Positions 1 to 64,000 of a stretch of DNA of 64,000 bases are shown here, piece after piece. Each line of letters opens with the position of its first letter. The stretch's first letter is position 1. The position numbers were made by a program, and so were the translations under genes. The notes under the pieces are model-generated. The model was not told the DNA's origin. It ran no database searches and saw nothing but the letters and a program-made list of their open reading frames with translations. This stretch comes from Ignavibacteriota bacterium (GTDB taxonomy: Bacteria > Bacteroidota > Ignavibacteria > Tepidaquicellales > Tepidaquicellaceae): the NCBI GenBank assembly GCA_016218085.1, contig JACREY010000007.1, positions 1-64,000 on the forward strand. The letters run 5' to 3'.

Positions 1-1
1 A

Positions 2-454
2 ATTGTTTTTATTAGTTTCATTTTATTGCTGATTACTTTTGTAACAACGCTGCAAATTTATTCTCAAATGAGATTAAAAGACGGATATTATTTAGGTTCA
101 TTCGGTTGCGGCGAATATGGAAATAACACCGGTATATATTTTTATTATGATAATAGTCTTCACTGGTCAAATTATAATAATCTAAGTTTTAATATTAATC
201 ATCAATATATACCAAGTGGAATTAACTGGGAATTTGAAGAAAACACCCAAGGGTATACTGAAATGCGAGTTGGTGCATTTAAAAATTTAATAGAGGGTGA
301 TTTGTGGACAAGATTAAATAATTTATTTAACTTGAGCTATAATAATAGTAATGGTCAAAAATTAATTTTAGAACGAATTAAAACCAATTTTGCAGGTTAT
401 GGGCAACGGAGTACAATATGCCAGCGAGGTTTATTTCTACCGGATACAGGTTGA
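2..454 (+). CDS. Partial secreted protein of unknown function, 5' end outside window
   Basis: The frame is already open at the first bases of the window. The visible start reads as a hydrophobic stretch ending in a possible signal-peptidase site (T-L-Q-I-Y-S-Q), so the true start lies upstream and TTG at 26 is only an internal codon. The mature part, about 125 residues, is rich in Tyr, Asn and Gly with no motif I recognise. It ends at a stop inside a region whose other frame encodes a T9SS tail (see 372-503), so the C-terminus here (Q-R-G-L-F-L-P-D-T-G) is probably an out-of-frame artefact of a broken gene. No function can be assigned. Confidence 0.45.
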   Translation: MVFISFILLLITFVTTLQIYSQMRLKDGYYLGSFGCGEYGNNTGIYFYYDNSLHWSNYNNLSFNINHQYIPSGINWEFEENTQGYTEMRVGAFKNLIEGDLWTRLNNLFNLSYNNSNGQKLILERIKTNFAGYGQRSTICQRGLFLPDTG

Positions 455-503
455 AGGAGGTAAGGGATACACGGCGGTGAAGAAGATGGTTTTGGTTAAA
501 TAA
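372..503 (+). pseudogene. Remnant of a T9SS C-terminal sorting domain, out of frame with the preceding ORF
   Basis: A frame open from 372 to the TAA at 501-503 encodes V-Y-F-Y-R-I-Q-V-E-G, then K-K-M-V-L-V-K at the end. This is the last strand pair of a type A T9SS sorting domain, as in the intact genes at 3.6, 17.9, 20.4 and 23.9 kb. It has no start codon of its own, is shifted one frame from the upstream ORF, and lacks the usual N-P-F-N-P and G-R-E-V parts. A deletion or frameshift joined an unrelated segment to the tail. A sequencing error alone would not restore the missing middle of the domain. Confidence 0.6.
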
Positions 504-513
504 AAATACCTAT

Positions 514-548
514 AAAAAAAGCCCTCCGATGTAAATCGGAGGGCTTTT
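514..548. terminator. Bidirectional intrinsic terminator
   Basis: A perfect 10-bp stem (521-530 with 535-544, GC-rich) is flanked by an A run on the left and a T run on the right. It lies between the converging T9SS remnant (+) and rpmA (-) and can stop transcription in both directions. Confidence 0.85.
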
Positions 549-568
549 AACTTTTTAAGATAAAAATC

Positions 569-835
569 TTAGTTGGCTGATGTTTCCAGCGGAAGTACGC
601 TTAATACTTTTCTTCCGGCTTTATCGGTGAATTTCACTTTTCCATCTATAAGAGCAAATATTGTATAGTCCCTGCCAAGTCCTACGTTTTTACCGGGGAG
701 GAATTTTGTTCCTCTTTGCCTTACGAGTATGTTCCCTGCCTTAACGACTTCTCCTCCGAACCTTTTCACGCCAAGTCTTTGCGACTGTGAATCGCGTCCG
801 TTTTTACTGCTTCCTAATCCTTTTTTATGTGCCAT
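569..835 (-). CDS. rpmA: 50S ribosomal protein L27
   Basis: Eighty-eight residues, the usual length of bL27. It opens with the family's M-A-H-K-K-G-x-G-S-S-x-N-G-R-D-S block and continues with G-G[15 protein letters not shown], the part that reaches toward the peptidyl-transferase centre. It lies 25 bases behind rplU on the same strand, the classical L21-L27 operon, and ends at the bidirectional terminator. There is no N-terminal extension of the kind cleaved in Firmicutes. The identity is secure. Confidence 0.97.
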
Positions 836-860
836 AGTATTTTAAACTTTTATTTCTTAA

Positions 861-1169
861 TTATGAAATTTTTCCAATTAAAACCTGTGTATATTGCTGT
901 TTGTGTCCTTTTTTCACCCTATATCCTTTTCTTTTCTTCTTCTTGAATACTATAACCTTATCGTCTTTTACGTGGCTTAATACAGTTGCTTCAACTTTAT
1001 GATTTAATACCGGAGCGCCGACTTCAAAATTTTTATCGTCTGCAGTATAGAATAATACTTTGTCAAATTCTACTTTCTTTCCTTCTTCTTCGGAAAGCTT
1101 GGGAATATATAACTTCTGATTCTCCTGAACCTTGTACTGAACTCCCTTAATGTCTACAATAGCGTACAT
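861..1169 (-). CDS. rplU: 50S ribosomal protein L21
   Basis: This 102-residue protein begins M-Y-A-I-V-D-I-K-G-V-Q-Y-K-V, the typical bL21 start. It has the basic K-K-K-K-R-K-G-Y-R-V-K-K-G-H-K-Q segment that binds 23S rRNA, and ends with the beta strand Y-T-Q-V-L-I-G-K-I. It is first in a two-gene operon with rpmA. The AT-rich 108 bases upstream (1170-1277) must hold the promoter, but I see no clear boxes there. The call is secure. Confidence 0.97.
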   Translation of the reverse strand: MYAIVDIKGVQYKVQENQKLYIPKLSEEEGKKVEFDKVLFYTADDKNFEVGAPVLNHKVEATVLSHVKDDKVIVFKKKKRKGYRVKKGHKQQYTQVLIGKIS

Positions 1170-1277
1170 TTCTATAAATATTTTTATTTACAAAAGGGAA
1201 ATTTAATAATTTTAACACAAAAATTCAATGTCTTAATAATTCATTTTTCCCTTTCACGAAAAATAATTCTTCTTTTT

Positions 1278-2339
1278 TTATACAAGAACTGAAGCGGATT
1301 TGCGTCTGCGGATAAGTATAACAGCAATTAAATTAATGAAAAAACATAATATTGAAATCCCATTTAGGAATCCTCCAAGCTTCCTAATCCCCGCCTGCTC
1401 TGCTACATCCCCTGCTATCCTCAGAATCAGGGACAGCTGAAGAACTGTAAACCAGATGTACAAAGCAGGATGATAGGGCTTTACATTAAATTTAAGTATT
1501 CCGGGAATTATAATGGGTGCGTGAGCAAAAATCATTGAAAATACAAAACCTACAAAGAAGCTATGAAGCAGTGCATCGTATATCAAGTTTGAGCTGCTGT
1601 TAACGGTAAAAAACACTGCCGTTGCAATAAGCCAAAGATACCCTACCAGCAGAAGCAAGGCAGTGTAGCGAAACATTCCGTCTTTTTTAACAGACTTCAC
1701 TGCAATATCATACATCATCAGCCAGCCGGCAATCGAAACGAGAGAAGCGGCGGATATATATTTCCCATATTCCTGAAATGGAAATATTATTCCAAGAACA
1801 AAAATTCCAAGCAACACAATCAGTGCAATTTTCTTTTGATTGCTTACGGGCAGATACCTTGTCAGCTCGAGTCTTTCGGCTACGATTGTGAGCAGGAAAA
1901 ATGCAAACCACCAGGTGACGCTGAGGGCATATTTCACGGTAAGGAGCAGAATTACATTTCCCGCCAGCAGGCACAAAGCCCCTGCAAGCAGGATATAATT
2001 GTGATACTCTTTGAATTTAATTGTGTAATACAGCATTATTGCAGAAAGCCCTGCCGCGCCGATTATCAGAAGTATATACGACGTTTTGTAATAATCCAGA
2101 TGAAAGAAAACAATACTGTGAGCATTTACAAGAGGAATGAAAAGAATCCATCTGTTATTCATCGTGACAACCCGTTCGATAATAATCAGCGTGCCGAGGA
2201 AGCTGCCAACCATAATGGCACCGTGCTCGCCGAATCCCTTTACCAAGGGGAATTCCCAGCCCATCCTTATCAGACCTGAATACAATCCCAGAATAAGCGA
2301 CACGAGAACAAAAGGTATTAATAATATCGGTTTTTTCAT
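1278..2339 (-). CDS. NnrS-like polytopic membrane protein
   Basis: A 353-residue protein made almost wholly of hydrophobic helices (about ten to twelve). Histidines sit at helix edges in A-H-S-I-V-F-F-H and F-A-H-A-P-I-I-I-P-G, followed by K-P-Y-H-P-A-L-Y. This resembles NnrS and the wider haem-copper-oxidase-like membrane family linked to nitric oxide and haem stress. NnrS genes are commonly controlled by NO-sensing FNR/DNR-type regulators, and this gene has such a box about 48 bases before its ATG (2381-2394), which strengthens the call. It is a single-gene unit in the inner membrane. The biochemical role of NnrS itself is poorly defined, so function is stated only at family level. Confidence 0.6.
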   Translation of the reverse strand: MKKPILLIPFVLVSLILGLYSGLIRMGWEFPLVKGFGEHGAIMVGSFLGTLIIIERVVTMNNRWILFIPLVNAHSIVFFHLDYYKTSYILLIIGAAGLSAIMLYYTIKFKEYHNYILLAGALCLLAGNVILLLTVKYALSVTWWFAFFLLTIVAERLELTRYLPVSNQKKIALIVLLGIFVLGIIFPFQEYGKYISAASLVSIAGWLMMYDIAVKSVKKDGMFRYTALLLLVGYLWLIATAVFFTVNSSSNLIYDALLHSFFVGFVFSMIFAHAPIIIPGILKFNVKPYHPALYIWFTVLQLSLILRIAGDVAEQAGIRKLGGFLNGISILCFFINLIAVILIRRRKSASVLV

Positions 2340-2380
2340 ATTTTTTATAACAAAAATAGACTAAAAAAGTTGAAAAATCT

Positions 2381-2394
2381 TTGACTTAAATCAA
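2381..2394 (-). promoter_or_regulatory. FNR/DNR-type operator upstream of the NnrS-like gene
   Basis: The sequence TTGACTTAAATCAA is an almost perfect dyad matching the FNR/DNR/NnrR consensus TTGAT-N4-ATCAA with one mismatch. Its centre (2387.5) lies about 41.5 bases above the start expected from a TATTTT -10 element on the minus strand (2353-2358), the class II activator position. The resulting leader would be very short. Inference: oxygen- or NO-responsive activation of the NnrS-like gene. Confidence 0.6.
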
Positions 2395-2481
2395 AAGGTG
2401 AAATATTTGTTTGAAATTAATGGATGGCATTTTTTCCATATTATTTTTTATTAATAAATCGTAAATTGCATAATCACGCAC

Positions 2482-2568
2482 GGAGAGGTGGCTGAGTGGT
2501 TGAAAGCGGCGGTCTCGAAAACCGTTATGGGGGCAACTCCATCCAGGGTTCGAATCCCTGCTTCTCCG
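2482..2568 (+). tRNA. tRNA-Ser (anticodon CGA)
   Basis: Eighty-seven bases folding as a class II tRNA. The 7-bp acceptor pairs 2482-2488 with 2561-2567 (one G-T pair), and base 73 is G as in serine tRNAs. The anticodon stem encloses loop C-T-CGA-A-A, there is a long variable arm, and the T arm loop is TTCGAAT between CAGGG and CCCTG. The 3' CCA is not encoded. It reads UCG codons. A terminator hairpin follows at once. Confidence 0.95.
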
Positions 2569-2570
2569 CA

Positions 2571-2594
2571 AAATCCCTTTCGAGGGATTTTTTC
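2571..2594 (+). terminator. Intrinsic terminator of tRNA-Ser
   Basis: An 8-bp stem, AAATCCCT pairing with AGGGATTT around a TTCG tetraloop, followed by TTT-C-A-TTTT. It starts two bases after the discriminator base of the tRNA. Confidence 0.8.
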
Positions 2595-2607
2595 ATTTTA
2601 GACAGTT

Positions 2608-2648
2608 ATCCCGGCAAGTCGGGATCGAGAGTTCCCCGCCACGGCGGG
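2608..2648. repeat. REP-like pair of GC-rich palindromes
   Basis: Two short palindromes follow each other: ATCCCG-N6-CGGGAT (2608-2625) and CCCGCC-AC-GGCGGG (2635-2648). They lie between the terminators at 2571 and 2665 and are much richer in GC than the surroundings. The second core, CCGCCACGGCGG, recurs inside the RNase P RNA gene near 39640. This is typical of dispersed REP-type hairpin elements. No tyrosine transposase is nearby. Confidence 0.45.
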
Positions 2649-2664
2649 TCCTTCACTGCAATTA

Positions 2665-2691
2665 AAAAACCCCGCTTGAAGCGGGGTTTTT
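2665..2691. terminator. Bidirectional intrinsic terminator
   Basis: The stem AAAAACCCCGC pairs with GCGGGGTTTTT around a five-base loop, with A and T runs forming the outer part of the stem. It sits three bases beyond the stop of the minus-strand four-gene unit (5841 to 2694) and also backs up the tRNA terminator on the other strand. Confidence 0.85.
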
Positions 2692-2693
2692 AT

Positions 2694-3137
2694 TTAATTT
2701 TTTCCGTAAACTTTTTCATAAATTATTTTCCCGATTACGGGAATTTTTATTTTTTCGCCATTGTATGATTTTATTGCAAGATAAACCGCATAGCCAATAC
2801 CTCCGAAAGCCATCAGCATTATTATCCCGGTAAAAGAAAAAATTATAATTATCATTACAGCGGGAATTCCCGAACTTGCCTGTCTTCCCAACGACTGGAA
2901 GCCCACACCGGCAAAAACAATTATTACTGCTGTAATAATTATCAGCAATGCAACAATAACTCCGAATGCCAGATGATAAAATATTGATTGCAGAGAATGA
3001 AACCTCACAAACTTAGATTCTTCTTTTTTTATCGCCCAAATTATTAACGGGACAAATATTCCGCCGACTGCCATAGAAAGGTGGCAGACAAGGGCAAGAA
3101 CTTTTTCATCCGAAGATATTATTTCTTCATTTTCCAT
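2694..3137 (-). CDS. DUF4870 membrane protein (paralogue 1)
   Basis: A 147-residue inner-membrane protein. The start, D-E-K-V-L-A-L-V-C-H-L-S-M-A-V-G, then P-L-I-I-W-A-I-K-K-E-E-S-K-F-V-R-F-H-S-L-Q-S, is the DUF4870 (Tic20-like fold) signature: a short helix, an amphipathic W-x-I-K-K segment and an F-H-x-x-Q motif before the second membrane helix. About four helices are predicted. It is the last gene of a unit with its paralogue (6-base gap), and the terminator follows directly. The family has no established biochemical role. The S8-like low-complexity loop (G-R-Q-A-S-S-G-I-P) differs from the paralogue. Confidence 0.8.
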   Translation of the reverse strand: MENEEIISSDEKVLALVCHLSMAVGGIFVPLIIWAIKKEESKFVRFHSLQSIFYHLAFGVIVALLIIITAVIIVFAGVGFQSLGRQASSGIPAVMIIIIFSFTGIIMLMAFGGIGYAVYLAIKSYNGEKIKIPVIGKIIYEKVYGKN

Positions 3138-3143
3138 ATTTTT

Positions 3144-3590
3144 TTATCCTTTTCCGTAAACTTTTTCGAAAATAATTTTTCCTATTACCGGTATTTTTAT
3201 TTTTTCACCTTTGTTGGATTTAATTGCAAGGTAAACGGCATATCCAATAGCTCCGAAAATAATAAGAAACAATAGCAGTATGAATACAACCAGTAATATA
3301 ATCATAGCTGTAGAAGGTCCTGTATGATAAGAAGGCCTTGGAGCATAATAGATTCCCAGAGTGCTAAAGTATGCAATCATAAATACAGCTATGAAAAATC
3401 CTGCAATAACAGAATAGGCAATATGATAAAAAATTGCCTGTAAAGAGTGGAACCTAACAAATTTAGACTGCTCTTTTTTAATAGCCCAGATTATTACAGG
3501 CACAAGTATTCCTCCCATAATCATTGACAGATGGCAGAGCAATGAAAGCAGTTTATCATCTTTTGTTATTATTTCTTCATTATTTTCCAT
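3144..3590 (-). CDS. DUF4870 membrane protein (paralogue 2)
   Basis: At 148 residues it matches the neighbouring DUF4870 protein at both ends: the L-C-H-L-S-M-x-x-G-G-I-x-V-P segment and the tail G-Y-A-V-Y-L-A-I-K-S-x-x-G-E-K-I-K-I-P-V. The middle differs, with a Pro/Tyr-rich loop (A-P-R-P-S-Y-H-T-G-P) between membrane helices. The pair clearly arose by tandem duplication. It starts six bases after the DUF1028 gene stop, so it is probably co-transcribed with the two secreted-protein genes upstream. Function is unknown; a link to envelope biogenesis is only a guess from the operon. Confidence 0.8.
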   Translation of the reverse strand: MENNEEIITKDDKLLSLLCHLSMIMGGILVPVIIWAIKKEQSKFVRFHSLQAIFYHIAYSVIAGFFIAVFMIAYFSTLGIYYAPRPSYHTGPSTAMIILLVVFILLLFLIIFGAIGYAVYLAIKSNKGEKIKIPVIGKIIFEKVYGKG

Positions 3591-3596
3591 ATTAGT

Positions 3597-4604
3597 TTAT
3601 TTTACAATAACCATTCTTTTTGTATCTGAAAATCCATCGGCAGTCAGCCTATAGTAATATATACCGCTTGCGAGCCCATTCGGTTCCCATTTCATATCAT
3701 AAGTACCGGCATTTAAATCCGAACTGATTACCGTTGCAATTTCCTCTCCGAGAAGATTATAAATTTTCAGTGTAGCAAAAGCATTCTGTTTAAGGCTGAA
3801 TTTAAAATTGGTTGAAGGATTAAACGGATTAGGATAATTCTGGAAAAGGATAGTCTTTTCGGGTACTGCTTCGAAATATCCGTAAACTCCGGTCATCCAT
3901 CCGTTGAATAAAACCTGAAGTGAGTCAATCGGATCTCTTCCGAACGGAGGTTTTACTGCATTAGTTACTTTCAGGTTCAGATACAAAGGGCCGATTGTGT
4001 CGCCTACATTTGCAACCCTGATAAAAGCTGATTGAGAAGATGTATTAGGCGCGCATCTGGTGTCAGCACCGATTACTTTTGCGCCTTGCAATGCCGCCAT
4101 TAATTTCTGCGCAAGGGTTCCCTGGGTATTGAGAAACCTCGACTTCATTGAATCCAATATTTGCGAACCGAGCAAAATATTTCCCTGAATTGTGTAAGTA
4201 GCTCCGATTATATGCCCTTTCCAGTTCGTGCAGTTTGAGCCTGTATAAGCCGCAGTTCTTCCTCCGTTGAGCAAATCAATTATTCCGTACTGTCTTACAG
4301 AAGGATTGTTCTGCGCATCGTGAGCAACAAGGGAATCAATAATCTGCTGGGGGCTCAGATGCATATTCATCAAAGTTCTGGCATAGTTCTGATTTGCAGC
4401 AAGCCAGGATGCCTGAGTATGCACGACTCCCCAACCGGGATGAACATCCGTCAATATAGTACAATCCGGATGGCAGGAAGCGCCTGCACTTCCGACCTGA
4501 CCGGTAACAGGGTCAATAGCAACGATGGAAAAAGTATCCTGTGCCTGTATAAAACCGCACAATAAAAGTGAAAAGAAAACTGAGAGAGAAATTAATTTTT
4601 TCAT
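3597..4604 (-). CDS. DUF1028 family protein with T9SS sorting domain
   Basis: The start is placed at ATG 4604 (M-K-K-L-I-S-L), giving 335 residues, a clean signal peptide and a 4-base gap after the upstream gene; a longer frame to 4655 would overlap that gene. Mature residues about 23-240 follow the DUF1028 pattern: T-F-S-I-V-A-x-D-P-x-T-G-Q-V-G-S-A-G-A-S, then H-T-Q-A-S, Y-A-R-T-L-M, R-Q-Y-G-I-I-D, G-S-N-C-x-x-W-K-G-H and Q-G-N-I-L-L-G. The family is related to Ntn-type hydrolases but has no firm substrate. A T9SS domain (Q-N-Y-P-N-P-F-N-P to M-V-I-V-K) fills the last 80 residues, so the protein is exported across the outer membrane. Two Cys in C-H-P-D-C may form a disulfide. Confidence 0.85.
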   Translation of the reverse strand: MKKLISLSVFFSLLLCGFIQAQDTFSIVAIDPVTGQVGSAGASCHPDCTILTDVHPGWGVVHTQASWLAANQNYARTLMNMHLSPQQIIDSLVAHDAQNNPSVRQYGIIDLLNGGRTAAYTGSNCTNWKGHIIGATYTIQGNILLGSQILDSMKSRFLNTQGTLAQKLMAALQGAKVIGADTRCAPNTSSQSAFIRVANVGDTIGPLYLNLKVTNAVKPPFGRDPIDSLQVLFNGWMTGVYGYFEAVPEKTILFQNYPNPFNPSTNFKFSLKQNAFATLKIYNLLGEEIATVISSDLNAGTYDMKWEPNGLASGIYYYRLTADGFSDTKRMVIVK

Positions 4605-4608
4605 ATAA

Positions 4609-5841
4609 TTAGTTTTTATTTTTTTCATATTGGTCGAATATGGTTTCGAATGCATCTCTGTGAATCATGAAATCCATAATTTTCAGTTTGACATAATCCT
4701 CGTGGTAAAAATAATATCCTTTCGGTTCCACATTTTTCGAGCCGGCGCCGGAATCTTTTATGAGAAACCAGTCCTTGCCATTTTTGGTCATATATCCGAC
4801 AAGGTGGAGTCCGTGGTCGTCTCCGGTTGTACCGTTCGTAAACCTGAACTGTCTTGAATAGTCATCAATATAATCGGATGGAATATCAAATGTAGGGACG
4901 ACAGCGCATTTCACGCGGGAGTCGTAACCTGCTTCAGAGACATCTCCCCCGATTGCAAGAGTGTAACCGTTCCTGATTGCTGTTTTGAGAATAGTCATAA
5001 AAACATCTACGGGAACATTATAATAATCCTTGCTGTGCCACCAGTTATCGGTTACTTTATATTCGACCTGTTTATAAAAAGGTTCCTGCATATAGGATAC
5101 TACGTCGAGGTAATCATCCAGATTCAGCTCTACTACATTTTCAAAGAATTCTTTTGGTGTAAATTCCTTTCCTTCATAACTGAATTTTGAAGGCGGCTCG
5201 CCCAGGTAATGATTCAAAATATCTTTTATTGTTGCAACAGCTTCTTCTTCATTCCACATCGAATTCTTCTTTACAAAGTTCAGATAATTTGTCATTTCCT
5301 CTATTAATTTGCTATGGTCGTGAAATACCTGTCCGGGGAGCATTCCCGAATATGCTTCAAGCGGAACAATCCCGTATTTTTTCCAGATTCTCGGCAGTGC
5401 ATTAGCTTCAGAGCCTTCTGCAAAAGCGGAATTTCCGCGCTCACGAATAAACCGCCTAGTTTTTTCCACATACTCCCAGTATGCAGTATAAATCGGCGAG
5501 AGTTTAACTTCCCTTTTATGAATCCTGTAAATTTCGGTTTCGAAATATGATGTAGCTGAAAAAGACCAGCACGTACCTGTCATTCCCTGCGACACAGGCG
5601 GATTGTGCCAGAGATATTTGAATTCACCAAGTGACTTCGGTAAATCCATACCGGTAAAATCCATTTTGAAAGCTTTCTTTACCTCTTTTACGGGTTCATT
5701 GAACTTTTGAATTTCGCCTGTCATATTTTCATAAAAATCGCTTTTCGATTCAATAAATTCACCTTTGTTTTTTTCATTCTGCGCGGTTAAAACAGGGGCA
5801 AAGAGAAGGGATATCAGGATAAGTATAAAATAATTTTTCAT
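4609..5841 (-). CDS. Secreted C1B-type papain-fold peptidase (bleomycin hydrolase/PepC-like)
   Basis: This 410-residue protein has a signal peptide (cleavage after L-T-A-Q) and no T9SS tail, so it is probably periplasmic. The catalytic Cys is C91 in Q-G-M-T-G-T-C-W-S-F, with the oxyanion Gln at 85. The His is H343 in D-D-H-G-L-H-L-V-G-Y. At the usual Asn position the text reads I-K-D-S-G-A-G, so Asp363 replaces Asn. Large insertions between Cys and His match the bleomycin-hydrolase branch rather than plain papain. It heads the unit with the DUF1028 gene and two DUF4870 genes. Peptidase activity is likely; the Asp substitution deserves attention. Confidence 0.8.
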   Translation of the reverse strand: MKNYFILILISLLFAPVLTAQNEKNKGEFIESKSDFYENMTGEIQKFNEPVKEVKKAFKMDFTGMDLPKSLGEFKYLWHNPPVSQGMTGTCWSFSATSYFETEIYRIHKREVKLSPIYTAYWEYVEKTRRFIRERGNSAFAEGSEANALPRIWKKYGIVPLEAYSGMLPGQVFHDHSKLIEEMTNYLNFVKKNSMWNEEEAVATIKDILNHYLGEPPSKFSYEGKEFTPKEFFENVVELNLDDYLDVVSYMQEPFYKQVEYKVTDNWWHSKDYYNVPVDVFMTILKTAIRNGYTLAIGGDVSEAGYDSRVKCAVVPTFDIPSDYIDDYSRQFRFTNGTTGDDHGLHLVGYMTKNGKDWFLIKDSGAGSKNVEPKGYYFYHEDYVKLKIMDFMIHRDAFETIFDQYEKNKN

Positions 5842-5950
5842 AATTTATTACCTCATTTTTAAAGATAAAATTAAATAGATTTCTGTAATATTAAACAATT
5901 TTAATTAATATTCCGTATAAATATTTGTCTATAACTTCAAACCAATTTAT

Positions 5951-8839
5951 ATGAAAAATAAGCTTATCGTTTTCATTTTTTTATTATTTGCATCACAGAT
6001 TTTTTCCCAAAGCAGGTTTGAGAGCAACCCTGTTCCTTTCACTCCAGCGGATAAGCGAATTGAGGATTTCAATGCAATGCTCAGAGCAAAAGAAAATTCC
6101 CTTGTTAAGAATATTGAATTCCGCTCAGTCGGTCCGACTGTCATGAGCGGAAGAGTTGTTGACGTTGATGTGAATCCGGAAGACCCGACTATCTTTTATG
6201 CGGCTTATGCATCGGGCGGCTTGTGGAAGACAACAAACAACGGAATTTCATTCACACCAATTTTTGACAACGAAGCGGCAATATCAATCGGAGATATTGC
6301 AGTTGACTGGAAGAATAATATTATTTATGTGGGTACAGGAGAGAACAATTCAAGCCGCTCATCTTATTCGGGGACGGGAATTTATAAATCCACAGACGAT
6401 GGAAAAAGCTGGCAGAATTCAGGACTAACAGAGACACACAGAACAGGAAGAATAATTATTGACCCGAATAATCCGAATGTGATTCTTGTAGCAGCGCTCG
6501 GGCATCTATTCTCTTCAAATTCCGAAAGAGGCATTTACAAAACAACGAACGGCGGAAAATCCTGGAGGAATACATTATACATAGATGATATTACAGGAGG
6601 AATCGACATTGCATATAACCCGAAAGACAAGAGAATTGTTTACGCAGCTATGTGGTCGAGGGAAAGAAGAATATGGGAAGGATATGAATCAGGAAAAAAT
6701 TCAGGGATTTATAAAAGCGTGGACGGAGGTGAAACCTGGTTTCTATCTACGACCAGGGAAAGCGGTTTTCCCGTCAGTGATTTTAACGGCAGAATCGGGC
6801 TTGCAGTATATCCGGGTAATCCGGATATTATTTATGCCCTGATGGATAACCAGGAAAACAAAGAAAAGGTAAAAAAGAGTGAGGCAGTAACAAAAGATAT
6901 GCTAAGGAAAATAAGCGTCGAAGATTTTCTTAAGCTGAATGAAGATGACCTCAATGAATTTCTCGAAGACAATAATTTTCCAGATAAATACAATGCAGAC
7001 AAAGTATTCGGAATGGTCAGGAACGGCAAGCTGAAGCCCGTCGATTTAGTATATTACCTTGAGGACCCCGAGCTAAAAGTTCCTGAAGCGAATTATAAAG
7101 GAGGTGAGGTATACCGCACTGATGACGGTGGGAAGACCTGGAAGAAAACCCACGAAGGAAATATCAACGATTTGTTTTATACCTATGGTTATTATTTCGC
7201 AAATATCAGAGTATCACCCGTCAATCCAGAAAAGATATATATACTCGGAGTGCCTTTGATTAAATCGGAAGACGGCGGAAAGACATACAGAATGATTTCG
7301 AATGAAAACACTCACGCTGACCACCACGCAATGTGGATTAATCCAAATCGTGAAGGGCATATTATACTGGGGAATGACGGAGGCATCAATATCAGCTACG
7401 ACGACGGCAAGACCTGGTTCAAGGCAAATACTCCGGCAGTAGGACAATTTTATACAGTAAATGTTGATTATGAAAAACCATATAATGTATATGGGGGGTT
7501 ACAGGATAACGGCGCCTGGTACGGACCGAGTACATATACAGCAAACTACGAATGGTATTCCATGGGAAATTATCCCTACAAAAATATTATGGGCGGCGAC
7601 GGAATGCAGGTCGCAATTGATTCAAGGGATAACAATACTGTATATACGGGTTACCAGTTCGGAAATTATTACAGAATCAACAAAGCTAAACAAGATTACA
7701 CATACATAACCCCAAAACACGAACTCGGTGAAAAGCCTTACAGGTTTAACTGGCAGTCACCCATACAGATTTCGGCACACAATCAGGATATAATTTATCT
7801 CGGTTCGAACAGACTGCATCGCTCCATGAATAAGGGAGACAGATTCGAAAATATATCGGAAGATCTGACCAACGGCGGAAAGCCGGGAAAAGTGCCGAAC
7901 GGAACACTGACTGCAATTCACGAATCTCCTTTAAAGTTCGGATTGATTTACACAGGAAGTGACGACGGAGCAGTTTTTGTAACTAAAAGCGGCGGTTATG
8001 AATGGGAATCAATTTCAGAAGGACTTCCGAAAGATTACTGGATCAGCAGGATACAGGCATCGGCATTCGACACCGGCACGGTGTATGTATCATTAAACGG
8101 ATTCAGGTGGGATAATTTCGATGCAAATGTATACCGCTCTACAAATTTCGGCAAGGACTGGATTAAAATCGGAAGCGGGCTGCCCCTTTCTTCGGTAAAC
8201 GTGATAAAGGAAGACCCGAATAATAAGAATATTATATATGCAGGAACGGATAACGGTGTTTTTGTATCTCTTAACAACGGTAAAGATTTCATGCAGTTCA
8301 GTAAGGGACTGCCGAATGTTCCCGTTCATGACCTTGTAATTCATCCAAGGGATAAGGAGCTGATAATCGGAACGCACGGCAGGTCAATTTATATTGCAGA
8401 TGTCAGGTATTTGGAAGAGTTAGATGAAGACATGTTATCAAGAGCCCTGAATGTTTTTGATATATCCGAATTAACTCACGACAAAAGCTGGGGTTTCGCC
8501 GAAGATACGTGGTCGGATACAGTTATTCCCGAACAGGTAATAACATTTTACTGCGGAAAAGCCGGAAATATATCAATTGATATTTACAGTGAAGACACTG
8601 TAAAGCTTAACCATTTTGAATATCTCTGCGACAGAGGACTGAATTTCTTCAAATATGATTTATCGGTCGGAATTGAAAATGTAGAATCATACATTAAAGA
8701 TAAAACGGATTACAAAAAAACTCAAACGGGCAAAGAATATTTAAAGCCGGGTAAGTACACCGTAAAGTTCGCTCTGAATGGGGTTTCCGAAGAGAAGACC
8801 TTTGAAATCAAAGGCCAGATCATAAAGCGGCGGAAGTAA
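5951..8839 (+). CDS. Large secreted beta-propeller protein (BNR/sortilin-VPS10-like repeats)
   Basis: A 962-residue protein with signal peptide (F-A-S-Q-I-F-S-Q). Repeats of the type G-I-Y-K-S-x-D-G-G-K-S-W or E-T-W, the Asp-box/BNR motif, occur at least eight times, in two groups around residues 70-290 and 380-790, as expected for double seven-bladed propellers. An acidic helical insert (about 300-370) separates them. A beta-rich domain of about 120 residues ends the protein, without a T9SS motif. Relatives are often labelled glycosyl hydrolase, but no catalytic residues can be seen and a binding or scaffold role is as likely. It is monocistronic between divergent and converging neighbours. 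Confidence 0.75.
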   Translation: MKNKLIVFIFLLFASQIFSQSRFESNPVPFTPADKRIEDFNAMLRAKENSLVKNIEFRSVGPTVMSGRVVDVDVNPEDPTIFYAAYASGGLWKTTNNGISFTPIFDNEAAISIGDIAVDWKNNIIYVGTGENNSSRSSYSGTGIYKSTDDGKSWQNSGLTETHRTGRIIIDPNNPNVILVAALGHLFSSNSERGIYKTTNGGKSWRNTLYIDDITGGIDIAYNPKDKRIVYAAMWSRERRIWEGYESGKNSGIYKSVDGGETWFLSTTRESGFPVSDFNGRIGLAVYPGNPDIIYALMDNQENKEKVKKSEAVTKDMLRKISVEDFLKLNEDDLNEFLEDNNFPDKYNADKVFGMVRNGKLKPVDLVYYLEDPELKVPEANYKGGEVYRTDDGGKTWKKTHEGNINDLFYTYGYYFANIRVSPVNPEKIYILGVPLIKSEDGGKTYRMISNENTHADHHAMWINPNREGHIILGNDGGINISYDDGKTWFKANTPAVGQFYTVNVDYEKPYNVYGGLQDNGAWYGPSTYTANYEWYSMGNYPYKNIMGGDGMQVAIDSRDNNTVYTGYQFGNYYRINKAKQDYTYITPKHELGEKPYRFNWQSPIQISAHNQDIIYLGSNRLHRSMNKGDRFENISEDLTNGGKPGKVPNGTLTAIHESPLKFGLIYTGSDDGAVFVTKSGGYEWESISEGLPKDYWISRIQASAFDTGTVYVSLNGFRWDNFDANVYRSTNFGKDWIKIGSGLPLSSVNVIKEDPNNKNIIYAGTDNGVFVSLNNGKDFMQFSKGLPNVPVHDLVIHPRDKELIIGTHGRSIYIADVRYLEELDEDMLSRALNVFDISELTHDKSWGFAEDTWSDTVIPEQVITFYCGKAGNISIDIYSEDTVKLNHFEYLCDRGLNFFKYDLSVGIENVESYIKDKTDYKKTQTGKEYLKPGKYTVKFALNGVSEEKTFEIKGQIIKRRK

Positions 8840-8986
8840 GAGGCACAGGAGTGTCGGGTAATATGACACTTAGCACTTATATTAACTTTTATTGAAATAC
8901 AAAATAATTCCCTGAGATGCTTAATATTTAAGGATTCCGGCTAAGGGGAATATAAAAATTCTGGTTACATAATACTAAATTAATTA

Positions 8987-9015
8987 TTGCTTTTTAACCA
9001 ATTCAATAGTATATT
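8987..9015 (+). promoter_or_regulatory. Sigma-70-like promoter of the HU gene
   Basis: TTGCTT (8987-8992) and TATATT (9010-9015) are separated by 17 bases and lie 37 bases above the ATG at 9052. The -10 is followed by TG, as in some Bacteroidota promoters. Confidence 0.5.
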
Positions 9016-9051
9016 TGTAAGAACTTTTTTTAAAACTTTAAAAAATCACTT

Positions 9052-9330
9052 ATGAACAAAGAACAACTTATTGACAAATTAGCAGGTGACATAAAAGTAA
9101 CCAAGGTTACTGCTAAAGCCGCAATTGACGGTATAATGGAAATCGTTAAAAAAGCTCTTAAGAAAGGGGACAGGGTCGGTTTAGTCGGTTTTGGAACTTT
9201 TTCAGTCGGTAAAAGGAAAGCCCGCAAAGGACGCAATCCTCAGACAGGAAAAGAAATCACAATTGCAGCAAAGAAAGTTGTAAAATTCAAAGCCGGAAAA
9301 GAATTTGCCGGTTATGTCAATAAAAAGTAA
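9052..9330 (+). CDS. hup: HU family DNA-binding protein
   Basis: Ninety-two residues, standard HU length. It starts M-N-K-E-Q-L-I-D-K-L-A and has the family signature G-F-G-T-F-S-V-G-K-R-K-A-R-K-G-R-N-P-Q-T-G-K-E-I-T-I in the DNA-clamping beta arms, with the Pro that intercalates into DNA in R-N-P-Q. It bends and compacts DNA as a dimer. It is a single-gene unit with its own promoter-like boxes and a strong terminator. The IHF subunits share this fold, but the sequence is closest to HU. Confidence 0.95.
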   Translation: MNKEQLIDKLAGDIKVTKVTAKAAIDGIMEIVKKALKKGDRVGLVGFGTFSVGKRKARKGRNPQTGKEITIAAKKVVKFKAGKEFAGYVNKK

Positions 9331-9350
9331 GTTATAATTTTTATTGTTTT

Positions 9351-9380
9351 AAAAGAGCCCGCTTATAGCGGGCTTTTTTA
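9351..9380. terminator. Bidirectional intrinsic terminator
   Basis: The 8-bp stem AGCCCGCT (9356-9363) pairs with AGCGGGCT (9367-9374), with A run before and T run after. It separates hup (+) from the converging S8 protease gene (-), whose stop codon is at 9381. Confidence 0.85.
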
Positions 9381-12300
9381 TTACCTTATTATCATAAACT
9401 TTCCGGTTTTTTCTTCAACGGAATTTCCATTCGAATCTTTTCCTTCCGCCCTGAATATATAAATTCCTGTAGGAGCATCCTTTCCATCAGTTGTTTTCAG
9501 GTTCCACTCAGCACCTCCGTTTCCGTTTACTGCTTCCACAACTGCAATATACCTGCCGGTCAGGTCATAAATATATATTTTTGCAGTCCTTGTAAGGTTT
9601 GCAAAAGTAATATAATCCCCTTTTGAATTTTTTGTGTGGGGATTGGGATAGACAAACACATCAGAAAGGTTTTCTTTATTAAAAATCAGCCCGAAGCTTC
9701 CCCCTGCCCCGTCAGTTATTTTCACTCCGGTAGATGAATAAATGTTTGACGCCTTCAGAAGGTAATTTTTACCGCTTGCCCCGATATATCCGCCTGTTGA
9801 GAGATTCAGGTATATTACATTTTTTATAGCATCGGGTTCGACTGATAATACCTTAAAGCCGAAAGGTTCAAAAGAATAATTACCGGGGTTTCTCGAAGTC
9901 AGAGTATCGGTATTCAGATTGAATTCCACTCTGAGCCTGTATTTATCTGTAAGGCTCACATTCTTTATATAAAACTGAATTGAATCAAAATGGTTTACGG
10001 TAAAAGATTTCGAGTTTGTATCAACGGGTGAACCGTAAAAATCGTACAGGCCGGATGTTTTCAGGGTGTAAGTTCCGTTTGGAATCCTATTTTCAAAAGT
10101 AAGCAGGTATTCATACTGATTTCTGAATACTGCAAGTTTTGGAGTACCTAATTGGCTCACACTAAAAGATGCAGGAACAGGATTTACAATATTCACCTTT
10201 TCCGAAAAAGTGACTGTAACAAAACCATTACCATCCGAAACTGTTTTTGTGAGTTTTGATTTATTATGAACATAGACTTTTACCGGGTTTGTCGGTTTAC
10301 TCTCCTGCACTGGCAGATTTGTATCGACTGCGGTAATTCTGTAAAGATAATTTTTTCTGTTCAAGACATTATAATCATTAAATACCACCGAAGCTGACGA
10401 ATCATACAGAATAAAATTATTAAGAGTATCGTTATCCGCCCTGTAAATCCTGTAATAATCCGCTCCCGGTACAGATGAATAATTCAAATAAACATTTCCG
10501 GAATCAATGCTGTAAGCCGCAAAGCTTAGAGATGTTGGAGGTCCGGAAAAAGGAATATCCTTCTCATAGAAATACATTGTATCGTTGATATTATTCAGTC
10601 CGATTTCCTGAATTCCGTTTCCGTCAAAATCATAAACCAGCTGGTTTACAGAATTAATATTTTCCCTGAAGAATACGGATTCGGATTTTTGCAGAGAAGA
10701 ATTGAACTTGAAGACATAAAAACATTTTCCTGTATTTACAAGTATTTCATCTTTAATGTCAGAGTCGATATTCCCTGCTTTTGTTGAGACTTCTGCATTT
10801 GCATCCGTATTATAAATATTCAGAATATCTATTATCCTGTATTGCCCAGATACATATTTATAAATATAAAGGCTGTAATACTGAACAAGGTCAGAAGAAT
10901 TGCTGGTTGTTCCGATTGCAAATTCCTTTTTTCCGTCTCCGTCGAAATCGCCGCTGATAATATTATCCCCTTTTATAAACATCTGAACTGAATCAATAAA
11001 TACCCTGGAGAAATTATTTCCGCCGGAATTTTTATATACATTTACTCCAGTAAACTGGGATGAAGTCCCTGCGTTAGGAAAATATGTGTCAACAAAAGCA
11101 ATTTCATTTTTACCGTCACTGTCGAAATCCTCTATGAGCACATTCTGAGAATTTGCCTGCGCAGTCGGATGGCTATAAGGAAGGTTTGCAATTTCGTTAA
11201 AGGAACTCCCGTTGAATTCAATAAACCGCAGGCCGGACTTTCCGAATCCGATTATTTCCTTATTTCCGTTTCCATTTACATCACCGAAACGCGAGGACCA
11301 GAAATTATCATTTCCCTCATCGCTCCATACTTTCAGGACAGGATACTGATTTGGGAACAAGGCTTCGTAGACTGCACCGTTACGGCTTGTAGAGGTCAGA
11401 AGATTTATTTTATTGCTGCCCGGAGTTAAATATGTCAAATCTCTTGCAACTGAAAAATCAGGAAGCGAATAATTCTGCAGTTGAGAAAATGTTCCTGATG
11501 CAAATCTGAAGACTTTCAGTTTAAGATTGCTGTCTATTTCGTTAGCAAATAAATCCTTGTTTCCCGAATTCGAAACGTCATAAATGCTGTTGCAGGTCTG
11601 GACAAAAGGCAGTCTGTATCCTTTAGTAACAAACCCGTAATTATTTATCCTGGGTTTAACTGTAAAATGAAAAGATGTATCCTGCATAATGCTGATTTTC
11701 CCGTTCAGTGCACGTGATTCAATATAATATTCATATTCAGCATTCTGAATTAAATCCTTATGCCGGATAAGGCCGTAATGGAATTCTGAAATCAAACCGA
11801 TATTTCCCGAACTGCCGTCTGCAAAAATATAATTATAAGGTTCCGGAATGTTCTTTCTCTTGAAATAAATTTTGCCGAGTGATTTATATTTAGTGGCAAA
11901 TGTAATCAGTTCAGCGGAATAGTCCTTTTCAAGAATCTCACCCGCTGCAAATTCAGTCACTGCTGATTCCCTTCTGTCGTGATAAAATATAAGGCGATGT
12001 TCAATCGTCCTGCCGGTATTGCTGTTAATGGCCAGTCTTAATGTCAACGAAGTATCGGGCAAAGAGGTCAGGTTCAAGATACAGGCGGTATCATTTAATA
12101 CCTGATTTGTATTGTTTGATACAACCGGTATAAAGGAAACCGGATTTTCCCCTATTGCGTAATAAACCGAATAAGACTGAAAGAGGGGTGATGCGGCGGA
12201 AATCACGACAGGCAGAGTATTAAGAGTATCCGATAAATCCTGGTACGGATGAAATATCCTGACTACTGACGGAGAATTAAAATTATTAACAGCATTCAAG

Positions 12301-13613
12301 GCATTAAGTCTTCCTGATGAATGCAGGTGGTTCCAGCTGCCCTGACCCGGAAAATAATCTGTTGTTGAGACAAGAATTCCCCTGATTTCCTCGTTAGTCA
12401 GGTTTTTGTTTTTAGAAAGAAGCAGAGCGGAAATTCCAGAAACCAGCGGCGCAGAGAATGATGTTCCGTTGATATAAGCGTAATCATTATTAAATTCACT
12501 ACTCCCCTTTCCCAGCCGTGAAGCCGATAAAATCTGGTAACCGGGAGCAAATAAATCAACTGTTTCACCATATGCGGAAAAGGATGCTTTATTATCGTTT
12601 ATATCAGAAGCCCCGACCGAAATCACTTCGTCGAATGCGGAGGGATAGTGAAGGACATCCGAGTTATCATTTCCCGCTGAAGAAACCAGTACAATATTCT
12701 TTGAATATGCAAAACGGATAACATCCCGAAGCAAGCTGCTATACACATAATCTCCAAAGCTCATATTAATCACTTTAACCCCTCTTGAAACTGCATACAG
12801 GACAGCAGATGCAACATCATTATCATATCCGAAGCCCTGAGCATCGAAAGTTTTCATTACCAGCACCTTGCATGCAGGCGCAATTGATGCCATACCGATA
12901 CCGTTATTGAATCCCGCTGTCAGAACTCCCGTAACTGCGGTGCCATGCGAGAATATATTATCGTCGGCGGGATTATTATTATTACCTGAGAAATTCCAGC
13001 CCAGGTAATCGTCAACATATCCGTTGTTATCATCATCTATTCCGTTGCCCGGAATTTCACCGTAATTAATTTTATACGAACCTTTTAAATCCGGATGCAG
13101 AAAATCCAGTCCCGAGTCTATCACACCGATTATAACCGTCGAGTCACCCTGCGTAATATCCCAGACATTCTGTGCATATATTTTATTCAGGTAATACTGT
13201 CCGGAATATAGCGGATCGTTCGGTGTAAAAACATTCAAGCTGTATTTATTATTTTCCTGGATATACTCGACAAACTCATTATTCATAAACAACCTTAATG
13301 CCTGTTCCCTGTTCTGCTCTCCGATTTCAGCTATAAAAATCCTGTCCAGTCCGAAATACTCCAGTTCCTCTTTTTTTACGGTATTCAGCAATTTCTCAAA
13401 AACCTGTTTGGTATTTGCGACATTAAAATCCCTGCAAAGTTTTGCCAGGCTTGTATTTCCAGCTTTTGAATTCCCGGTTTTGAAAGCACTTATGACATTT
13501 TCAGGCGAACTGCTTTTTAATTTAATGATTATTTTTCGTGACTGAGATACTGCACTGCCTGAAGACAGTACGAGAAAGGCAATTAAATATGTCAGGAAAT
13601 ATTTATTAATCAT
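9381..13613 (-). CDS. Secreted S8 (subtilisin-like) serine protease with VCBS repeats and T9SS tail
   Basis: A 1410-residue exported protease. After the signal peptide (cleavage near V-S-Q) comes a propeptide-like region to about residue 150. The subtilase domain follows: Asp166 in V-I-D-S-G-L-D, His223 in S-H-G-T-A-V-T-G, oxyanion Asn315 in S-A-G-N-D-N and Ser385 in N-G-T-S-F-S-A-P. Residues about 700-950 hold FG-GAP/VCBS-type repeats (D-F-D-S-D-G-K-N-E-I, D-F-D-G-D-G-K-K-E-F) that bind calcium in relatives. Fibronectin-like domains follow, and then a T9SS-type tail (V-F-V-Y-P-N-P to F-M-I-I-R). Its start overlaps the stop of the upstream M1 gene by 8 bases, so the two are translationally coupled. 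Confidence 0.9.
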   Translation of the reverse strand: MINKYFLTYLIAFLVLSSGSAVSQSRKIIIKLKSSSPENVISAFKTGNSKAGNTSLAKLCRDFNVANTKQVFEKLLNTVKKEELEYFGLDRIFIAEIGEQNREQALRLFMNNEFVEYIQENNKYSLNVFTPNDPLYSGQYYLNKIYAQNVWDITQGDSTVIIGVIDSGLDFLHPDLKGSYKINYGEIPGNGIDDDNNGYVDDYLGWNFSGNNNNPADDNIFSHGTAVTGVLTAGFNNGIGMASIAPACKVLVMKTFDAQGFGYDNDVASAVLYAVSRGVKVINMSFGDYVYSSLLRDVIRFAYSKNIVLVSSAGNDNSDVLHYPSAFDEVISVGASDINDNKASFSAYGETVDLFAPGYQILSASRLGKGSSEFNNDYAYINGTSFSAPLVSGISALLLSKNKNLTNEEIRGILVSTTDYFPGQGSWNHLHSSGRLNALNAVNNFNSPSVVRIFHPYQDLSDTLNTLPVVISAASPLFQSYSVYYAIGENPVSFIPVVSNNTNQVLNDTACILNLTSLPDTSLTLRLAINSNTGRTIEHRLIFYHDRRESAVTEFAAGEILEKDYSAELITFATKYKSLGKIYFKRKNIPEPYNYIFADGSSGNIGLISEFHYGLIRHKDLIQNAEYEYYIESRALNGKISIMQDTSFHFTVKPRINNYGFVTKGYRLPFVQTCNSIYDVSNSGNKDLFANEIDSNLKLKVFRFASGTFSQLQNYSLPDFSVARDLTYLTPGSNKINLLTSTSRNGAVYEALFPNQYPVLKVWSDEGNDNFWSSRFGDVNGNGNKEIIGFGKSGLRFIEFNGSSFNEIANLPYSHPTAQANSQNVLIEDFDSDGKNEIAFVDTYFPNAGTSSQFTGVNVYKNSGGNNFSRVFIDSVQMFIKGDNIISGDFDGDGKKEFAIGTTSNSSDLVQYYSLYIYKYVSGQYRIIDILNIYNTDANAEVSTKAGNIDSDIKDEILVNTGKCFYVFKFNSSLQKSESVFFRENINSVNQLVYDFDGNGIQEIGLNNINDTMYFYEKDIPFSGPPTSLSFAAYSIDSGNVYLNYSSVPGADYYRIYRADNDTLNNFILYDSSASVVFNDYNVLNRKNYLYRITAVDTNLPVQESKPTNPVKVYVHNKSKLTKTVSDGNGFVTVTFSEKVNIVNPVPASFSVSQLGTPKLAVFRNQYEYLLTFENRIPNGTYTLKTSGLYDFYGSPVDTNSKSFTVNHFDSIQFYIKNVSLTDKYRLRVEFNLNTDTLTSRNPGNYSFEPFGFKVLSVEPDAIKNVIYLNLSTGGYIGASGKNYLLKASNIYSSTGVKITDGAGGSFGLIFNKENLSDVFVYPNPHTKNSKGDYITFANLTRTAKIYIYDLTGRYIAVVEAVNGNGGAEWNLKTTDGKDAPTGIYIFRAEGKDSNGNSVEEKTGKFMIIR

Positions 13614-15405
13614 ACAATTCCTTGTATGTTACTTTTTCTGCTTCTTTTAAAATCCAGTTGTCCTTATCAAGAATCACGTCAATTACTTTGCCTTTAACAG
13701 GTTGTTCGAACTGTTGTTTCTTCTTAAAATTAAATACCGTGAATTCCTTATCACCTGCATCGGTAACAACAGTTATCCGCACTGGCATTACATAGACATC
13801 CCTGTCGGACTGCACCTGCTCTATATTCAGCCTTAAGGTGCATATACTGTCAGATTTCTCTCCCATGAAGCTGTCGGTTTTGTAAGAGTATTTATATTCA
13901 GGTCTACCGGTTCCCTTATAAATCCATTGTTCGAAAAACACGCTTAAATCCTTGCCCGATATATCTTCGCATACTTTTTTAAAATCTTTAGTTCCTGCAT
14001 TCTTGTATTTAAACATATCATAATATTTTCTCAAAATCGAGAAAAATATACTGTCTCCGACTGTTCCTCTCAGCATATGCAGGCACCAGGCGCCTTTATG
14101 ATAGACAGTCGCATTCATAATGAATCCCTGGGGGTCGTAGACAGTACCGTAGAAAGAGCCAAAATCATTTTCAGCCATCAGGTCCTTCAGTTTTTTTCCG
14201 TTGACAAACTCATCCCACAGTACTTCCGAATAGGTTGCGAATCCCTCATTCAGCCAGATATCCTTCCAGGATTCGTGTGTAACGGAATTTCCGAACCACT
14301 GGTGAGCAAGTTCGTGTGCCACAATATCTTCCTTTCTTCCAGTTCCCGTAACCTGGGAATATCCCATACTTGTAAGTGTCTGATGTTCCATAGCTCCGGC
14401 GGACCAACCGAACATTGCCATTCCGTATTTTTCATTTACAAACGGATACTCACCAAAAGTTTTTGAGAAGTAGCTAATCATTTCAGGAGTCCGTTTCCAA
14501 TCCGTTTTTGCTTTAGTTGTATAATCAGGAAACGCATAATATTCAACCGGCATTTTTATGCTGCTGTCGAGAGAAAAATAGAAATCGTTCCAGTAATCAT
14601 ATTTTGCAACTGCAATGGAAACGAGATAAGAAGCAATAGGATAAGAAGATTTCCAGCAGTAAACATCATTTCCACCGGCATCTTTTTTTACTTCCGACAG
14701 CAATCCGTTAGAGGCCGCATATAAACCTGGCGGAGCAGTTATGTTCATACTGCAAATGAATTTATCTGTCAGAATATCCTTGCAAGGGAACCAAGTGGGA
14801 GCAAAAGTCGGTTCGCTCAGTGAATAAATAGTTTTATTCCCGTTTATTTCCTTGAAACTGAACGAATCAAATCCTGTATTATATGGGCTGCCATAGTAAC
14901 TTATATCAATTGAAAAATAATCACTGTTTCTTAATTTCCCTTTCGAATTAATAACAACATAATTTTTATATGTATTTTCATCTATATTTTTGAGATGCGG
15001 TAAACCGACATCCCTGGAATAAGACACATCTTCGCCGTTAATCTTCACATATTTTACTTTCATATTACCGTAAAGATTTATGAAAATGGTATTAAGAGTA
15101 TCGGACAGGCACTGTGCGGAAACCGACTGCAAGCCGAAGACTGTTTTTTCGGGGTAATTGAACGATATATCAAGTCTGCATTCATTTACATCAAAGAGGT
15201 TCTGATATGCAATAATTCTTGGGTCTTCGGTACGTTCAGGGATACCGATTCTCTGTGCAAAGTATTCGGAAATCATAAATTCAACTACCTGCCTGATTTT
15301 TTTCTTTGCGGGACTGGCAAATATGGTTTTCACTGTGAATGCACAGGAAAATACCAGAAATAAGTATATAAATATTCCTATAAGAAACGGTGATGTTTTT
15401 TTCAT
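13606..15405 (-). CDS. M1 family metallopeptidase without T9SS tail
   Basis: The start is set at ATG 15405 (M-K-K-T-S-P-F), which gives a compact hydrophobic export segment; an ATG at 15432 would add nine residues. In the 599-residue form the exopeptidase motif is G-A-M-E-H near 337, the zinc site is H364-E-L-A-H368, and the third ligand is Glu387 in W-L-N-E-G-F-A. This is a complete gluzincin core. The C-terminus lacks the T9SS signature, unlike the two M1 genes at 23.9 and 26 kb. The F-S-C in the export segment could be a lipobox, so the enzyme is probably periplasmic or membrane-tethered. It overlaps the S8 protease gene by 8 bases. Confidence 0.88.
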   Translation of the reverse strand: MKKTSPFLIGIFIYLFLVFSCAFTVKTIFASPAKKKIRQVVEFMISEYFAQRIGIPERTEDPRIIAYQNLFDVNECRLDISFNYPEKTVFGLQSVSAQCLSDTLNTIFINLYGNMKVKYVKINGEDVSYSRDVGLPHLKNIDENTYKNYVVINSKGKLRNSDYFSIDISYYGSPYNTGFDSFSFKEINGNKTIYSLSEPTFAPTWFPCKDILTDKFICSMNITAPPGLYAASNGLLSEVKKDAGGNDVYCWKSSYPIASYLVSIAVAKYDYWNDFYFSLDSSIKMPVEYYAFPDYTTKAKTDWKRTPEMISYFSKTFGEYPFVNEKYGMAMFGWSAGAMEHQTLTSMGYSQVTGTGRKEDIVAHELAHQWFGNSVTHESWKDIWLNEGFATYSEVLWDEFVNGKKLKDLMAENDFGSFYGTVYDPQGFIMNATVYHKGAWCLHMLRGTVGDSIFFSILRKYYDMFKYKNAGTKDFKKVCEDISGKDLSVFFEQWIYKGTGRPEYKYSYKTDSFMGEKSDSICTLRLNIEQVQSDRDVYVMPVRITVVTDAGDKEFTVFNFKKKQQFEQPVKGKVIDVILDKDNWILKEAEKVTYKELYD

Positions 15406-15545
15406 AAAAATTATAAACCCGGATTTATCCATCTGTTTTGCTTCCCTTCATAAAGATAAATGTAAGATATATAAATAAAAATGGAATTTTATTATTAGTT
15501 TTTTATCAGTAAGTTTAAGTTATCCGTAAATTGGAAGCAACAATT

Positions 15546-16235
15546 ATGTATAAAATTATTATTTTAAAATCATTCGCGGTTATATTATCGGCAATTATAA
15601 TTTCATCGTGCATAACAATTGAAAGAAATATCGTGATAAATGAAGACGGTTCGGGAAAAGAAGCATCCACGGTGACATACGAAAGGGCTTTTTTTGATTT
15701 TCTCGTCAGTTCTGCAATGGCGTTTGATTCAGTCAACGGAAAATCACTGGTTGATTCGATTTTCAACGAAAATACTTACGCCGGAGAAATAAGGGATAAG
15801 TATAAGAAAACCGAAGGGATTACGCTTAAAGACGTAAAAGCAAAATTCAATCCGGATTCATCCCTGACGCTTAAAATTAATTATACATTCGAAAAAATCG
15901 ATAAACTTGCTTCTGCATTTCAGACTTTTGAGGACACTCAGGGTAATTTAGGAATAGGTAAAACTGAAATACTTTTCAAGAAGGACGGCAAAAAAATACA
16001 CTTCAGGTATAAATACAGCTCAGGTGATGATGCGGACTCAAGCAAGGGCTTGAGAAATTCACTTACAGGGTTTTTCAAAGACCAGAAAATGATTTTTAAC
16101 ATTACATTTCCCTACACGGTAAAAACTTCCAATGCCCATAAAACAAGCGGGAAAACCCTGACGTGGGAATTCGAAATGGACAGAATGATGTCAGATACTA
16201 ATTTAATCGATATGAAAGCGGAATTGAAAAAGTAA
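15546..16235 (+). CDS. Putative lipoprotein of unknown function
   Basis: The start is taken at ATG 15546 (M-Y-K-I-I-I), since TTG 15531 only adds five polar residues. It encodes 229 residues with a lipobox I-S-S-C at about residue 22. The mature part opens I-T-I-E-R-N-I-V-I-N-E-D-G-S-G, a beta hairpin typical of periplasmic LppM/DUF3153-like lipoproteins, and continues with alternating strands. No catalytic motif is visible. It stands alone on the plus strand, end to end with the amidohydrolase gene on the other strand: the two stop codons are adjacent (16235/16236) with no terminator between them. Function is unknown. Confidence 0.65.
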   Translation: MYKIIILKSFAVILSAIIISSCITIERNIVINEDGSGKEASTVTYERAFFDFLVSSAMAFDSVNGKSLVDSIFNENTYAGEIRDKYKKTEGITLKDVKAKFNPDSSLTLKINYTFEKIDKLASAFQTFEDTQGNLGIGKTEILFKKDGKKIHFRYKYSSGDDADSSKGLRNSLTGFFKDQKMIFNITFPYTVKTSNAHKTSGKTLTWEFEMDRMMSDTNLIDMKAELKK

Positions 16236-17801
16236 TCAGTGAATTCTTTTTCCGTTCAGGTAAGTTACCAGGACTTTTGTTTCTTTAATTTCTTCAGGTG
16301 TTGAAGTAAAGATATCCCTGTCGGTCACTATAAAATCCGCATATTTTCCGGTCTCTAAGCTTCCTTTTTCATTTTCCCCGAAACTTGCATAAGCATTATT
16401 GAAAGTATAAGCCTTTAAGCAGTTAACCAAATCAATTGAGAATTCCGTATTAAATCCATCCGGAAAGCCATTTGCCTTCCTTGTCATTGCATAATAAATT
16501 GTTTCAAAGGGATTTTCTACGGCGACAGGAAAATCCGTACCGAAATTCACAACAGCACCCGATTCCATAATCTTTTTATATATATGAGTATTTCCGGGAT
16601 TATCCAGAACTTCTGAGGCAACTTTTGCATCAACATAGAGGTGAGACGGCTGAACAGAGGTAATTATATCAAGAGTTTTAAATCTTATCAAATCATTATT
16701 ATCAATATGCTGTGCATGTTCAATCCTGAATCTTCTCTCGCGCTTGCCGTTTATTTTAATCAGTTTCTCATTAAAATCGAGAAGTTCGCTCACGGCTTTA
16801 TCTCCAATAGCGTGCACTGCGAACTGGTATCCTGCCTTATCAATTTCAATTGCGATTTTTTCAAATTCACCGCTATCTATAATGTTTGTTTTCAGCCCGT
16901 TGTGATTCTCGCCTTTATAATTACTCCGGAAATAAGCCGACTTGCTGGAAAGCGAGCCGTCGTAAAATTCCTTGAATGTATTTAATCGAATTTTATTTGA
17001 ATATTCCGAAAACTCCTTTATTAAGTTTTCAATTTCCGGAAAGGCCTGAAATCTAAGCATCGAATTAATTTTCAGGTTCATTTCATTTCTATGAAGCAGG
17101 GACTTATATATTGCAAGTTCTCCGTCCCAGGTAACATCGGAAACTGAAGTAATTCCAAGCGAATTCATTTTTTCAATTTCCATCTTCACAAATCCTGAAA
17201 GCTGCTCTGTGGTTTTTTGCGGAACGCTATCAAGGGCAAAAAATCGCGCGCGCTCCTTCACCTCTCCAGTCAGTTCTCCTTTATCGTCGCAGACTATTTC
17301 ACTTAATCCGAATTCTGAAATTTTATTTTTCATTCCAGAAAGTTCAATTGCTTTTGAATTCATAAATGCAGAATGAAGATCAAGTCGTGATAGAATAACC
17401 GGGACATCGGAGCAAATTTCATCGAGGAAATACCTATCAAGTTCAAATTCCTCCCTGAAATTTGTTTCAGAAAAATTTCCGCCAACTATCCAGTCATTTT
17501 TCTTCAGATTTTTTTTGTAAATATTTATCTGCTCGGTGAAATCCTTCACAGTTGCGGCATTACAAAGATTTATTTCGGAGAAATTCACAAGTGAGCCTTT
17601 TACAAGATGGCAGTGTCCTTCAGTAAAAGCCGGAAGCACAAGTTTACCGCTTAAATCAATTATCTTATCGAAATCTTTTTTATTTATTTTATTTTCGGGA
17701 CCGACAGAAATTATTTTTCCCGATACATCATCAAAACCGAGAGAGCCGGCAAATTTTTTTTCTTTTATCCAGCATTTACAATTTGAAAGTAGGGTTTTCA
17801 T
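16236..17801 (-). CDS. YtcJ-like amidohydrolase (amidohydrolase 3 family)
   Basis: A 521-residue cytoplasmic protein with no signal peptide. It carries the composite N/C-terminal beta sandwich and a TIM-barrel metal centre: H-C-H in F-T-E-G-H-C-H-L-V, H-A-I-G-D-K-A around residue 345, I-E-H-A-Q-H around 375, and the late Asp in F-G-T-D-F-P-V. These match the YtcJ/N-substituted formamide deformylase group, which hydrolyses C-N bonds in amides and imides. The substrate cannot be told. It is a single-gene unit. A link to uptake of products released by the surrounding secreted proteases is possible but speculative. Confidence 0.82.
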   Translation of the reverse strand: MKTLLSNCKCWIKEKKFAGSLGFDDVSGKIISVGPENKINKKDFDKIIDLSGKLVLPAFTEGHCHLVKGSLVNFSEINLCNAATVKDFTEQINIYKKNLKKNDWIVGGNFSETNFREEFELDRYFLDEICSDVPVILSRLDLHSAFMNSKAIELSGMKNKISEFGLSEIVCDDKGELTGEVKERARFFALDSVPQKTTEQLSGFVKMEIEKMNSLGITSVSDVTWDGELAIYKSLLHRNEMNLKINSMLRFQAFPEIENLIKEFSEYSNKIRLNTFKEFYDGSLSSKSAYFRSNYKGENHNGLKTNIIDSGEFEKIAIEIDKAGYQFAVHAIGDKAVSELLDFNEKLIKINGKRERRFRIEHAQHIDNNDLIRFKTLDIITSVQPSHLYVDAKVASEVLDNPGNTHIYKKIMESGAVVNFGTDFPVAVENPFETIYYAMTRKANGFPDGFNTEFSIDLVNCLKAYTFNNAYASFGENEKGSLETGKYADFIVTDRDIFTSTPEEIKETKVLVTYLNGKRIH

Positions 17802-17828
17802 AATATGAATAAATTATCTGAAATAAAA

Positions 17829-17858
17829 ATCGTTCCCAAACACCTGTTTGGGAACGAT
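17829..17858 (-). terminator. Intrinsic terminator of the M14 carboxypeptidase gene
   Basis: A perfect 14-bp inverted repeat (17829-17842 with 17845-17858, core CGTTCCCAAACA). On the minus strand it is followed by TTTTTATTT. It lies about 30 bases past the stop of the M14 gene. Confidence 0.85.
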
Positions 17859-17889
17859 AAGAATAAATCTTTTTATTACTATAAACTAA

Positions 17890-20271
17890 CTATTTAATAA
17901 GAGTCATTTTCTTAGTATCGACGAAGTAACCGCTTTCCATTCTATAGAAATACATTCCGCTTGAAAGTGATGCACCGTCAAAATCCACCGCATAGAATCC
18001 TGGTGTTTTGACTTCATTAACCAGTGTTTTCACTTCCCTGCCGATTACATCAAAGATAGTAATCTTCACAAATCCTTCTTTTGCAACCGAATAATTTATC
18101 TGGGTCGAAGGATTAAACGGATTCGGATAATTTTGCTGAAGTTCAAACTTATTCGGAGTAATATTCCCGATATTTCCGACACCTGTAGGGATGCTCTGGT
18201 ATCCTGTTATTTTAATATCATCAACATACCATCCGTCAAATATCTGACTTGCATCACTTGTAAGTCTGAATCTTATTCTTACGTTTGCGGAACTGTTGCA
18301 GTAAGAAGTAATATTAAATGACTGATAAGCCCAGGTCTGTGCGTTTCCGTTATATGATGTAATTTCGTTCCAGGTTGAACCGTTATTGCTGGATACTTCC
18401 ACTCTGCAATAATCATATCCTGCTTCGGTATAATACCTATGCCAGAAAGAAAGGAAGATTACCGGCATAGAAGAAGTATTGAGCGGGAAATTCAGAGTCA
18501 TAGAGTTATTAGTATTGTTTACATAATTTCCTGTTGGACTGTCTGTAAAAGAATTTGAAGGCGAATGATATTGAGTTGATGTTACAGCCCAGGTATTGGA
18601 TGTTGTCCAGTTACCAAAACCGTTTTCAGCACTGTCAAGCAGTACGGCTGTTCCGTTTCCAACTAAAACATAATAAATCTGGTTGTATAATGTTACTGTA
18701 TCATTCTGCATAACTTTTAGTCTTACAGGTACGCCGTAATTATTAGGGCAGGTGCCTGAGACCGTAAAGTTAAACGTCGTACTGTCAGAGGTTCTTGAAG
18801 GCAATGAAGCCCTTGTATAAAGCTGAACGGGGACGTTAACATAACTATTTAATGGTGTCCATTGAATTTTTACATTTGATGCAGTCTGCAGTCCTTTATT
18901 TCTTATTACAACCTTGAAAGTACCGGCTTCGTTCTGCGTGTACGTTTGTTTATTAAGAATTGCAGTTTTTAATCCGGCATACGGACCGGCAACGAGAGAC
19001 ATATAAATATTCATATACATACAAGACTGGGAAAGAGGAATTATTTCTGCTTGAGTCGGCCAGAATCCCGTAGTTCCAACTTCAGGAGTCATTACAAATC
19101 TGTGACCGTGACCGGTTGAGTCCGAACTATAACACCAGTCCAAGTCACCTCCTCTTACATAATAATTTACTGTCTGGTAAGGTGTTCCGAAAGTGAAGTG
19201 ATTATCCGCAACTATATCCGTACCCATTTCATTATATATTGCATCATCAGGGGTAGGAGTAGGATCACACCAGGCATACGGTTTAATCAGATAATTCCCG
19301 TATGTATGATAATCAAGACCAACTACAAAATTCCTAGAATTAAAGAAGACTTTATAAAGTGAATCTTCCTTTGTAGAGAAGGGATAAGGTCCTCTATAAG
19401 TATCGGATGAAGGTGATGTCGAGGAACCGCCATTTGTTGAATTCCAGAAATTATATGTACCGAAATTCCTATTGCAGTCTGTTCCGGTTGAACCTCCGTA
19501 TGGTTGCCTGTTCTTTCTCCATTGACCGCCTCCGTTGGGATTTGTTGTTTCATTATAAACGTAGCCGTCAGGATTAATGAATGGTGTAAAATAAATTTCT
19601 CTGTTGTTTAAAATATAAGTTGCTACAGGGTCAATGTTGTAATTTTCCAACAACCAGTAAATGTAATAAAATAGATTTTCCATTCCCAATGGTTCCCTTG
19701 CATGAGTAACACCGTTAAGCCATAATTCAGGTCTTCCGGTAGGAGCATCAGGATTTTTTGTGACCCTAACTGTCCATAAAGGCCTGTTTTCATAAGATGT
19801 TCCGTAATTATACTTTACAGAAACCAAAGTCGGATATTGTTGCCTCATAGAATCAAGTTTTGCTATAGCCTCTGCCCATTTCAGGTGACCACCCATAGTA
19901 CCATAAATGCTGTGGTTAATGGTATAGGCATCAGTAAGTTTAATATTGGGATTGAAATAATTACTTCTTTGCGAGCTGGTGTAATAAGCCATCCAGTCAT
20001 CTATAGTTACTTCATACGGAACACCGGATTGTTTCAATAAACTTATCTCTGTTTCAGATAACCAGGTTTCAAAATATAAACCTTTCTTATAAATTCCATG
20101 GTCAAGATGCAAATCGACATCACTGAGTTTTTTGAAATTACTTTCAGATGACATTGATATTCTGACCTGAGAATATTTTTCCGTTCCGTTACTATTCTGT
20201 GCAAATGCGAAATTTGCTGAGAGTAATAACAAAACCAGAGATGCTAACATTAAGTTTTTTAAATATAACAT
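17890..20271 (-). CDS. Secreted M14 zinc carboxypeptidase with MAM-like domain and T9SS tail
   Basis: A 793-residue protein with a signal peptide ending near A-F-A-Q. The peptidase domain (about 115-420) has zinc ligands H190 and E193 in T-H-A-R-E, H322 in D-Y-H-T-Y-G, and general base E397 in T-P-E-V-G-T. Substrate-binding Asn-Arg appears in D-C-N-R-N-F. This is carboxypeptidase T/A type. Residues about 430-540 form a CARDB-like domain, and about 545-690 a jelly-roll (immune inhibitor A/MAM-like) domain with F-D-G-W-Y-V-D-D-I. The last 80 residues are a T9SS domain with Q-N-Y-P-N-P-F-N-P. It trims C-terminal residues from extracellular peptides and has its own terminator. Confidence 0.92.
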   Translation of the reverse strand: MLYLKNLMLASLVLLLLSANFAFAQNSNGTEKYSQVRISMSSESNFKKLSDVDLHLDHGIYKKGLYFETWLSETEISLLKQSGVPYEVTIDDWMAYYTSSQRSNYFNPNIKLTDAYTINHSIYGTMGGHLKWAEAIAKLDSMRQQYPTLVSVKYNYGTSYENRPLWTVRVTKNPDAPTGRPELWLNGVTHAREPLGMENLFYYIYWLLENYNIDPVATYILNNREIYFTPFINPDGYVYNETTNPNGGGQWRKNRQPYGGSTGTDCNRNFGTYNFWNSTNGGSSTSPSSDTYRGPYPFSTKEDSLYKVFFNSRNFVVGLDYHTYGNYLIKPYAWCDPTPTPDDAIYNEMGTDIVADNHFTFGTPYQTVNYYVRGGDLDWCYSSDSTGHGHRFVMTPEVGTTGFWPTQAEIIPLSQSCMYMNIYMSLVAGPYAGLKTAILNKQTYTQNEAGTFKVVIRNKGLQTASNVKIQWTPLNSYVNVPVQLYTRASLPSRTSDSTTFNFTVSGTCPNNYGVPVRLKVMQNDTVTLYNQIYYVLVGNGTAVLLDSAENGFGNWTTSNTWAVTSTQYHSPSNSFTDSPTGNYVNNTNNSMTLNFPLNTSSMPVIFLSFWHRYYTEAGYDYCRVEVSSNNGSTWNEITSYNGNAQTWAYQSFNITSYCNSSANVRIRFRLTSDASQIFDGWYVDDIKITGYQSIPTGVGNIGNITPNKFELQQNYPNPFNPSTQINYSVAKEGFVKITIFDVIGREVKTLVNEVKTPGFYAVDFDGASLSSGMYFYRMESGYFVDTKKMTLIK

Positions 20272-20336
20272 AATTTGGTAATTAATTTTATTTATGTAAA
20301 TTAAGAAATTTCATTTTCTTATTCAATCTTGAAATA

Positions 20337-20379
20337 AAAAAAACCTTTGCCGGAAACGCTGAATCCGGCGAAGGTTTTG
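20337..20379 (-). terminator. Intrinsic terminator of the cohesin-like gene
   Basis: A 14-bp stem (20341-20354 with 20364-20377, one mismatch) around a nine-base loop. On the minus strand it ends in AGGTTTTTTTT. It lies between the stop of the gene at 20427 and the next gene start at 20271. Confidence 0.8.
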
Positions 20380-20394
20380 TAACAAATTGTAACG
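20379..20394. repeat. 16-bp motif shared with 25957-25972
   Basis: TGTAACAAATTGTAAC occurs here, 108 bases above the start of the M14 gene, and again identically 77 bases above the start of the M1 gene at 25880. It is a direct repeat of TGTAAC with a 10-base period, as expected for a regulator binding one face of DNA. No regulator is known. Confidence 0.35.
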
Positions 20395-20426
20395 ATAGAG
20401 CATCAAATCTATTTAATGCAAGCTTT

Positions 20427-21251
20427 TTATTTTATTAAAACCATTTTCTTTACAGAAACGAAATCATTTGCTTCGAATTTATAGAAATACATACCGCTTG
20501 TAAGGGTTGAAGCATCGAAATCGACAATGTATGTTCCTGATGATTTCACCTGATTTACCAGGTCAGCAACCTGTCTGCCGAGAATGTCATAAACCTTCAG
20601 AGATACAAATCCTGATTTTGGAATCGAGAATTTGATAGAGGTTGTCGGGTTAAACGGATTCGGATAGTTCTGCGACAAAGTATAAGTTGTCGGAACTTCA
20701 GTTGAAATCTGATTTACGGCACTTGTCATACAGGGTCCGGGATTAGTAAATGTCCAATCTGTAGTATGAGCCATAGGTGTTCCAAGTCCGTTGAATACGG
20801 ATGAATTCGTCAGGAACGCCATATTAATACAGCTATTCGCAGTAACTATGTTAAATCTTAATGTACCCAGCCAATAGGCACCTGATGAAAGTGAAAACGC
20901 CGTCCCGTTAAGGAGCTGTTGAATATTAAGACTAACGCAGGTATCACCCAAAATGGATGTGCTGGTCATATCAAAATAATTAGCATTATTAGACAGGTTA
21001 GTATTTGCATTGGTAACCGGGTCTTCAGCAATTAAGGTAATAGCATTTACAGGGTCAGTAGTCCAGTATCTCATTCTGATACAGGTAGGACCCACGTTCC
21101 ATATTTGTCCCGGGTTAACGTTTGCATACACGTCAACTAAAAATTTGTCAACATCTATCCTGGCATTATTAAGAGTAAAATTAACCTTCTGCGCAGGTAA
21201 AGAAGCTGTAATTAAAAATGTTAATATTATTATATATATTAGTTTTTTCAT
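20427..21251 (-). CDS. Secreted cohesin-like protein with T9SS tail
   Basis: A 274-residue protein with signal peptide (A-S-L-P-A-Q). Residues about 22-165 are an all-beta module starting V-N-F-T-L-N-N-A-R-I-D and ending with the strand W-L-G-T-L-R-F-N-I-V. This resembles cohesin/carbohydrate-binding type jelly rolls found in Ignavibacteria surface proteins, though the match is by pattern only. Four Cys in the module could form two disulfides. A T9SS domain follows (Q-N-Y-P-N-P-F-N-P to M-V-L-I-K). It starts 39 bases after the dockerin-bearing gene on the same strand, so the two may be co-expressed partners. Confidence 0.6.
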   Translation of the reverse strand: MKKLIYIIILTFLITASLPAQKVNFTLNNARIDVDKFLVDVYANVNPGQIWNVGPTCIRMRYWTTDPVNAITLIAEDPVTNANTNLSNNANYFDMTSTSILGDTCVSLNIQQLLNGTAFSLSSGAYWLGTLRFNIVTANSCINMAFLTNSSVFNGLGTPMAHTTDWTFTNPGPCMTSAVNQISTEVPTTYTLSQNYPNPFNPTTSIKFSIPKSGFVSLKVYDILGRQVADLVNQVKSSGTYIVDFDASTLTSGMYFYKFEANDFVSVKKMVLIK

Positions 21252-21290
21252 ATTCTTTTAATTTAAGCTTATTAAATGAAAATTTAAAAT

Positions 21291-23339
21291 TTAAAAAGGT
21301 CCTATTTTACTCTTGCCGAAATTACTATTAAGTATCGGTAAATCATATCCATCTACAAAATTGTCACCGTTCAGATCAGCACTTTTATAATTATCATAGC
21401 CGAATTGCGGTTTGAATGCATCGTAGTCAAGCGGACTGACATAGCCGTCCTGGTTTATATCGCCTCCATAAAGTACCCACACAGAGCCGACCTGCTTCAT
21501 ATTATTTCCATAAGCTTTATTTGCATTATCAGTAAAGTTATATGAAACTGTATTATTCGTCTGGAAGAACATGGCAATCGAACTCCAGGTTTCAAGATGG
21601 TTTCTGTGTCTTATAATTATATAATAGCTTCCGGTGGTTGCTCTTGAGAAGCTGGTAAGACTTGCTGTTCCGTTTGCTCCCAAAACTGCAAGTGAAGTAT
21701 CACGGCCTGCATACGGGGAAACGTTCTGCGCAAGAATTATTTTAATTGTATCCGGAGTCTGAGTTGAGCCGTTATAGAAACCTTCAAGAAAAGCCGTAAG
21801 ATTTAAATTGAATGACTGAACAGTTCTGAAATTCCAGGTAGTTGAATAAGAGCCCTGGCCGCCGCCGTTTATTGAAGCTACTCTCCAGTAATAAACTGTA
21901 TAACCCTGAAGTACCCCGCTCGGGACTGTATAAGTCGATGCTCCGGTTACAACCGTATTGACAACCGTAGTATTAAATGTTTGTGATGTTGATATCTGAA
22001 TTCTATAACTTAATGCTCCTGATACATCAGTCCAGTCCATAACTGGTGTCAACGGAATGTCAACCGATGCATTTGGAGGTGAAACAAGAGTTGGGGCTAC
22101 AGGAGCTGCCTCAATGGTAGTAAAACTCCAGACCTGTGACCACTGTCCTGTACCGCCTGAATTGGTAGCATTTACTCTCCAGTAATAAGTTGTATTATTA
22201 GTAAACGAAGGTGTATTGTGAGTGTACTGGGAAGTACTTCCCGTCACCTGATTTACAAATGTAGTTCCGAAATTGGAACTTGTAGATATCTGTATTCTGT
22301 ATGAAGTTGCTCCAGGTACGCTGTTCCAGTCGAAAGTAATATTATTAATTGCAATTCCGACTGAGCCATCAGGCGGAGTAAGCAATAACGGAGCCGCCGG
22401 AGGAGCTATGCCGGTAGTAAAGCTCCATGCAGCTGACCAGGGTCCTGTACCGCCAGCGTTAGTTGCATTAACGTGCCACCAGTACTGAGTTGTACCGGAT
22501 AATGCGCCTAATGGAATTGTAAATAGTGAGTCCGTAGTATTTTCATTAACCACGAGAGCCGTGAATGAAGAATTCTGAGAAACCTGAACCTGATAGCTTG
22601 TTGCACCTGCTATCTTAAACCATCTCAGGGTAACGTTCACGGGAACATTAGTAGCACTGTTCGCCGGGAAAGAAAGAGTTGGTGCAATAGGTACGGCTGG
22701 AACAGTAGTAAAAGCAAACGGGTCAGACCAGTTGCTGGTTCCGCCTGAGTTTTGCGCATTTACCCTCCAGTAATACGTAGTGTTATTTGCCAGAATTCCG
22801 TTCTGGACCACATATCCCGAATTTACCAAACCTCCCACATCCAGCACTATCGGTGAAAATGAAGGAGAAGTTGAAATTTGAACCCTGTACTGCTGAGCGC
22901 CGGGAACGTCGTTCCAGTTCAGTGTTGGAGTAAGCGAAACATTAATCGAATTATTCGCCGGTGCGGACAGTACCGGTGGATTTGGAGCTACAATTGCCGT
23001 CGTGAAATGGAAAAAGCCGGAGTAGTTTCCCTGTCCGCTTCCATTTGCCGCGGCAACCCTCCAGTAATAATACGTATTACCCGTTAAAATCGCCTGGGTA
23101 ACAGTATATGTTGTTCCAGTAATATTATTTACATCCATCACGGTTGATGCACCCGTGAAAACCTGTAAATGATAATATGTGGCACCCGATGATGTACTCC
23201 ATTGAAATGTGGGAAACAGTGAAACGTTTATCGCATTGTCAGGAGGAGCAATCAGCGTAGGCGGTAAAGGTTGAGCATGTATTCCGCTTGCAACCATAAA
23301 TGCAAACAGAAATAAGAAGGAATAAAAAATTTTTCTCAT
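21291..23339 (-). CDS. Secreted fibronectin-type-III-repeat protein ending in a dockerin module
   Basis: A 682-residue protein. After the signal peptide come five repeats of about 95 residues (spanning about 25-510). Each has P-x-L-x-x-P-x-N-x-x-x-x-V, then W-x-x-V-x-G-A-x-x-Y-x-x-Q-V-S, T-x-Y-Y-W-R-V and W-S-x-x-W-x-F-T-T, the Fn3 pattern. A beta module of about 110 residues follows. The end holds two EF-like loops, D-I-N-Q-D-G-Y-V-S-P-L-D and D-L-N-G-D-N-F-V-D-G-Y-D, a type I dockerin. No T9SS tail follows, so its export or anchoring may rely on another protein. No enzyme domain is present. Confidence 0.75.
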   Translation of the reverse strand: MRKIFYSFLFLFAFMVASGIHAQPLPPTLIAPPDNAINVSLFPTFQWSTSSGATYYHLQVFTGASTVMDVNNITGTTYTVTQAILTGNTYYYWRVAAANGSGQGNYSGFFHFTTAIVAPNPPVLSAPANNSINVSLTPTLNWNDVPGAQQYRVQISTSPSFSPIVLDVGGLVNSGYVVQNGILANNTTYYWRVNAQNSGGTSNWSDPFAFTTVPAVPIAPTLSFPANSATNVPVNVTLRWFKIAGATSYQVQVSQNSSFTALVVNENTTDSLFTIPLGALSGTTQYWWHVNATNAGGTGPWSAAWSFTTGIAPPAAPLLLTPPDGSVGIAINNITFDWNSVPGATSYRIQISTSSNFGTTFVNQVTGSTSQYTHNTPSFTNNTTYYWRVNATNSGGTGQWSQVWSFTTIEAAPVAPTLVSPPNASVDIPLTPVMDWTDVSGALSYRIQISTSQTFNTTVVNTVVTGASTYTVPSGVLQGYTVYYWRVASINGGGQGSYSTTWNFRTVQSFNLNLTAFLEGFYNGSTQTPDTIKIILAQNVSPYAGRDTSLAVLGANGTASLTSFSRATTGSYYIIIRHRNHLETWSSIAMFFQTNNTVSYNFTDNANKAYGNNMKQVGSVWVLYGGDINQDGYVSPLDYDAFKPQFGYDNYKSADLNGDNFVDGYDLPILNSNFGKSKIGPF

Positions 23340-23514
23340 GTTAATAATCCTCTGTGATTATTTTTGAATTTGTGTTAATTAAACTTGTTAATTATTTTTT
23401 TTGAAATCACCCTTTTTTGCAATCTCAAAAATTACCCTTTTCCATCTTCATTACCACAATTTAATAAATAAGTTATATAAAATCAATTTCGACTAGCATT
23501 GCCAAAAAATAGTT
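23340..23514. other. Gene-free AT-rich stretch above the dockerin gene
   Basis: These bases must include the minus-strand promoter of the dockerin gene, but I see no convincing box. An inverted repeat, TGCCAAA-N6-TTTGGCA (23500-23519), runs into the -24 element of the plus-strand sigma-54 promoter. No ORF of note is present on either strand. Confidence 0.5.
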
Positions 23515-23530
23515 TGGCACGACAATTGCA
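23515..23530 (+). promoter_or_regulatory. Consensus sigma-54 promoter with no protein gene downstream
   Basis: TGGCACGACAATTGCA matches the sigma-54 consensus TGGCACG-N4-TTGCW at every fixed position, and GG (23516-23517) and GC (23528-23529) are spaced by exactly 10 bases. It points right, away from the dockerin gene. Transcription would start near 23541. The next plus-strand protein gene is more than 8 kb away, so the target appears to be a non-coding RNA. Confidence 0.65.
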
Positions 23531-23540
23531 TATCATCTGC

Positions 23541-23775
23541 TTATTTTAAAAAATTGCTTTTTTACTTTATTTGATTTGTCCAAATATTAATGTCAACATA
23601 TATAATAATTAGCAAAATGAAAACATAAATTAAATTACTGTAAGTTTTCAAATCTCCCCGGATAAGAATTATGGAATTTCTTTGATACAGTTTGTTATAT
23701 AAAATTGATTCAATAATAAGCATTATTGCCGTAAACCCGTTCAGGTGAACACGTTTAGCAAGAATTTTTCTCTTT
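23541..23775 (+). ncRNA. Candidate sigma-54-dependent small RNA
   Basis: This is inferred, not recognised. A consensus sigma-54 promoter lies 11 bases upstream. There is no ORF longer than about 12 codons on this strand within the span. The span ends in a long imperfect hairpin (23726-23761) followed by GAATTTTTCTCTTTTTT, which can act as a terminator. The transcript would be about 230 bases. It matches no RNA family I know. The alternative is that the promoter match is a chance hit in an AT-rich spacer, though a full match by chance is improbable. Confidence 0.35.
23726..23761 (+). terminator. Long imperfect hairpin with T-rich tail
   Basis: TTGC, TAAAC and GTTC on the left arm pair in order with GAAC, GTTTA and GCAA on the right arm, with a 2x2 internal bulge and an AGGT loop. 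A T-rich run follows on the plus strand. It is a plausible 3' end for the transcript from 23515, or an RNA structure with its own role. Confidence 0.45.
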
Positions 23776-23804
23776 TTTAAGTTTTTTAAATCGGGATTTA
23801 TAAA

Positions 23805-23838
23805 AAAAGGGGCTGTGCTATGTGGCGCAGCCCCTTTT
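23805..23838 (-). terminator. Intrinsic terminator of the M1 gene at 23865
   Basis: Stem AAAAGGGGCTG pairs with CAGCCCCTTTT; the next base pair is mismatched, followed by GC-GC. On the minus strand seven T follow the stem, and on the plus strand A follows, so it mainly serves the minus strand. Confidence 0.8.
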
Positions 23839-23864
23839 AAAAAAAAATTCTATTATTCAGTATA

Positions 23865-25880
23865 CTATTTCACGAGCATCATTTTTTTAACTTCTTTGAA
23901 ATTATCGGTTTCAAGCCTGTACAAGTATACACCTGATGGAAGATTTAAACCATTGAATGAAACAGAATATTTTCCCATAGTTTTGAATTCATTCACAAGA
24001 GTTTTTACTTCTTTTCCAAGTAAATCGTACACTACCAATTTTACGTTTGAATTTTTCGGTACGTCATAATTTATATTTGTTACCGGGTTAAACGGATTTG
24101 GCTCGTTTTGATGCAGTTTGAACTCGACGGGCATTTGACCTGAGCCTTCGTCAATTCCCATAGTCAGGGATGCAGTTTTGATAACAATCATATTATTTGG
24201 GTCGAACACAACTGCAGTTGGTTGTCTGTTGAAATAAAATGAGAATAATTGATTATTTGTATTATTCATAACCCTGACAGTAGTATCAGAGCCAGTTGCA
24301 AAACTAAATTTTAATTCAATCGGAATCGGGAAAAATCCTGTCTGAGTCTGCTTTGCAAGGAAATTGATTCTCCATTGTCCTCCTCCGAGATTTGTAAAAT
24401 TATATCCGTTTTGATAAAGGGGATGATTGGGCTGATAAATCCAGGCATTGTAGAACCAGGTCAAGTCCTGTCCGGTAACTGATGTCATTTTAGCAAAGAA
24501 CTCCGGTATAGTTGCATTCTTCAGTTTGAAGTTTACAGTATCGGTTGCATAAGCTTTAATTCCCCTGAAAAATGCGGAATCGCCAAGTGTGTATCTCAAA
24601 AGATGAAGTACACAGGATCCTTTGCAGTAAGTTACTGCATAATTAAAAAGTGTATTTGCATTAGGTGTTGTCACATCCCAGGAGGGAACTGAGATTGCCC
24701 ATCCCGGATTTGAGCTTAAATACGAGCTAGCATCACTATTAATCATTGTCTTATAAGCGGAATAACCACCAGTCCTTTCAACCCAGTAAGATTCGTTCCA
24801 GGTTGCAAAGCCTTCATTAAGCCAGATATTTGACCAGGATGCACAGGTTATCATATCTCCGAACCACTGGTGCGCGTATTCGTGCAGTGTCGTGTTTTCA
24901 TTCCAGGAATTAATTGTAGTTAAAGTCTGGTTTTCCATTCCACCCCAAGTAAATCCAGCACTGTTAGGAACATAACAGAAACCGTTTTTCTCAAAAGGCA
25001 TTTCTCCATAAGCGGCAGAGAAATATGTTGTTGCTGTAGGCAATATAGCTGCTATAGAAGAACTGTTTGCAGTTGTAGGTGAATACAGTCTTAACGGAAC
25101 GCTGTCAATCGGATTAGATGGTCTGTGCCAGTATACTATGTTAATTGTATAACCGACTTTTGATGTCATAACCACAAGATAAGTTGAAACCGGATCCCTG
25201 CTAATCCAGTGATAATATACTGAATCGCCTGTAACCGTAGAATCGTTCAATCTGCCGTTGCTTCCCAATCTTACTGCAAGTGATAAAGGAACTTTTGCAG
25301 TCAAATCCAGCGTGGCCTTATCAGAGGGCCTGTCCCAGCAGGGGAACCAGCCGCGTGCACCTTCAGGTTCTGCATCTGTAAAAATATATCCAGTAGAGCC
25401 GCTGTTATAGAATGAAGCATCCGTAACGTTGTTATGCCTGTAATTTATCTTTATATCGACTATTTCACCGACATTATAAACCCTGTTAAGGGTAACGGTT
25501 AAAATGTTTGATGTATGGGTAAAAGTCAACGGTGTCCCGCTCATCAGTCTTATAGAATCTATCGTAAGCGATGTATTGTTAGCATTAAGATATATGCTGC
25601 TAAGTGTCGAGTCAACCCTGAACGTCATTATGTTAGATGCCTTAAAATTTTTCGGGTAAGGACTGAAATAGCAAGAGTATAAATCAACATTCAGTTTATA
25701 ATTAAGTACATCATAGGAATGTCTTGGTGTATTTGGTGAAACCTGTGTATAAAAATCCGGATTCGTAATTTTTGTTCTTTTCATTGAACAATATTCCGAG
25801 CCTCTCATATGGGAATGGTCCTGTGCAAAAAGTACATTTCCCAATGAAAGCAGAAATACAACAATAAGGAGTTTTTTCAT
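23865..25880 (-). CDS. Secreted M1 metallopeptidase with T9SS tail
   Basis: A 671-residue protein. Signal peptide to about residue 20, then the M1 N-terminal beta domain. The exopeptidase motif is G-G-M-E-N (313-317), the zinc site H333-E-Y-A-H337, and the third ligand Glu356 in W-L-N-E-G-F-A-T. The Tyr in HEYAH replaces the more usual Leu without touching the ligands. A helical domain ends near 540, and the T9SS domain (E-P-N-P-F-N-P to M-M-L-V-K) fills the last 80 residues. It acts as an aminopeptidase on the cell surface or outside. It is a single-gene unit with its own terminator, and the shared 16-mer lies 77 bases above the start. Confidence 0.9.
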   Translation of the reverse strand: MKKLLIVVFLLSLGNVLFAQDHSHMRGSEYCSMKRTKITNPDFYTQVSPNTPRHSYDVLNYKLNVDLYSCYFSPYPKNFKASNIMTFRVDSTLSSIYLNANNTSLTIDSIRLMSGTPLTFTHTSNILTVTLNRVYNVGEIVDIKINYRHNNVTDASFYNSGSTGYIFTDAEPEGARGWFPCWDRPSDKATLDLTAKVPLSLAVRLGSNGRLNDSTVTGDSVYYHWISRDPVSTYLVVMTSKVGYTINIVYWHRPSNPIDSVPLRLYSPTTANSSSIAAILPTATTYFSAAYGEMPFEKNGFCYVPNSAGFTWGGMENQTLTTINSWNENTTLHEYAHQWFGDMITCASWSNIWLNEGFATWNESYWVERTGGYSAYKTMINSDASSYLSSNPGWAISVPSWDVTTPNANTLFNYAVTYCKGSCVLHLLRYTLGDSAFFRGIKAYATDTVNFKLKNATIPEFFAKMTSVTGQDLTWFYNAWIYQPNHPLYQNGYNFTNLGGGQWRINFLAKQTQTGFFPIPIELKFSFATGSDTTVRVMNNTNNQLFSFYFNRQPTAVVFDPNNMIVIKTASLTMGIDEGSGQMPVEFKLHQNEPNPFNPVTNINYDVPKNSNVKLVVYDLLGKEVKTLVNEFKTMGKYSVSFNGLNLPSGVYLYRLETDNFKEVKKMMLVK

Positions 25881-25956
25881 ATATATTTTTTATAATAAAT
25901 TTATCTACAAATATAAACATAATAATTTTTAAAAGAGTTGAAAAAAAGAATAGAAA

Positions 25957-25972
25957 TGTAACAAATTGTAAC
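25957..25972. repeat. 16-bp motif shared with 20379-20394
   Basis: This is the second exact copy of TGTAACAAATTGTAAC. It lies between the two T9SS M1 peptidase genes, above the start of the one at 25880. Both copies precede secreted peptidase genes. Confidence 0.35.
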
Positions 25973-25996
25973 ATTTAAAACCGTTAGGATAGTTTA

Positions 25997-27946
25997 TTAC
26001 CTGATGAGAAGCATTTTTTTTGTTTCGCTGTAATCCCCGGCTTCAATTTTATAGAAATACACTCCTGAGGCAAAATTTCTTCCGCTGAATACAATATTAT
26101 ACTTTCCGGCTCTTTGTTTCTCGTTTATCAGCACAGAATGCTTTTTGCCGAGAATATCATATACTGAAATTTTAACGTGTACATTTGTTGCAATTTCATA
26201 GCTTATGGTTGTAGCCGGGTTAAAAGGATTTGGATAGTTTTGGTTTAATTTGTACGAAACAATTTCCACAGGGTCATCCCCGTTTTTATCTTTTAAAATT
26301 TTATTTTCAGGGTCAAAAGTGATCAGTGAAGGTTTCCCCTTTATTTCGAAATTAAAACTCTGTATTAATGCATTATTAAATATCCTGAATACGGTATCGC
26401 CGTAAGAAGTATTTATCTTTATATCAACAGGCATCGTAAAATATTGCGGATTTGTATTTTGTTTCTGTGTAATTGTTAAAAACACTCCGAATATATCATT
26501 TGCTTTTTCCTGGTAATACCAATTTATCCTGTAAACGGGATAATTCTGTCCATAAATCCATTCACTGAAAAAGTAACCAAGCTGCATACCCGAAACTCTT
26601 TCAGCAATTTTCTGAAAATCCTCCGTTACCGCCGTACCATATGCGAGGGAAGTATCGGATACGTATGATTTTAAAATGTTAAAAAAAACAGTATCTCCAA
26701 CGACTCCGCGCAGCATATGAAGCACAACACCTCCCTTAGCGTAACTCCTGTTACCGTCAAAAATATTTCCTATAGACGTTATGTCCTGAACATAAATACT
26801 ACCAATGGCCTTTTTTGCAAAAAACATTTTGCTGTTTACATAATTATTATAAGCGTCTTTTCCGTAAGCATCTTCAATATACACGCATTCTGAATATGTT
26901 GCGAAGCCTTCATTCAGCCAGATATTATGCCAGTTACGGCAGGTAATTTTATCTCCAAACCATTGATGACCAAGTTCGTGCGCTATAATATCTTCATTGA
27001 AGACTCCGATCGACGTGGAAGTCTGATGCTCCATAGCACCACCTATTTCTGCCTGAGAGTGACCGTATTTTTCATTTATGAACGGATACAGTCCGAACCT
27101 GTTCGAAAAAATCCTTAGCATATCGACTGTTTTATCAAGCAGAGGCTTAAGCGTATCTATTTCTTCCGGGTATATGTAATGCGTAACAGGCATCGAATCG
27201 GAAAAAGAGTACCTGAAATAATTAGTATGCAGAGAATATTTTGTAACCGAAACGGAAATCAGATAACCTGCAATCGGATAAGAATTTTTCCATTTGAAAG
27301 TTTTCGTGCTGTCTGTATTATTAGCGGTTTCTTTAAGAAGCCCGTTTGATACGCCAGTAAACTGCCCCGAACATTTAATCCATACGTCAGAAGAATCAGC
27401 TTTGTCCTCAGGAGTATTTTTACAAGGAAACCAGTCGCTTGCTCCATACGGTTCGCTGAGACTCCACACTACTGAATTACCATAACTGTTCAGGTCAAAC
27501 ACAAAGCTACCGAAACCAGTTGGTGACGGAATTCCTTTATAATAAATTATAACAGAAAAGCTGTTTCCCGCAGCTTTTTTTATTTTAAGTTTATTTTCGG
27601 CGTGACTGAAACCGGTCTTTACTCCGTTGAATATCACGGAATCAACCGTCATTATTGTGCTGAAATTAAAAAAAACAGAATCGGGGTTATTAAGTATTAA
27701 ACCGTTAATTGTGGTTTCACCGTACAGAAATTTCGGATTTGTTCTGATATCGGTAAACAATCTGTAATATTTTACATCTATGCATGTATCAATTTCATAA
27801 GGAAGTGTGCTTTTAAAAGACATCAGATTACGCTTTTCGAACTTGGAGATGTTAAGATAAGTTTGGGAACATAAATTTCCCCCGGACATTACACACAATA
27901 TCGCGATTAATAAATAAGTCAATATGCATGAGATTCTTTTTCCCAT
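25997..27946 (-). CDS. Secreted M1 metallopeptidase with T9SS tail
   Basis: A 649-residue protein with a signal peptide (possible cleavage near G-N-L-C-S-Q). The M1 motifs are G-G-A-M-E-H near 302, zinc site H323-E-L-G-H327, and Glu346 in W-L-N-E-G-F-A-T. The T9SS domain runs from L-N-Q-N-Y-P-N-P-F-N-P to M-L-L-I-R. Around its active site it is closer to the M1 protein at 13.6 kb (W-S-L-S-E-P and D-W-F-P-C-K-N) than to its neighbour at 23.9 kb, which suggests two separate M1 lineages here. The HAD gene ends 18 bases past its stop on the same strand order. Confidence 0.9.
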   Translation of the reverse strand: MGKRISCILTYLLIAILCVMSGGNLCSQTYLNISKFEKRNLMSFKSTLPYEIDTCIDVKYYRLFTDIRTNPKFLYGETTINGLILNNPDSVFFNFSTIMTVDSVIFNGVKTGFSHAENKLKIKKAAGNSFSVIIYYKGIPSPTGFGSFVFDLNSYGNSVVWSLSEPYGASDWFPCKNTPEDKADSSDVWIKCSGQFTGVSNGLLKETANNTDSTKTFKWKNSYPIAGYLISVSVTKYSLHTNYFRYSFSDSMPVTHYIYPEEIDTLKPLLDKTVDMLRIFSNRFGLYPFINEKYGHSQAEIGGAMEHQTSTSIGVFNEDIIAHELGHQWFGDKITCRNWHNIWLNEGFATYSECVYIEDAYGKDAYNNYVNSKMFFAKKAIGSIYVQDITSIGNIFDGNRSYAKGGVVLHMLRGVVGDTVFFNILKSYVSDTSLAYGTAVTEDFQKIAERVSGMQLGYFFSEWIYGQNYPVYRINWYYQEKANDIFGVFLTITQKQNTNPQYFTMPVDIKINTSYGDTVFRIFNNALIQSFNFEIKGKPSLITFDPENKILKDKNGDDPVEIVSYKLNQNYPNPFNPATTISYEIATNVHVKISVYDILGKKHSVLINEKQRAGKYNIVFSGRNFASGVYFYKIEAGDYSETKKMLLIR

Positions 27947-27964
27947 CTATATAATATATTATTT

Positions 27965-28591
27965 TTAATCAGCCGTTTTATTAAGCCTGCTGAACTGTTT
28001 CAGAAAGGCTTTATGGTTTTTATAATGAATTGCCTTTATTCCAAGCGATTCAGAAGCGACAACATTATCTTTCATATCGTCGATCAAAAGCGTCTTCGAA
28101 GGGTCAAGCCTATATTTGTGAATTATTAACTGGAATATTTTTTTTTGCGGCTTATTGAGCTTAACTTTATATGAAAGTACGCGTTTCCTTAAAAGCCTGA
28201 CAAACGGAAAATTTCTGTCGATGAAATTTATATGTGCTGAATCGGTGTTTGAGAGCAGGAATATTTTAAACCTTTTAATCCTGGCAATTTTTTCAACGAA
28301 TGTTTTCATCGAAGTGTTCACCCAGAAAATATCAGAATAGAAAAAAAGGAAATCGGAGTATCCGATTTTCAGCTTGAACTTTCTTTTTAATATCCTGAAA
28401 AGGTCCTTTATTGTTATTGTGCCGCGAGTAATTTTCAAATCATACTTGTTGTTCAGTACAAAGTTTTTGAACTTCCTTGCATTAAGGTTTTTTTCATGAA
28501 GTGCAACCCTGTCATAAAAATAGCAGAAGTCAAAATACACCAGTGTATTTCCAAGGTCGAAAACAATATTTTCTATCGGACCTTTGGGCAA
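27965..28591 (-). CDS. HAD superfamily hydrolase (YihX-like)
   Basis: A 208-residue cytoplasmic protein. Motif I reads V-F-D-L-G-N-T-L-V, so the second Asp of D-x-D is replaced by Gly, as in YihX-type members. Motif II is L-L-S-N-T-D, the motif III Lys is in K-L-N-K-P-Q-K-K, and motif IV is L-I-D-D-M-K-D-N. A helical cap sits between motifs I and II. A phosphatase acting on a small phosphorylated compound is likely; the substrate is unknown. It starts four bases after gpmA, so the two form a unit. The basic, Phe/Lys-rich composition is unusual for the family. Confidence 0.78.
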   Translation of the reverse strand: MPKGPIENIVFDLGNTLVYFDFCYFYDRVALHEKNLNARKFKNFVLNNKYDLKITRGTITIKDLFRILKRKFKLKIGYSDFLFFYSDIFWVNTSMKTFVEKIARIKRFKIFLLSNTDSAHINFIDRNFPFVRLLRKRVLSYKVKLNKPQKKIFQLIIHKYRLDPSKTLLIDDMKDNVVASESLGIKAIHYKNHKAFLKQFSRLNKTAD

Positions 28592-28595
28592 AATT

Positions 28596-29201
28596 TTACA
28601 AGTATTTTTTTTCGAGAATTTTTAAATCCTTATCCAGCAAATAATATTTCGGACTACCGGTCGGAATTTCAGTTTCGACAATTTCCTGCTCGGATAATTT
28701 TTCAAGATGCATAACTAGCGCCCTCAGGCTGTTTCCGTGCGCCGAAATTAAAATATTTTTTCCGGCTTTTAAATCCGGTGCAACCCTGCTTTCCCAGTAG
28801 GGCATTACTCTTGCCGCGGTATCTTTAAGGCTTTCTCCGTTCGGAGGAGCAATATTATAGCTTCTTCTCCAAATTTTCACCTGGTCAGCCCCGAATTTTG
28901 CCCTTGTCTCATCCTTGTTAAGTCCCTGCAGATCGCCGTACATCCTCTCGTTCAGCGCCTTGTCTTTTTCAACGGGAATGTCAGTCTGTCCGATTTTATC
29001 AAGAATAATGCTAAGCGTTCTTTGAGCTCTTGTCAGTGCCGACGTGTATGCTTTGTCAAACCTGAAACCTTTAAGTTTCTCGCCTGCTTCCTGAGCTTCT
29101 TTTATACCCTGCTCTGACAGATCTATATCAACCCATCCAGTAAACCTGTTTTCCAGGTTCCACTGGGACTGTCCGTGTCTTAATATTACTAAATATGGCA
29201 T
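28596..29201 (-). CDS. gpmA: 2,3-bisphosphoglycerate-dependent phosphoglycerate mutase
   Basis: A 201-residue histidine phosphatase-fold enzyme that interconverts 3- and 2-phosphoglycerate in glycolysis. It starts L-V-I-L-R-H-G-Q-S-Q-W-N with the catalytic His, then N-R-F-T-G-W-V-D-I-D-L-S, S-A-L-T-R-A-Q-R-T, L-N-E-R-M-Y-G-D-L-Q-G-L-N-K, and the second His in I-S-A-H-G-N-S-L-R. It is shorter than E. coli GpmA (about 250), lacking part of the C-terminal region, as in many Bacteroidota. It lies in a minus-strand run with a thioredoxin-like protein upstream and a HAD phosphatase downstream. Confidence 0.92.
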   Translation of the reverse strand: MPYLVILRHGQSQWNLENRFTGWVDIDLSEQGIKEAQEAGEKLKGFRFDKAYTSALTRAQRTLSIILDKIGQTDIPVEKDKALNERMYGDLQGLNKDETRAKFGADQVKIWRRSYNIAPPNGESLKDTAARVMPYWESRVAPDLKAGKNILISAHGNSLRALVMHLEKLSEQEIVETEIPTGSPKYYLLDKDLKILEKKYL

Positions 29202-29220
29202 TATATATATTTTTTTGTTT

Positions 29221-29766
29221 TTACTTCCACTTTATAGAACAACCCATCGAGGGAATTTGTTCAAACGAAACATTCTTGCCTTCAAGTATTTCTTCAATTG
29301 CTTTTTCAAGGTCATTTGATTTTACCTTTGATTCGTCCTGCCAGTTGTCATCAAGCCTTCCCCTGTATTTTAATTTTCTTTCTTCGTTGTAAACGTAAAT
29401 ATCAGGGGTGCAAACTGCTCCGTAATTCTTAGCGGTTTGCTGCGACTCGTCTATCAAATACGGGAAATTAAGTTCGTATTCACTTGCAAATATTTTCATG
29501 TTCTCATATGAATCTTCTGGATATGCAATGACATCATTCGGACTTATTCCTATTAACCTGATTTTTTTATCGGTAAATTTTAACTGGAGGGTGACGAATC
29601 TTTTTGCAACTGCTTTTACATATGGGCAGTGATTGCACATAAAAATAACAGCCAGAATCTTATCACCGGAAAAATCTTCCAGTGAATAAAACTTCCCGTC
29701 AATACCTTTAAGCGAAAAACCCGGGGCAGCCGAATTTAATTCGCCGGGATTACTTTGTAAAAGCAT
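29221..29766 (-). CDS. Thioredoxin-fold peroxiredoxin-like protein
   Basis: A 181-residue protein without signal peptide. It has the AhpC/TSA-type start (A-A-P-G-F-S-L-K-G-I-D-G) and the active site C-N-H-C-P-Y-V-K-A-V, which places it in the PRX-like branch common in Bacteroidota rather than with classical C-G-P-C thioredoxins. A third Cys occurs in G-A-V-C-T-P-D-I-Y-V, near the cis-Pro loop. The probable role is thiol redox or peroxide handling in the cytoplasm. It lies between gpmA (19-base gap) and a small hypothetical gene (8-base gap) on the same strand. Confidence 0.85.
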   Translation of the reverse strand: MLLQSNPGELNSAAPGFSLKGIDGKFYSLEDFSGDKILAVIFMCNHCPYVKAVAKRFVTLQLKFTDKKIRLIGISPNDVIAYPEDSYENMKIFASEYELNFPYLIDESQQTAKNYGAVCTPDIYVYNEERKLKYRGRLDDNWQDESKVKSNDLEKAIEEILEGKNVSFEQIPSMGCSIKWK

Positions 29767-29774
29767 CTGATAAT

Positions 29775-30251
29775 TTAAATTTCTTCGTCTTCGTCGTCAA
29801 TCATTTCGGGATGAAAATCCTCATAAATGAAACTGTTGTTCCTATTCTTCTCCACATCCTGCTTGAAAATCTCCTCGGTAATGAACCTGTACTTCTCTTC
29901 AATTGAATAATCATTCTGAAAATGAACGATGATGTTGTACTTATCGAGCAGTAAAATCAGTTTCTCATACTCTCTTTTAAGCTGCGTTCCGTTTACTTTT
30001 GCCTGTCTTATTACAGACGGACACCCAATCAGCTGAAAAACGTTTATGAGTTTTGAATTTTTATGCTGCTGTTCGAATTCTTTTACCTGGGACATAAAGT
30101 CTGAGTTGTCTTCAACCTCTTCTATTACAAGACTGTCATCCTCGGTTTCTTCAGCATCCAGGAAATCATCTTCAATCAAATTCATATCATCGGATATCTT
30201 TTTCTTCCTTTTGATATTCTTTTTATCGTCGTCTTTTTTGTGCTTTGGCAT
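29775..30251 (-). CDS. Hypothetical protein with charged N-terminus
   Basis: A 158-residue protein I do not recognise. The first 22 residues are strongly basic (K-H-K-K-D-D-D-K-K then K-R-K-K-K), the next 35 are acidic, and a folded-looking part (about 60-145) contains F-Q-L-I-G-C-P and predicted helices. The tail is again acidic (D-D-E-D-E-E-I). There is no membrane segment. It starts the unit with the thioredoxin-like gene, HAD and gpmA. The charge pattern suggests nucleic-acid or protein binding but proves nothing. Confidence 0.6.
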   Translation of the reverse strand: MPKHKKDDDKKNIKRKKKISDDMNLIEDDFLDAEETEDDSLVIEEVEDNSDFMSQVKEFEQQHKNSKLINVFQLIGCPSVIRQAKVNGTQLKREYEKLILLLDKYNIIVHFQNDYSIEEKYRFITEEIFKQDVEKNRNNSFIYEDFHPEMIDDEDEEI

Positions 30252-30355
30252 TTGTAAAATTTAAAACTTTAAAACATTATATTTTATTTTATAACTTTTC
30301 CTTAACTATTTACAAAAATAAAAACATTAATAAACAATTCAAGTTATTTTAATAA

Positions 30356-31123
30356 TCATTTAAAAATATTTAAATATGTATATATTATCGGTACCACAAA
30401 GATAAGGCTGTCGAACCTGTCCAGCAAACCTCCGTGCCCCGGAATAATATTAGATGAATCTTTTACATCCGTATATCTTTTTAAAAGGGATTCGAAGTTG
30501 TCACCTATCTGGCTGAATACTCCGGTAATTAATCCAATCAATATAGTATCGATCAAATTGAATAAATTGCTCCCTGCATAATAAAAACCAAGAGATGCAA
30601 TCACCGTAAACGCAAGCCCTGTAAGGCTCCCCTCAATTGTCTTTTTCGGGCTGATCGATGTTAGCTTATGTTTTCCGTAAAGTTTTCCTCCGAAATATGC
30701 AAAAGTGTCGCACGCCCATATCATAACAAAAATGTCAAATACCATCAGATAATTTTTTTCCATTTCATTCAAGAAAACTAAGGGAATCGTTATATATATA
30801 ATTGAAAAAACCGATACTATCGGATTAAGGGGATTTCTGTTCTTCTCCCTGAAAGATTCAAAAATGACAGGAAGAAGAAGCAAAGCCATTCCGAAGAAAA
30901 ATTTCTGCTCCAGCAAAATAAATACTGCAATTGAAATTATTATGGTGAGAATCTTCAATGATTTTATTTCCCTGTTTTCAAACATCTTCAGAAATTCCCA
31001 AATGCAAATTGTCTGAATCACCAGACTCAGTCCGTAGAAATAATATCCGCCCATATAAATCAGAAAAAGAAATAAGGGGATTCCAATTATACCGACCAAT
31101 ATTCTTTTCATGTTATTCGACAT
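30356..31123 (-). CDS. cdsA: Phosphatidate cytidylyltransferase
   Basis: A 255-residue integral membrane enzyme (about eight helices) that makes CDP-diacylglycerol from phosphatidate and CTP. The CDS signature is complete near the C-terminus: K-R-Y-T-D-V-K-D-S-S, then I-P-G-H-G-G-L-L-D-R-F-D-S. W-A-C-D-T-F-A-Y-F-G-G, K-L-T-S-I-S-P-K-K-T and E-G-S also fit. Its ATG overlaps the stop of the CPBP protease gene by one base, so the two are coupled. It supplies the precursor for CDP-alcohol phosphotransferases such as the one at 49.3 kb, if that one uses CDP-diacylglycerol. Confidence 0.95.
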   Translation of the reverse strand: MSNNMKRILVGIIGIPLFLFLIYMGGYYFYGLSLVIQTICIWEFLKMFENREIKSLKILTIIISIAVFILLEQKFFFGMALLLLPVIFESFREKNRNPLNPIVSVFSIIYITIPLVFLNEMEKNYLMVFDIFVMIWACDTFAYFGGKLYGKHKLTSISPKKTIEGSLTGLAFTVIASLGFYYAGSNLFNLIDTILIGLITGVFSQIGDNFESLLKRYTDVKDSSNIIPGHGGLLDRFDSLIFVVPIIYTYLNIFK

Positions 31124-32043
31124 CAGACAACTATTTGAGATTTTTTATTATAGAGTCTTACAATGTAAACAAGTAGGAAAACAAACAACACGATTGAAAG
31201 CAGTCCAAGTAAACCGAACTGCATAAGCTGCATCCCGGAAATATCCGGCTCTGCAAAATTTTCCTTTCCAAATATAAATACGGAAAATGCGGAAATAAAA
31301 TTATTCAGAAAATGGCAGGCAACTGCTGTGAAGATGCTCCCGCTGTAATAAGTTATAAATGTCAGGTAGAAGCCGAGAAGTATAAGCGGAATCAGGTTGA
31401 ACGGATGAAAATGGAACAGTGCAAAGAGCAAACCCGTCAGAAACATTGCATTTCTCCTCAGCGATACCTTTTCGAAATTCCTGAATACAATTCCCCTGAA
31501 TAGAAACTCCTCGCATATAGCAGGTGTAACCGCTATCACAAAGATCACAAATATAAATTCAGGAATGCTGTGCGCCGTTACCAGGCTCATCGTTGTCTGC
31601 TCGAGCGAATCGAATAAATCCTTTACCTGCTTAATCGCTTCCGTTCCGAATGGAAGAGAGAATATTAATTTGTTCTGAATTACCAGATAAGCCTGCAGAA
31701 AAGGCTGAACCAGAACAAGCCCGAAAACAGAAAGAAAGAAAATTACCAAATCGGGTTTTTTTACCCTGAATGTATCCCTGAAATTATTCCCCCGCATCAT
31801 GGACAGAATTAATGCAGGAAAAAGCAGGAACATAAATTGTGCAAATGAAAGTATAATCCTAGTTGTCGAAAGATTCTCCGTAAACTTCTCAACTTTAGCC
31901 CCGACAATTATTACAGTCAGCAGACCGCCGAACACCTGGTAGGTTATAAATGTAGTGAACAATACAATTACAATAAATACGGCAGGATGCATATTTGCAA
32001 GGGGTGCTTTCCTCGGAATATTTTCGTTGGGATTTTCTTCCAC
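31123..32043 (-). CDS. CPBP family intramembrane glutamic protease
   Basis: A 306-residue protein with about eight membrane helices. The CAAX-protease/Rce1-like motifs are present: E-E-F-L-F-R-G in helix 4 (catalytic Glu), F-H-F-H-P-F-N-L in the next conserved helix, and C-H-F-L-N-N in the last. It acts in the inner membrane. Substrates of bacterial CPBP proteins are mostly unknown. It heads a two-gene unit with cdsA (one-base overlap) and is divergent from the site-2 protease gene 71 bases away, so two membrane-protease genes share one promoter region. Confidence 0.88.
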   Translation of the reverse strand: MEENPNENIPRKAPLANMHPAVFIVIVLFTTFITYQVFGGLLTVIIVGAKVEKFTENLSTTRIILSFAQFMFLLFPALILSMMRGNNFRDTFRVKKPDLVIFFLSVFGLVLVQPFLQAYLVIQNKLIFSLPFGTEAIKQVKDLFDSLEQTTMSLVTAHSIPEFIFVIFVIAVTPAICEEFLFRGIVFRNFEKVSLRRNAMFLTGLLFALFHFHPFNLIPLILLGFYLTFITYYSGSIFTAVACHFLNNFISAFSVFIFGKENFAEPDISGMQLMQFGLLGLLSIVLFVFLLVYIVRLYNKKSQIVV

Positions 32044-32114
32044 TTAAAATCTGTTTTATGCAATATCATAAAATAAATCCTTTAATAAAATAACAATAAA
32101 AGGTATTTTTATCC

Positions 32115-33092
32115 ATGTCTAACACTACAGATTTTTTTGAAACGCAGGTTGAAGAGAAGAAAAAAAGCAAGTACATTTATTTAGTAAATATCATTCTTTT
32201 TATTGCAACTTTTTTTACAACTACTTTGGCCGGAGTCTTCTGGGCAAATCAGGACCCGTACCAACTGAATAATTTTTATTCGGGTCTTACATATTCGATT
32301 CTCCTTCTGAGTGTTATCAGCGCACACGAATTCGGTCACTACTTCGCCGCCCGGTATCATAAAGTGGATGTAACTCTGCCATATTATATTCCGTTCCCCT
32401 TTTTATTCCTGAATCCTTTCGGAACAATGGGAGCAGTTATTAAAATGAAATCAAGATTGCATTCGAGAAAAACACTCTTTGATATCGGAATAGCGGGACC
32501 AATAGCGGGCTGGGCAGCAACTATGATTATTCTTATTTACGGATACCTGACACTGCCGCCGGTCAATTTTATTTACCAGATTCATCCTGAATATGTGAAT
32601 AAGGGTATTCCCACGACAGGTTTTACATTCGGATATAACATTATTTTCTTTGTATTCGAAAAAATATTTTCTGCTCCGAATGTTTTTGTTCCACCGATGA
32701 ATGAGATTTACCACTATCCTTTCCTGTGCGTGGGGTGGTTCGGGCTTCTGATAACATCGCTTAATATGATGCCCGTCGGTCAGCTTGACGGCGGACATAT
32801 TTCTTATACAATGTTCGGTGAAAATCACAAGTACATTGCGAACATCGTATTCGGCTTACTTGTATTCTTCGGTCTTGCAGGTTTGCTTCCGTTAATCGGT
32901 ATTAATATAAATTTCGGCTCTGCCAACTGGCTTGTATGGGCAATACTCATTTTCTTTGTAATTAAAAGAGTCCATCCGCCGGTTGTAAATGATTTCAGCG
33001 AGCCGCTTGGGAGATTTCGAACTATTCTCGGGTGGATTTCGTTTATTATATTTGTTATTTCATTTTGTCCAATCCCGATTTTGGATAATTAA
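32115..33092 (+). CDS. Site-2 protease family (M50) intramembrane metalloprotease
   Basis: A 325-residue membrane protein. Zinc site H-E-F-G-H in I-S-A-H-E-F-G-H-Y-F-A-A-R, and the third ligand Asp in M-M-P-V-G-Q-L-D-G-G-H in a later helix, are both intact. There are about six helices and no PDZ domain, so it resembles the EGY1/YwhC-type rather than RseP. S2P enzymes cut membrane-bound regulators such as anti-sigma factors. No such partner is encoded beside it. It is followed by an MFS transporter after 17 bases. Confidence 0.9.
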   Translation: MSNTTDFFETQVEEKKKSKYIYLVNIILFIATFFTTTLAGVFWANQDPYQLNNFYSGLTYSILLLSVISAHEFGHYFAARYHKVDVTLPYYIPFPFLFLNPFGTMGAVIKMKSRLHSRKTLFDIGIAGPIAGWAATMIILIYGYLTLPPVNFIYQIHPEYVNKGIPTTGFTFGYNIIFFVFEKIFSAPNVFVPPMNEIYHYPFLCVGWFGLLITSLNMMPVGQLDGGHISYTMFGENHKYIANIVFGLLVFFGLAGLLPLIGININFGSANWLVWAILIFFVIKRVHPPVVNDFSEPLGRFRTILGWISFIIFVISFCPIPILDN

Positions 33093-33109
33093 ATTTTAAA
33101 GTTGATTAA

Positions 33110-34342
33110 GTGGAAAGCAGAAACAGAACAGCTTTTTTTGTTATTTTCCTGACGATATTCATAGACCTTCTCGGATTCGGGATTATCATTCCCCTTCTCC
33201 CTGATTTCCTGAAGAACGTAACGATGGCAAACGAGTCTATGATTGGACTTGTGGTTGGAATTTTTTCATTGATGCAATTCATTTTCACTCCGGTATGGGG
33301 TTCGATGTCGGATATATACGGCAGGAAGCCAATACTGGTAATGAGCCTGGCGGGCAATGTTGTTTCTTATTTTTTAATGGCACTGGTTTTTGCGGGTATT
33401 TATCCTTCTTTGACTTTACTTATAATATCGAGAGCGCTTGCAGGAATTTTCTCGGCAAATCTATCAGCCGCTCAGTCAGTTGTATCGGATTTAACCACAA
33501 AAGAAAACCGCTCTAAGGGTATGGGTATTATCGGTGCTGCATTCGGACTCGGATTCGTATTCGGTCCGGCACTCGGCGGATTACTGGCTTTTAATTTCGG
33601 ATACGGCGTACCGCTTTTTCTTGCAGTAATATTTTCTTTAATTGCAACACTGCTTTGCATTTTTGTATTTAGGGAAACTCTCGATAAATCCCTTATGGAA
33701 GAAAACAAAAGGAACTTCAAAGGTGTTACTATAATTAATTTCAAGGGCGTTCACGATGTCATAGCAAACCGCAATGTTGGAATTTTTGTAATCATATTTT
33801 TCTTTATAACTTTTTCATTCGCAAATATTCATGCAACGTTTTTACTTTTTGCCGAAAGGAAAGACGGGCTGAGCCTGAATCAGGAAGATGTCGGACTTTT
33901 GCTTTCCTTTATAGGAGTTATCGGAGCAATAGTTCAAGGAGGAATGATAAAGTTCTTTAAAAATAAAATAGGTGAAGAAAAATCACTTATCATTGGGAAT
34001 ATCATGACCGGAATCGGACTAGCCCTTATTCCGTTCTGCACAACAATCCCGGTAATGCTTGGGGCGCTTACAATCCTAGCTTTCGGGAACGGTCTTAACA
34101 ACCCCATGGTGCTCGGATTGATTTCGCAGAATGTCGGACAGGATGAGCAGGGCTCTGTTCTGGGAATTAATCAGGCGCTTGGTTCACTTGCAAGATTCCT
34201 GGGACCGCTTTGGGGTGGATTTATTTACCAGAGCTTTGGTTATCATTCTCCGTTCATATCAGGTGCATTCTTTATGATTCTTATTACAATTTTCAGTTTA
34301 TATTATCTGAAGCCAGCTAAATCTATTGGCACCGGTTCTTAA
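33110..34342 (+). CDS. MFS transporter (TetA-like DHA1 family)
   Basis: A 410-residue protein starting at GTG 33110, 17 bases after the S2P gene. It has twelve predicted helices. The motif A signature G-S-M-S-D-I-Y-G-R-K-P-I-L lies between helices 2 and 3, and D-L-L-G-F-G-I-I-I-P-L-L-P in helix 1 is typical of the TetA/DHA1 multidrug branch. The G-A-A-F-G-L-G-F-V-F-G-P-A-L-G-G motif C of antiporters is present. It probably exports a small compound in exchange for protons. The substrate is not predictable. Confidence 0.85.
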   Translation: MESRNRTAFFVIFLTIFIDLLGFGIIIPLLPDFLKNVTMANESMIGLVVGIFSLMQFIFTPVWGSMSDIYGRKPILVMSLAGNVVSYFLMALVFAGIYPSLTLLIISRALAGIFSANLSAAQSVVSDLTTKENRSKGMGIIGAAFGLGFVFGPALGGLLAFNFGYGVPLFLAVIFSLIATLLCIFVFRETLDKSLMEENKRNFKGVTIINFKGVHDVIANRNVGIFVIIFFFITFSFANIHATFLLFAERKDGLSLNQEDVGLLLSFIGVIGAIVQGGMIKFFKNKIGEEKSLIIGNIMTGIGLALIPFCTTIPVMLGALTILAFGNGLNNPMVLGLISQNVGQDEQGSVLGINQALGSLARFLGPLWGGFIYQSFGYHSPFISGAFFMILITIFSLYYLKPAKSIGTGS

Positions 34343-34348
34343 AAAAAA

Positions 34349-35101
34349 TCAAATTAGTCCAATTACTCCAATCATTCTTCCGGAGTTATCCCTGTCCCTG
34401 CGGTATGAATGAAAAAGTTTTTCATTCTTAAACGTGCAATATTCAGAAACTTCGATATTTTCAGGTTTTACTCCGAGTTTTATAAGCTGTTTATAATTGT
34501 TCAGCTTTAAGTCAATAAAATATTTCCCGCTCCTTATTTCTTTAACATCATTTTCGAATAAATCATAAACATCTTTTCCTACTTCAAAATGTTCGGATGA
34601 GATTCCCGGTCCGATAAAAGCAAAAATATTTCCGGGATTTACAGAGAATTCGTTTTTTAGTTTTTCAACCGTAACAGTTGTGATTTTATTTAGGGTACCT
34701 TTCCAACCCGAATGGATTCCTGTTGTAATCTTTTTTGAGGGTTCATAAAGAAAGACTGGAATGCAGTCAGCAATGCTTATTGCAAGGAAGGTATTTTTTG
34801 TATTGGTATATAATGCATCGCTGTCTTCGAAGAATTTCGGTTCGGTTACATTATGCGATAACACAGAATGTGTCTGTCTCTGAAAAGAAACTCTGTCCTC
34901 TTCAATTCCAAGTTCGCGGAAAAATGTTGTCCTGTGCTTCCTGACATTTTCACTTTTGTCACCCACGTTATAGCTCAGGTTAAAATAAAACGGCGGCACT
35001 GCCCCGGCATAATGCCTTGTGCTGATACCGAATTTTAATTCGGGAAACCGGCTGAACATTTCTGATTTTATTATTTTTAATTTCGAATTATTATTATTCA
35101 T
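34349..35101 (-). CDS. pgeF: Peptidoglycan editing factor/purine nucleoside phosphorylase family protein (YfiH/LACC1)
   Basis: A 250-residue cytoplasmic protein with the conserved H-S in Q-R-Q-T-H-S, A-D-C-I-P-V-F-L-Y, H-S-G-W-K-G-T, and F-I-G-P-G-I-S-S-E-H-F-E-V. Together these give the Cys and two His that bind zinc in the family. Members cleave purine nucleosides, and in E. coli the protein removes wrongly built muropeptides. Its N-terminus overlaps the arfB stop by 8 bases, so the genes are co-transcribed. The former label multicopper oxidase/laccase should be avoided. Confidence 0.9.
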   Translation of the reverse strand: MNNNNSKLKIIKSEMFSRFPELKFGISTRHYAGAVPPFYFNLSYNVGDKSENVRKHRTTFFRELGIEEDRVSFQRQTHSVLSHNVTEPKFFEDSDALYTNTKNTFLAISIADCIPVFLYEPSKKITTGIHSGWKGTLNKITTVTVEKLKNEFSVNPGNIFAFIGPGISSEHFEVGKDVYDLFENDVKEIRSGKYFIDLKLNNYKQLIKLGVKPENIEVSEYCTFKNEKLFHSYRRDRDNSGRMIGVIGLI

Positions 35102-35501
35102 TAAAAAAATCTGCTCTCCTGCCTGATTTTTTTTGTGAAATGATTTTTTTGCTATTCAATCTTTCTTCTTTTGAAGATTTAGTAGGTTTTGTTTTGTGCC
35201 TCGGTTTTTCCTTTTTAAATGCTTTCTCCATCAGAAAATAAAATTTCTCTATTGATAAATTCCTGTTCAGAAGTTGAGAGCGCTCAGTTTGCGATACAAT
35301 TTTCAGCACCCCTTTTTTGTCAATTCTGTTCTTCAGTTTTTCAAGCAGAATTTTTTTTCCGGCATCATCAAGCAAGGCAGAATTCGGAATATCGAAGTTC
35401 AGTTCTATCTTTGTAGATACTTTATTAACGTTCTGACCGCCCTTACCGCCGCTCCGCGAAGCCCTGAAGACAAATTCACTTTCGAAGTTTTTTTCAATCA
35501 T
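35094..35501 (-). CDS. arfB: Alternative ribosome-rescue factor ArfB (peptidyl-tRNA hydrolase)
   Basis: A 135-residue protein with the class I release-factor GGQ loop in S-R-S-G-G-K-G-G-Q-N-V-N-K-V-S-T-K. There is no codon-recognition domain. The C-terminal tail is very basic (K-K-E-K-P-R-H-K-T-K-P-T-K) and in E. coli ArfB such a tail enters the empty mRNA channel of stalled ribosomes. It releases peptides from non-stop complexes. It is first in a two-gene unit with pgeF. Confidence 0.93.
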   Translation of the reverse strand: MIEKNFESEFVFRASRSGGKGGQNVNKVSTKIELNFDIPNSALLDDAGKKILLEKLKNRIDKKGVLKIVSQTERSQLLNRNLSIEKFYFLMEKAFKKEKPRHKTKPTKSSKEERLNSKKIISQKKSGRRADFFNE

Positions 35502-35670
35502 AAATTAAAATAAAATATTAAGGTTAATTTAAAAACCACAAAATAACTGACTATTCAATAAAAACCATTATTATCTTCTTTCATTTTTTACTTTATTCAT
35601 TGGTCATAATTTATTTACTTTATTAATAGATAAATGTTTTATAACTTTAAAGATAAAATAAAAATTTTAT

Positions 35671-36651
35671 ATGAACAGAATACTAACGGCAGTAATTTTT
35701 ATATTATTAATTTTCAAAATTTCATTTGCGCAGACGGGCGCAAAAATAGTTTACAGTTCAGATAATACAAAATCGAATTACTTCCAGATTTTCACAATGA
35801 ATGAAGACGGAAGCAAGAAGAAGCAGATTACAGATTTGCCGGCAAACTGCTCAAAGCCACGCTGGTCTCCGGACGGGACAAAGATAGTTTTCCAGACTGA
35901 TGACGACAGGATATTCTTAATTGTAAATGCAGATACCGAAACCCCCGAAGAGCCGATATTTATATTCGGAGGAAGCAATCCTTCATTTGCTGCTGACGGT
36001 GAGCAGATTATTTTCAACTCTGATCACGACGGCGCACTATCGATTTACATCATTGACCCCGCCGAAGGTGAAGCATATCTTCTATCTACAATCGGATATT
36101 CGAATCAACAGGTACTTTCGAAAGACGGGAAATATTTAGTGTACTCAGCTTTTTACGAAGGCAATAAATGTGTGATGATGACAGACCTCGAAGATACAAC
36201 AGATGAAAACACAATTCAGATAAACGTTAACGACAATGCCAACCTGCTTCCAGATTTATCTTCGGATGCAAACATGGTTGTATATTCAGGATTTAACAGC
36301 CAGCTCAACGGTACGATATATATTTTCAACAACGGCAAAGAAACAGCTCTGTCGAAAGGCATCACAAGCTGCAACCTGCCAAAGTTTTCTCCGGACGACA
36401 AGAAAATTGCATTTCTCTCAATAGGTCAGAATTCGGTGAGTCTGTTTACAATGGGAATTAGCGGTGAGAATAAAAATCCTGTTAAGAATAAAGGGGGCAG
36501 CATAGGGACTTACAAATGGCTCGACAATGACAGAATAATATATGATGCTGAAAACGGAACAGAATACCAGATTGGAATAGTAGACGTAAATACAGGCAAG
36601 AATGTTATGCTTACAAGTGAGGGCAATAATCTTCATCCGGATTTCTTTTAA
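35671..36651 (+). CDS. Exported TolB-like beta-propeller protein (PD40 repeats)
   Basis: A 326-residue protein with a signal peptide ending I-S-F-A-Q. At least five blades carry the WD40-like PD40 pattern, such as C-S-K-P-R-W-S-P-D-G-T-K-I-V-F, and the repeated L-P-D-L-S-S-D and L-P-K-F-S-P-D-D-K-K-I-A-F. TolB is the best-known relative, but the N-terminal alpha/beta domain of TolB is absent and no Tol/Pal genes lie near, so a general periplasmic binding propeller is the safer call. There is no T9SS tail. metF follows after 28 bases. Confidence 0.78.
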   Translation: MNRILTAVIFILLIFKISFAQTGAKIVYSSDNTKSNYFQIFTMNEDGSKKKQITDLPANCSKPRWSPDGTKIVFQTDDDRIFLIVNADTETPEEPIFIFGGSNPSFAADGEQIIFNSDHDGALSIYIIDPAEGEAYLLSTIGYSNQQVLSKDGKYLVYSAFYEGNKCVMMTDLEDTTDENTIQINVNDNANLLPDLSSDANMVVYSGFNSQLNGTIYIFNNGKETALSKGITSCNLPKFSPDDKKIAFLSIGQNSVSLFTMGISGENKNPVKNKGGSIGTYKWLDNDRIIYDAENGTEYQIGIVDVNTGKNVMLTSEGNNLHPDFF

Positions 36652-36679
36652 TAATTTTTGAAAACTTAATTTACTTAAT

Positions 36680-37630
36680 TTGAAAGTAGTCGAACATTTA
36701 GAAAAAGCTAAAAATCCATTGATAAGTTTTGAAATCATCCCACCCCTGAGGGGCGGCGACATAAAGCAGATATTCAATATTATCGATGACCTGATAAAGT
36801 ATAATCCGCCTTTTATAGATGTAACTTCGCATTCAGCCGAAGTGCAGTATGAAGAGACACCCGAAGGTATAAAAAAGAAAATTAAACGCAAAAGGCCCGG
36901 TACAATTGGGCTGTGTGTGGCTATAAAGAATAAATACAATGTAGAAGCAGTACCTCATCTGCTTTGTTCGGGCTTTACTAAAGAAGAAACAGAAGACGCG
37001 CTTATCGAGCTGAATTATCTCGGGATAGAAAACGTTCTTGCCGTCCGCGGAGATGAGAGAGAGTACAAGAAACCTGTTCCGCAAGGCAAGACAAGTAACG
37101 TATATACTATCGACCTCATCCAGCAGATTAAAAATATGAATAACGGCATTTATCTGGAAGAGGACCTGCTTGATGCTACTTCCACCGATTTTTGTATGGG
37201 AGTAGGAGGATACCCTGAAAAGCATTTTGAAGCACCAAATCTAAAAACTGACATAAAATACCTGAAAGATAAAATAGATGCCGGCGCTCACTACATAGTA
37301 ACCCAGATGTTCTTCAACAACGAACACTATTTTAATTTTGTAAAAATGTGCAGAGAAGCAGGAATAACCGTGCCGATAATTCCGGGGATAAAAATTCTTA
37401 CAACAAAAAAACATTTATCCAGCCTTCCCAAAGATTTCATAATCGAGATTCCCGAAGCTCTTTCGGATGAGATACATAATTCAGACAGCAAACACACTCA
37501 GGAAATCGGAATAAACTGGGCATATAAGCAAGTTGAGGAATTATTTAACTTCGGAGTGCCCGCTGTACATTTTTATATTTTGCAAAATTCAATTCCAATG
37601 CAAAAACTGATTAAAAAACTGAATATATAA
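36680..37630 (+). CDS. metF: 5,10-methylenetetrahydrofolate reductase
   Basis: A 316-residue FAD-dependent TIM-barrel enzyme that makes 5-methyl-THF for methionine synthesis. The start is TTG at 36680, which gives the full N-terminal strand (I-S-F-E-I-I-P-P). The active-site Glu is in that motif, N-V-L-A-V-R-G-D is the folate/FAD-binding strand, and Y-P-E-K-H-F-E-A and Q-M-F-F-N-N are family blocks. Residues I-P-I-I-P-G-I-K-I are also typical. It is followed by a terminator, so it ends the two-gene run with the propeller protein. Non-ATG start is the only oddity. Confidence 0.94.
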   Translation: MKVVEHLEKAKNPLISFEIIPPLRGGDIKQIFNIIDDLIKYNPPFIDVTSHSAEVQYEETPEGIKKKIKRKRPGTIGLCVAIKNKYNVEAVPHLLCSGFTKEETEDALIELNYLGIENVLAVRGDEREYKKPVPQGKTSNVYTIDLIQQIKNMNNGIYLEEDLLDATSTDFCMGVGGYPEKHFEAPNLKTDIKYLKDKIDAGAHYIVTQMFFNNEHYFNFVKMCREAGITVPIIPGIKILTTKKHLSSLPKDFIIEIPEALSDEIHNSDSKHTQEIGINWAYKQVEELFNFGVPAVHFYILQNSIPMQKLIKKLNI

Positions 37631-37742
37631 GTATTATTATCTTGAAATTCCGAATAATTGTTGATATTTTAGAGAGATGAAATTAATTAAGATTTTAATA
37701 TTTTATAACGCAAAATATACGAATATTACATAAGAACTTTGA

Positions 37743-37777
37743 AAAAAGTGTATCCCGTAAAGATACACTTTTTTTTT
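37743..37777 (+). terminator. Intrinsic terminator after metF
   Basis: The stem AAAAAGTGTATC (37743-37754) pairs with GATACACTTTTT (37762-37773) and is followed by a further T run. It lies about 115 bases past the metF stop and 25 bases before the next start. Confidence 0.8.
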
Positions 37778-37802
37778 GTGCTTAATTTAAAAGGGAAACA
37801 AT

Positions 37803-38429
37803 ATGGAAGTACATAAATTTATAAGTCTCTTCGGTAAAAACGAAGCAGAAAAAATCGAAGTTCTGTCTTATCAGTACGTCGGAAGAAAAAAAGTAGTAAC
37901 ATATGTTCCTTTAAATTACGTGGACAAGCTTACATTTGAGATGTCGTTTGCGGGAGCAGGGAAAATCGGCAATTATGATATGTGCACTTTCAGAATGAAA
38001 GGTCTAGGCACTTATCTTCCCGGAAGCAAGTCGAATCCATTTGCCGGAAAGAAGGGAAAGCTTTCATTTGAGGAAGAAGTCAGACTTGAGATAGAGACAA
38101 GCGAGCACGACCTAGATAAAGTGATTGATGCACTGCTTGCAAATCACCCATACGAAGAAGTTGCTTATGAAGTATATGATTTCCGGAAACGCTCCGGCGA
38201 GCCTTCAACGGTTTTTATAAGTTTCAGGAAACCCATGACTCTGAAGGAAATAATTTCACGGGTAAACAGGAAAATCCAATCCGCAAATTTAATAGCAAAT
38301 GCAAAGCTAAAAAATATTTGTTTTACGGTAAACACAGACGAAAAAATGCTTGCAACGACATTAAAGGAAAAGAACTGCAAGTTGTTAGTAATTTCAGAGC
38401 AAAATAAAATAAAATTTAAATATATATAA
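37803..38429 (+). CDS. Nif3-like protein lacking the N-terminal metal-binding half
   Basis: A 208-residue protein matching the PII/CutA-like middle domain that is inserted in many Nif3/YqfO proteins: T-Y-V-P-L-N-Y-V-D-K-L, A-G-A-G-K-I-G-N-Y-D-M-C-T-F, G-T-Y-L-P-G-S-K-S-N-P-F and A-N-H-P-Y-E-E-V-A-Y-E-V-Y. Residues about 145-208 look like a decayed start of the Nif3 C-terminal half (K-P-M-T-L-K-E-I). The dimetal-site His and Glu residues of full Nif3 are absent. Its stop overlaps the next start by one base. In many genomes a full Nif3 gene stands directly before this zinc-ribbon gene, so this is a reduced version. Function unknown. Confidence 0.7.
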   Translation: MEVHKFISLFGKNEAEKIEVLSYQYVGRKKVVTYVPLNYVDKLTFEMSFAGAGKIGNYDMCTFRMKGLGTYLPGSKSNPFAGKKGKLSFEEEVRLEIETSEHDLDKVIDALLANHPYEEVAYEVYDFRKRSGEPSTVFISFRKPMTLKEIISRVNRKIQSANLIANAKLKNICFTVNTDEKMLATTLKEKNCKLLVISEQNKIKFKYI

Positions 38430-39280
38430 TGGAAGAAACCAATTTAGAACAGACACCTTTAGAACCTGAAAAGACACAGGAACAGGGGGGGGGGAATGAA
38501 GAGGAATCAAGGATACTTGAATTCTTTGAATACAGGGAAGGGATACAAAAGCCGAATCTCGCTGAAAAGCTGACTCTTCTTTATGAGCTTACCAAAATCG
38601 ATAAAGAGCTGGCAGAAATAGACGAAGAAAAGGGCGACCTTCCTGAAAAAATCGGAGCATTAACGGAAAACATCGAGACTATCGAGAAAATCATATTGGA
38701 AGATTCATCAAAAGTCGAACAGTTTGAAACCGAAAAACAGCAGCTGATAAAAGACAATAAAGCTTACGAAGAAAAAATGAGCAAGTACGACGAGCAAAAG
38801 TACAGTGCAAAGAGCAACAAGGAATACGATGACATAGTGAAATCAATTGACGTTTACATCGACCTCATTCAGAAAAACGAAGCAAGAATAAAGGAAATCG
38901 AATCTCAAAATTCAGTAGTTACAAAAGATATTGAAGAGCGCACGGCCAAAAACGAGGAATATAAAAAAGATCTTGAAGAAAACAAGGAAATGCTTAATGA
39001 ACTGAACACTGAATTCGAAGACGAGGAAAAAGAACTTGATGCAAAGCGTGAGGTATTAATAGTTAAACTTGATGATGAAACCAGAAGCCTGTACGAAAGA
39101 ATCAATAGCGGCTTTATGAAAGGCGAAGCCACAGCAATAGTCAGAAAGGGAAACTGCAGCGGCTGTTATAATTCAGTTCCACCACAGCGGGAAATAGAAA
39201 TCAAGATGGCAGAAGAAATTTTCACATGTCAATCCTGCGGTAGGATTTTAATTGACGAATCGCTTGTTCCGAATAATTAG
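38429..39280 (+). CDS. CT398-like coiled-coil zinc-ribbon protein
   Basis: A 283-residue protein. Residues about 40-215 form a long charged coiled coil (K-L-T-L-L-Y-E-L onward, rich in Glu and Lys). The C-terminus is a C4 zinc ribbon: C-S-G-C in K-G-N-C-S-G-C-Y and C-Q-S-C in F-T-C-Q-S-C-G-R. This is the CT398/DUF164-type architecture, usually encoded next to Nif3, as here. Its molecular role is uncertain; RNA or DNA binding through the ribbon has been proposed. A run of ten G lies in codons 19-22 and could shift frame. Confidence 0.88.
   Translation: MEETNLEQTPLEPEKTQEQGGGNEEESRILEFFEYREGIQKPNLAEKLTLLYELTKIDKELAEIDEEKGDLPEKIGALTENIETIEKIILEDSSKVEQFETEKQQLIKDNKAYEEKMSKYDEQKYSAKSNKEYDDIVKSIDVYIDLIQKNEARIKEIESQNSVVTKDIEERTAKNEEYKKDLEENKEMLNELNTEFEDEEKELDAKREVLIVKLDDETRSLYERINSGFMKGEATAIVRKGNCSGCYNSVPPQREIEIKMAEEIFTCQSCGRILIDESLVPNN
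38485..38494 (+). repeat. Homopolymeric G10 tract inside a coding region
   Basis: Ten consecutive G encode the end of a Gln codon and three Gly near the N-terminus of the zinc-ribbon protein. Such a run is rare in an AT-rich genome and is prone to slippage. The frame is open at ten. Confidence 0.95.
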
Positions 39281-39291
39281 AAGTTCTTTTT

Positions 39292-39681
39292 AATATCCAT
39301 TCCGTTTTAGGCAATCGCGCAGGTCCGCTGCGAGGCGGGCAGTGAGGAAAGTCCGGACTCCATAGAAGCAGGGATGCCGGGAGAAATTCCCGGGTTTTTC
39401 AGGCGGCAACGTCGAAAGACAGAAAGTGTTACAGAAAAGCAAACTTCCCCACACGGGGTAAAGGTGAAACGGCAGGGTAAGAGCCTACCATCCGCAGAGC
39501 AATCTGCGGGATTGACAAACCTCATCCGGAGTAAGACCATGTATAGGGAGTAGAAGTTCTGCTTGCTTTATAAGCTCCCGGGGTAGGTCGCAAGAATCTT
39601 TTAAGTAATTAAAAGATAAGATAAATGATTGCCATCCGCCACGGCGGATACAGAATCCGGCTTATTAAACGGAATGGATAT
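39292..39681 (+). ncRNA. rnpB: RNase P RNA (class A)
   Basis: The RNA subunit of the tRNA 5'-processing ribozyme. The 5' core GAGGAAAGTCCGGACTCC, the central AACGGCAGGGTAAGAG and the 3' core, which contains ATAAATGATTGCC and ACAGAATCCGGCTTA, are all present. The ends pair in P1: 39292-39309 with 39665-39681. The variable hairpin before the 3' core is CCGCCACGGCGG, matching the REP-like palindrome near 2640. It follows the zinc-ribbon gene on the same strand and converges on nadA. Confidence 0.96.
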
Positions 39682-39689
39682 TAACTTAT

Positions 39690-40640
39690 TTAACTCATCT
39701 TCAGCATACGCAGTATCGGCTTCAATGCTTTAACTCTCAAATCTTCATTCAAAGTAATCTCAGGGGTTTTATTCTTCATACACAAATAAAGTTTTTCCAT
39801 TGTATTAAGTTTCATATAAGGGCATTCGTTACAGGAGCAGGATGCTTCCGGCGGTGCTGCAATAAAAATTTTATCAGGGGCTTTTTTCTTCATCTGATTC
39901 AAAATTCCGGGTTCTGTAGCAACAATAAATTCTTTTGCAGAATCTTCCTGAACAAATTTAAGCAATGCGCTCGTCGAGCCAATGAAATCCGAATAGTTAA
40001 GAACGGTTTCCTCGCACTCAGGATGCGAAATTATTTTTGCATCCGGGTGTTCGGTTCTCAGATGCAATATTTTTTTTTCGCTGAATGTTTCGTGAACTAT
40101 GCAGGACCCCTGCCAAAGCAGCATTTCCCTGCCTGTTTTCTTTATTAAGTACTTGCCCAGATTCTTATCGGGTGCAAAAATTATTTTCTGATCTTCCGGA
40201 AGCTGAGCAACTATTTTTTCTGCATTCGAAGACGTACATATGATATCCGAAATTGCCTTCACTTCTGCAGAGCAGTTCACATAGCTGATCACAATATGGT
40301 CAGGAAATTTATTTTTCATTTTTTGCAGCATCGATGCAGGGCATCCTTCTGCAAGTGAGCATCCCGCTTTCATATCGGGGAGAATCACGAGTTTGCCTGG
40401 ATTCAGTATCTTCGCGGTTTCCGCCATAAAATGCACACCTGCAAAAACTATGACATCGGCTTCAGTTTTCTGTGCTGCCTGAGCAAGCTGAAGGCTGTCG
40501 CCAATGTAATCAGCAATATCCTGAATTTCCGATTCCTGGTAAAAGTGTGCAAGAATTACCGCATTCATTTCTTTTTTAAGCCGCAGTATTTCCTCTTCGT
40601 AATTTACTTCAACCGTATCTATGTTTTGTGTTTTAAGCAT
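39690..40640 (-). CDS. nadA: Quinolinate synthase A
   Basis: A 316-residue enzyme that condenses iminoaspartate with dihydroxyacetone phosphate for NAD synthesis. Conserved blocks include [32 protein letters not shown] and D-M-K-A-G-C-S-L-A. Cys for the 4Fe-4S cluster occur in K-A-G-C-S, in V-N-C-S-A-E and in C-S-C-N-E-C-P-Y-M. No nadB or nadC lies in the window. It is a single-gene unit, convergent with rnpB. Confidence 0.95.
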
Positions 40641-40762
40641 AAAATTATTTTTGACAAGTCCAAATTAACTTTTTTATATCTTTATTAATATGAAACAAAT
40701 AGTATCACTAAATAATTTAATAGTGAATTACATCTCTCCGAATAATTTGTTAAATTTAAATA

Positions 40763-41434
40763 ATGAAAGCAATGATACTCGCGGCGGGATATGGCACAAG
40801 GCTAAAGCCATTGACAGACAGCATTCCGAAGGCACTTGTGCCGTTCAACGGAGAGCCGATGATTAATTACCAGATAAGGAAGCTGGTAAAATGCGGTTTC
40901 GACGAAATAATTGTAAATGCACATCACTTTGCGGAGCAGATAACGGAATACTTCAAAAAAAATTCTTTAGGAGCAAGAATACACGTAAGCGTAGAAAAAG
41001 AAATTCTCGGTACAGGCGGCGGGATATTGAATGCGGAGAAATTCCTGAAAAATGAAGAATTTTTTCTTGTAGTCAATGTAGATGTATATACCAATTTCGA
41101 TTTTTCCAGTTTAATCGAGTTTCATAAATCTGGAAATGCCATTTCATCGCTTGCAGTTCAGAAAAGGAAGACAAAGAGATATCTTGAATTCGACGGCAGT
41201 ATGGAACTGCTAAGACGCGAAACGGAAAACTCCGTTAAAGAAAATTTATATGCATTCAACGGAGTACACATCATTTCAAATAAAATTTTCCAGAACAGAA
41301 AAATAGAATTTTCCGATATAATTGATTTGTATTTTGAATTGATAAATAAAGGAAGCGTAGTTTACGGCTTTAATATCGGAAATTGCGAATTCAGAGATTT
41401 AGGGAAAATCGCAAATCTACAATACACTATATAA
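40763..41434 (+). CDS. NDP-sugar pyrophosphorylase family nucleotidyltransferase (MurU-like)
   Basis: A 223-residue enzyme with the nucleotidyltransferase signature M-I-L-A-A-G-Y-G-T-R-L-K-P-L-T and P-K-A-L-V-P-F. G-T-G-G-G-I-L-N-A and V-V-N-V-D-V-Y (metal-binding Asp) follow. Length and motifs fit MurNAc-1-phosphate uridylyltransferase or a similar sugar-1-phosphate nucleotidyltransferase without a C-terminal acyltransferase domain. It stands alone. A recycling role for wall sugars is likely but not shown by context. Confidence 0.8.
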   Translation: MKAMILAAGYGTRLKPLTDSIPKALVPFNGEPMINYQIRKLVKCGFDEIIVNAHHFAEQITEYFKKNSLGARIHVSVEKEILGTGGGILNAEKFLKNEEFFLVVNVDVYTNFDFSSLIEFHKSGNAISSLAVQKRKTKRYLEFDGSMELLRRETENSVKENLYAFNGVHIISNKIFQNRKIEFSDIIDLYFELINKGSVVYGFNIGNCEFRDLGKIANLQYTI

Positions 41435-41457
41435 TATTTTAAGAAATTAATAAAACC

Positions 41458-41694
41458 TTATCCTACATTTTCGAGTCTTTTTATCAGGGGGATTTCTTTC
41501 ATTATTTTACGTTCTATTCCGGCACGGAGTGTCATTAAGTTAAGCGGGCAGGCATAGCAAGCGCCGAGGAGTTTTACTTTGACAATGAAGTCATCAGTAA
41601 TTTCAACCAGTTCAACATCTCCCCCGTCAATTTGCAAATAAGGGCGGAGATTTTTTAGGACGTTTTCTACTTTTTCGAATAATTCCTGATTCAT
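41458..41694 (-). CDS. NifU-like C-terminal domain protein (Fe-S cluster scaffold)
   Basis: A 78-residue protein made only of the NifU C-terminal domain. The motif L-L-G-A-C-Y-A-C-P-L-N-L-M-T-L-R-A-G-I-E holds the C-x-x-C that carries a transferable 4Fe-4S cluster, and G-G-D-V-E-L-V-E is the usual first strand. Free-standing Nfu proteins deliver clusters to apo-enzymes; MtaB (41956) and NadA (39690), both cluster enzymes, are close by. It is a single-gene unit, convergent with the gene at 40763. Confidence 0.9.
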   Translation of the reverse strand: MNQELFEKVENVLKNLRPYLQIDGGDVELVEITDDFIVKVKLLGACYACPLNLMTLRAGIERKIMKEIPLIKRLENVG

Positions 41695-41741
41695 AACATA
41701 TTAAAATAGTAAAATAGTTTGTGAAATTAAATCCTTTTAAA

Positions 41742-41769
41742 ATCGGCATTCGTGAATCGGCATTCGTGA
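41742..41769. repeat. Two tandem copies of a 14-bp unit
   Basis: ATCGGCATTCGTGA occurs twice in a row between the nfu-like gene and mtaB. It is in a 260-base spacer that otherwise looks AT-rich and empty apart from the promoters of both genes. Confidence 0.8.
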
Positions 41770-41955
41770 ATAGATAAGCAAGGCGGCTTAAACAAGACAA
41801 GATAAATGTCAAATAAAATTGGGGAATAATTATTGAAAACATAGATTTCCTTGAAAATTTCAAGAATTTTAAACAAAATTTCTTTGTTTTAGTAAAAAAA
41901 CAGTAATATTTATTTTTCCATTAATTTAAGTTTGAAAAATTCCTAAATTTAGATA

Positions 41956-43281
41956 ATGTATAAAACGGTCTCATTACATACACTGGGATGCAAATTGAAT
42001 TACAGCGAGACATCGAGCATGGCAAAGCAGTTCCAGAATAACGGAATTGAAATAAGGGAATTCGGCGAAAAAACTGATATTTTTGTTCTTAATACATGCA
42101 CTGTAACAAATAATGCTGACAGGGAATGCAAACAGATAATCAGAAGTGTTATCAGAAATAATCCCGACACATATGTTATTGTTACCGGGTGTTATGCACA
42201 GCTACAGCCGGGTGAGATTTCTTCCATCGAAGGCGTTGATTTAATTCTCGGGACGAATGAAAAATTCAAGTTATTCGATTATATTGATAATTTCGAAACC
42301 GAGAGTCTTTCTTGTTTTGGGAAGAAGCAGAAAGCCGATATTTTCGTATCCCCTCTTGACGAGGGTAATTACGTGGGAGAAGCATTTTCATCCGATGTGG
42401 ATTCGCGGACGAGGGCTTTCCTGAAAATTCAGGACGGATGCGATTACAACTGTTCTTTTTGTACAATTCCGCTGGCACGCGGCAGGTCACGGAGTCTTGA
42501 AATCGGCAAGGTGATTGAGAGTGCACAGAAGATAATAGATTCGGGATACAAGGAAATAATCCTGACGGGTGTAAACACAGGTGATTATAATTTTACGGAA
42601 AGCGGCAAGAGATATAAATTAATAGATGTTCTTTACAGGCTGGAAAAGCTTGACATAAAAAGAATAAGGATAAGTTCAATAGAGCCGAACCTTTTATCGG
42701 ATGATATTATTGCTCTTGTAAATTCATCGGACAAATTCTGCAATCATTTTCACATTCCGCTTCAGCACGGAGATGCGGACATACTGAAAATGATGAGACG
42801 CAGGTACAATACAGATTTTTTTCACGACCTGATACATAAGCTCAGCGAAAGAGTTAGTGATGTGGGCATAGGTATAGATGTAATAGTCGGTTTTCCGGGT
42901 GAAACGGAAAAGCATTTTGAAAATACTTATAATTTTTTAAATTCATTACCTATAAGCTATCTGCATGTATTCAGTTATTCCGAGCGGAGGAACACTTTTG
43001 CCGTAACACTGGACGGGAAAGTCGAAGTAAAGGACAGGAAGACAAGAAGCAGTGTATTGCGAAATTTATCCAATAAAAAAAGGCATGAGTTTTACACAAG
43101 TCATACCGGAAAAAAAGCGGAAGTCTTATTTGAAACCGGCAGGGACGGGATGATAGAAGGATGGACAACAAATTACATAAGAGTTAAATCCGAATACAAG
43201 AAAGAATACGAGAACAATATACTGCCTGCAAGGCTTACGGAGGCAAGCGGCAGCAAATTTGTAAAAGGGATTGTAGAATAA
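41956..43281 (+). CDS. mtaB: tRNA t6A37 methylthiotransferase
   Basis: A 441-residue radical-SAM enzyme that adds a methylthio group to t6A at position 37 of ANN-decoding tRNAs. The N-terminal UPF0004 domain carries L-G-C-K-L-N-Y-S-E, N-T-C-T-V-T and T-G-C-Y-A-Q, whose three Cys bind the auxiliary cluster. The radical-SAM motif is C-D-Y-N-C-S-F-C in D-G-C-D-Y-N-C-S-F-C-T-I-P. L-H-V-F-S-Y-S-E-R is typical of MtaB rather than MiaB. It starts a long plus-strand run, and sixA follows after 36 bases. Confidence 0.94.
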   Translation: MYKTVSLHTLGCKLNYSETSSMAKQFQNNGIEIREFGEKTDIFVLNTCTVTNNADRECKQIIRSVIRNNPDTYVIVTGCYAQLQPGEISSIEGVDLILGTNEKFKLFDYIDNFETESLSCFGKKQKADIFVSPLDEGNYVGEAFSSDVDSRTRAFLKIQDGCDYNCSFCTIPLARGRSRSLEIGKVIESAQKIIDSGYKEIILTGVNTGDYNFTESGKRYKLIDVLYRLEKLDIKRIRISSIEPNLLSDDIIALVNSSDKFCNHFHIPLQHGDADILKMMRRRYNTDFFHDLIHKLSERVSDVGIGIDVIVGFPGETEKHFENTYNFLNSLPISYLHVFSYSERRNTFAVTLDGKVEVKDRKTRSSVLRNLSNKKRHEFYTSHTGKKAEVLFETGRDGMIEGWTTNYIRVKSEYKKEYENNILPARLTEASGSKFVKGIVE

Positions 43282-43317
43282 AAAATTATTTTTGAAACAT
43301 AACCAAATATAATAACC

Positions 43318-43809
43318 ATGAAGTTATATTTAATTCGTCATACAGAAGCTATTGATTACGAAACCGAATCTGTCAGAAGTGACGAATACAGGTTCATAAC
43401 TCCCAAGGGGAGGCGCATAGCAATCAATGTTTTTAAAATGCTCAAGGACGAGATGATAGACTTAGAAAAGATATTCACCAGTCCGCTGATTCGCTCGGTT
43501 CAGACTGCTGAATTACTGACTGTAACGGTTAAGTACAAGAATGATGTCGAAATTGCAAACGAACTTACACTCTCATCTTCTCCTGAAAAGATTTTACAGC
43601 TTTTAAAGAGAAATTCGATTTTTAAATCCATTGCGCTTGTAGGGCACGAACCGATGATGAGTACGATTGTAAGAACATTTTCGGACAGAATAGACCCCGA
43701 GTTTAGTTTTAAGAAAGCGGGTGTTTGCTATATAAACATGGATCTCGACAAGGGCAAGGGGAAATTCGAGTGGTACCTGAATCCGAAGACATCGGAATTT
43801 ATAAAATAA
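43318..43809 (+). CDS. sixA: SixA-type phosphohistidine phosphatase
   Basis: A 163-residue histidine phosphatase. It opens K-L-Y-L-I-R-H-T-E-A, the SixA form of R-H-G, followed by I-T-P-K-G-R-R, T-S-P-L-I-R-S-V-Q-T-A-E and L-V-G-H-E-P-M-M-S with the second His. SixA removes phosphate from His in phosphorelay proteins. SixA genes often occur near polyphosphate kinase, and ppk1 lies 3.3 kb downstream in the same run. Confidence 0.88.
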   Translation: MKLYLIRHTEAIDYETESVRSDEYRFITPKGRRIAINVFKMLKDEMIDLEKIFTSPLIRSVQTAELLTVTVKYKNDVEIANELTLSSSPEKILQLLKRNSIFKSIALVGHEPMMSTIVRTFSDRIDPEFSFKKAGVCYINMDLDKGKGKFEWYLNPKTSEFIK

Positions 43810-43845
43810 AACAGGAATATTCAGGGTACCCCTAATAAATATTAT

Positions 43846-44658
43846 ATGTGCAAAGAATTACTGAGAATAGAGAATTTATGCTTTTCGTACGGAGACGGCA
43901 ATTTTGCACTGAAAAATCTAAGTTTAAATGTTCTTAAAAATCAGTTCCTCGCTGTAATAGGGAGGAACGGCTCAGGCAAGTCGACACTTGTAAAGCTGAT
44001 ATCGGGAATATACGGTAATCATGACGGGAATATTTTTCTGAACGGACGGAGCATAGCAGATTATACGAGGAAGGAAATTTCGAAAATACTTAGCTATCTC
44101 CCCCAGTCTTCGCTGAACGGTAGCAACGGGCTGAATGTGTTCGATTTTCTACTTCTGGGCAGATATGCTTATAAAAAATTTTCCGACTTTTCTTTTTCGG
44201 AACATGACAGGAAAGCTGTAGAAGAGAGTGTAGAGGTCACGGGAATCAGGGATTTCCTGGAAAAACCCGTGAATGAATTGTCGGGAGGTGAGAAGCAGAA
44301 AGTACTGGTCACTCTGGCTCTTGTTCAGCTCGATATTAATGCTGATTTATCCGAAAAGATTCTGGTGATAGACGAGCCGCTTACTTTTCTGGATATAAAT
44401 TACCAGTACGAAATTTTTTCCATATTAAGTAAATTACACAGGGAAAAAAGCCTGACTTTGATAGTAGTTACTCACAGTCTGAACCTTGCATTAAAGTACA
44501 CTGACAATACAATGCTGCTGGATAGAGGAGAAGTGGTTTTATTTGATGAAACGAGCAAAGTAATAACTGAAGAAACGGTTAATAAATATTTTAAAGTGAA
44601 ATCTAAAATAGTTTCTTTTGATGACAGGTATCATATTTTAACGAATAACATAAATTAA
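43846..44658 (+). CDS. Orphan ABC transporter ATP-binding protein (FecE/BtuD-like)
   Basis: A 270-residue ATPase with Walker A G-R-N-G-S-G-K-S-T-L, Q loop Y-L-P-Q-S-S, signature L-S-G-G-E-K-Q-K-V, Walker B I-L-V-I-D-E-P and switch His in V-T-H-S-L-N. It most resembles the iron-chelate/vitamin B12 importer group. No permease or binding-protein gene is adjacent, so its partners are elsewhere. It is encoded between sixA and an enoyl-CoA hydratase gene (1-base gap). Confidence 0.85.
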   Translation: MCKELLRIENLCFSYGDGNFALKNLSLNVLKNQFLAVIGRNGSGKSTLVKLISGIYGNHDGNIFLNGRSIADYTRKEISKILSYLPQSSLNGSNGLNVFDFLLLGRYAYKKFSDFSFSEHDRKAVEESVEVTGIRDFLEKPVNELSGGEKQKVLVTLALVQLDINADLSEKILVIDEPLTFLDINYQYEIFSILSKLHREKSLTLIVVTHSLNLALKYTDNTMLLDRGEVVLFDETSKVITEETVNKYFKVKSKIVSFDDRYHILTNNIN

Positions 44659-44659
44659 A

Positions 44660-45430
44660 ATGGATAATAAATTCAACAAGATTCTGATTACGGACCTGGG
44701 AAAAACAAAAAAACTGGTTTTGAACAGGCCTGACAAAAGAAACTCACTTGACGAGGAGATGATTTCCGAAATCTCCTGCGCCATGAATAAATTTTCATCG
44801 GACGAGGAGACCAAATCAATCGTGATTACGGGAGCGGGTGCAAATTTCTGTTCAGGTCTGAATCTTGAATACCTTCATAAGATATCTGAGTACGATGTTC
44901 TTCAGAATAAAAAGGACTCCGATAACTTCAAGAACATGCTTTTATCCATTTACAACTGCAAGAAGCCGACAATAGCGATGGTAAACGGTTACGCCCTTGC
45001 GGGCGGATGCGGAATAGCAAGCGCATGCGATCTTATAGTAGCAGCGGATAAAGCACAATTTGGTTATACTGAAGTAAAGATTGGATTCATTCCTGCAATC
45101 GTGATGGTTTTTCTTCTGAAAAGGGTAACTGAGACCCACGCAAAGGACTTGCTTCTTCTCTCGAAGTTCATCACCGGCAGTGAAGCTTACAAAATAGGAT
45201 TCGTAAATTATGTGGTAGATGAATACATGCTGGAAAGTTACACGGATAAGCTTTGCGAATGCCTGAACGAGCTCCCGTCAAGTTCGGTAATGCTGACCAA
45301 GGAAATGTTTAAAAACGTGGCATCGATGAGTTTTGAATCCGCGCTTGAATATGCAGTTGACATGAATGCGCTAACAAGGATGACGGATGAGTGCAAAAAC
45401 GGGATAAAAAGATTCTTAACGAAAAAATAA
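44660..45430 (+). CDS. Enoyl-CoA hydratase/isomerase family protein
   Basis: A 256-residue crotonase-fold protein. The oxyanion-hole blocks are I-T-G-A-G-A-N-F-C-S-G-L-N-L-E and N-G-Y-A-L-A-G-G-C-G-I-A-S-A-C-D. Glu of the usual hydratase pair is seen in F-G-Y-T-E-V-K-I-G-F, while the partner Glu position in the second block is Gly/Cys, so the reaction (hydratase, isomerase or hydrolase) is undecided. It starts two bases after the ABC ATPase gene stop, hence co-transcribed. Confidence 0.85.
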   Translation: MDNKFNKILITDLGKTKKLVLNRPDKRNSLDEEMISEISCAMNKFSSDEETKSIVITGAGANFCSGLNLEYLHKISEYDVLQNKKDSDNFKNMLLSIYNCKKPTIAMVNGYALAGGCGIASACDLIVAADKAQFGYTEVKIGFIPAIVMVFLLKRVTETHAKDLLLLSKFITGSEAYKIGFVNYVVDEYMLESYTDKLCECLNELPSSSVMLTKEMFKNVASMSFESALEYAVDMNALTRMTDECKNGIKRFLTKK

Positions 45431-45457
45431 AAAATTATTAACCAATAAAAATCAACT

Positions 45458-46525
45458 ATGGCAAACGAAAAAAAGTACAACGAGATTCAATGGCTTGACA
45501 GGAATGAGTCTCAGTATGGTCCTTCACCAAAATGTTTTGAATACTTAAAAAAAGTGACACTTGATGAACTCGGGTGGTATTCACGTGATTTTTCAAGAGG
45601 TGTCAAATCGAGTCTTTCCGAAAAGATTGCCAAGGATTTCAATATTGACGAAAGGCAGATTATTCTTTCATACGGAAGCGAAGATCTTCTTAAGCAAATA
45701 ATACATTATTATTTAGACAGAAAGGAAAAAATATTAATACCAAAGGAAGCCTGGTGGTATTACAAGAAAGTTGCTTACGAGGTAGGAGGATTCAATGTTG
45801 AATACCCGATGTACAAGACGGAAGAAAACGGAGTAGCCACATTTGCTTACGATGTGGACAAGATGATTGAAATCTATGACAGGGAAAGACCGAGGATTGT
45901 GCTTATTGCCTCGCCGAACAACCCAACCGGAAACAGGATTTCCAAGGAAGACCTGAAGAGATTCCTGGATGCCTGCCGCGGGGCGCTTGTAATGATAGAC
46001 GAAGCGTACTGGGGATTCGGTTCAAAGGAAAATGATTACGTAAAACCGTTCATAGATGAATTCCCGAATCTGGTTATCTGCAGAACATTTTCCAAGTATT
46101 TCGCACTTGCAGGCTGCAGAATCGGATACGCATTTGCAGGAAAGAACCTAGAGGAACTGATAAACTATTCAGTCAGATACCTGGGATACAACAGGCTTTC
46201 GGAAAAGCTTGGCGAGATAGCAATGAACGATGAGGAATATTACGAGAGAGTAACAAAGCTTATGCAGGAAGACAAAGATTATTTCTATAAGGAATTCAGC
46301 AAGCTTGACGGATTCACCGCATACAAGTCATATGCAAACTTCATGCTGGTGGACATGCCGAAAGACATAAGGAAGGACCTTAACAAATTCCTGAAGGAAA
46401 GAAACCTGCTTATTAAATTCCTGGACGAAGAGGCATTCAAGACTGAAACAAGGATAACCCTTGGAACAAGGGAGCAGAATTATTACCTGATGGAATCAAT
46501 AAAAGAATTTTTAGGTAAAAAATAA
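45458..46525 (+). CDS. Class I/II PLP-dependent aminotransferase (histidinol-phosphate-like)
   Basis: A 355-residue fold-type I aminotransferase. It has S-Y-G-S-E-D-L-L for phosphate binding, A-S-P-N-N-P-T-G-N-R, M-I-D-E-A-Y-W-G-F and the PLP-Lys in R-T-F-S-K-Y-F-A-L-A-G. It belongs to the HisC/CobD-like group by length and motifs. No other histidine gene is in the window, so hisC is not claimed. It lies 27 bases after the enoyl-CoA hydratase gene. Confidence 0.85.
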   Translation: MANEKKYNEIQWLDRNESQYGPSPKCFEYLKKVTLDELGWYSRDFSRGVKSSLSEKIAKDFNIDERQIILSYGSEDLLKQIIHYYLDRKEKILIPKEAWWYYKKVAYEVGGFNVEYPMYKTEENGVATFAYDVDKMIEIYDRERPRIVLIASPNNPTGNRISKEDLKRFLDACRGALVMIDEAYWGFGSKENDYVKPFIDEFPNLVICRTFSKYFALAGCRIGYAFAGKNLEELINYSVRYLGYNRLSEKLGEIAMNDEEYYERVTKLMQEDKDYFYKEFSKLDGFTAYKSYANFMLVDMPKDIRKDLNKFLKERNLLIKFLDEEAFKTETRITLGTREQNYYLMESIKEFLGKK

Positions 46526-46535
46526 TTTCAATAAA

Positions 46536-47102
46536 ATGGTTCAAAAAGCAAAAAAGGGAAAAAATAATTCAGCGAATTATCTTAAATATATTCTTATTGC
46601 CGTAGTTATTTTAGTTGCTGCATATTTTATTTATGATAATATCGGGAAGAAAAGCGACAACAAGTATGTAGTAAAGACAAATGAAGAGCAGCTTAATAAC
46701 ATAAAGGAGCCCCAGTTTGAAAAGCAGGGAGAACTTGAATTCATAAAAAAGGATAAAAAAACAGTAATAAGTAAAATTGACATTGAAATAGCTGACAATG
46801 ATGCCAAGACCCAGCAGGGTTTAATGTACAGAAAATCGATGGAAGAAAACAGAGGTATGCTATTTATATTTCCGATAGCGCAGGAACATTCATTTTGGAT
46901 GAAGAATACATTTATCTCACTTGATATTATTTTTTCAGACAAAGATAAAAAGATAGTTAAAATCCATAAAAGTACCACACCGCAATCAACAAAGAGCCTT
47001 CCATCAGGAAGCCCGACTTTGTACGTTGTAGAGGTAATTGCAGGATATACGGATAAATACAGAATTGCCGAAGGAGACATGATTAATTTTACCAGGAAGT
47101 AA
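46536..47102 (+). CDS. DUF192 family membrane-anchored protein
   Basis: A 188-residue protein. One N-terminal membrane helix (about residues 16-35) anchors a periplasmic DUF192 domain: V-x-I-A-D-N-D-A-K-T-Q-Q-G-L-M-Y-R, then M-L-F-I-F-P-I, H-S-F-W-M-K-N-T-F-I-S-L-D-I-I-F. The motif block is characteristic, but no activity is established for the family. Its stop lies one base before the ppk1 start (47104), so translation is probably coupled. Confidence 0.88.
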   Translation: MVQKAKKGKNNSANYLKYILIAVVILVAAYFIYDNIGKKSDNKYVVKTNEEQLNNIKEPQFEKQGELEFIKKDKKTVISKIDIEIADNDAKTQQGLMYRKSMEENRGMLFIFPIAQEHSFWMKNTFISLDIIFSDKDKKIVKIHKSTTPQSTKSLPSGSPTLYVVEVIAGYTDKYRIAEGDMINFTRK

Positions 47103-47103
47103 A

Positions 47104-49224
47104 ATGACAGAAGAAATTTTAAAAAAATCGGAGTATTTTTTCAACCGGGAGCTGAGCTGGATAGAATTTAACAGGAAAGTTCTGGAAGAAGCTGCGGACA
47201 AGACAAATCCCCTGCTTGAGCGGCTTAAATTTGCTTCAATTTTCAGCACAAATCTGGATGAATTTTTCATGATTCGCGTATCCGGTCTGAAGAGGCAGGT
47301 TAAGAGCGGCATAAACGAAGAATCATCTGACGGATACACTGCTGCGGACCAGAGGGATGCGATATTCAATCTGCTTTGCCCGATGGTCAGGGAGCAGTAC
47401 AGGATTTTTAACGAAGAGCTTATACCAGGTCTTGCAGAAAACGGAATTCATTTTTATAAATATTCGGACCTGAACGAAAAAGAAAAAGAGAAAATTGAAA
47501 ATTATTTTGACAACGAAATTTTTCCGGTGCTGACTCCAATCGCACTTGATAACGTACACCCATTCCCCAATCTTGTAAACCGGACAATAGCACTGGCAAT
47601 AAAGCTTATTGACCCCGATGCAGAAATTCAGGACGAAAAAATATCGGTACTTCAGGTACCGAATAACTTTCCGAGGTTCCATCAGCTAAAAAAAGATTCG
47701 GAGATAAATTACATTCTTCTCGAGGAAATCATCAAAGCGAATGCTTACAAGCTTTTCCCGGGAATGAAGATAATGGAATCATATGCATTCCGGATAACAA
47801 GGAATGCAGACCTTGAGCTGGAAGAGGAAGAAGCAGACGACCTGCTGACACTGATTGCCGAAGAAGTAAAGAAAAGAAGGCTTGGTATAATTGTAAGGTT
47901 TCAGGTAGAAGATGAAATACCAGACGATATATTCAATTTGCTCGTAAAGGACCTTGCGCTGGACAGCAATGAAATTTACAAAATAAAAGGGCCTCTTAAC
48001 CTCGGTGACCTTATGAACCTGTACAGCATTGACAAAAGGCATTTAAAATACGAAGGGTTTGCACCGAGAATAACATCATCATTCAGGGAAGAGGATAGCA
48101 TATTCAAAGCAATCAGGAAGAAGGATGTATTTGTTCATCATCCGTTTTATTCGTTTTCATCCGTAAGCGAATTTATAGCGCAGGCAGCAGAAGACCCGAA
48201 TGTATTTGCCATCAAGCTAACATTATACAGAACTAGCGGAGACTCCCCCATTATCAAGTCACTGATAGAAGCGGCAGAAAACGGAAAACAGGTAACTGCA
48301 ATAGTCGAACTCAAGGCCAGATTCGATGAGGAAAACAATATCATCTGGGCAAGAGAGCTTGAGAAGGCAGGAGTTCACGTTGTTTACGGTATATCCGGAC
48401 TGAAGACTCACTGTAAAATGGCACTGGTTGTAAGGCGTGAAGACAAAGGAATGAATAGATACCTTCATCTTGGAACCGGAAATTACAATCCGACAACAGC
48501 AAAAATTTATACTGATTTCGGTTTATTCACCTGCGATGAAGATTTCTGCAATGATGCTTCGAACCTATTTAATTACCTCACGGGTTTTTCAAAATTCACA
48601 ACTTACAAAAAGCTGATTGTAGCTCCGTTCTCAATGAGAAAAAGCCTTATAAAGCTAATCGAAGAAGAAATCAGTTATCATCAGGAATTCGGAAACGGAT
48701 ACATACTTGCCAAGATGAATTCACTTGTTGACGACAAAACTATTATGAAGCTGTACAGTGCATCCCAGATGGGTGTGAAGGCAGATTTAATAGTCAGGGG
48801 TATTTGCAGACTGAAGCCACAAGTTCCGGGTTTAAGCGAGAACATTAATGTTTACAGTATAGTAGGCAGATTCCTTGAACACAGCAGGGCATATATGTTC
48901 AACAATAACGGTAAACCCGTTTTATATCTCGGCAGTGCCGACATAATGGAAAGGAATTTTGACAGAAGAATGGAAATATTATTTCCAATAGAAGACAAGA
49001 GTATAAAAGAAGATATTATAGAAATAATTCAGATATACCTTAAAGACAATGTAAAGACAAGAGTTCTTGCAAATGACGGAACATATTACAGAAAGGCCTC
49101 AGGAGAAGAATTGATAAATGCCCAGGAATATCTTGTCTCAAAAGTCAAGAAAAAATCACAAACGGAATTAAAAAAGGAACACAGAAAAAAAGTCAAGAAG
49201 CACAAGCTGAAAAGCATCGGCTGA
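47104..49224 (+). CDS. ppk1: Polyphosphate kinase 1
   Basis: A 706-residue enzyme that builds polyphosphate from ATP. The N domain opens with F-F-N-R-E-L-S-W-I-E-F-N-R-K-V-L. The C1 and C2 catalytic domains hold the phosphorylated His in S-G-L-K-T-H-C-K-M-A-L and the second His in R-Y-L-H-L-G-T-G-N-Y-N. The C-terminus is strongly basic. Length is that of standard PPK1. It is in the same run as sixA, and no exopolyphosphatase is nearby. Confidence 0.96.
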   Translation: MTEEILKKSEYFFNRELSWIEFNRKVLEEAADKTNPLLERLKFASIFSTNLDEFFMIRVSGLKRQVKSGINEESSDGYTAADQRDAIFNLLCPMVREQYRIFNEELIPGLAENGIHFYKYSDLNEKEKEKIENYFDNEIFPVLTPIALDNVHPFPNLVNRTIALAIKLIDPDAEIQDEKISVLQVPNNFPRFHQLKKDSEINYILLEEIIKANAYKLFPGMKIMESYAFRITRNADLELEEEEADDLLTLIAEEVKKRRLGIIVRFQVEDEIPDDIFNLLVKDLALDSNEIYKIKGPLNLGDLMNLYSIDKRHLKYEGFAPRITSSFREEDSIFKAIRKKDVFVHHPFYSFSSVSEFIAQAAEDPNVFAIKLTLYRTSGDSPIIKSLIEAAENGKQVTAIVELKARFDEENNIIWARELEKAGVHVVYGISGLKTHCKMALVVRREDKGMNRYLHLGTGNYNPTTAKIYTDFGLFTCDEDFCNDASNLFNYLTGFSKFTTYKKLIVAPFSMRKSLIKLIEEEISYHQEFGNGYILAKMNSLVDDKTIMKLYSASQMGVKADLIVRGICRLKPQVPGLSENINVYSIVGRFLEHSRAYMFNNNGKPVLYLGSADIMERNFDRRMEILFPIEDKSIKEDIIEIIQIYLKDNVKTRVLANDGTYYRKASGEELINAQEYLVSKVKKKSQTELKKEHRKKVKKHKLKSIG

Positions 49225-49249
49225 CACTGCTGAATAATAAAAGAATAAT

Positions 49250-50113
49250 ATGTCATTATACAACGAATATAAATCATCTTTAAAGAGTTTTGATGTTGAG
49301 GAAATCCTTGACCTGATTATATACAGGCCGATATCATTTCTCTTTGTAAAGCTTATTTACCCGACAAATCTTACTCCTAACCAGATTTCGCTTATTTCCA
49401 TGATATTCGGAATGGCTGTTTTTTTCCTGTTTTTACCGGGCACATATTTTTACATAGTGCTTGGAGGCCTTGCCATTTTTATTTCAAACGTACTTGATTG
49501 TGCAGACGGGCAGCTTGCAAGGCTTAAAAAAAACGGTACAAAGGTCGGCAGGATAATAGACGGATTCATTGATTACATTACAGGCGCTTCGATATTTTTC
49601 GGAATTGGCGCGGCACTTCACCATATAACCGGGAACCCTTGGTATTCCTGGGTACTTGCCGCTGCCGGAGGATTTTCCAGAATTATTCAGAATATGTTTT
49701 TTGATTATTACAGGAACATGTACCTGCAGTATGTATACAATAAAGTGAATGATGTCAACGACGAGATTATTGAATTCACGGAGGAGAAGAAAAGACTGAG
49801 TGAGCTCTCAGGCCAGAAAACCGACAAGATGCTGGTAAATATATACCTTGGCTACTGCAACATACAGAAGAACTCAACGAAGCACACAGAGCTGAATGTA
49901 ACGCCCGAAGAATACAAGAAAAAAAATAAGATTATGCTAAGGTTATGGAGCTGGATTGGCTCAACGACTCATCTAACTCTAACTATTGTATTCTGCTTTT
50001 TGAACAGACTGGATTTATATCTCATTCTCACAATTACTCTGGGCAACCTGATTTTTATCTTACTGCTTCTTTTTCAGAAGAGCATCATTAAAAAGTTATC
50101 ACTAAAACCATAA
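49250..50113 (+). CDS. CDP-alcohol phosphatidyltransferase family protein
   Basis: A 287-residue membrane enzyme. The catalytic motif D-G-x2-A-R-x8-G-x3-D-x3-D is complete in D-G-Q-L-A-R-L-K-K-N-G followed by V-G-R-I-I-D-G-F-I-D. About six helices are predicted, with a charged loop in the middle (about 165-220). The gene is 17 bases before a LicC-like cytidylyltransferase gene, so the alcohol may come from a CDP-activated polyol or choline rather than CDP-diacylglycerol. Related pairs make di-myo-inositol phosphate or inositol phospholipids. Confidence 0.85.
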   Translation: MSLYNEYKSSLKSFDVEEILDLIIYRPISFLFVKLIYPTNLTPNQISLISMIFGMAVFFLFLPGTYFYIVLGGLAIFISNVLDCADGQLARLKKNGTKVGRIIDGFIDYITGASIFFGIGAALHHITGNPWYSWVLAAAGGFSRIIQNMFFDYYRNMYLQYVYNKVNDVNDEIIEFTEEKKRLSELSGQKTDKMLVNIYLGYCNIQKNSTKHTELNVTPEEYKKKNKIMLRLWSWIGSTTHLTLTIVFCFLNRLDLYLILTITLGNLIFILLLLFQKSIIKKLSLKP

Positions 50114-50129
50114 ACAGAATAATATAGAT

Positions 50130-50873
50130 ATGCAAGCTGTAATACTCGCGGCGGGAATCGCAAAAAGGTTAAGACCTCTAACAGATACTACACCAAAATG
50201 CCTGTTGAATGTAGGAGAAACGAACCTGCTTCACCGAACAATAGACAACATAATCGAAAACGGGATTAAGGATTTTGTTTTTGTCACTGGATACAGGGAG
50301 AACATGATCAAGGAATATCTTGAAAGGAATTTTACAGAAATTAACAAAATTATTCTTACCAATCCAGATTACGAAAACAATAATAATTCTTATTCCCTCT
50401 GGATGACAAAGGAATACGTAAAAGGCGAAATGCTTCTTCTGGACAGCGATATTTTGTTTGATAAAGGCATAATAGCCAAGCTGCTTAATTCCGGACACGG
50501 GAACTGCCTTGCAGTAAATTTTACAGAAAAGCTCGATGCCGAGCAGATTAAAGTAATTGTTGATAAGGAGAACAAAATACTTGAAATCGGAAAAGAAATC
50601 AGCATTGAGCAGTCTATTGGAGAATCAATAGGAATTGAAAAATTTTCAATTAATTACCTGATGGAATTATATAACATTTTAGACAGAAAAATCGTAAAAG
50701 AAAATAACGTTAATGAGTTTTATGAGGCTTCGTTCCAGGAAATTATAAACAGGAACGATGCCGGGAACAGCATATATTCGGTAGATGTTTCAGAATATGA
50801 GTGCATGGAGATAGATACAGCGGAAGACTATTATAATGCATGTAATTTGTATAAAAATAAAAAAGGGAATTAA
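50130..50873 (+). CDS. LicC-like CTP-dependent nucleotidyltransferase
   Basis: A 247-residue enzyme with A-V-I-L-A-A-G-I-A-K-R-L-R-P-L-T and T-P-K-C-L-L-N-V at the start. The block N-P-D-Y-E-N-N-N-N-S-Y-S-L is seen in phosphocholine and inositol-1-phosphate cytidylyltransferases. Metal-binding Asp lies in L-L-D-S-D-I-L-F, and a second in M-E-I-D-T-A-E-D. It probably makes the CDP-alcohol used by the upstream CDP-alcohol transferase. The headgroup (choline, inositol, glycerol) is unknown. Confidence 0.82.
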   Translation: MQAVILAAGIAKRLRPLTDTTPKCLLNVGETNLLHRTIDNIIENGIKDFVFVTGYRENMIKEYLERNFTEINKIILTNPDYENNNNSYSLWMTKEYVKGEMLLLDSDILFDKGIIAKLLNSGHGNCLAVNFTEKLDAEQIKVIVDKENKILEIGKEISIEQSIGESIGIEKFSINYLMELYNILDRKIVKENNVNEFYEASFQEIINRNDAGNSIYSVDVSEYECMEIDTAEDYYNACNLYKNKKGN

Positions 50874-50878
50874 GAAAA

Positions 50879-51826
50879 TTGAACAACCAATACAGACGGC
50901 CGGGTTTATTCGGAGGATTCAGCATCTTCCCTCCAGTTATTAAATTTTTACTTATCATAAATGCAGGAGTATTTCTGCTTGAGCATTTTTTCCTGAGCGG
51001 ATTGCGATACGGGGACACGAATCTGGGCGTTGCATTTTTCAGATTGTTTTCCCTGCAGCCAATTTTCGGTACTGCCCTTAAATCAGCATTGAGCGGTCCA
51101 TTTATGCCGTGGCAGATTTTCACCTACATGTTCATGCACGGTGATTTCACGCATTTGTTTTTCAATATGTTCGCACTATGGATGTTCGGGCTGGAGCTTG
51201 AAAACCTTTGGGGATCAAAGAAATTCCTGATTTATTATACTATATGCGGTCTTGGCGCAGCACTTGCTAACTTATTTATTGCTCCGTTTTTCAGTACAGT
51301 CGGACCGACGGTAGGAGCATCCGGTTCGGTTTACGGAATACTTCTGGCGTTTGGATATCTTTTTCCGAACAGGCAGATTTATATTTATTTCCTGATACCG
51401 TTGAAAGCAAAATACCTGGTAATACTTTACATGGCTCTCGAAGTTTTTGCAGTTGCATCACAGTCTGAAACAGGAATAGCTCATGTTGCTCATCTTGGAG
51501 GAGCGGTAGTAGGGCTTATATATCTTCTAATAACAGGCAGAAATCGAATGACTTTTTTTAACAGCAATAAGTTATCATACACAAATAGCTCATATAGTCA
51601 GAAAAGCCAGTACGGGCAGCCTGATCCACAACCGCAGCAAAAGATATACGATGCAGAATTCAAAGACCTGAAAGCCAGTGACTACAAGAATGAAATAGAT
51701 TTGAAACAGCAAGCTATACAGGATAAAATCGATAATATTCTGGATAAACTGAGCAAATCAGGTTACCAGAGTCTAACTGATGAGGAAAAAAGAGTTTTAT
51801 TCGAAGAAAGCAAAAAACTGCGTTAA
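50879..51826 (+). CDS. Rhomboid family intramembrane serine protease
   Basis: A 315-residue protein starting at TTG 50879, 5 bases after the previous stop. There are six helices, with the conserved F-M-H-G-D-F-T-H-L-F-F-N-M, catalytic Ser in V-G-A-S-G-S-V-Y-G and His in V-A-H-L-G-G-A-V-V-G. The C-terminal soluble tail (about 235-315) is charged and ends in a helical region similar to that in other Bacteroidota rhomboids (L-T-D-E-E-K). It cuts single-pass membrane proteins; targets are unknown. Its stop directly abuts the ispG start. Confidence 0.92.
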   Translation: MNNQYRRPGLFGGFSIFPPVIKFLLIINAGVFLLEHFFLSGLRYGDTNLGVAFFRLFSLQPIFGTALKSALSGPFMPWQIFTYMFMHGDFTHLFFNMFALWMFGLELENLWGSKKFLIYYTICGLGAALANLFIAPFFSTVGPTVGASGSVYGILLAFGYLFPNRQIYIYFLIPLKAKYLVILYMALEVFAVASQSETGIAHVAHLGGAVVGLIYLLITGRNRMTFFNSNKLSYTNSSYSQKSQYGQPDPQPQQKIYDAEFKDLKASDYKNEIDLKQQAIQDKIDNILDKLSKSGYQSLTDEEKRVLFEESKKLR

Positions 51827-53707
51827 ATGATGAGATTCAAAACAAGAATCGTAAACATCGGCAGCATACCTCTTGGCGGAGATAATCCCATCCGAATCCA
51901 GTCAATGACGACGACAGATACGATGGATACTGATTCAACCGTAAAGCAATGCAAAAGGATAATAGAGGCAGGAGCAGATTACGTAAGGATAACCGCTCCA
52001 AGCATAAACGAAGCAAAGAATCTCGAAAGCATAAAAAAGAAATTAAGAGCTGCGGGATTTAAGACACCATTGATTGCGGATATACATTTCACGCCAAATG
52101 CTGCAGAAGTTGCGGCAAGGCTAATTGAAAAAGTCAGAATAAATCCCGGCAATTACGTAGATAAAAAGAAGTTCAATAAAATCGAATATTCGAATTCACA
52201 GTATGAACAGGAAATAGAAAAAATCCGGGACAGATTTCTTCCGCTTGTAAAGATCTGCAAGGAATACGGCACTGCAATGCGCATAGGTACAAATCACGGT
52301 TCGCTATCGGACAGGATAATGAGCAGGTACGGAGACACACCACTCGGAATGGTGGAATCGGCATTGGAATTCGTGAGAATATGCGAGGATGTAAATTACA
52401 GAGATATTGTCCTCTCGATGAAATCCAGCAATCCGCAGGTGATAATAGATGCATACAGACTTTTGGTAAAGAAAATGACAGAAGAAGGTATGAATTATCC
52501 TCTTCATCTAGGAGTAACGGAAGCGGGAGACGGAGAAGACGGAAGGATTAAATCGTCACTTGGTATCGGGACCTTGCTCGAAGAAGGTATAGGTGATACA
52601 ATAAGGGTATCCCTGACAGAAGAGCCTGAATTTGAAATTCCTGTCTGCAAGATTCTTGTAGAAAAAGCCGAAGTTAAAAACGAAGGTTTTTTTACCGGAA
52701 AAGAATTTTCAGTTTCAAATCATATAATCGAATCACACACATCAATTACGGTTGACAAAGCAGGGGGAAAGAATGTTCCGCCGGTAATTATTGCGCTGGA
52801 AAAAATTAATTACGAAACACTCAAGCAGGTAGGATATTTTTACAGTGAATCTTTAGATAAATGGAATATAAGTGAAATTGCGCCAGATTATATATATGCA
52901 GGAATGCAAAAAATTGATATTAAGCTTCCCGGAACACTTAAAATAATATATAATCATCCTGCCTGGCTGGAACTTGATGATAAAACAAATTCAATCCCGA
53001 TATTCTGCCAGGAAGAATACAATGCTTTGAATGTTGATTACGAGAAATTCGTAATAGTTTCGGATATTAGCGATGAAAAATTATTAGGGAAACTGAAAAA
53101 CGACACGAAGAGTATTATTATTCTGGGCTTCGGGAAAAACGAAACGATGAATGATGTAAAAGACAAATGCAGGAAGCTGATAGAGAATGGAATTAATCTG
53201 CCTGTGATTATTTCAAAATCATACGATGCAATAACAGAAGAAAAGTTTACAAATTATGCTGCGGTAGATGCGGGGGGAATAATAATTAACGGTTTTGGAA
53301 ACGGCATCTGGCTTGATTCAAGGACAATCGATAAAAAGACAATTGTAAATGTCAGTTTCGGGATACTTCAAGCCGCAAGAAAAAGAATTTCCAAAACCGA
53401 ATACATCTCCTGCCCTTCCTGCGGCAGGACACTTTTTGACCTTCAAGAGACAACAGCAAAAATACGCGAACGTACAAATCATCTAAAAGGCGTAAAGATT
53501 GCAATCATGGGTTGTATAGTAAACGGACCCGGTGAAATGGCTGATGCAGATTACGGATACGTAGGAAGCGGTGCAGGAAAAATATCATTATACAAGGGAA
53601 AAGAAGTTGTAAAGAGAGGAATAAATTCCGAGAATGCAGTTGATGAACTTATAAATCTTATCAAGGATAACGGCGACTGGACGGAAGAAAGTTCGTATAG
53701 TTTGTAA
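51827..53707 (+). CDS. ispG: (E)-4-hydroxy-3-methylbut-2-enyl-diphosphate synthase, long form
   Basis: A 626-residue Fe-S enzyme of the non-mevalonate isoprenoid route. The TIM-barrel N-terminal domain has N-P-I-R-I-Q-S-M-T-T-T-D-T-M-D and P-L-I-A-D-I-H-F. The C-terminal domain has the cluster Cys in S-C-P-S-C-G-R-T-L-F-D-L-Q and G-C-I-V-N-G-P-G-E. Between them (about 280-520) is the extra domain found in plant, chlamydial and Bacteroidota/Chlorobi enzymes, which explains the length versus about 370 in E. coli. Start is the first of two ATGs, directly after the rhomboid stop. Confidence 0.95.
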   Translation: MMRFKTRIVNIGSIPLGGDNPIRIQSMTTTDTMDTDSTVKQCKRIIEAGADYVRITAPSINEAKNLESIKKKLRAAGFKTPLIADIHFTPNAAEVAARLIEKVRINPGNYVDKKKFNKIEYSNSQYEQEIEKIRDRFLPLVKICKEYGTAMRIGTNHGSLSDRIMSRYGDTPLGMVESALEFVRICEDVNYRDIVLSMKSSNPQVIIDAYRLLVKKMTEEGMNYPLHLGVTEAGDGEDGRIKSSLGIGTLLEEGIGDTIRVSLTEEPEFEIPVCKILVEKAEVKNEGFFTGKEFSVSNHIIESHTSITVDKAGGKNVPPVIIALEKINYETLKQVGYFYSESLDKWNISEIAPDYIYAGMQKIDIKLPGTLKIIYNHPAWLELDDKTNSIPIFCQEEYNALNVDYEKFVIVSDISDEKLLGKLKNDTKSIIILGFGKNETMNDVKDKCRKLIENGINLPVIISKSYDAITEEKFTNYAAVDAGGIIINGFGNGIWLDSRTIDKKTIVNVSFGILQAARKRISKTEYISCPSCGRTLFDLQETTAKIRERTNHLKGVKIAIMGCIVNGPGEMADADYGYVGSGAGKISLYKGKEVVKRGINSENAVDELINLIKDNGDWTEESSYSL

Positions 53708-53808
53708 AGTTAAAAGGTTATAAGGTATAAAGTTGTTTAAATAAAAAAATTTCGTAAAATATTTTTTATCTTATAAATGATTAATCTTTCTTATTTATAA
53801 TTTGCTAT

Positions 53809-53837
53809 TTGTTATCTGTTATCTGTTATCTGTTATT
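53809..53837. repeat. Tandem heptamer TGTTATC across the end of the Nudix gene
   Basis: TGTTATC occurs three times in a row with a degenerate fourth copy. It overlaps the stop codon of the minus-strand Nudix gene (53826-53828). A slip by one unit would change only the last residues of the protein. Confidence 0.85.
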
Positions 53838-54401
53838 TGATAATTTGTTTTTTGCAATTGCCCATGCAGCCATAGTCATACCGTCGTAAATCTCATTTGA
53901 AAAAATTTTTTCATCAATTTCATCGGGTGATAATTCAATCAGTTCGAATTCTTCTGAATCATCCTTTATTTCTTTGTCGGAAGGGATTAGATTTCTTGCA
54001 ATAAACACGTGACAAATCTCGTCAGCAATACCGTTATAAGGATTAAAAAATCCAGCTTTGATAATCTGACCTTCAAACCCTGTCTCTTCTATCAATTCTT
54101 TTCTCGCGACCTGTTCAGGAGTCAGTCCTTCTTTGATTCCGCCACCGGGAAACTCAATGCTAAAGCGGTCATTAAGATACCTGAATTGATTTACTAAAAT
54201 TATTTTCCCGTTTTCTTTAATTGGCAAAATAAATGATGAGCCTGATGTATGCACATAATGATATTCGTAATCCTTACCGTTATGAAGTTTGCATTTATCA
54301 TACATATAAGTCCACCAGGGATTTTTGAATTTAACTTCGGATGAAATTTTTTTCCAGGGTTTTAATGTCATGTTAGATTTTATTTCTACAAAATTACTCA
54401 A
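53826..54401 (-). CDS. Nudix hydrolase (ADP-ribose pyrophosphatase-like)
   Basis: A 191-residue protein. The Nudix box reads G-G-G-I-K-E-G-L-T-P-E-Q-V-A-R-K-E-L-I-E followed by E-T-G, in which the canonical Arg-Glu is Lys-Glu. Upstream sits R-Y-L-N-D-R-F-S-I-E-F-P, as in ADP-sugar pyrophosphatases. It hydrolyses a nucleoside diphosphate derivative in the cytoplasm. Its start overlaps the permease stop by 8 bases, so it is the last gene of the TetR/TolC export operon, an odd companion for an exporter. Confidence 0.87.
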   Translation of the reverse strand: MSNFVEIKSNMTLKPWKKISSEVKFKNPWWTYMYDKCKLHNGKDYEYHYVHTSGSSFILPIKENGKIILVNQFRYLNDRFSIEFPGGGIKEGLTPEQVARKELIEETGFEGQIIKAGFFNPYNGIADEICHVFIARNLIPSDKEIKDDSEEFELIELSPDEIDEKIFSNEIYDGMTMAAWAIAKNKLSNNR

Positions 54402-55563
54402 TATTTTTCATAAATAATACTTTCATTCTTGCGAGCGAAATTATTACGAGTACTACAGTTATGATGGAAAGATGGTAAAACTGAGGTATAATGTTACTCC
54501 ATCCGGCACCCATCTGAGTTATTCTTATGAATGCGTTTAAATAAGGAGTTACAGGGAGGCAATCTGCAATTACCTGTATTACTTTTGGCATCGAATGAGT
54601 TGGAAATACATATCCCGATACAAGAAAAATCGGATACGATGTGAATGCAAGAAACTGAAGAGACAATATTTTCTTTTTGAAAAAAGATGAAATTAGTACA
54701 CTAAAAAACGAAGTTGATATTATAAAAAGAATTGTCATTATAATAACTGCACTGACACTTCCCATAAAATTTATTTTGAACAAACTGAAAGTGACAACAT
54801 AGAAGAAATAAGCATAAGCTCCGAATACGATAAAGTAAAATGTCAGTTTACCCGAAATTGCGGCAAAAGTATTTCTTCCAGATAATTCATATAATAAACT
54901 TAGGGTTTTCATTTCCCTTTCATTCGCAATACTTTCCGACAGACCAATAAGCAGGGTTTGATGAAGAATTAGAACAAGAAGTCCCGGAATCAGAAATTCA
55001 CCGTATGTTTCACTTGTATTGAACATAGGTCTGATGTCACTTTTTAAAGGTTCTGTCATTCCTTCTGCCTCGCTTGAATTATATCCTATGTTCTGAAAAT
55101 AAATCTGCCTGTATTCATTTCCAAATGAAAATGCCACTTCATTAACAGCTTTATTAATATCATTCGAAACGAGAAACCTTGTTGTGTTCAAGTTAGCCGT
55201 TATGGTTGTTCCTTTTTTAAGTTTTAAATTTTTTTCAGCTTCATATGAAATTACGATAACTCCCTGAACATTCATTTTATTCAGCAGTCCTTTCGCCTCT
55301 TCAGGGTCGGCTACCACAATATTTACCGATGTTAGTTGATGAGCATCGAGACGTTTAATAAATTCTTTTGAAAATTCGGAATTATCCATATCCACAACCG
55401 CAACAGGTACATCTTTCTCGGATTTATTAATATAAATCGAATTATAAAATAATGCATAAAACACCGGTGCAATCAGAATAATAATAATGATATCCTTATC
55501 ATGAGTAACTAGTGATAATTCTCTTTTTAATACTTCCAGATATGACTGAAAAAAAATCTTCAT
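54394..55563 (-). CDS. ABC-2 type permease (second of two)
   Basis: The start is set at ATG 55563 (M-K-I-F-F-Q-S-Y), one base after the stop of the upstream permease; a longer frame to 55593 would overlap it by 29 bases. The protein has 389 residues. One N-terminal helix, a large periplasmic domain (about 45-170), then five helices with the ABC-2 block L-I-P-G-L-L-V-L-I-L-H-Q. It resembles YhhJ/YbhR-type exporters. It overlaps the Nudix gene by 8 bases. No ATPase gene accompanies it. Confidence 0.85.
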   Translation of the reverse strand: MKIFFQSYLEVLKRELSLVTHDKDIIIIILIAPVFYALFYNSIYINKSEKDVPVAVVDMDNSEFSKEFIKRLDAHQLTSVNIVVADPEEAKGLLNKMNVQGVIVISYEAEKNLKLKKGTTITANLNTTRFLVSNDINKAVNEVAFSFGNEYRQIYFQNIGYNSSEAEGMTEPLKSDIRPMFNTSETYGEFLIPGLLVLILHQTLLIGLSESIANEREMKTLSLLYELSGRNTFAAISGKLTFYFIVFGAYAYFFYVVTFSLFKINFMGSVSAVIIMTILFIISTSFFSVLISSFFKKKILSLQFLAFTSYPIFLVSGYVFPTHSMPKVIQVIADCLPVTPYLNAFIRITQMGAGWSNIIPQFYHLSIITVVLVIISLARMKVLFMKNIE

Positions 55564-55564
55564 C

Positions 55565-56755
55565 TTAAATTTCATTAAAAATAATTTCTTCATTTTTTCC
55601 TGATTTTTTCTTTCTAATCAACAGGACTAAATATATTAAAAGCATGGAAATAACTACAAATAGCAATAAACCGGAAGCTTCTCCTGAAATATCCGTTAAA
55701 GGAGTTTTCATAACCGCAATTTTAAGAAATCCGTTCATGAAATATGTAAATGGCATTATCAACGCATAGGTAGAATGTATCTGCGGCATAGCCCAGAGCG
55801 GATAAACAAAACCACTAAATATAAATGCAGGAGTATTAATAAACAGAGCTGCCTCTGTTGCGAAGAATGTGTTTTTAGTTAAAACCGATATAGCCATCCC
55901 GAAAAAGAATGAAGCAAAAGCAAATAAAAGAAAAAATAATATGGTAAATACAACAGGACCTTCCATTGTTACATTAAATACAGGATATAATATACCGATT
56001 ATTCCCAGTGCAGTTGCAAAATGCAGAAGAATATGAGGAATCGATTTGCCTGCAATCACAGTTAAAATATTATTATTTGCCGTCTGCATAAGCTCTCCGA
56101 ATGTATCATGCGAAAACTCCGAGCTGAAAACAAGAACAGCAATCAGCATTATAATCATCTGGAATGTTGCCGGAAGTAATCCCGGTATCAGATAATTTAA
56201 ATAATTATAATTCGAATTATACATGGATTGTGTTTCCACGCTGACGGGATTTATTATGTCCAAAGCTTGCTCTTCCATCAATCCCTTCGAACGAAGCTTT
56301 TTTAAAAGCACTCCGCCTGAAAATGTCTTCGTTACGGTTGTAGCCTCTTTTAGTATCGTATTCCCGGTTATCAGATTCGTTGTATTATTATAAACCGCAA
56401 CTGTTACAAATTTCCCTTTTTTAAGGTCAGTCTCCATACCATTTGGAATACAAAAACAACCATATATATTTCCATCAATAATATCTTTCCTCATTTCATC
56501 CTGAGATGCGGCATATTTAACGATTTTCAATGAGCCCGTGGATTCAATTAGCCTAATATAAGATGCTGATAATGCACTACGGTCTTCGTCAAGCACGGCG
56601 ACCGGAATCTCCCTAACGACACCATTCAGATAAATCACAGAGAGAAAGACAAATAGCAATACCGGCAGAAAAATGGTCAGGATGTAATAAGCTTTATTAT
56701 TTGCAATTCTGTTAAATTCTCTTATAATAACTTTTATCAAAGCCTTGTTATTCAT
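55565..56755 (-). CDS. ABC-2 type permease (first of two)
   Basis: A 396-residue membrane protein with the same plan: N-terminal helix, periplasmic domain (about 45-170) and C-terminal helices with L-I-P-G-L-L-P-A-T-F-Q-M-I. G-F-V-Y-P-L-W-A-M-P-Q parallels G-Y-V-F-P-T-H-S-M-P-K of the partner, so the two arose by duplication and probably form a heterodimer. It follows hlyD after 1 base. Confidence 0.87.
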   Translation of the reverse strand: MNNKALIKVIIREFNRIANNKAYYILTIFLPVLLFVFLSVIYLNGVVREIPVAVLDEDRSALSASYIRLIESTGSLKIVKYAASQDEMRKDIIDGNIYGCFCIPNGMETDLKKGKFVTVAVYNNTTNLITGNTILKEATTVTKTFSGGVLLKKLRSKGLMEEQALDIINPVSVETQSMYNSNYNYLNYLIPGLLPATFQMIIMLIAVLVFSSEFSHDTFGELMQTANNNILTVIAGKSIPHILLHFATALGIIGILYPVFNVTMEGPVVFTILFFLLFAFASFFFGMAISVLTKNTFFATEAALFINTPAFIFSGFVYPLWAMPQIHSTYALIMPFTYFMNGFLKIAVMKTPLTDISGEASGLLLFVVISMLLIYLVLLIRKKKSGKNEEIIFNEI

Positions 56756-56756
56756 T

Positions 56757-57740
56757 TTATTGCACTTTAATATTTACTGTCATTCCGGGTCTTAATCCGT
56801 CAATCGGTTTTACGGGTCTTAGTCTGATTTCAAAAGTTTTTAAGTCAAATTCACCTTTCTGATTTGTCGGCTTCCACGTTGCAAAATCACCCATTGGAGA
56901 AATATATGACACAAAGAATTCATATTCATTATTTCCAAGTGCCGGTACAAATCCTTTATAAACCGAATCTTTCTTTATCGTCTGCATCCTATCTTCTTTT
57001 ATGTTCAATACTATCCAGATGTCTTTTAAATCTATCACAGTAAAAACCGGATAACCCGAAGCAACAATTTCACCCGGATTTATTATTTTTTTGCTAATTT
57101 CCCCTTCAAGAGGACTCACTATAGTCAATTCTTCCCTATAGGCAAGAATTTCACGTACTGTGTTTTCTGCCTGTTTAAAATTTGCATCCGCCATCATAAT
57201 TTCTTCGTGCCTGGCTCCTTTCATTATCATATCCCATTTAGCTTTTGCCGCATCAAGCTGTTCCTTTGCCGCTTTGAATTGATACTCAACCTGGTCTTTT
57301 TCCTGAGACGAAATCAGGCTATCCCTGTAAAGATTCATGAATCTGTTATGAGTAGATTCAGTAAGTTCATACTGATGCTTTGCCTGCAGGTAAAGCTTTT
57401 CCGCCATTTCTTTTTCCTCAGGTCTGGCTCCGTTAATAGCAATTTGAAGTTTTTCGTAAGCTGCATTCATTACAGACCTGGTCTGCTCAAGTTTAGCATC
57501 AAGTTCTTTACTGATTATTATAGCAACTATCTGCCCTTTAAATACATGTTCTCCTTCCTTTACAAGCACACTATCTATTCTTCCCGGCATCTTTGACGAA
57601 ACATCTACGTGAGTAGCCTCCACCATACCGGTAATATATTTATCTTCAGGCTTATCCGCCTTGCTTATTAAGACTATAGTAGCAATAATAATTATTATCG
57701 CAGGTACGGAAAAAATAATATATTTTTTTAATTTATTCAT
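56757..57740 (-). CDS. HlyD/MacA-type membrane fusion protein
   Basis: A 327-residue periplasmic adaptor. One N-terminal anchor helix (I-I-F-S-V-P-A-I-I), a lipoyl half (V-S-S-K-M-P-G-R-I-D-S-V-L-V-K-E-G), a long alpha hairpin (about 85-205), then a second lipoyl half (I-V-S-P-L-E-G-E-I) and beta barrel. It joins the inner-membrane permeases to TolC. It overlaps the tolC-like stop by 4 bases and is followed by permeases, the YbhG/YhiI layout. Confidence 0.9.
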   Translation of the reverse strand: MNKLKKYIIFSVPAIIIIIATIVLISKADKPEDKYITGMVEATHVDVSSKMPGRIDSVLVKEGEHVFKGQIVAIIISKELDAKLEQTRSVMNAAYEKLQIAINGARPEEKEMAEKLYLQAKHQYELTESTHNRFMNLYRDSLISSQEKDQVEYQFKAAKEQLDAAKAKWDMIMKGARHEEIMMADANFKQAENTVREILAYREELTIVSPLEGEISKKIINPGEIVASGYPVFTVIDLKDIWIVLNIKEDRMQTIKKDSVYKGFVPALGNNEYEFFVSYISPMGDFATWKPTNQKGEFDLKTFEIRLRPVKPIDGLRPGMTVNIKVQ

Positions 57741-59206
57741 TTTAAATACTCCTTATTATTCCAGATTTCTAAATATTTTTTAGGATTCCCCGAAGCTAAA
57801 TAAAGTTCATTTATTGCTTTGTAATATTCGCATATGGACACCTGCCGCTCTACAAGATTCTTCTCAAGTGAAAGTTCCGCATCTATTACGTCAAGCGAAG
57901 TACCCAGCCCCGTCTGAAATCTTGCCGAGGTCAACCTTAAATTTTCATCCGCCAACTGAATATTGACGTTCAATTTAAAATACCTGTTTTTGTAATTTTG
58001 CATATCTTTGAAATTCTTCTCAACCAATAAACTAATTTTACTCTTAGTATCCGAATATAAATAATCAACTTCGCTTTGCAGGTATTTTGTTGATTGTATT
58101 CTATGGTAATTCTTAAATCCGTTAAAAAGATTTATGCTTCCCTGAATGCCCACTGTCCACCTCGGTTCAAGCTGCGAAAGATAGCTATCAATTAGTTCAT
58201 ATTTTCCATACAGCATTATTTTCGGTAGAAATTCAGAGCGTTCGATTTTATATTTCTGTACAGTTTCATCTTTCTTGATTTTTATGAGTTTAAGAACAGG
58301 CTGGTTTTCATATGCATATTCTTTAATTGCTTTCAGCGAATCGTCAATACTCCTGTAAACAAGTGAATCATTTATTTCTACTATCTCATTTTCCTTATAC
58401 CCAATTGTATTTTTAAGAGCAATCAAAGCAAGCTGCAACCTATTTTCCTCATCGAATAAAATCCTTTCTGCATCTGCAACCGCAACTTCGCTTCTAAGAT
58501 ATTGGTGCTTTGCAATCAGCCCCTCATCATAAAGCCGTTTTGCATCGCTTCTGTGTCTCTTCATACCCTCAAGAACGTCTTCCCTTGTCTTTATCACATT
58601 TTTCACCAGTACAACATTCAAATAATTATTAATCACTTCCGATGTTATTACATTCTTAATTTTTTCAAGCTCTATTTCCGAGTATACTTTCTCAAGATTT
58701 GCATATTTTTTTGCTGCAATTACTTTACCTCCCATATAGAGAGGCTGAGCGCCAGTAAGCGTAGTGTACCAGTTATCCTGCTTTTTAAACTGCTCTACAA
58801 ACGGCGGGATTGCTGAATACAAAGCATTTGAGTATGCACTGAAATACTGCGCTCTCTGCTGTGAGGTTAAAGGCTGTCCGCCATTTATAATCGTATATAT
58901 ATTTTTAAATTCGACCTGATTGCCCGCCTGAAGTTTTACCATTGCCTGCCGAATCTGGTCAAGGTCAATGTTCATATTATCATTGAGATGATTGAAACTT
59001 GCCGTGAGATTAATAGCAGGAAGGAAATTTCCCATAGCTTCTTTATTATCTTCATCCTTTTGATTTATTTTTTCTTTATACTGTTTTATTTTATCATTCT
59101 TTTCCATAGATACATTTATAGCAGTTTTCAAGTCCAACACCTGCGAACCGATAAATACCGGATTGAAAAAAAATATAATCAGTAATATTCCCGCTGTTTT
59201 CTTCAT
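57737..59206 (-). CDS. TolC family outer-membrane efflux protein
   Basis: The start at ATG 59206 (M-K-K-T-A-G-I-L) yields 489 residues with a clean signal peptide; a longer frame begins at 59239. Two repeats of helix/beta-barrel type occur (about 25-260 and 270-480), each with L-x-x-A-x-x-x-N and the second containing S-A-R-F-Q-T-G-L-G-T-S-L-D-V-I-D-A, the usual TolC repeat. It forms the outer-membrane channel of the exporter. It is second in the tetR operon. Confidence 0.9.
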   Translation of the reverse strand: MKKTAGILLIIFFFNPVFIGSQVLDLKTAINVSMEKNDKIKQYKEKINQKDEDNKEAMGNFLPAINLTASFNHLNDNMNIDLDQIRQAMVKLQAGNQVEFKNIYTIINGGQPLTSQQRAQYFSAYSNALYSAIPPFVEQFKKQDNWYTTLTGAQPLYMGGKVIAAKKYANLEKVYSEIELEKIKNVITSEVINNYLNVVLVKNVIKTREDVLEGMKRHRSDAKRLYDEGLIAKHQYLRSEVAVADAERILFDEENRLQLALIALKNTIGYKENEIVEINDSLVYRSIDDSLKAIKEYAYENQPVLKLIKIKKDETVQKYKIERSEFLPKIMLYGKYELIDSYLSQLEPRWTVGIQGSINLFNGFKNYHRIQSTKYLQSEVDYLYSDTKSKISLLVEKNFKDMQNYKNRYFKLNVNIQLADENLRLTSARFQTGLGTSLDVIDAELSLEKNLVERQVSICEYYKAINELYLASGNPKKYLEIWNNKEYLK

Positions 59207-59260
59207 AATTTTTATTTTGTATATTGAATCAATATTCATTAATAATATAAAAAAATTTAT

Positions 59261-59857
59261 TTATCTTTTAATATTTAAGATACCGTTTTTTGCGAAAAAT
59301 TTGATATTCTGTCTGAGTTTACTCAGTTTAAAATCTTCATTATTAACTGCCCAGTTCGTTATTAATTCCCTAAAGCCACCAAGGTAAAAGTGTCTAAAAA
59401 TTTTAACATCTACATTCGGATTGAATACTTCCGTTTTCATTCCTTCTTCCACTATTCTCTCACCCAATTTCAGAAATTTTTCGAAATATTCCGTAAAACC
59501 TTCTGGGTTACCAAACTGCAAATGATGTTGTTCGTTTGCTATAACTATTGCCACAGCCTGACTTTCAGTAAATGCATCGAATATCATATCTATCATGGAA
59601 TCAAACTTTTCAATCGGATTTAAATCATTCCTTTCAACTAAAATTAACAAACCGTCATGTAGTTTCTTCCAAACATCTTCGAATATTTTTAAAAGTATTT
59701 GCTCTTTGTTTTTATAATATACATACAAGCTTCCGGTTGAAACTCCGGCTACTTCGGCTACTTTCGACATTTTTGAATTGTGGTATCCGGTTTCGGCGAA
59801 CACTTTAATAGCTGCGAGTAAAATATCTGTTTCCTTATTTCCTTCTTTTATTCTCAT
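59261..59857 (-). CDS. TetR/AcrR family transcriptional regulator
   Basis: A 198-residue repressor. The N-terminal helix-turn-helix reads I-L-L-A-A-I-K-V-F-A-E-T-G-Y-H, then V-A-E-V-A-G-V-S-T-G-S-L-Y-V-Y-Y-K-N-K-E-Q-I (long form split here), and the all-helical ligand domain follows. It is the first gene of the exporter operon, 54 bases before the TolC gene. A dyad that would bind it lies across its own promoter (59874-59887), so it probably represses the whole operon until the exported compound binds. Confidence 0.93.
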   Translation of the reverse strand: MRIKEGNKETDILLAAIKVFAETGYHNSKMSKVAEVAGVSTGSLYVYYKNKEQILLKIFEDVWKKLHDGLLILVERNDLNPIEKFDSMIDMIFDAFTESQAVAIVIANEQHHLQFGNPEGFTEYFEKFLKLGERIVEEGMKTEVFNPNVDVKIFRHFYLGGFRELITNWAVNNEDFKLSKLRQNIKFFAKNGILNIKR

Positions 59858-59873
59858 TTTTTAAATTGATTTA

Positions 59874-59916
59874 TGAATCACTATTCAAATATAGAGAAAT
59901 CAATAAAAAAAGTCAA
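59874..59916 (-). promoter_or_regulatory. Promoter and candidate TetR operator of the export operon
   Basis: On the minus strand TTGACT (59916-59911) and TATATT (59893-59888) are separated by exactly 17 bases. The dyad TGAAT-CACT-ATTCA (59874-59887) lies over the expected transcription start, 17 bases above the tetR ATG. This is the usual arrangement for self-repression. Confidence 0.65.
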
Positions 59917-59927
59917 GTAAAAAAAAA

Positions 59928-59947
59928 GTGCGGCAGGTGCCGCACTC
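59928..59947 (-). terminator. Intrinsic terminator of the Gly/Asn-rich protein gene
   Basis: Stem AGTGCGGC (59928-59935) pairs with GCCGCACT (59940-59947). On the minus strand a run of nine T follows. It insulates the export operon from the gene above it. Confidence 0.85.
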
Positions 59948-59985
59948 ATTTACTGCGCTATTTACTAATTAATTATGGAGGATCT

Positions 59986-60495
59986 TTATTTAGAATTCCA
60001 GTTTCTGCAATTGCCTCTTCCCCATCCATTTCCATTTCCATTTCCATATCTGCAACCGTTTCCATTACAAGGACTTTTACCGTTGCTGTTGTTTTGTCTC
60101 CAGCAGTTTCCTCTGCCATAACCATTACCTTTTCCCCTCGACCATTTTGGAATTCCGTTGTCGTCTGCAAATGTCATAGTTTTATCGCTCTGGGTTATTA
60201 CGAACGGAAATATTTCGTTTTCACCATTATTGGTTTTCACGCTACCTTTTATGGTTGCGTTTGCCAATGCCAGAGCATAATTATTCTGGTCCCAATACCA
60301 GATCGGTCCCATATGAATTTTATAAATTTTACCGTCATCGGCTTTAATAAAACCGCATGGTCTGTTTGCATCTGTCACGGTTCCTGTGATTGTTTGAACA
60401 TTTTCATTGCTCCACCAGTTGTTATTTACCTGAGCAAGAAGTGAAACTGACATTAAAGTAATAATTCCTAACGTGATTAATAATTTGTTTTTCAT
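59986..60495 (-). CDS. Small secreted protein with Gly/Asn/Cys-rich tail, sigma-54 promoter
   Basis: A 169-residue protein with signal peptide (cleavage near L-L-A-Q). Residues 35-110 form a beta-rich, perhaps OB-like, core: T-I-T-G-T-V-T-D, then D-D-G-K-I-Y-K-I-H-M-G-P-I-W-Y-W. The tail (117-169) is almost only Gly, Asn, Arg, Trp and Cys, with Cys at 131, 143, 148 and 163. It has a clear AAGGAG ribosome site 9 bases before ATG and a sigma-54-type promoter at 60531. No T9SS tail. I do not recognise the family; the tail could bind metal or polysaccharide. It shares promoter type with the gene at 60710. Confidence 0.7.
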   Translation of the reverse strand: MKNKLLITLGIITLMSVSLLAQVNNNWWSNENVQTITGTVTDANRPCGFIKADDGKIYKIHMGPIWYWDQNNYALALANATIKGSVKTNNGENEIFPFVITQSDKTMTFADDNGIPKWSRGKGNGYGRGNCWRQNNSNGKSPCNGNGCRYGNGNGNGWGRGNCRNWNSK

Positions 60496-60530
60496 TTAAA
60501 TTTCTCCTTAATAATTTTTTCTATTTATAT

Positions 60531-60546
60531 TACAAGTATCATGCCA
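60531..60546 (-). promoter_or_regulatory. Sigma-54-type promoter of the Gly/Asn-rich protein gene
   Basis: On the minus strand TGGCATGATACTTGTA matches TGGCACG-N4-TTGCW with two changes (C to T at the sixth and fifteenth places). The GG and GT are spaced by 10 bases. The start of transcription would fall about 25 bases before the ATG at 60495. A TTTTTCGTCA motif shared with the next promoter region lies 70-80 bases above it. Confidence 0.5.
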
Positions 60547-60658
60547 GATTAAGAATCAGTAAAAACCTTTGAAACAACGATTTTTGAGGGTGATAATTCA
60601 TATTAGCAGAAATTTTTTCGTCACACTTGCATGATTTGCGACAAAATAAACGAAAAAA

Positions 60659-60689
60659 AATCCCGCCCAATTTCTTACTGAGCGGGATT
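60659..60689 (-). terminator. Intrinsic terminator of the duplicated-His protein gene
   Basis: Stem AATCCCGC (60659-60666) pairs with GCGGGATT (60682-60689) around a fifteen-base loop. On the minus strand a T run follows. It lies 20 bases past the stop at 60710. Confidence 0.75.
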
Positions 60690-60709
60690 AGAAAATTTTA
60701 AAAATTATA

Positions 60710-61432
60710 TCAGAATAACTCTTCCAATTTCTGATAGCTTGAATGCATCTTTTCTACAGATGCGTCTATTTTTGTTGAATCATTTGTTTTCAATATATCC
60801 TTTAATGCTACGGTGTTGTCGTATAATTCTTTTGCGGCAGGAGCATACCCGGTAAATTTTTCTTTAAGTCTTTTTTGCAGTTTATCTTCGGCAACCTTAG
60901 TAACGGCATCTGCTTTTGCAATCAGGTCATCCATAACACCCAGAATATCATTGTACTTTTTATCGGGAAAATATTTGTGATAGATAACATATAAGACTTT
61001 GTGATATTCATCGATTTCCTTTGCGACAGGTTTCAGTATTCTAACCATCATTTCAAAATTAGAATGGAGGTTTTCTGCTGCATCAAGTATTGCCTGCGCG
61101 TCCGTACCTTCGGCGGCTTTATAGTAGTTAGCTGCAGTTTCATTAAATTTTATGAGACCTTCCTTCCATTTTTCTTCTTTTTCCCTGACTATTCCCGGAA
61201 GTTTTGCATTATTGATTTTTTCCATCGATGATTTTATTTCCGGGACGAAACCCTTTAACGCATTAACATCTTTTGCAGGATAAGCTTCGTGCCAAATAAG
61301 ATAAATTACATCATGAAACTTGAATAACTCCGGCACTGACCAGTTTATTTCTGCGGAATCCAGCTGGGCAAAAGTTGTTTTACCCGCAAATAAGAAAATA
61401 ATTAAAACAGCAAATAAAAATAATTTTTTCAT
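60710..61432 (-). CDS. Secreted helical protein with duplicated three-His domain, sigma-54 promoter
   Basis: The start is set at ATG 61432 (M-K-K-L-F-L-F); a longer frame to 61471 would run through the promoter. The 240 residues have a signal peptide to about 22 and are otherwise helical. The mature part is a tandem duplication: H40, H48 and H123 in the first half and H144, H152 and H230 in the second, with near-equal spacing (8 then 75, and 8 then 78). Local likeness is strong: F-H-D-V-I-Y-L-I-W-H-E-A-Y-P against Y-H-K-V-L-Y-V-I-Y-H-K-Y-F-P. A four-helix metal or haem site per half is plausible. I do not recognise the family. It lies directly after an NtrC-type regulator. Confidence 0.75.
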   Translation of the reverse strand: MKKLFLFAVLIIFLFAGKTTFAQLDSAEINWSVPELFKFHDVIYLIWHEAYPAKDVNALKGFVPEIKSSMEKINNAKLPGIVREKEEKWKEGLIKFNETAANYYKAAEGTDAQAILDAAENLHSNFEMMVRILKPVAKEIDEYHKVLYVIYHKYFPDKKYNDILGVMDDLIAKADAVTKVAEDKLQKRLKEKFTGYAPAAKELYDNTVALKDILKTNDSTKIDASVEKMHSSYQKLEELF

Positions 61433-61466
61433 AAAAATTTTATTGTTTAATAATTTAAAAAAATAT

Positions 61467-61482
61467 TGCAAATTCTATACCA
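61467..61482 (-). promoter_or_regulatory. Sigma-54-type promoter of the duplicated-His protein gene
   Basis: On the minus strand TGGTATAGAATTTGCA matches TGGCACG-N4-TTGCW in its fixed GG-N10-GC and the whole -12 element; the changes are confined to the -24 flank. Transcription would start about 25 bases before the ATG at 61432, which also argues against the longer reading frame. Confidence 0.55.
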
Positions 61483-61570
61483 TATTAAGATTAATTTGAA
61501 AGGAATAAACACTGTAATTTATAATATATAATTGGTTTTTTCAACGGATAACGGTTGTATAAACCGCTTT

Positions 61571-61607
61571 TTCGTCATCAATGTCGAATTTTTCGGCATT
61601 ATAGTCG
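61571..61607. promoter_or_regulatory. Tandem candidate NtrC-type activator sites
   Basis: TCGTCATCAATGTCGA (61571-61586) and TCGGCATTATAGTCGA (61592-61607) agree at 11 of 16 positions and are offset by exactly 21 bases, two turns of DNA. Each is an imperfect dyad with TCG and CGA at the ends. They lie 89-125 bases above the -24 element, the normal place for an enhancer bound by a sigma-54 activator. Confidence 0.5.
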
Positions 61608-61619
61608 ATTTATTATATT

Positions 61620-62993
61620 TTACTTATTTTTCATTCCCCACTTCTCAAGTCTATATCTCAGATTCCTTTCAGAAATTCCAAGAATTTTCGATGCACGAAG
61701 CTGATTATTATTTGTTTTTTTAAGAGCGTTTACAACAAGTTTTTTTTCCAGTATTTCAACCTGTTCGGGCAATGCCGAATTTACATTTGTCTCCAAAGTT
61801 GTTTCGTTAAAATCAAATTCGGAAAGTTGTAATGGTAAATCGGCAGTGGCAATAACATCTCCTCTTGAAAGCACAATTGAATGATGCACAATATTTTCGA
61901 GTTCCCTGATATTTCCCGGGTAATTATATTTCATAAGAACGTCAGTTGCTTCGCGGGAAAATTCAATATTCTTTTTACTTGTTTCAGAGATATATTTTTC
62001 CTTAAAATGATTAATCAAATGAATAATATCCTCTTTTCTTTCCCTAAGCGGAGGAATTAATACGGACACAACATTAATCCTGTAATACAAATCTTCCCTG
62101 AACTTCCCTTCCCTGATAAGTTCTTCCAAGTTTTTATTTGTTGCAGTAATCATTCTTACATCGACATCAATAGTTTGAGTACCTCCTACTCTTTCAAACT
62201 GTTCTTCCTGCAAAACTCTGAGCAGTTTTACCTGTGTAGATAAAGGCAGGTCACCGATTTCATCCAGAAAAAGCGTGCCACCGTCTGCAATTTCAAATCT
62301 GCCTCTTCGCTGTTTATCCGCACCGGTAAATGCTCCTTTCTCATGTCCGAAAAGTTCACTTTCCAGAAGGTTTTCATTTAATGCGGCGCAGTTTACCGCC
62401 ACGAATGGTTTTTCCTTTCTCTGGCTGGAATAATGTATAGCTTTTGCCAATACCTCCTTGCCTGTTCCGCTTTCCCCTCTAAGCAAAACAGTCGCCTTGC
62501 TTTCTGCCACGCGCAAAGCAGTACTCAGAATTTTCTCCATCTTATCCGAGTATGCAACAATCCCGGAAATTTTATTTTTATCCTGAAGCTGTTCTTTCAG
62601 CATTTTATTTTCGGAAATCAAATGCATTCTTTCGGTTATTCTTTTTATAATCATATCGAGCTCATCAAGATCAACAGGTTTTGTCAGGTAATCGAATGCA
62701 CCTTCTTTCATAGCTTTTACTGCATTTTCAATAGTTCCGAAGGCAGTAACAATCACAACGGCAATTTCAGGATTTCTTTCCTTTAGTTTAATAAGAAGTT
62801 CAATTCCGTTCATATCCGGCATCCTGAAATCAGAAAGCACGATATCAATCAGGTTTGCATCCGTAATCTTCAGCGCCTCAGTTCCCGATGCAGCTTCAAA
62901 AATCGCATATCCTTTCTGTTTCAAGTAACCTGACAGAATCAATCGCTGGGATTGCTCATCATCCGCTATTAAAATACTATATTTTATACTCAT
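61620..62993 (-). CDS. Sigma-54-dependent response regulator (NtrC/ZraR family)
   Basis: A 457-residue activator. The receiver domain (1-120) has D11/D12 and the phosphorylated Asp55 in V-L-S-D-F-R-M-P-D. The AAA+ domain has Walker A G-E-S-G-T-G-K-E, the sigma-54-contact loop G-A-F-T-G-A in H-E-K-G-A-F-T-G-A-D, and Walker B G-T-L-F-L-D-E-I-G. A Fis-type helix-turn-helix ends the protein (L-R-A-S-K-I-L-G-I-S-E-R-N-L-R-Y). It lies 8 bases after the kinase gene. The two small genes after it in the direction of transcription have sigma-54 promoters and are the likely targets. Confidence 0.95.
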   Translation of the reverse strand: MSIKYSILIADDEQSQRLILSGYLKQKGYAIFEAASGTEALKITDANLIDIVLSDFRMPDMNGIELLIKLKERNPEIAVVIVTAFGTIENAVKAMKEGAFDYLTKPVDLDELDMIIKRITERMHLISENKMLKEQLQDKNKISGIVAYSDKMEKILSTALRVAESKATVLLRGESGTGKEVLAKAIHYSSQRKEKPFVAVNCAALNENLLESELFGHEKGAFTGADKQRRGRFEIADGGTLFLDEIGDLPLSTQVKLLRVLQEEQFERVGGTQTIDVDVRMITATNKNLEELIREGKFREDLYYRINVVSVLIPPLRERKEDIIHLINHFKEKYISETSKKNIEFSREATDVLMKYNYPGNIRELENIVHHSIVLSRGDVIATADLPLQLSEFDFNETTLETNVNSALPEQVEILEKKLVVNALKKTNNNQLRASKILGISERNLRYRLEKWGMKNK

Positions 62994-63001
62994 AATTTTG
63001 T

Positions 63002-64000
63002 TTATAATTCTATTGTAAATTTTGTGCCTGAATTAATATTACTTTCTGCCTTGATGTGTCCGTGATGTCTTGAAATAATCTGTTGTACAATGCTAAGCCC
63101 CAATCCGGTACCTTTTGGTTTGGTAGTGTAATATAAGTTAAAAATGTTATCGATGTTTTCACGGCTTATACCTTCGCCATTATCTTGCACTTCAAAAATT
63201 CTTTTTCCGTTCCTGGACCTGTAAGTAATTGTTATTTTTCCCTGAGAACTCACCGCATCGACAGCATTCTGCACGAGGTTAATAAAGACCTGTTTCATTT
63301 GTTCCGTATCAATACTGATTATATCCGAATTTAATTCAATAATTTCGAGTTCAACACCCTTTTCATTTGTCATTAGGCCGCAAATGGATTTCACTTCATT
63401 CAGAAAGTCAGAAGATGAAATTTCGGTTTCATTAAGTTTCGGAGGTCTAGCAAACCTAAGAAACTGTTCAATAATATTATTCACTCTCGAGGATTCTGAT
63501 TTTAAAACGCCTGCAAGGGTTTTGAACTCATCCGGCTGCATAACATCTGAATTTTCTTTTTCAAACCTCTGAGCAATCATATTAATTGAGTTAAGCGGAT
63601 TTCTCACTTCGTGAGCCACTCCCGATGCAAGCTCACCCATAGCAATGAGTCTGTCATTCATTTGCTTCTGTTTTTCGGCATTTTTAACCAAAGTTATATC
63701 ATCCAATACAATATTGAAAGCCGAGAAATTACCGTTATTATCCGTAATTACTGTTGTATTTGCAGAAACTATCATTTCATCTTTACCTTCCTGTGAAATA
63801 ACAAACTCAAAATTTCTTACGTTTTCCTTTTTATCAATCAGTTCCGATATTACTTTCAGTTCCGCGAATACATACTTGTATTTTTCACCTGTAATATTTT
63901 TTTGTTTTAGTCCGAAAAAGTTTTCTGCATTTTTATTGAAGATTTCTATCTCATCATTCCTGTTTACTGTTATGACTGCTTGCGACATATTGTCGAGTAT
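63002..64000 (-). CDS. PAS-domain sensor histidine kinase, 5' end outside window
   Basis: The frame is open through the last base, reading I-L-D-N before the Met at 63988, so the true start is beyond the window. The visible part has a PAS domain (about 1-115) beginning S-Q-A-V-I-T-V-N-R, then the HisKA box with phospho-His in G-E-L-A-S-G-V-A-H-E-V-R-N-P-L-N-S. The HATPase domain has N box Q-N-A-V-D-A-V, G1 D-N-G-E-G-I and G2 G-T-G-L-G-L-S-I-V. Any membrane or sensor region is outside. It is the partner of the NtrC-type regulator (8-base gap). Confidence 0.93.
   Translation of the reverse strand: MLDNMSQAVITVNRNDEIEIFNKNAENFFGLKQKNITGEKYKYVFAELKVISELIDKKENVRNFEFVISQEGKDEMIVSANTTVITDNNGNFSAFNIVLDDITLVKNAEKQKQMNDRLIAMGELASGVAHEVRNPLNSINMIAQRFEKENSDVMQPDEFKTLAGVLKSESSRVNNIIEQFLRFARPPKLNETEISSSDFLNEVKSICGLMTNEKGVELEIIELNSDIISIDTEQMKQVFINLVQNAVDAVSSQGKITITYRSRNGKRIFEVQDNGEGISRENIDNIFNLYYTTKPKGTGLGLSIVQQIISRHHGHIKAESNINSGTKFTIEL

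Follow-up and report, generated by a model that had tools for sequence, protein, structure and literature searches.

The 64-kb stretch of DNA that was analysed (the window) contains a spacer of 525 bp and 26% GC between a gene for a secreted fibronectin-III repeat / dockerin protein and a gene for a T9SS-tailed M1 peptidase (Table 1). The adjacent gaps in the ORF list are about 20-160 bp. We identified in the spacer a sigma-54 -24/-12 element, TGGCACGACAATTGCA, which has zero mismatches against TGGCACRNNNNTTGCW, shows the TGG-N9-TGC spacing and is the sole exact match in the window. The first-pass annotation had reported the full consensus match, the two flanking genes and an ORF-free strand downstream, and all three were recovered: no plus-strand ORF of at least 20 aa lies wholly inside 23541-23800, and the only frame of that length there is a 53-aa ORF on the minus strand. 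Genes for a class A RNase P RNA (39298-39680, plus strand) and a tRNA-Ser (cga) (2482-2569, plus strand) were also identified in the window.

The spacer also carries a sigma-70-like promoter (TTGATT-N17-TAAATT), presumably that of the dockerin gene, as judged from its consensus match. Its hexamers and spacing are identical in the window's genome (G000), a sister genome (G001) and a member of a third genus (G005). It stands back to back with the sigma-54 element, about 28 bp away. Because this minus-strand promoter lies in the same conserved block, we regard the sigma-54 element as one half of a divergent promoter pair.

Table 1. Coordinates, strands and supporting evidence for features in and around the dockerin/M1 spacer (positions in the window).
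Feature	Coordinates	Strand	Evidence
Fibronectin-III repeat / dockerin secreted protein	21291..23339	-	fn3 and Dockerin_1 domains; divergent from the sigma-54 element
Block alignable with sister genome G001	23340..23530		Dockerin 5' region, dockerin promoter and sigma-54 site
Sigma-70-like promoter TTGATT-N17-TAAATT, presumed dockerin promoter	23458..23486	-	Consensus match
Sigma-54 -24/-12 promoter element TGGCACGACAATTGCA	23515..23530	+	Exact consensus match; orthologous TGGCATGGAAGTTGCA in G001
Predicted transcribed, untranslated, non-conserved stretch	23541..23804	+	No ORF; no similarity in G001 or G005; fold z +0.79
Hairpin of the first-pass annotation	23726..23761	+	Chance-level stability; not conserved
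Stem-loop terminator after the M1 gene	23805..23838		Minus-strand U-tract; possible weaker plus-strand stop
M1 peptidase with Por_Secre_tail (T9SS tail)	23865..25880	-	Domains; convergent with the predicted transcript

An exact sigma-54 match is by itself little proof of a promoter, since base composition predicts about 0.8 matches to the strict pattern (TGGCAC) and 2-4.5 to looser ones across the whole 3.3-Mb genome (per 64 kb, 0.016 strict matches and 0.04 with TGGCAY). The element could thus be a chance consensus match in an AT-rich spacer. However, none of 200 spacer shuffles reached the score of the site.

The genome encodes an RpoN DNA-binding domain (E 7.7e-55) and about eleven strong domains of enhancer-binding proteins (bEBPs, the activators of sigma-54), one of them within the window. 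The latter belongs to an NtrC-type response regulator with a GAFTGA motif (61620-62993, minus strand), a candidate activator. A PAS histidine kinase (63002-63988, minus strand) adjoins it. Across the family set of 29 genomes, TGGCAYRNNNNTTGCW has 114 exact sites, compared with 14 for a reversed control (about 8-fold, from table sums). The pattern TGGCAYN5TTGCW has nine exact sites in the window's genome. An ORF starts 13-157 bp downstream of eight of the nine; the window site alone has no gene behind it. The genes behind the other sites include several for secreted proteins, as well as an Hsp20 gene followed by DnaK.

Comparison with relatives relied on one sister species (G001, record PMIW01000054.1, 'Ignavibacteriae bacterium isolate fen_1279'), and both key genomes are draft assemblies. 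At the same position of its dockerin/M1 spacer, the sister has TGGCATGGAAGTTGCA as the ortholog of the sigma-54 site. The two sites differ by four substitutions, all at degenerate (Y, N) positions of the consensus. The probability that four of four differences fall at free positions is about 0.003-0.02, depending on the choice of positions, an indicative figure given a similarity-seeded alignment. Homology between the two spacers extends from the dockerin start codon to the sigma-54 site and ends right behind it; downstream, similarity between the window and the sister is at the level of shuffled sequence.

The order of the M1 and dockerin genes is also kept in G005, which shares AAAATCAATTTCNAC and TGGCAT. 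Its plus-strand site, TGGCATTCTATTTGTA, has TTGT at -12, so that the -12 element is broken by loss of the GC, and the sequence downstream has no similarity to that of the window. The promoter thus behaves as a conserved element, kept in the sister and degenerate in G005. The combination of the upstream box with the -24 pattern was found in these three genomes and in none of the other 26 of the family. A search of the whole spacer against 59 genomes returned, apart from the sister, AT-rich chance matches only. The G005 spacer (contig C154; L145 1907-2569) additionally contains a near-consensus sigma-54 site facing the dockerin gene, TGGAACAGAATTTGCA, 16 bp from the degenerate plus-strand site.

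A chance match appears very unlikely given the shuffles, the sister's retained ortholog (substituted at free positions only) and a set of sites in the window's genome that is clearly gene-associated. We conclude from these comparisons that the element is probably a sigma-54 promoter. The promoter claimed in the first-pass annotation is thus supported by the presence of rpoN and bEBP genes, by the enrichment of the motif in the family and by the sister's ortholog.

Elsewhere in the family we examined the loci of 28 other exact sites. Those without an ORF of at least 60 aa within 200 bp are either inside coding frames or followed by an ORF that is somewhat farther away or shorter. A plausible close gene is missing only at the window site and its ortholog in the sister. 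We rejected the idea that the other family sites without an ORF represent a class of small RNAs, as these are intragenic or have an ORF slightly further on. No downstream sequence common to them and the window site was found beyond a 13-base chance match.

Sigma-54-dependent small RNAs are known in other bacteria (e.g., GlmY; PMC3162934, PMC6075780), and the first-pass annotation proposed one here, a transcript of about 230 bases with the hairpin of Table 1 as its natural 3' end. Such an RNA, limited to the species or genus, is consistent with the conserved promoter, the missing ORF, the unusually long spacer and a terminator at about 300 nt. However, the hairpin has a predicted energy of -8.3 kcal/mol where shuffles average -7.7 (z -0.27), and 80 of 200 shuffles are as good; its role as a natural 3' end is not confirmed. 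If the start site is placed from the -12 position, transcription would begin at about 23541 and the RNA would be about 300 nt long, given that the strong stem-loop (paired in both folds) is located farther downstream, just past the M1 stop (23865). The longer U-tract of this stem-loop is on the minus (M1) strand and the plus strand has no long U-tract; the structure belongs mainly to the M1 gene.

Structure in the predicted transcript body (23541-23795) is unremarkable, with a fold at or below chance (z +0.79). The z of -2.35 for a longer stretch is due to the included stem-loop. No Rfam family passes the gathering and E-value thresholds; the matches are weak and far below them, and several are to the terminator stem. 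Conservation of both promoter and hairpin in related genomes had been put forward as a check, and of the two only the promoter is kept; the hairpin and the remaining downstream sequence are not. Neither comparison with the sister and G005 nor folding revealed a conserved RNA, in sequence or in structure, behind the promoter. A trans-acting small RNA is unsupported, because neither sequence nor structure is retained in the sister, where the transcript would also include a broken protein-coding fragment. Thus the small RNA part of the earlier proposal fares poorly on hairpin stability, Rfam matches and the state of the sister locus, and we consider it improbable. We regard as equally improbable its wider form, in which a genus-restricted, fast-evolving, sigma-54-driven non-coding transcript, running divergently from the dockerin gene of this Ignavibacteria-like bacterium, would link RpoN control to production of extracellular dockerin and T9SS proteins. 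The locus resembles GlmY of enterobacteria in having a sigma-54-type promoter and no ORF, but lacks any match to it in sequence or structure, and its downstream region is not conserved even inside the genus. The Qrr small RNAs of vibrios likewise have an intergenic sigma-54-type promoter; unlike them, the window region has no Rfam match and no conserved RNA.

The protein-coding fragment of the sister starts on the plus strand about 6 bp after the sigma-54 site and encodes part of a T9SS C-terminal domain (CTD). It is decayed, being broken by a stop and frameshifts. Its pieces match Pfam Por_Secre_tail (E 0.0017), and at the DNA level it matches an intact CTD gene of G005 (E 1e-22). In two further genomes (G006 and G008) a divergent gene for an M28 peptidase flanks the dockerin ortholog, and in G008 this gene is intact and T9SS-tailed. 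The M28 peptidase was considered as a candidate for the lost gene, but the sister's remnant resembles another CTD far more (score 131 to a G005 gene versus 47 to the G008 M28 gene). The retention of an M28 relative elsewhere in the window's genome was also weighed against it. No sigma-54 site was found in the dockerin-M28 spacers of G006 and G008. Behind the window promoter there is no recognisable gene remnant, in none of the genomes examined is this promoter followed by an intact gene, and the G005 spacer, with the same M1/dockerin synteny, contains no gene. As the G005 spacer is also gene-free, the CTD fragment of the sister may be a later arrival. At the sister locus (L084; contig C221, 23810-27959) the M1 peptidase is present twice in tandem; the copies share 66% and 80% identity with the M1 peptidase of the window, which has one copy here.

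The simplest account of the empty downstream region is that the gene served by the promoter is gone. We therefore infer gene loss in the window's lineage and favour, with about even confidence, an orphaned divergent sigma-54 promoter whose residual RNA is an untranslated run-out. The sigma-54 site would be a genuine promoter, or would have been one until recently, pointing away from the adjoining housekeeping promoter of the dockerin gene. The plus-strand gene that it first served, which probably encoded a protein exported by the T9SS, would have been lost or replaced. Once a bEBP has opened the complex, RpoN polymerase would still start near 23541 and produce at most an untranslated RNA of about 300 nt, ending at the terminator of the M1 gene and having no conserved function as an RNA.

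This account draws on the gene association of the other sites in the genome, the end of homology at the site, the decayed T9SS tail in the sister and the M28 peptidase gene that diverges from the dockerin ortholog in G006 and G008. It is weakened because no genome was found in which the promoter precedes an intact gene and because the spacer of G005 is gene-free. The distance of the sister's remnant from the G008 M28 gene and the absence of a sigma-54 site from the G006 and G008 spacers weaken it as well. In addition, the sigma-54 element seems to be under selection, which is not expected of a dead promoter and weighs against orphaning. Nevertheless, a promoter that has lost its gene is more likely than a new regulatory RNA.

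Another possibility is that the element acts in cis on the dockerin gene. By binding or firing, sigma-54 holoenzyme would then modulate the adjacent sigma-70 promoter through occlusion or supercoiling, and the RNA would be irrelevant. The pattern of conservation suits this possibility, since a block that holds two back-to-back promoter elements and ends after the sigma-54 site is expected if the binding element alone matters. The G005 spacer, in which the plus-strand site lacks the -12 GC, also accords with cis regulation in having a dockerin-facing site, which none of 200 shuffles matched. In E. coli, sigma-54 is documented to repress sigma-70 promoters close by (PMC4551910). However, in those E. 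coli cases for which the mechanism is clear, the site overlaps the sigma-70 promoter, whereas the predicted core footprints at the window locus abut and do not overlap. We consider cis regulation unlikely overall.

An orphaned promoter would be of a kind that is already known. Intergenic 'outside antisense' sigma-54 sites with no nearby co-oriented gene occur in E. coli (PMC4591121), as do repressive sites (PMC4551910). Like these, the window site is an intergenic consensus match with no appropriate close gene and with a sigma-70 promoter as neighbour; unlike them, for which binding was demonstrated by ChIP, it is a predicted site. If alive, the element connects a secreted dockerin protein with control by RpoN. 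If orphaned, it shows that a perfect promoter without an ORF can pass for a small RNA gene.

Our literature search found no sigma-54 study for the lineage of the window. Gene-associated sigma-54 promoters of genes for extracytoplasmic and exterior functions were described by Francke et al. (2011; PMC3162934). The sites in the window's genome share the -24/-12 consensus with these, and several of those outside the window precede genes for secreted proteins; the window site differs in having no gene behind it. Two exact sites, one in the window's genome (L029 1501-1854; G000:C21:52024) and one in another genus (L188 1501-1868; G003:C130:36786), are 35-40 bp before genes for homologous proteins of 101 and 104 aa. 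These resemble a stand-alone T9SS C-terminal domain and have no obvious signal peptide. Several genera of the family also have exact sites 46-63 bp before Hsp20-like genes (L023, L175, L181, L182 and L187), which suggests a conserved small heat-shock gene under predicted sigma-54 control. The 27 exact sites of the G006 genome far exceed the numbers in its relatives. Many of the 27 read TGGCAC(G/A)ATATTTGCA, and the regulon of G006 is possibly expanded.
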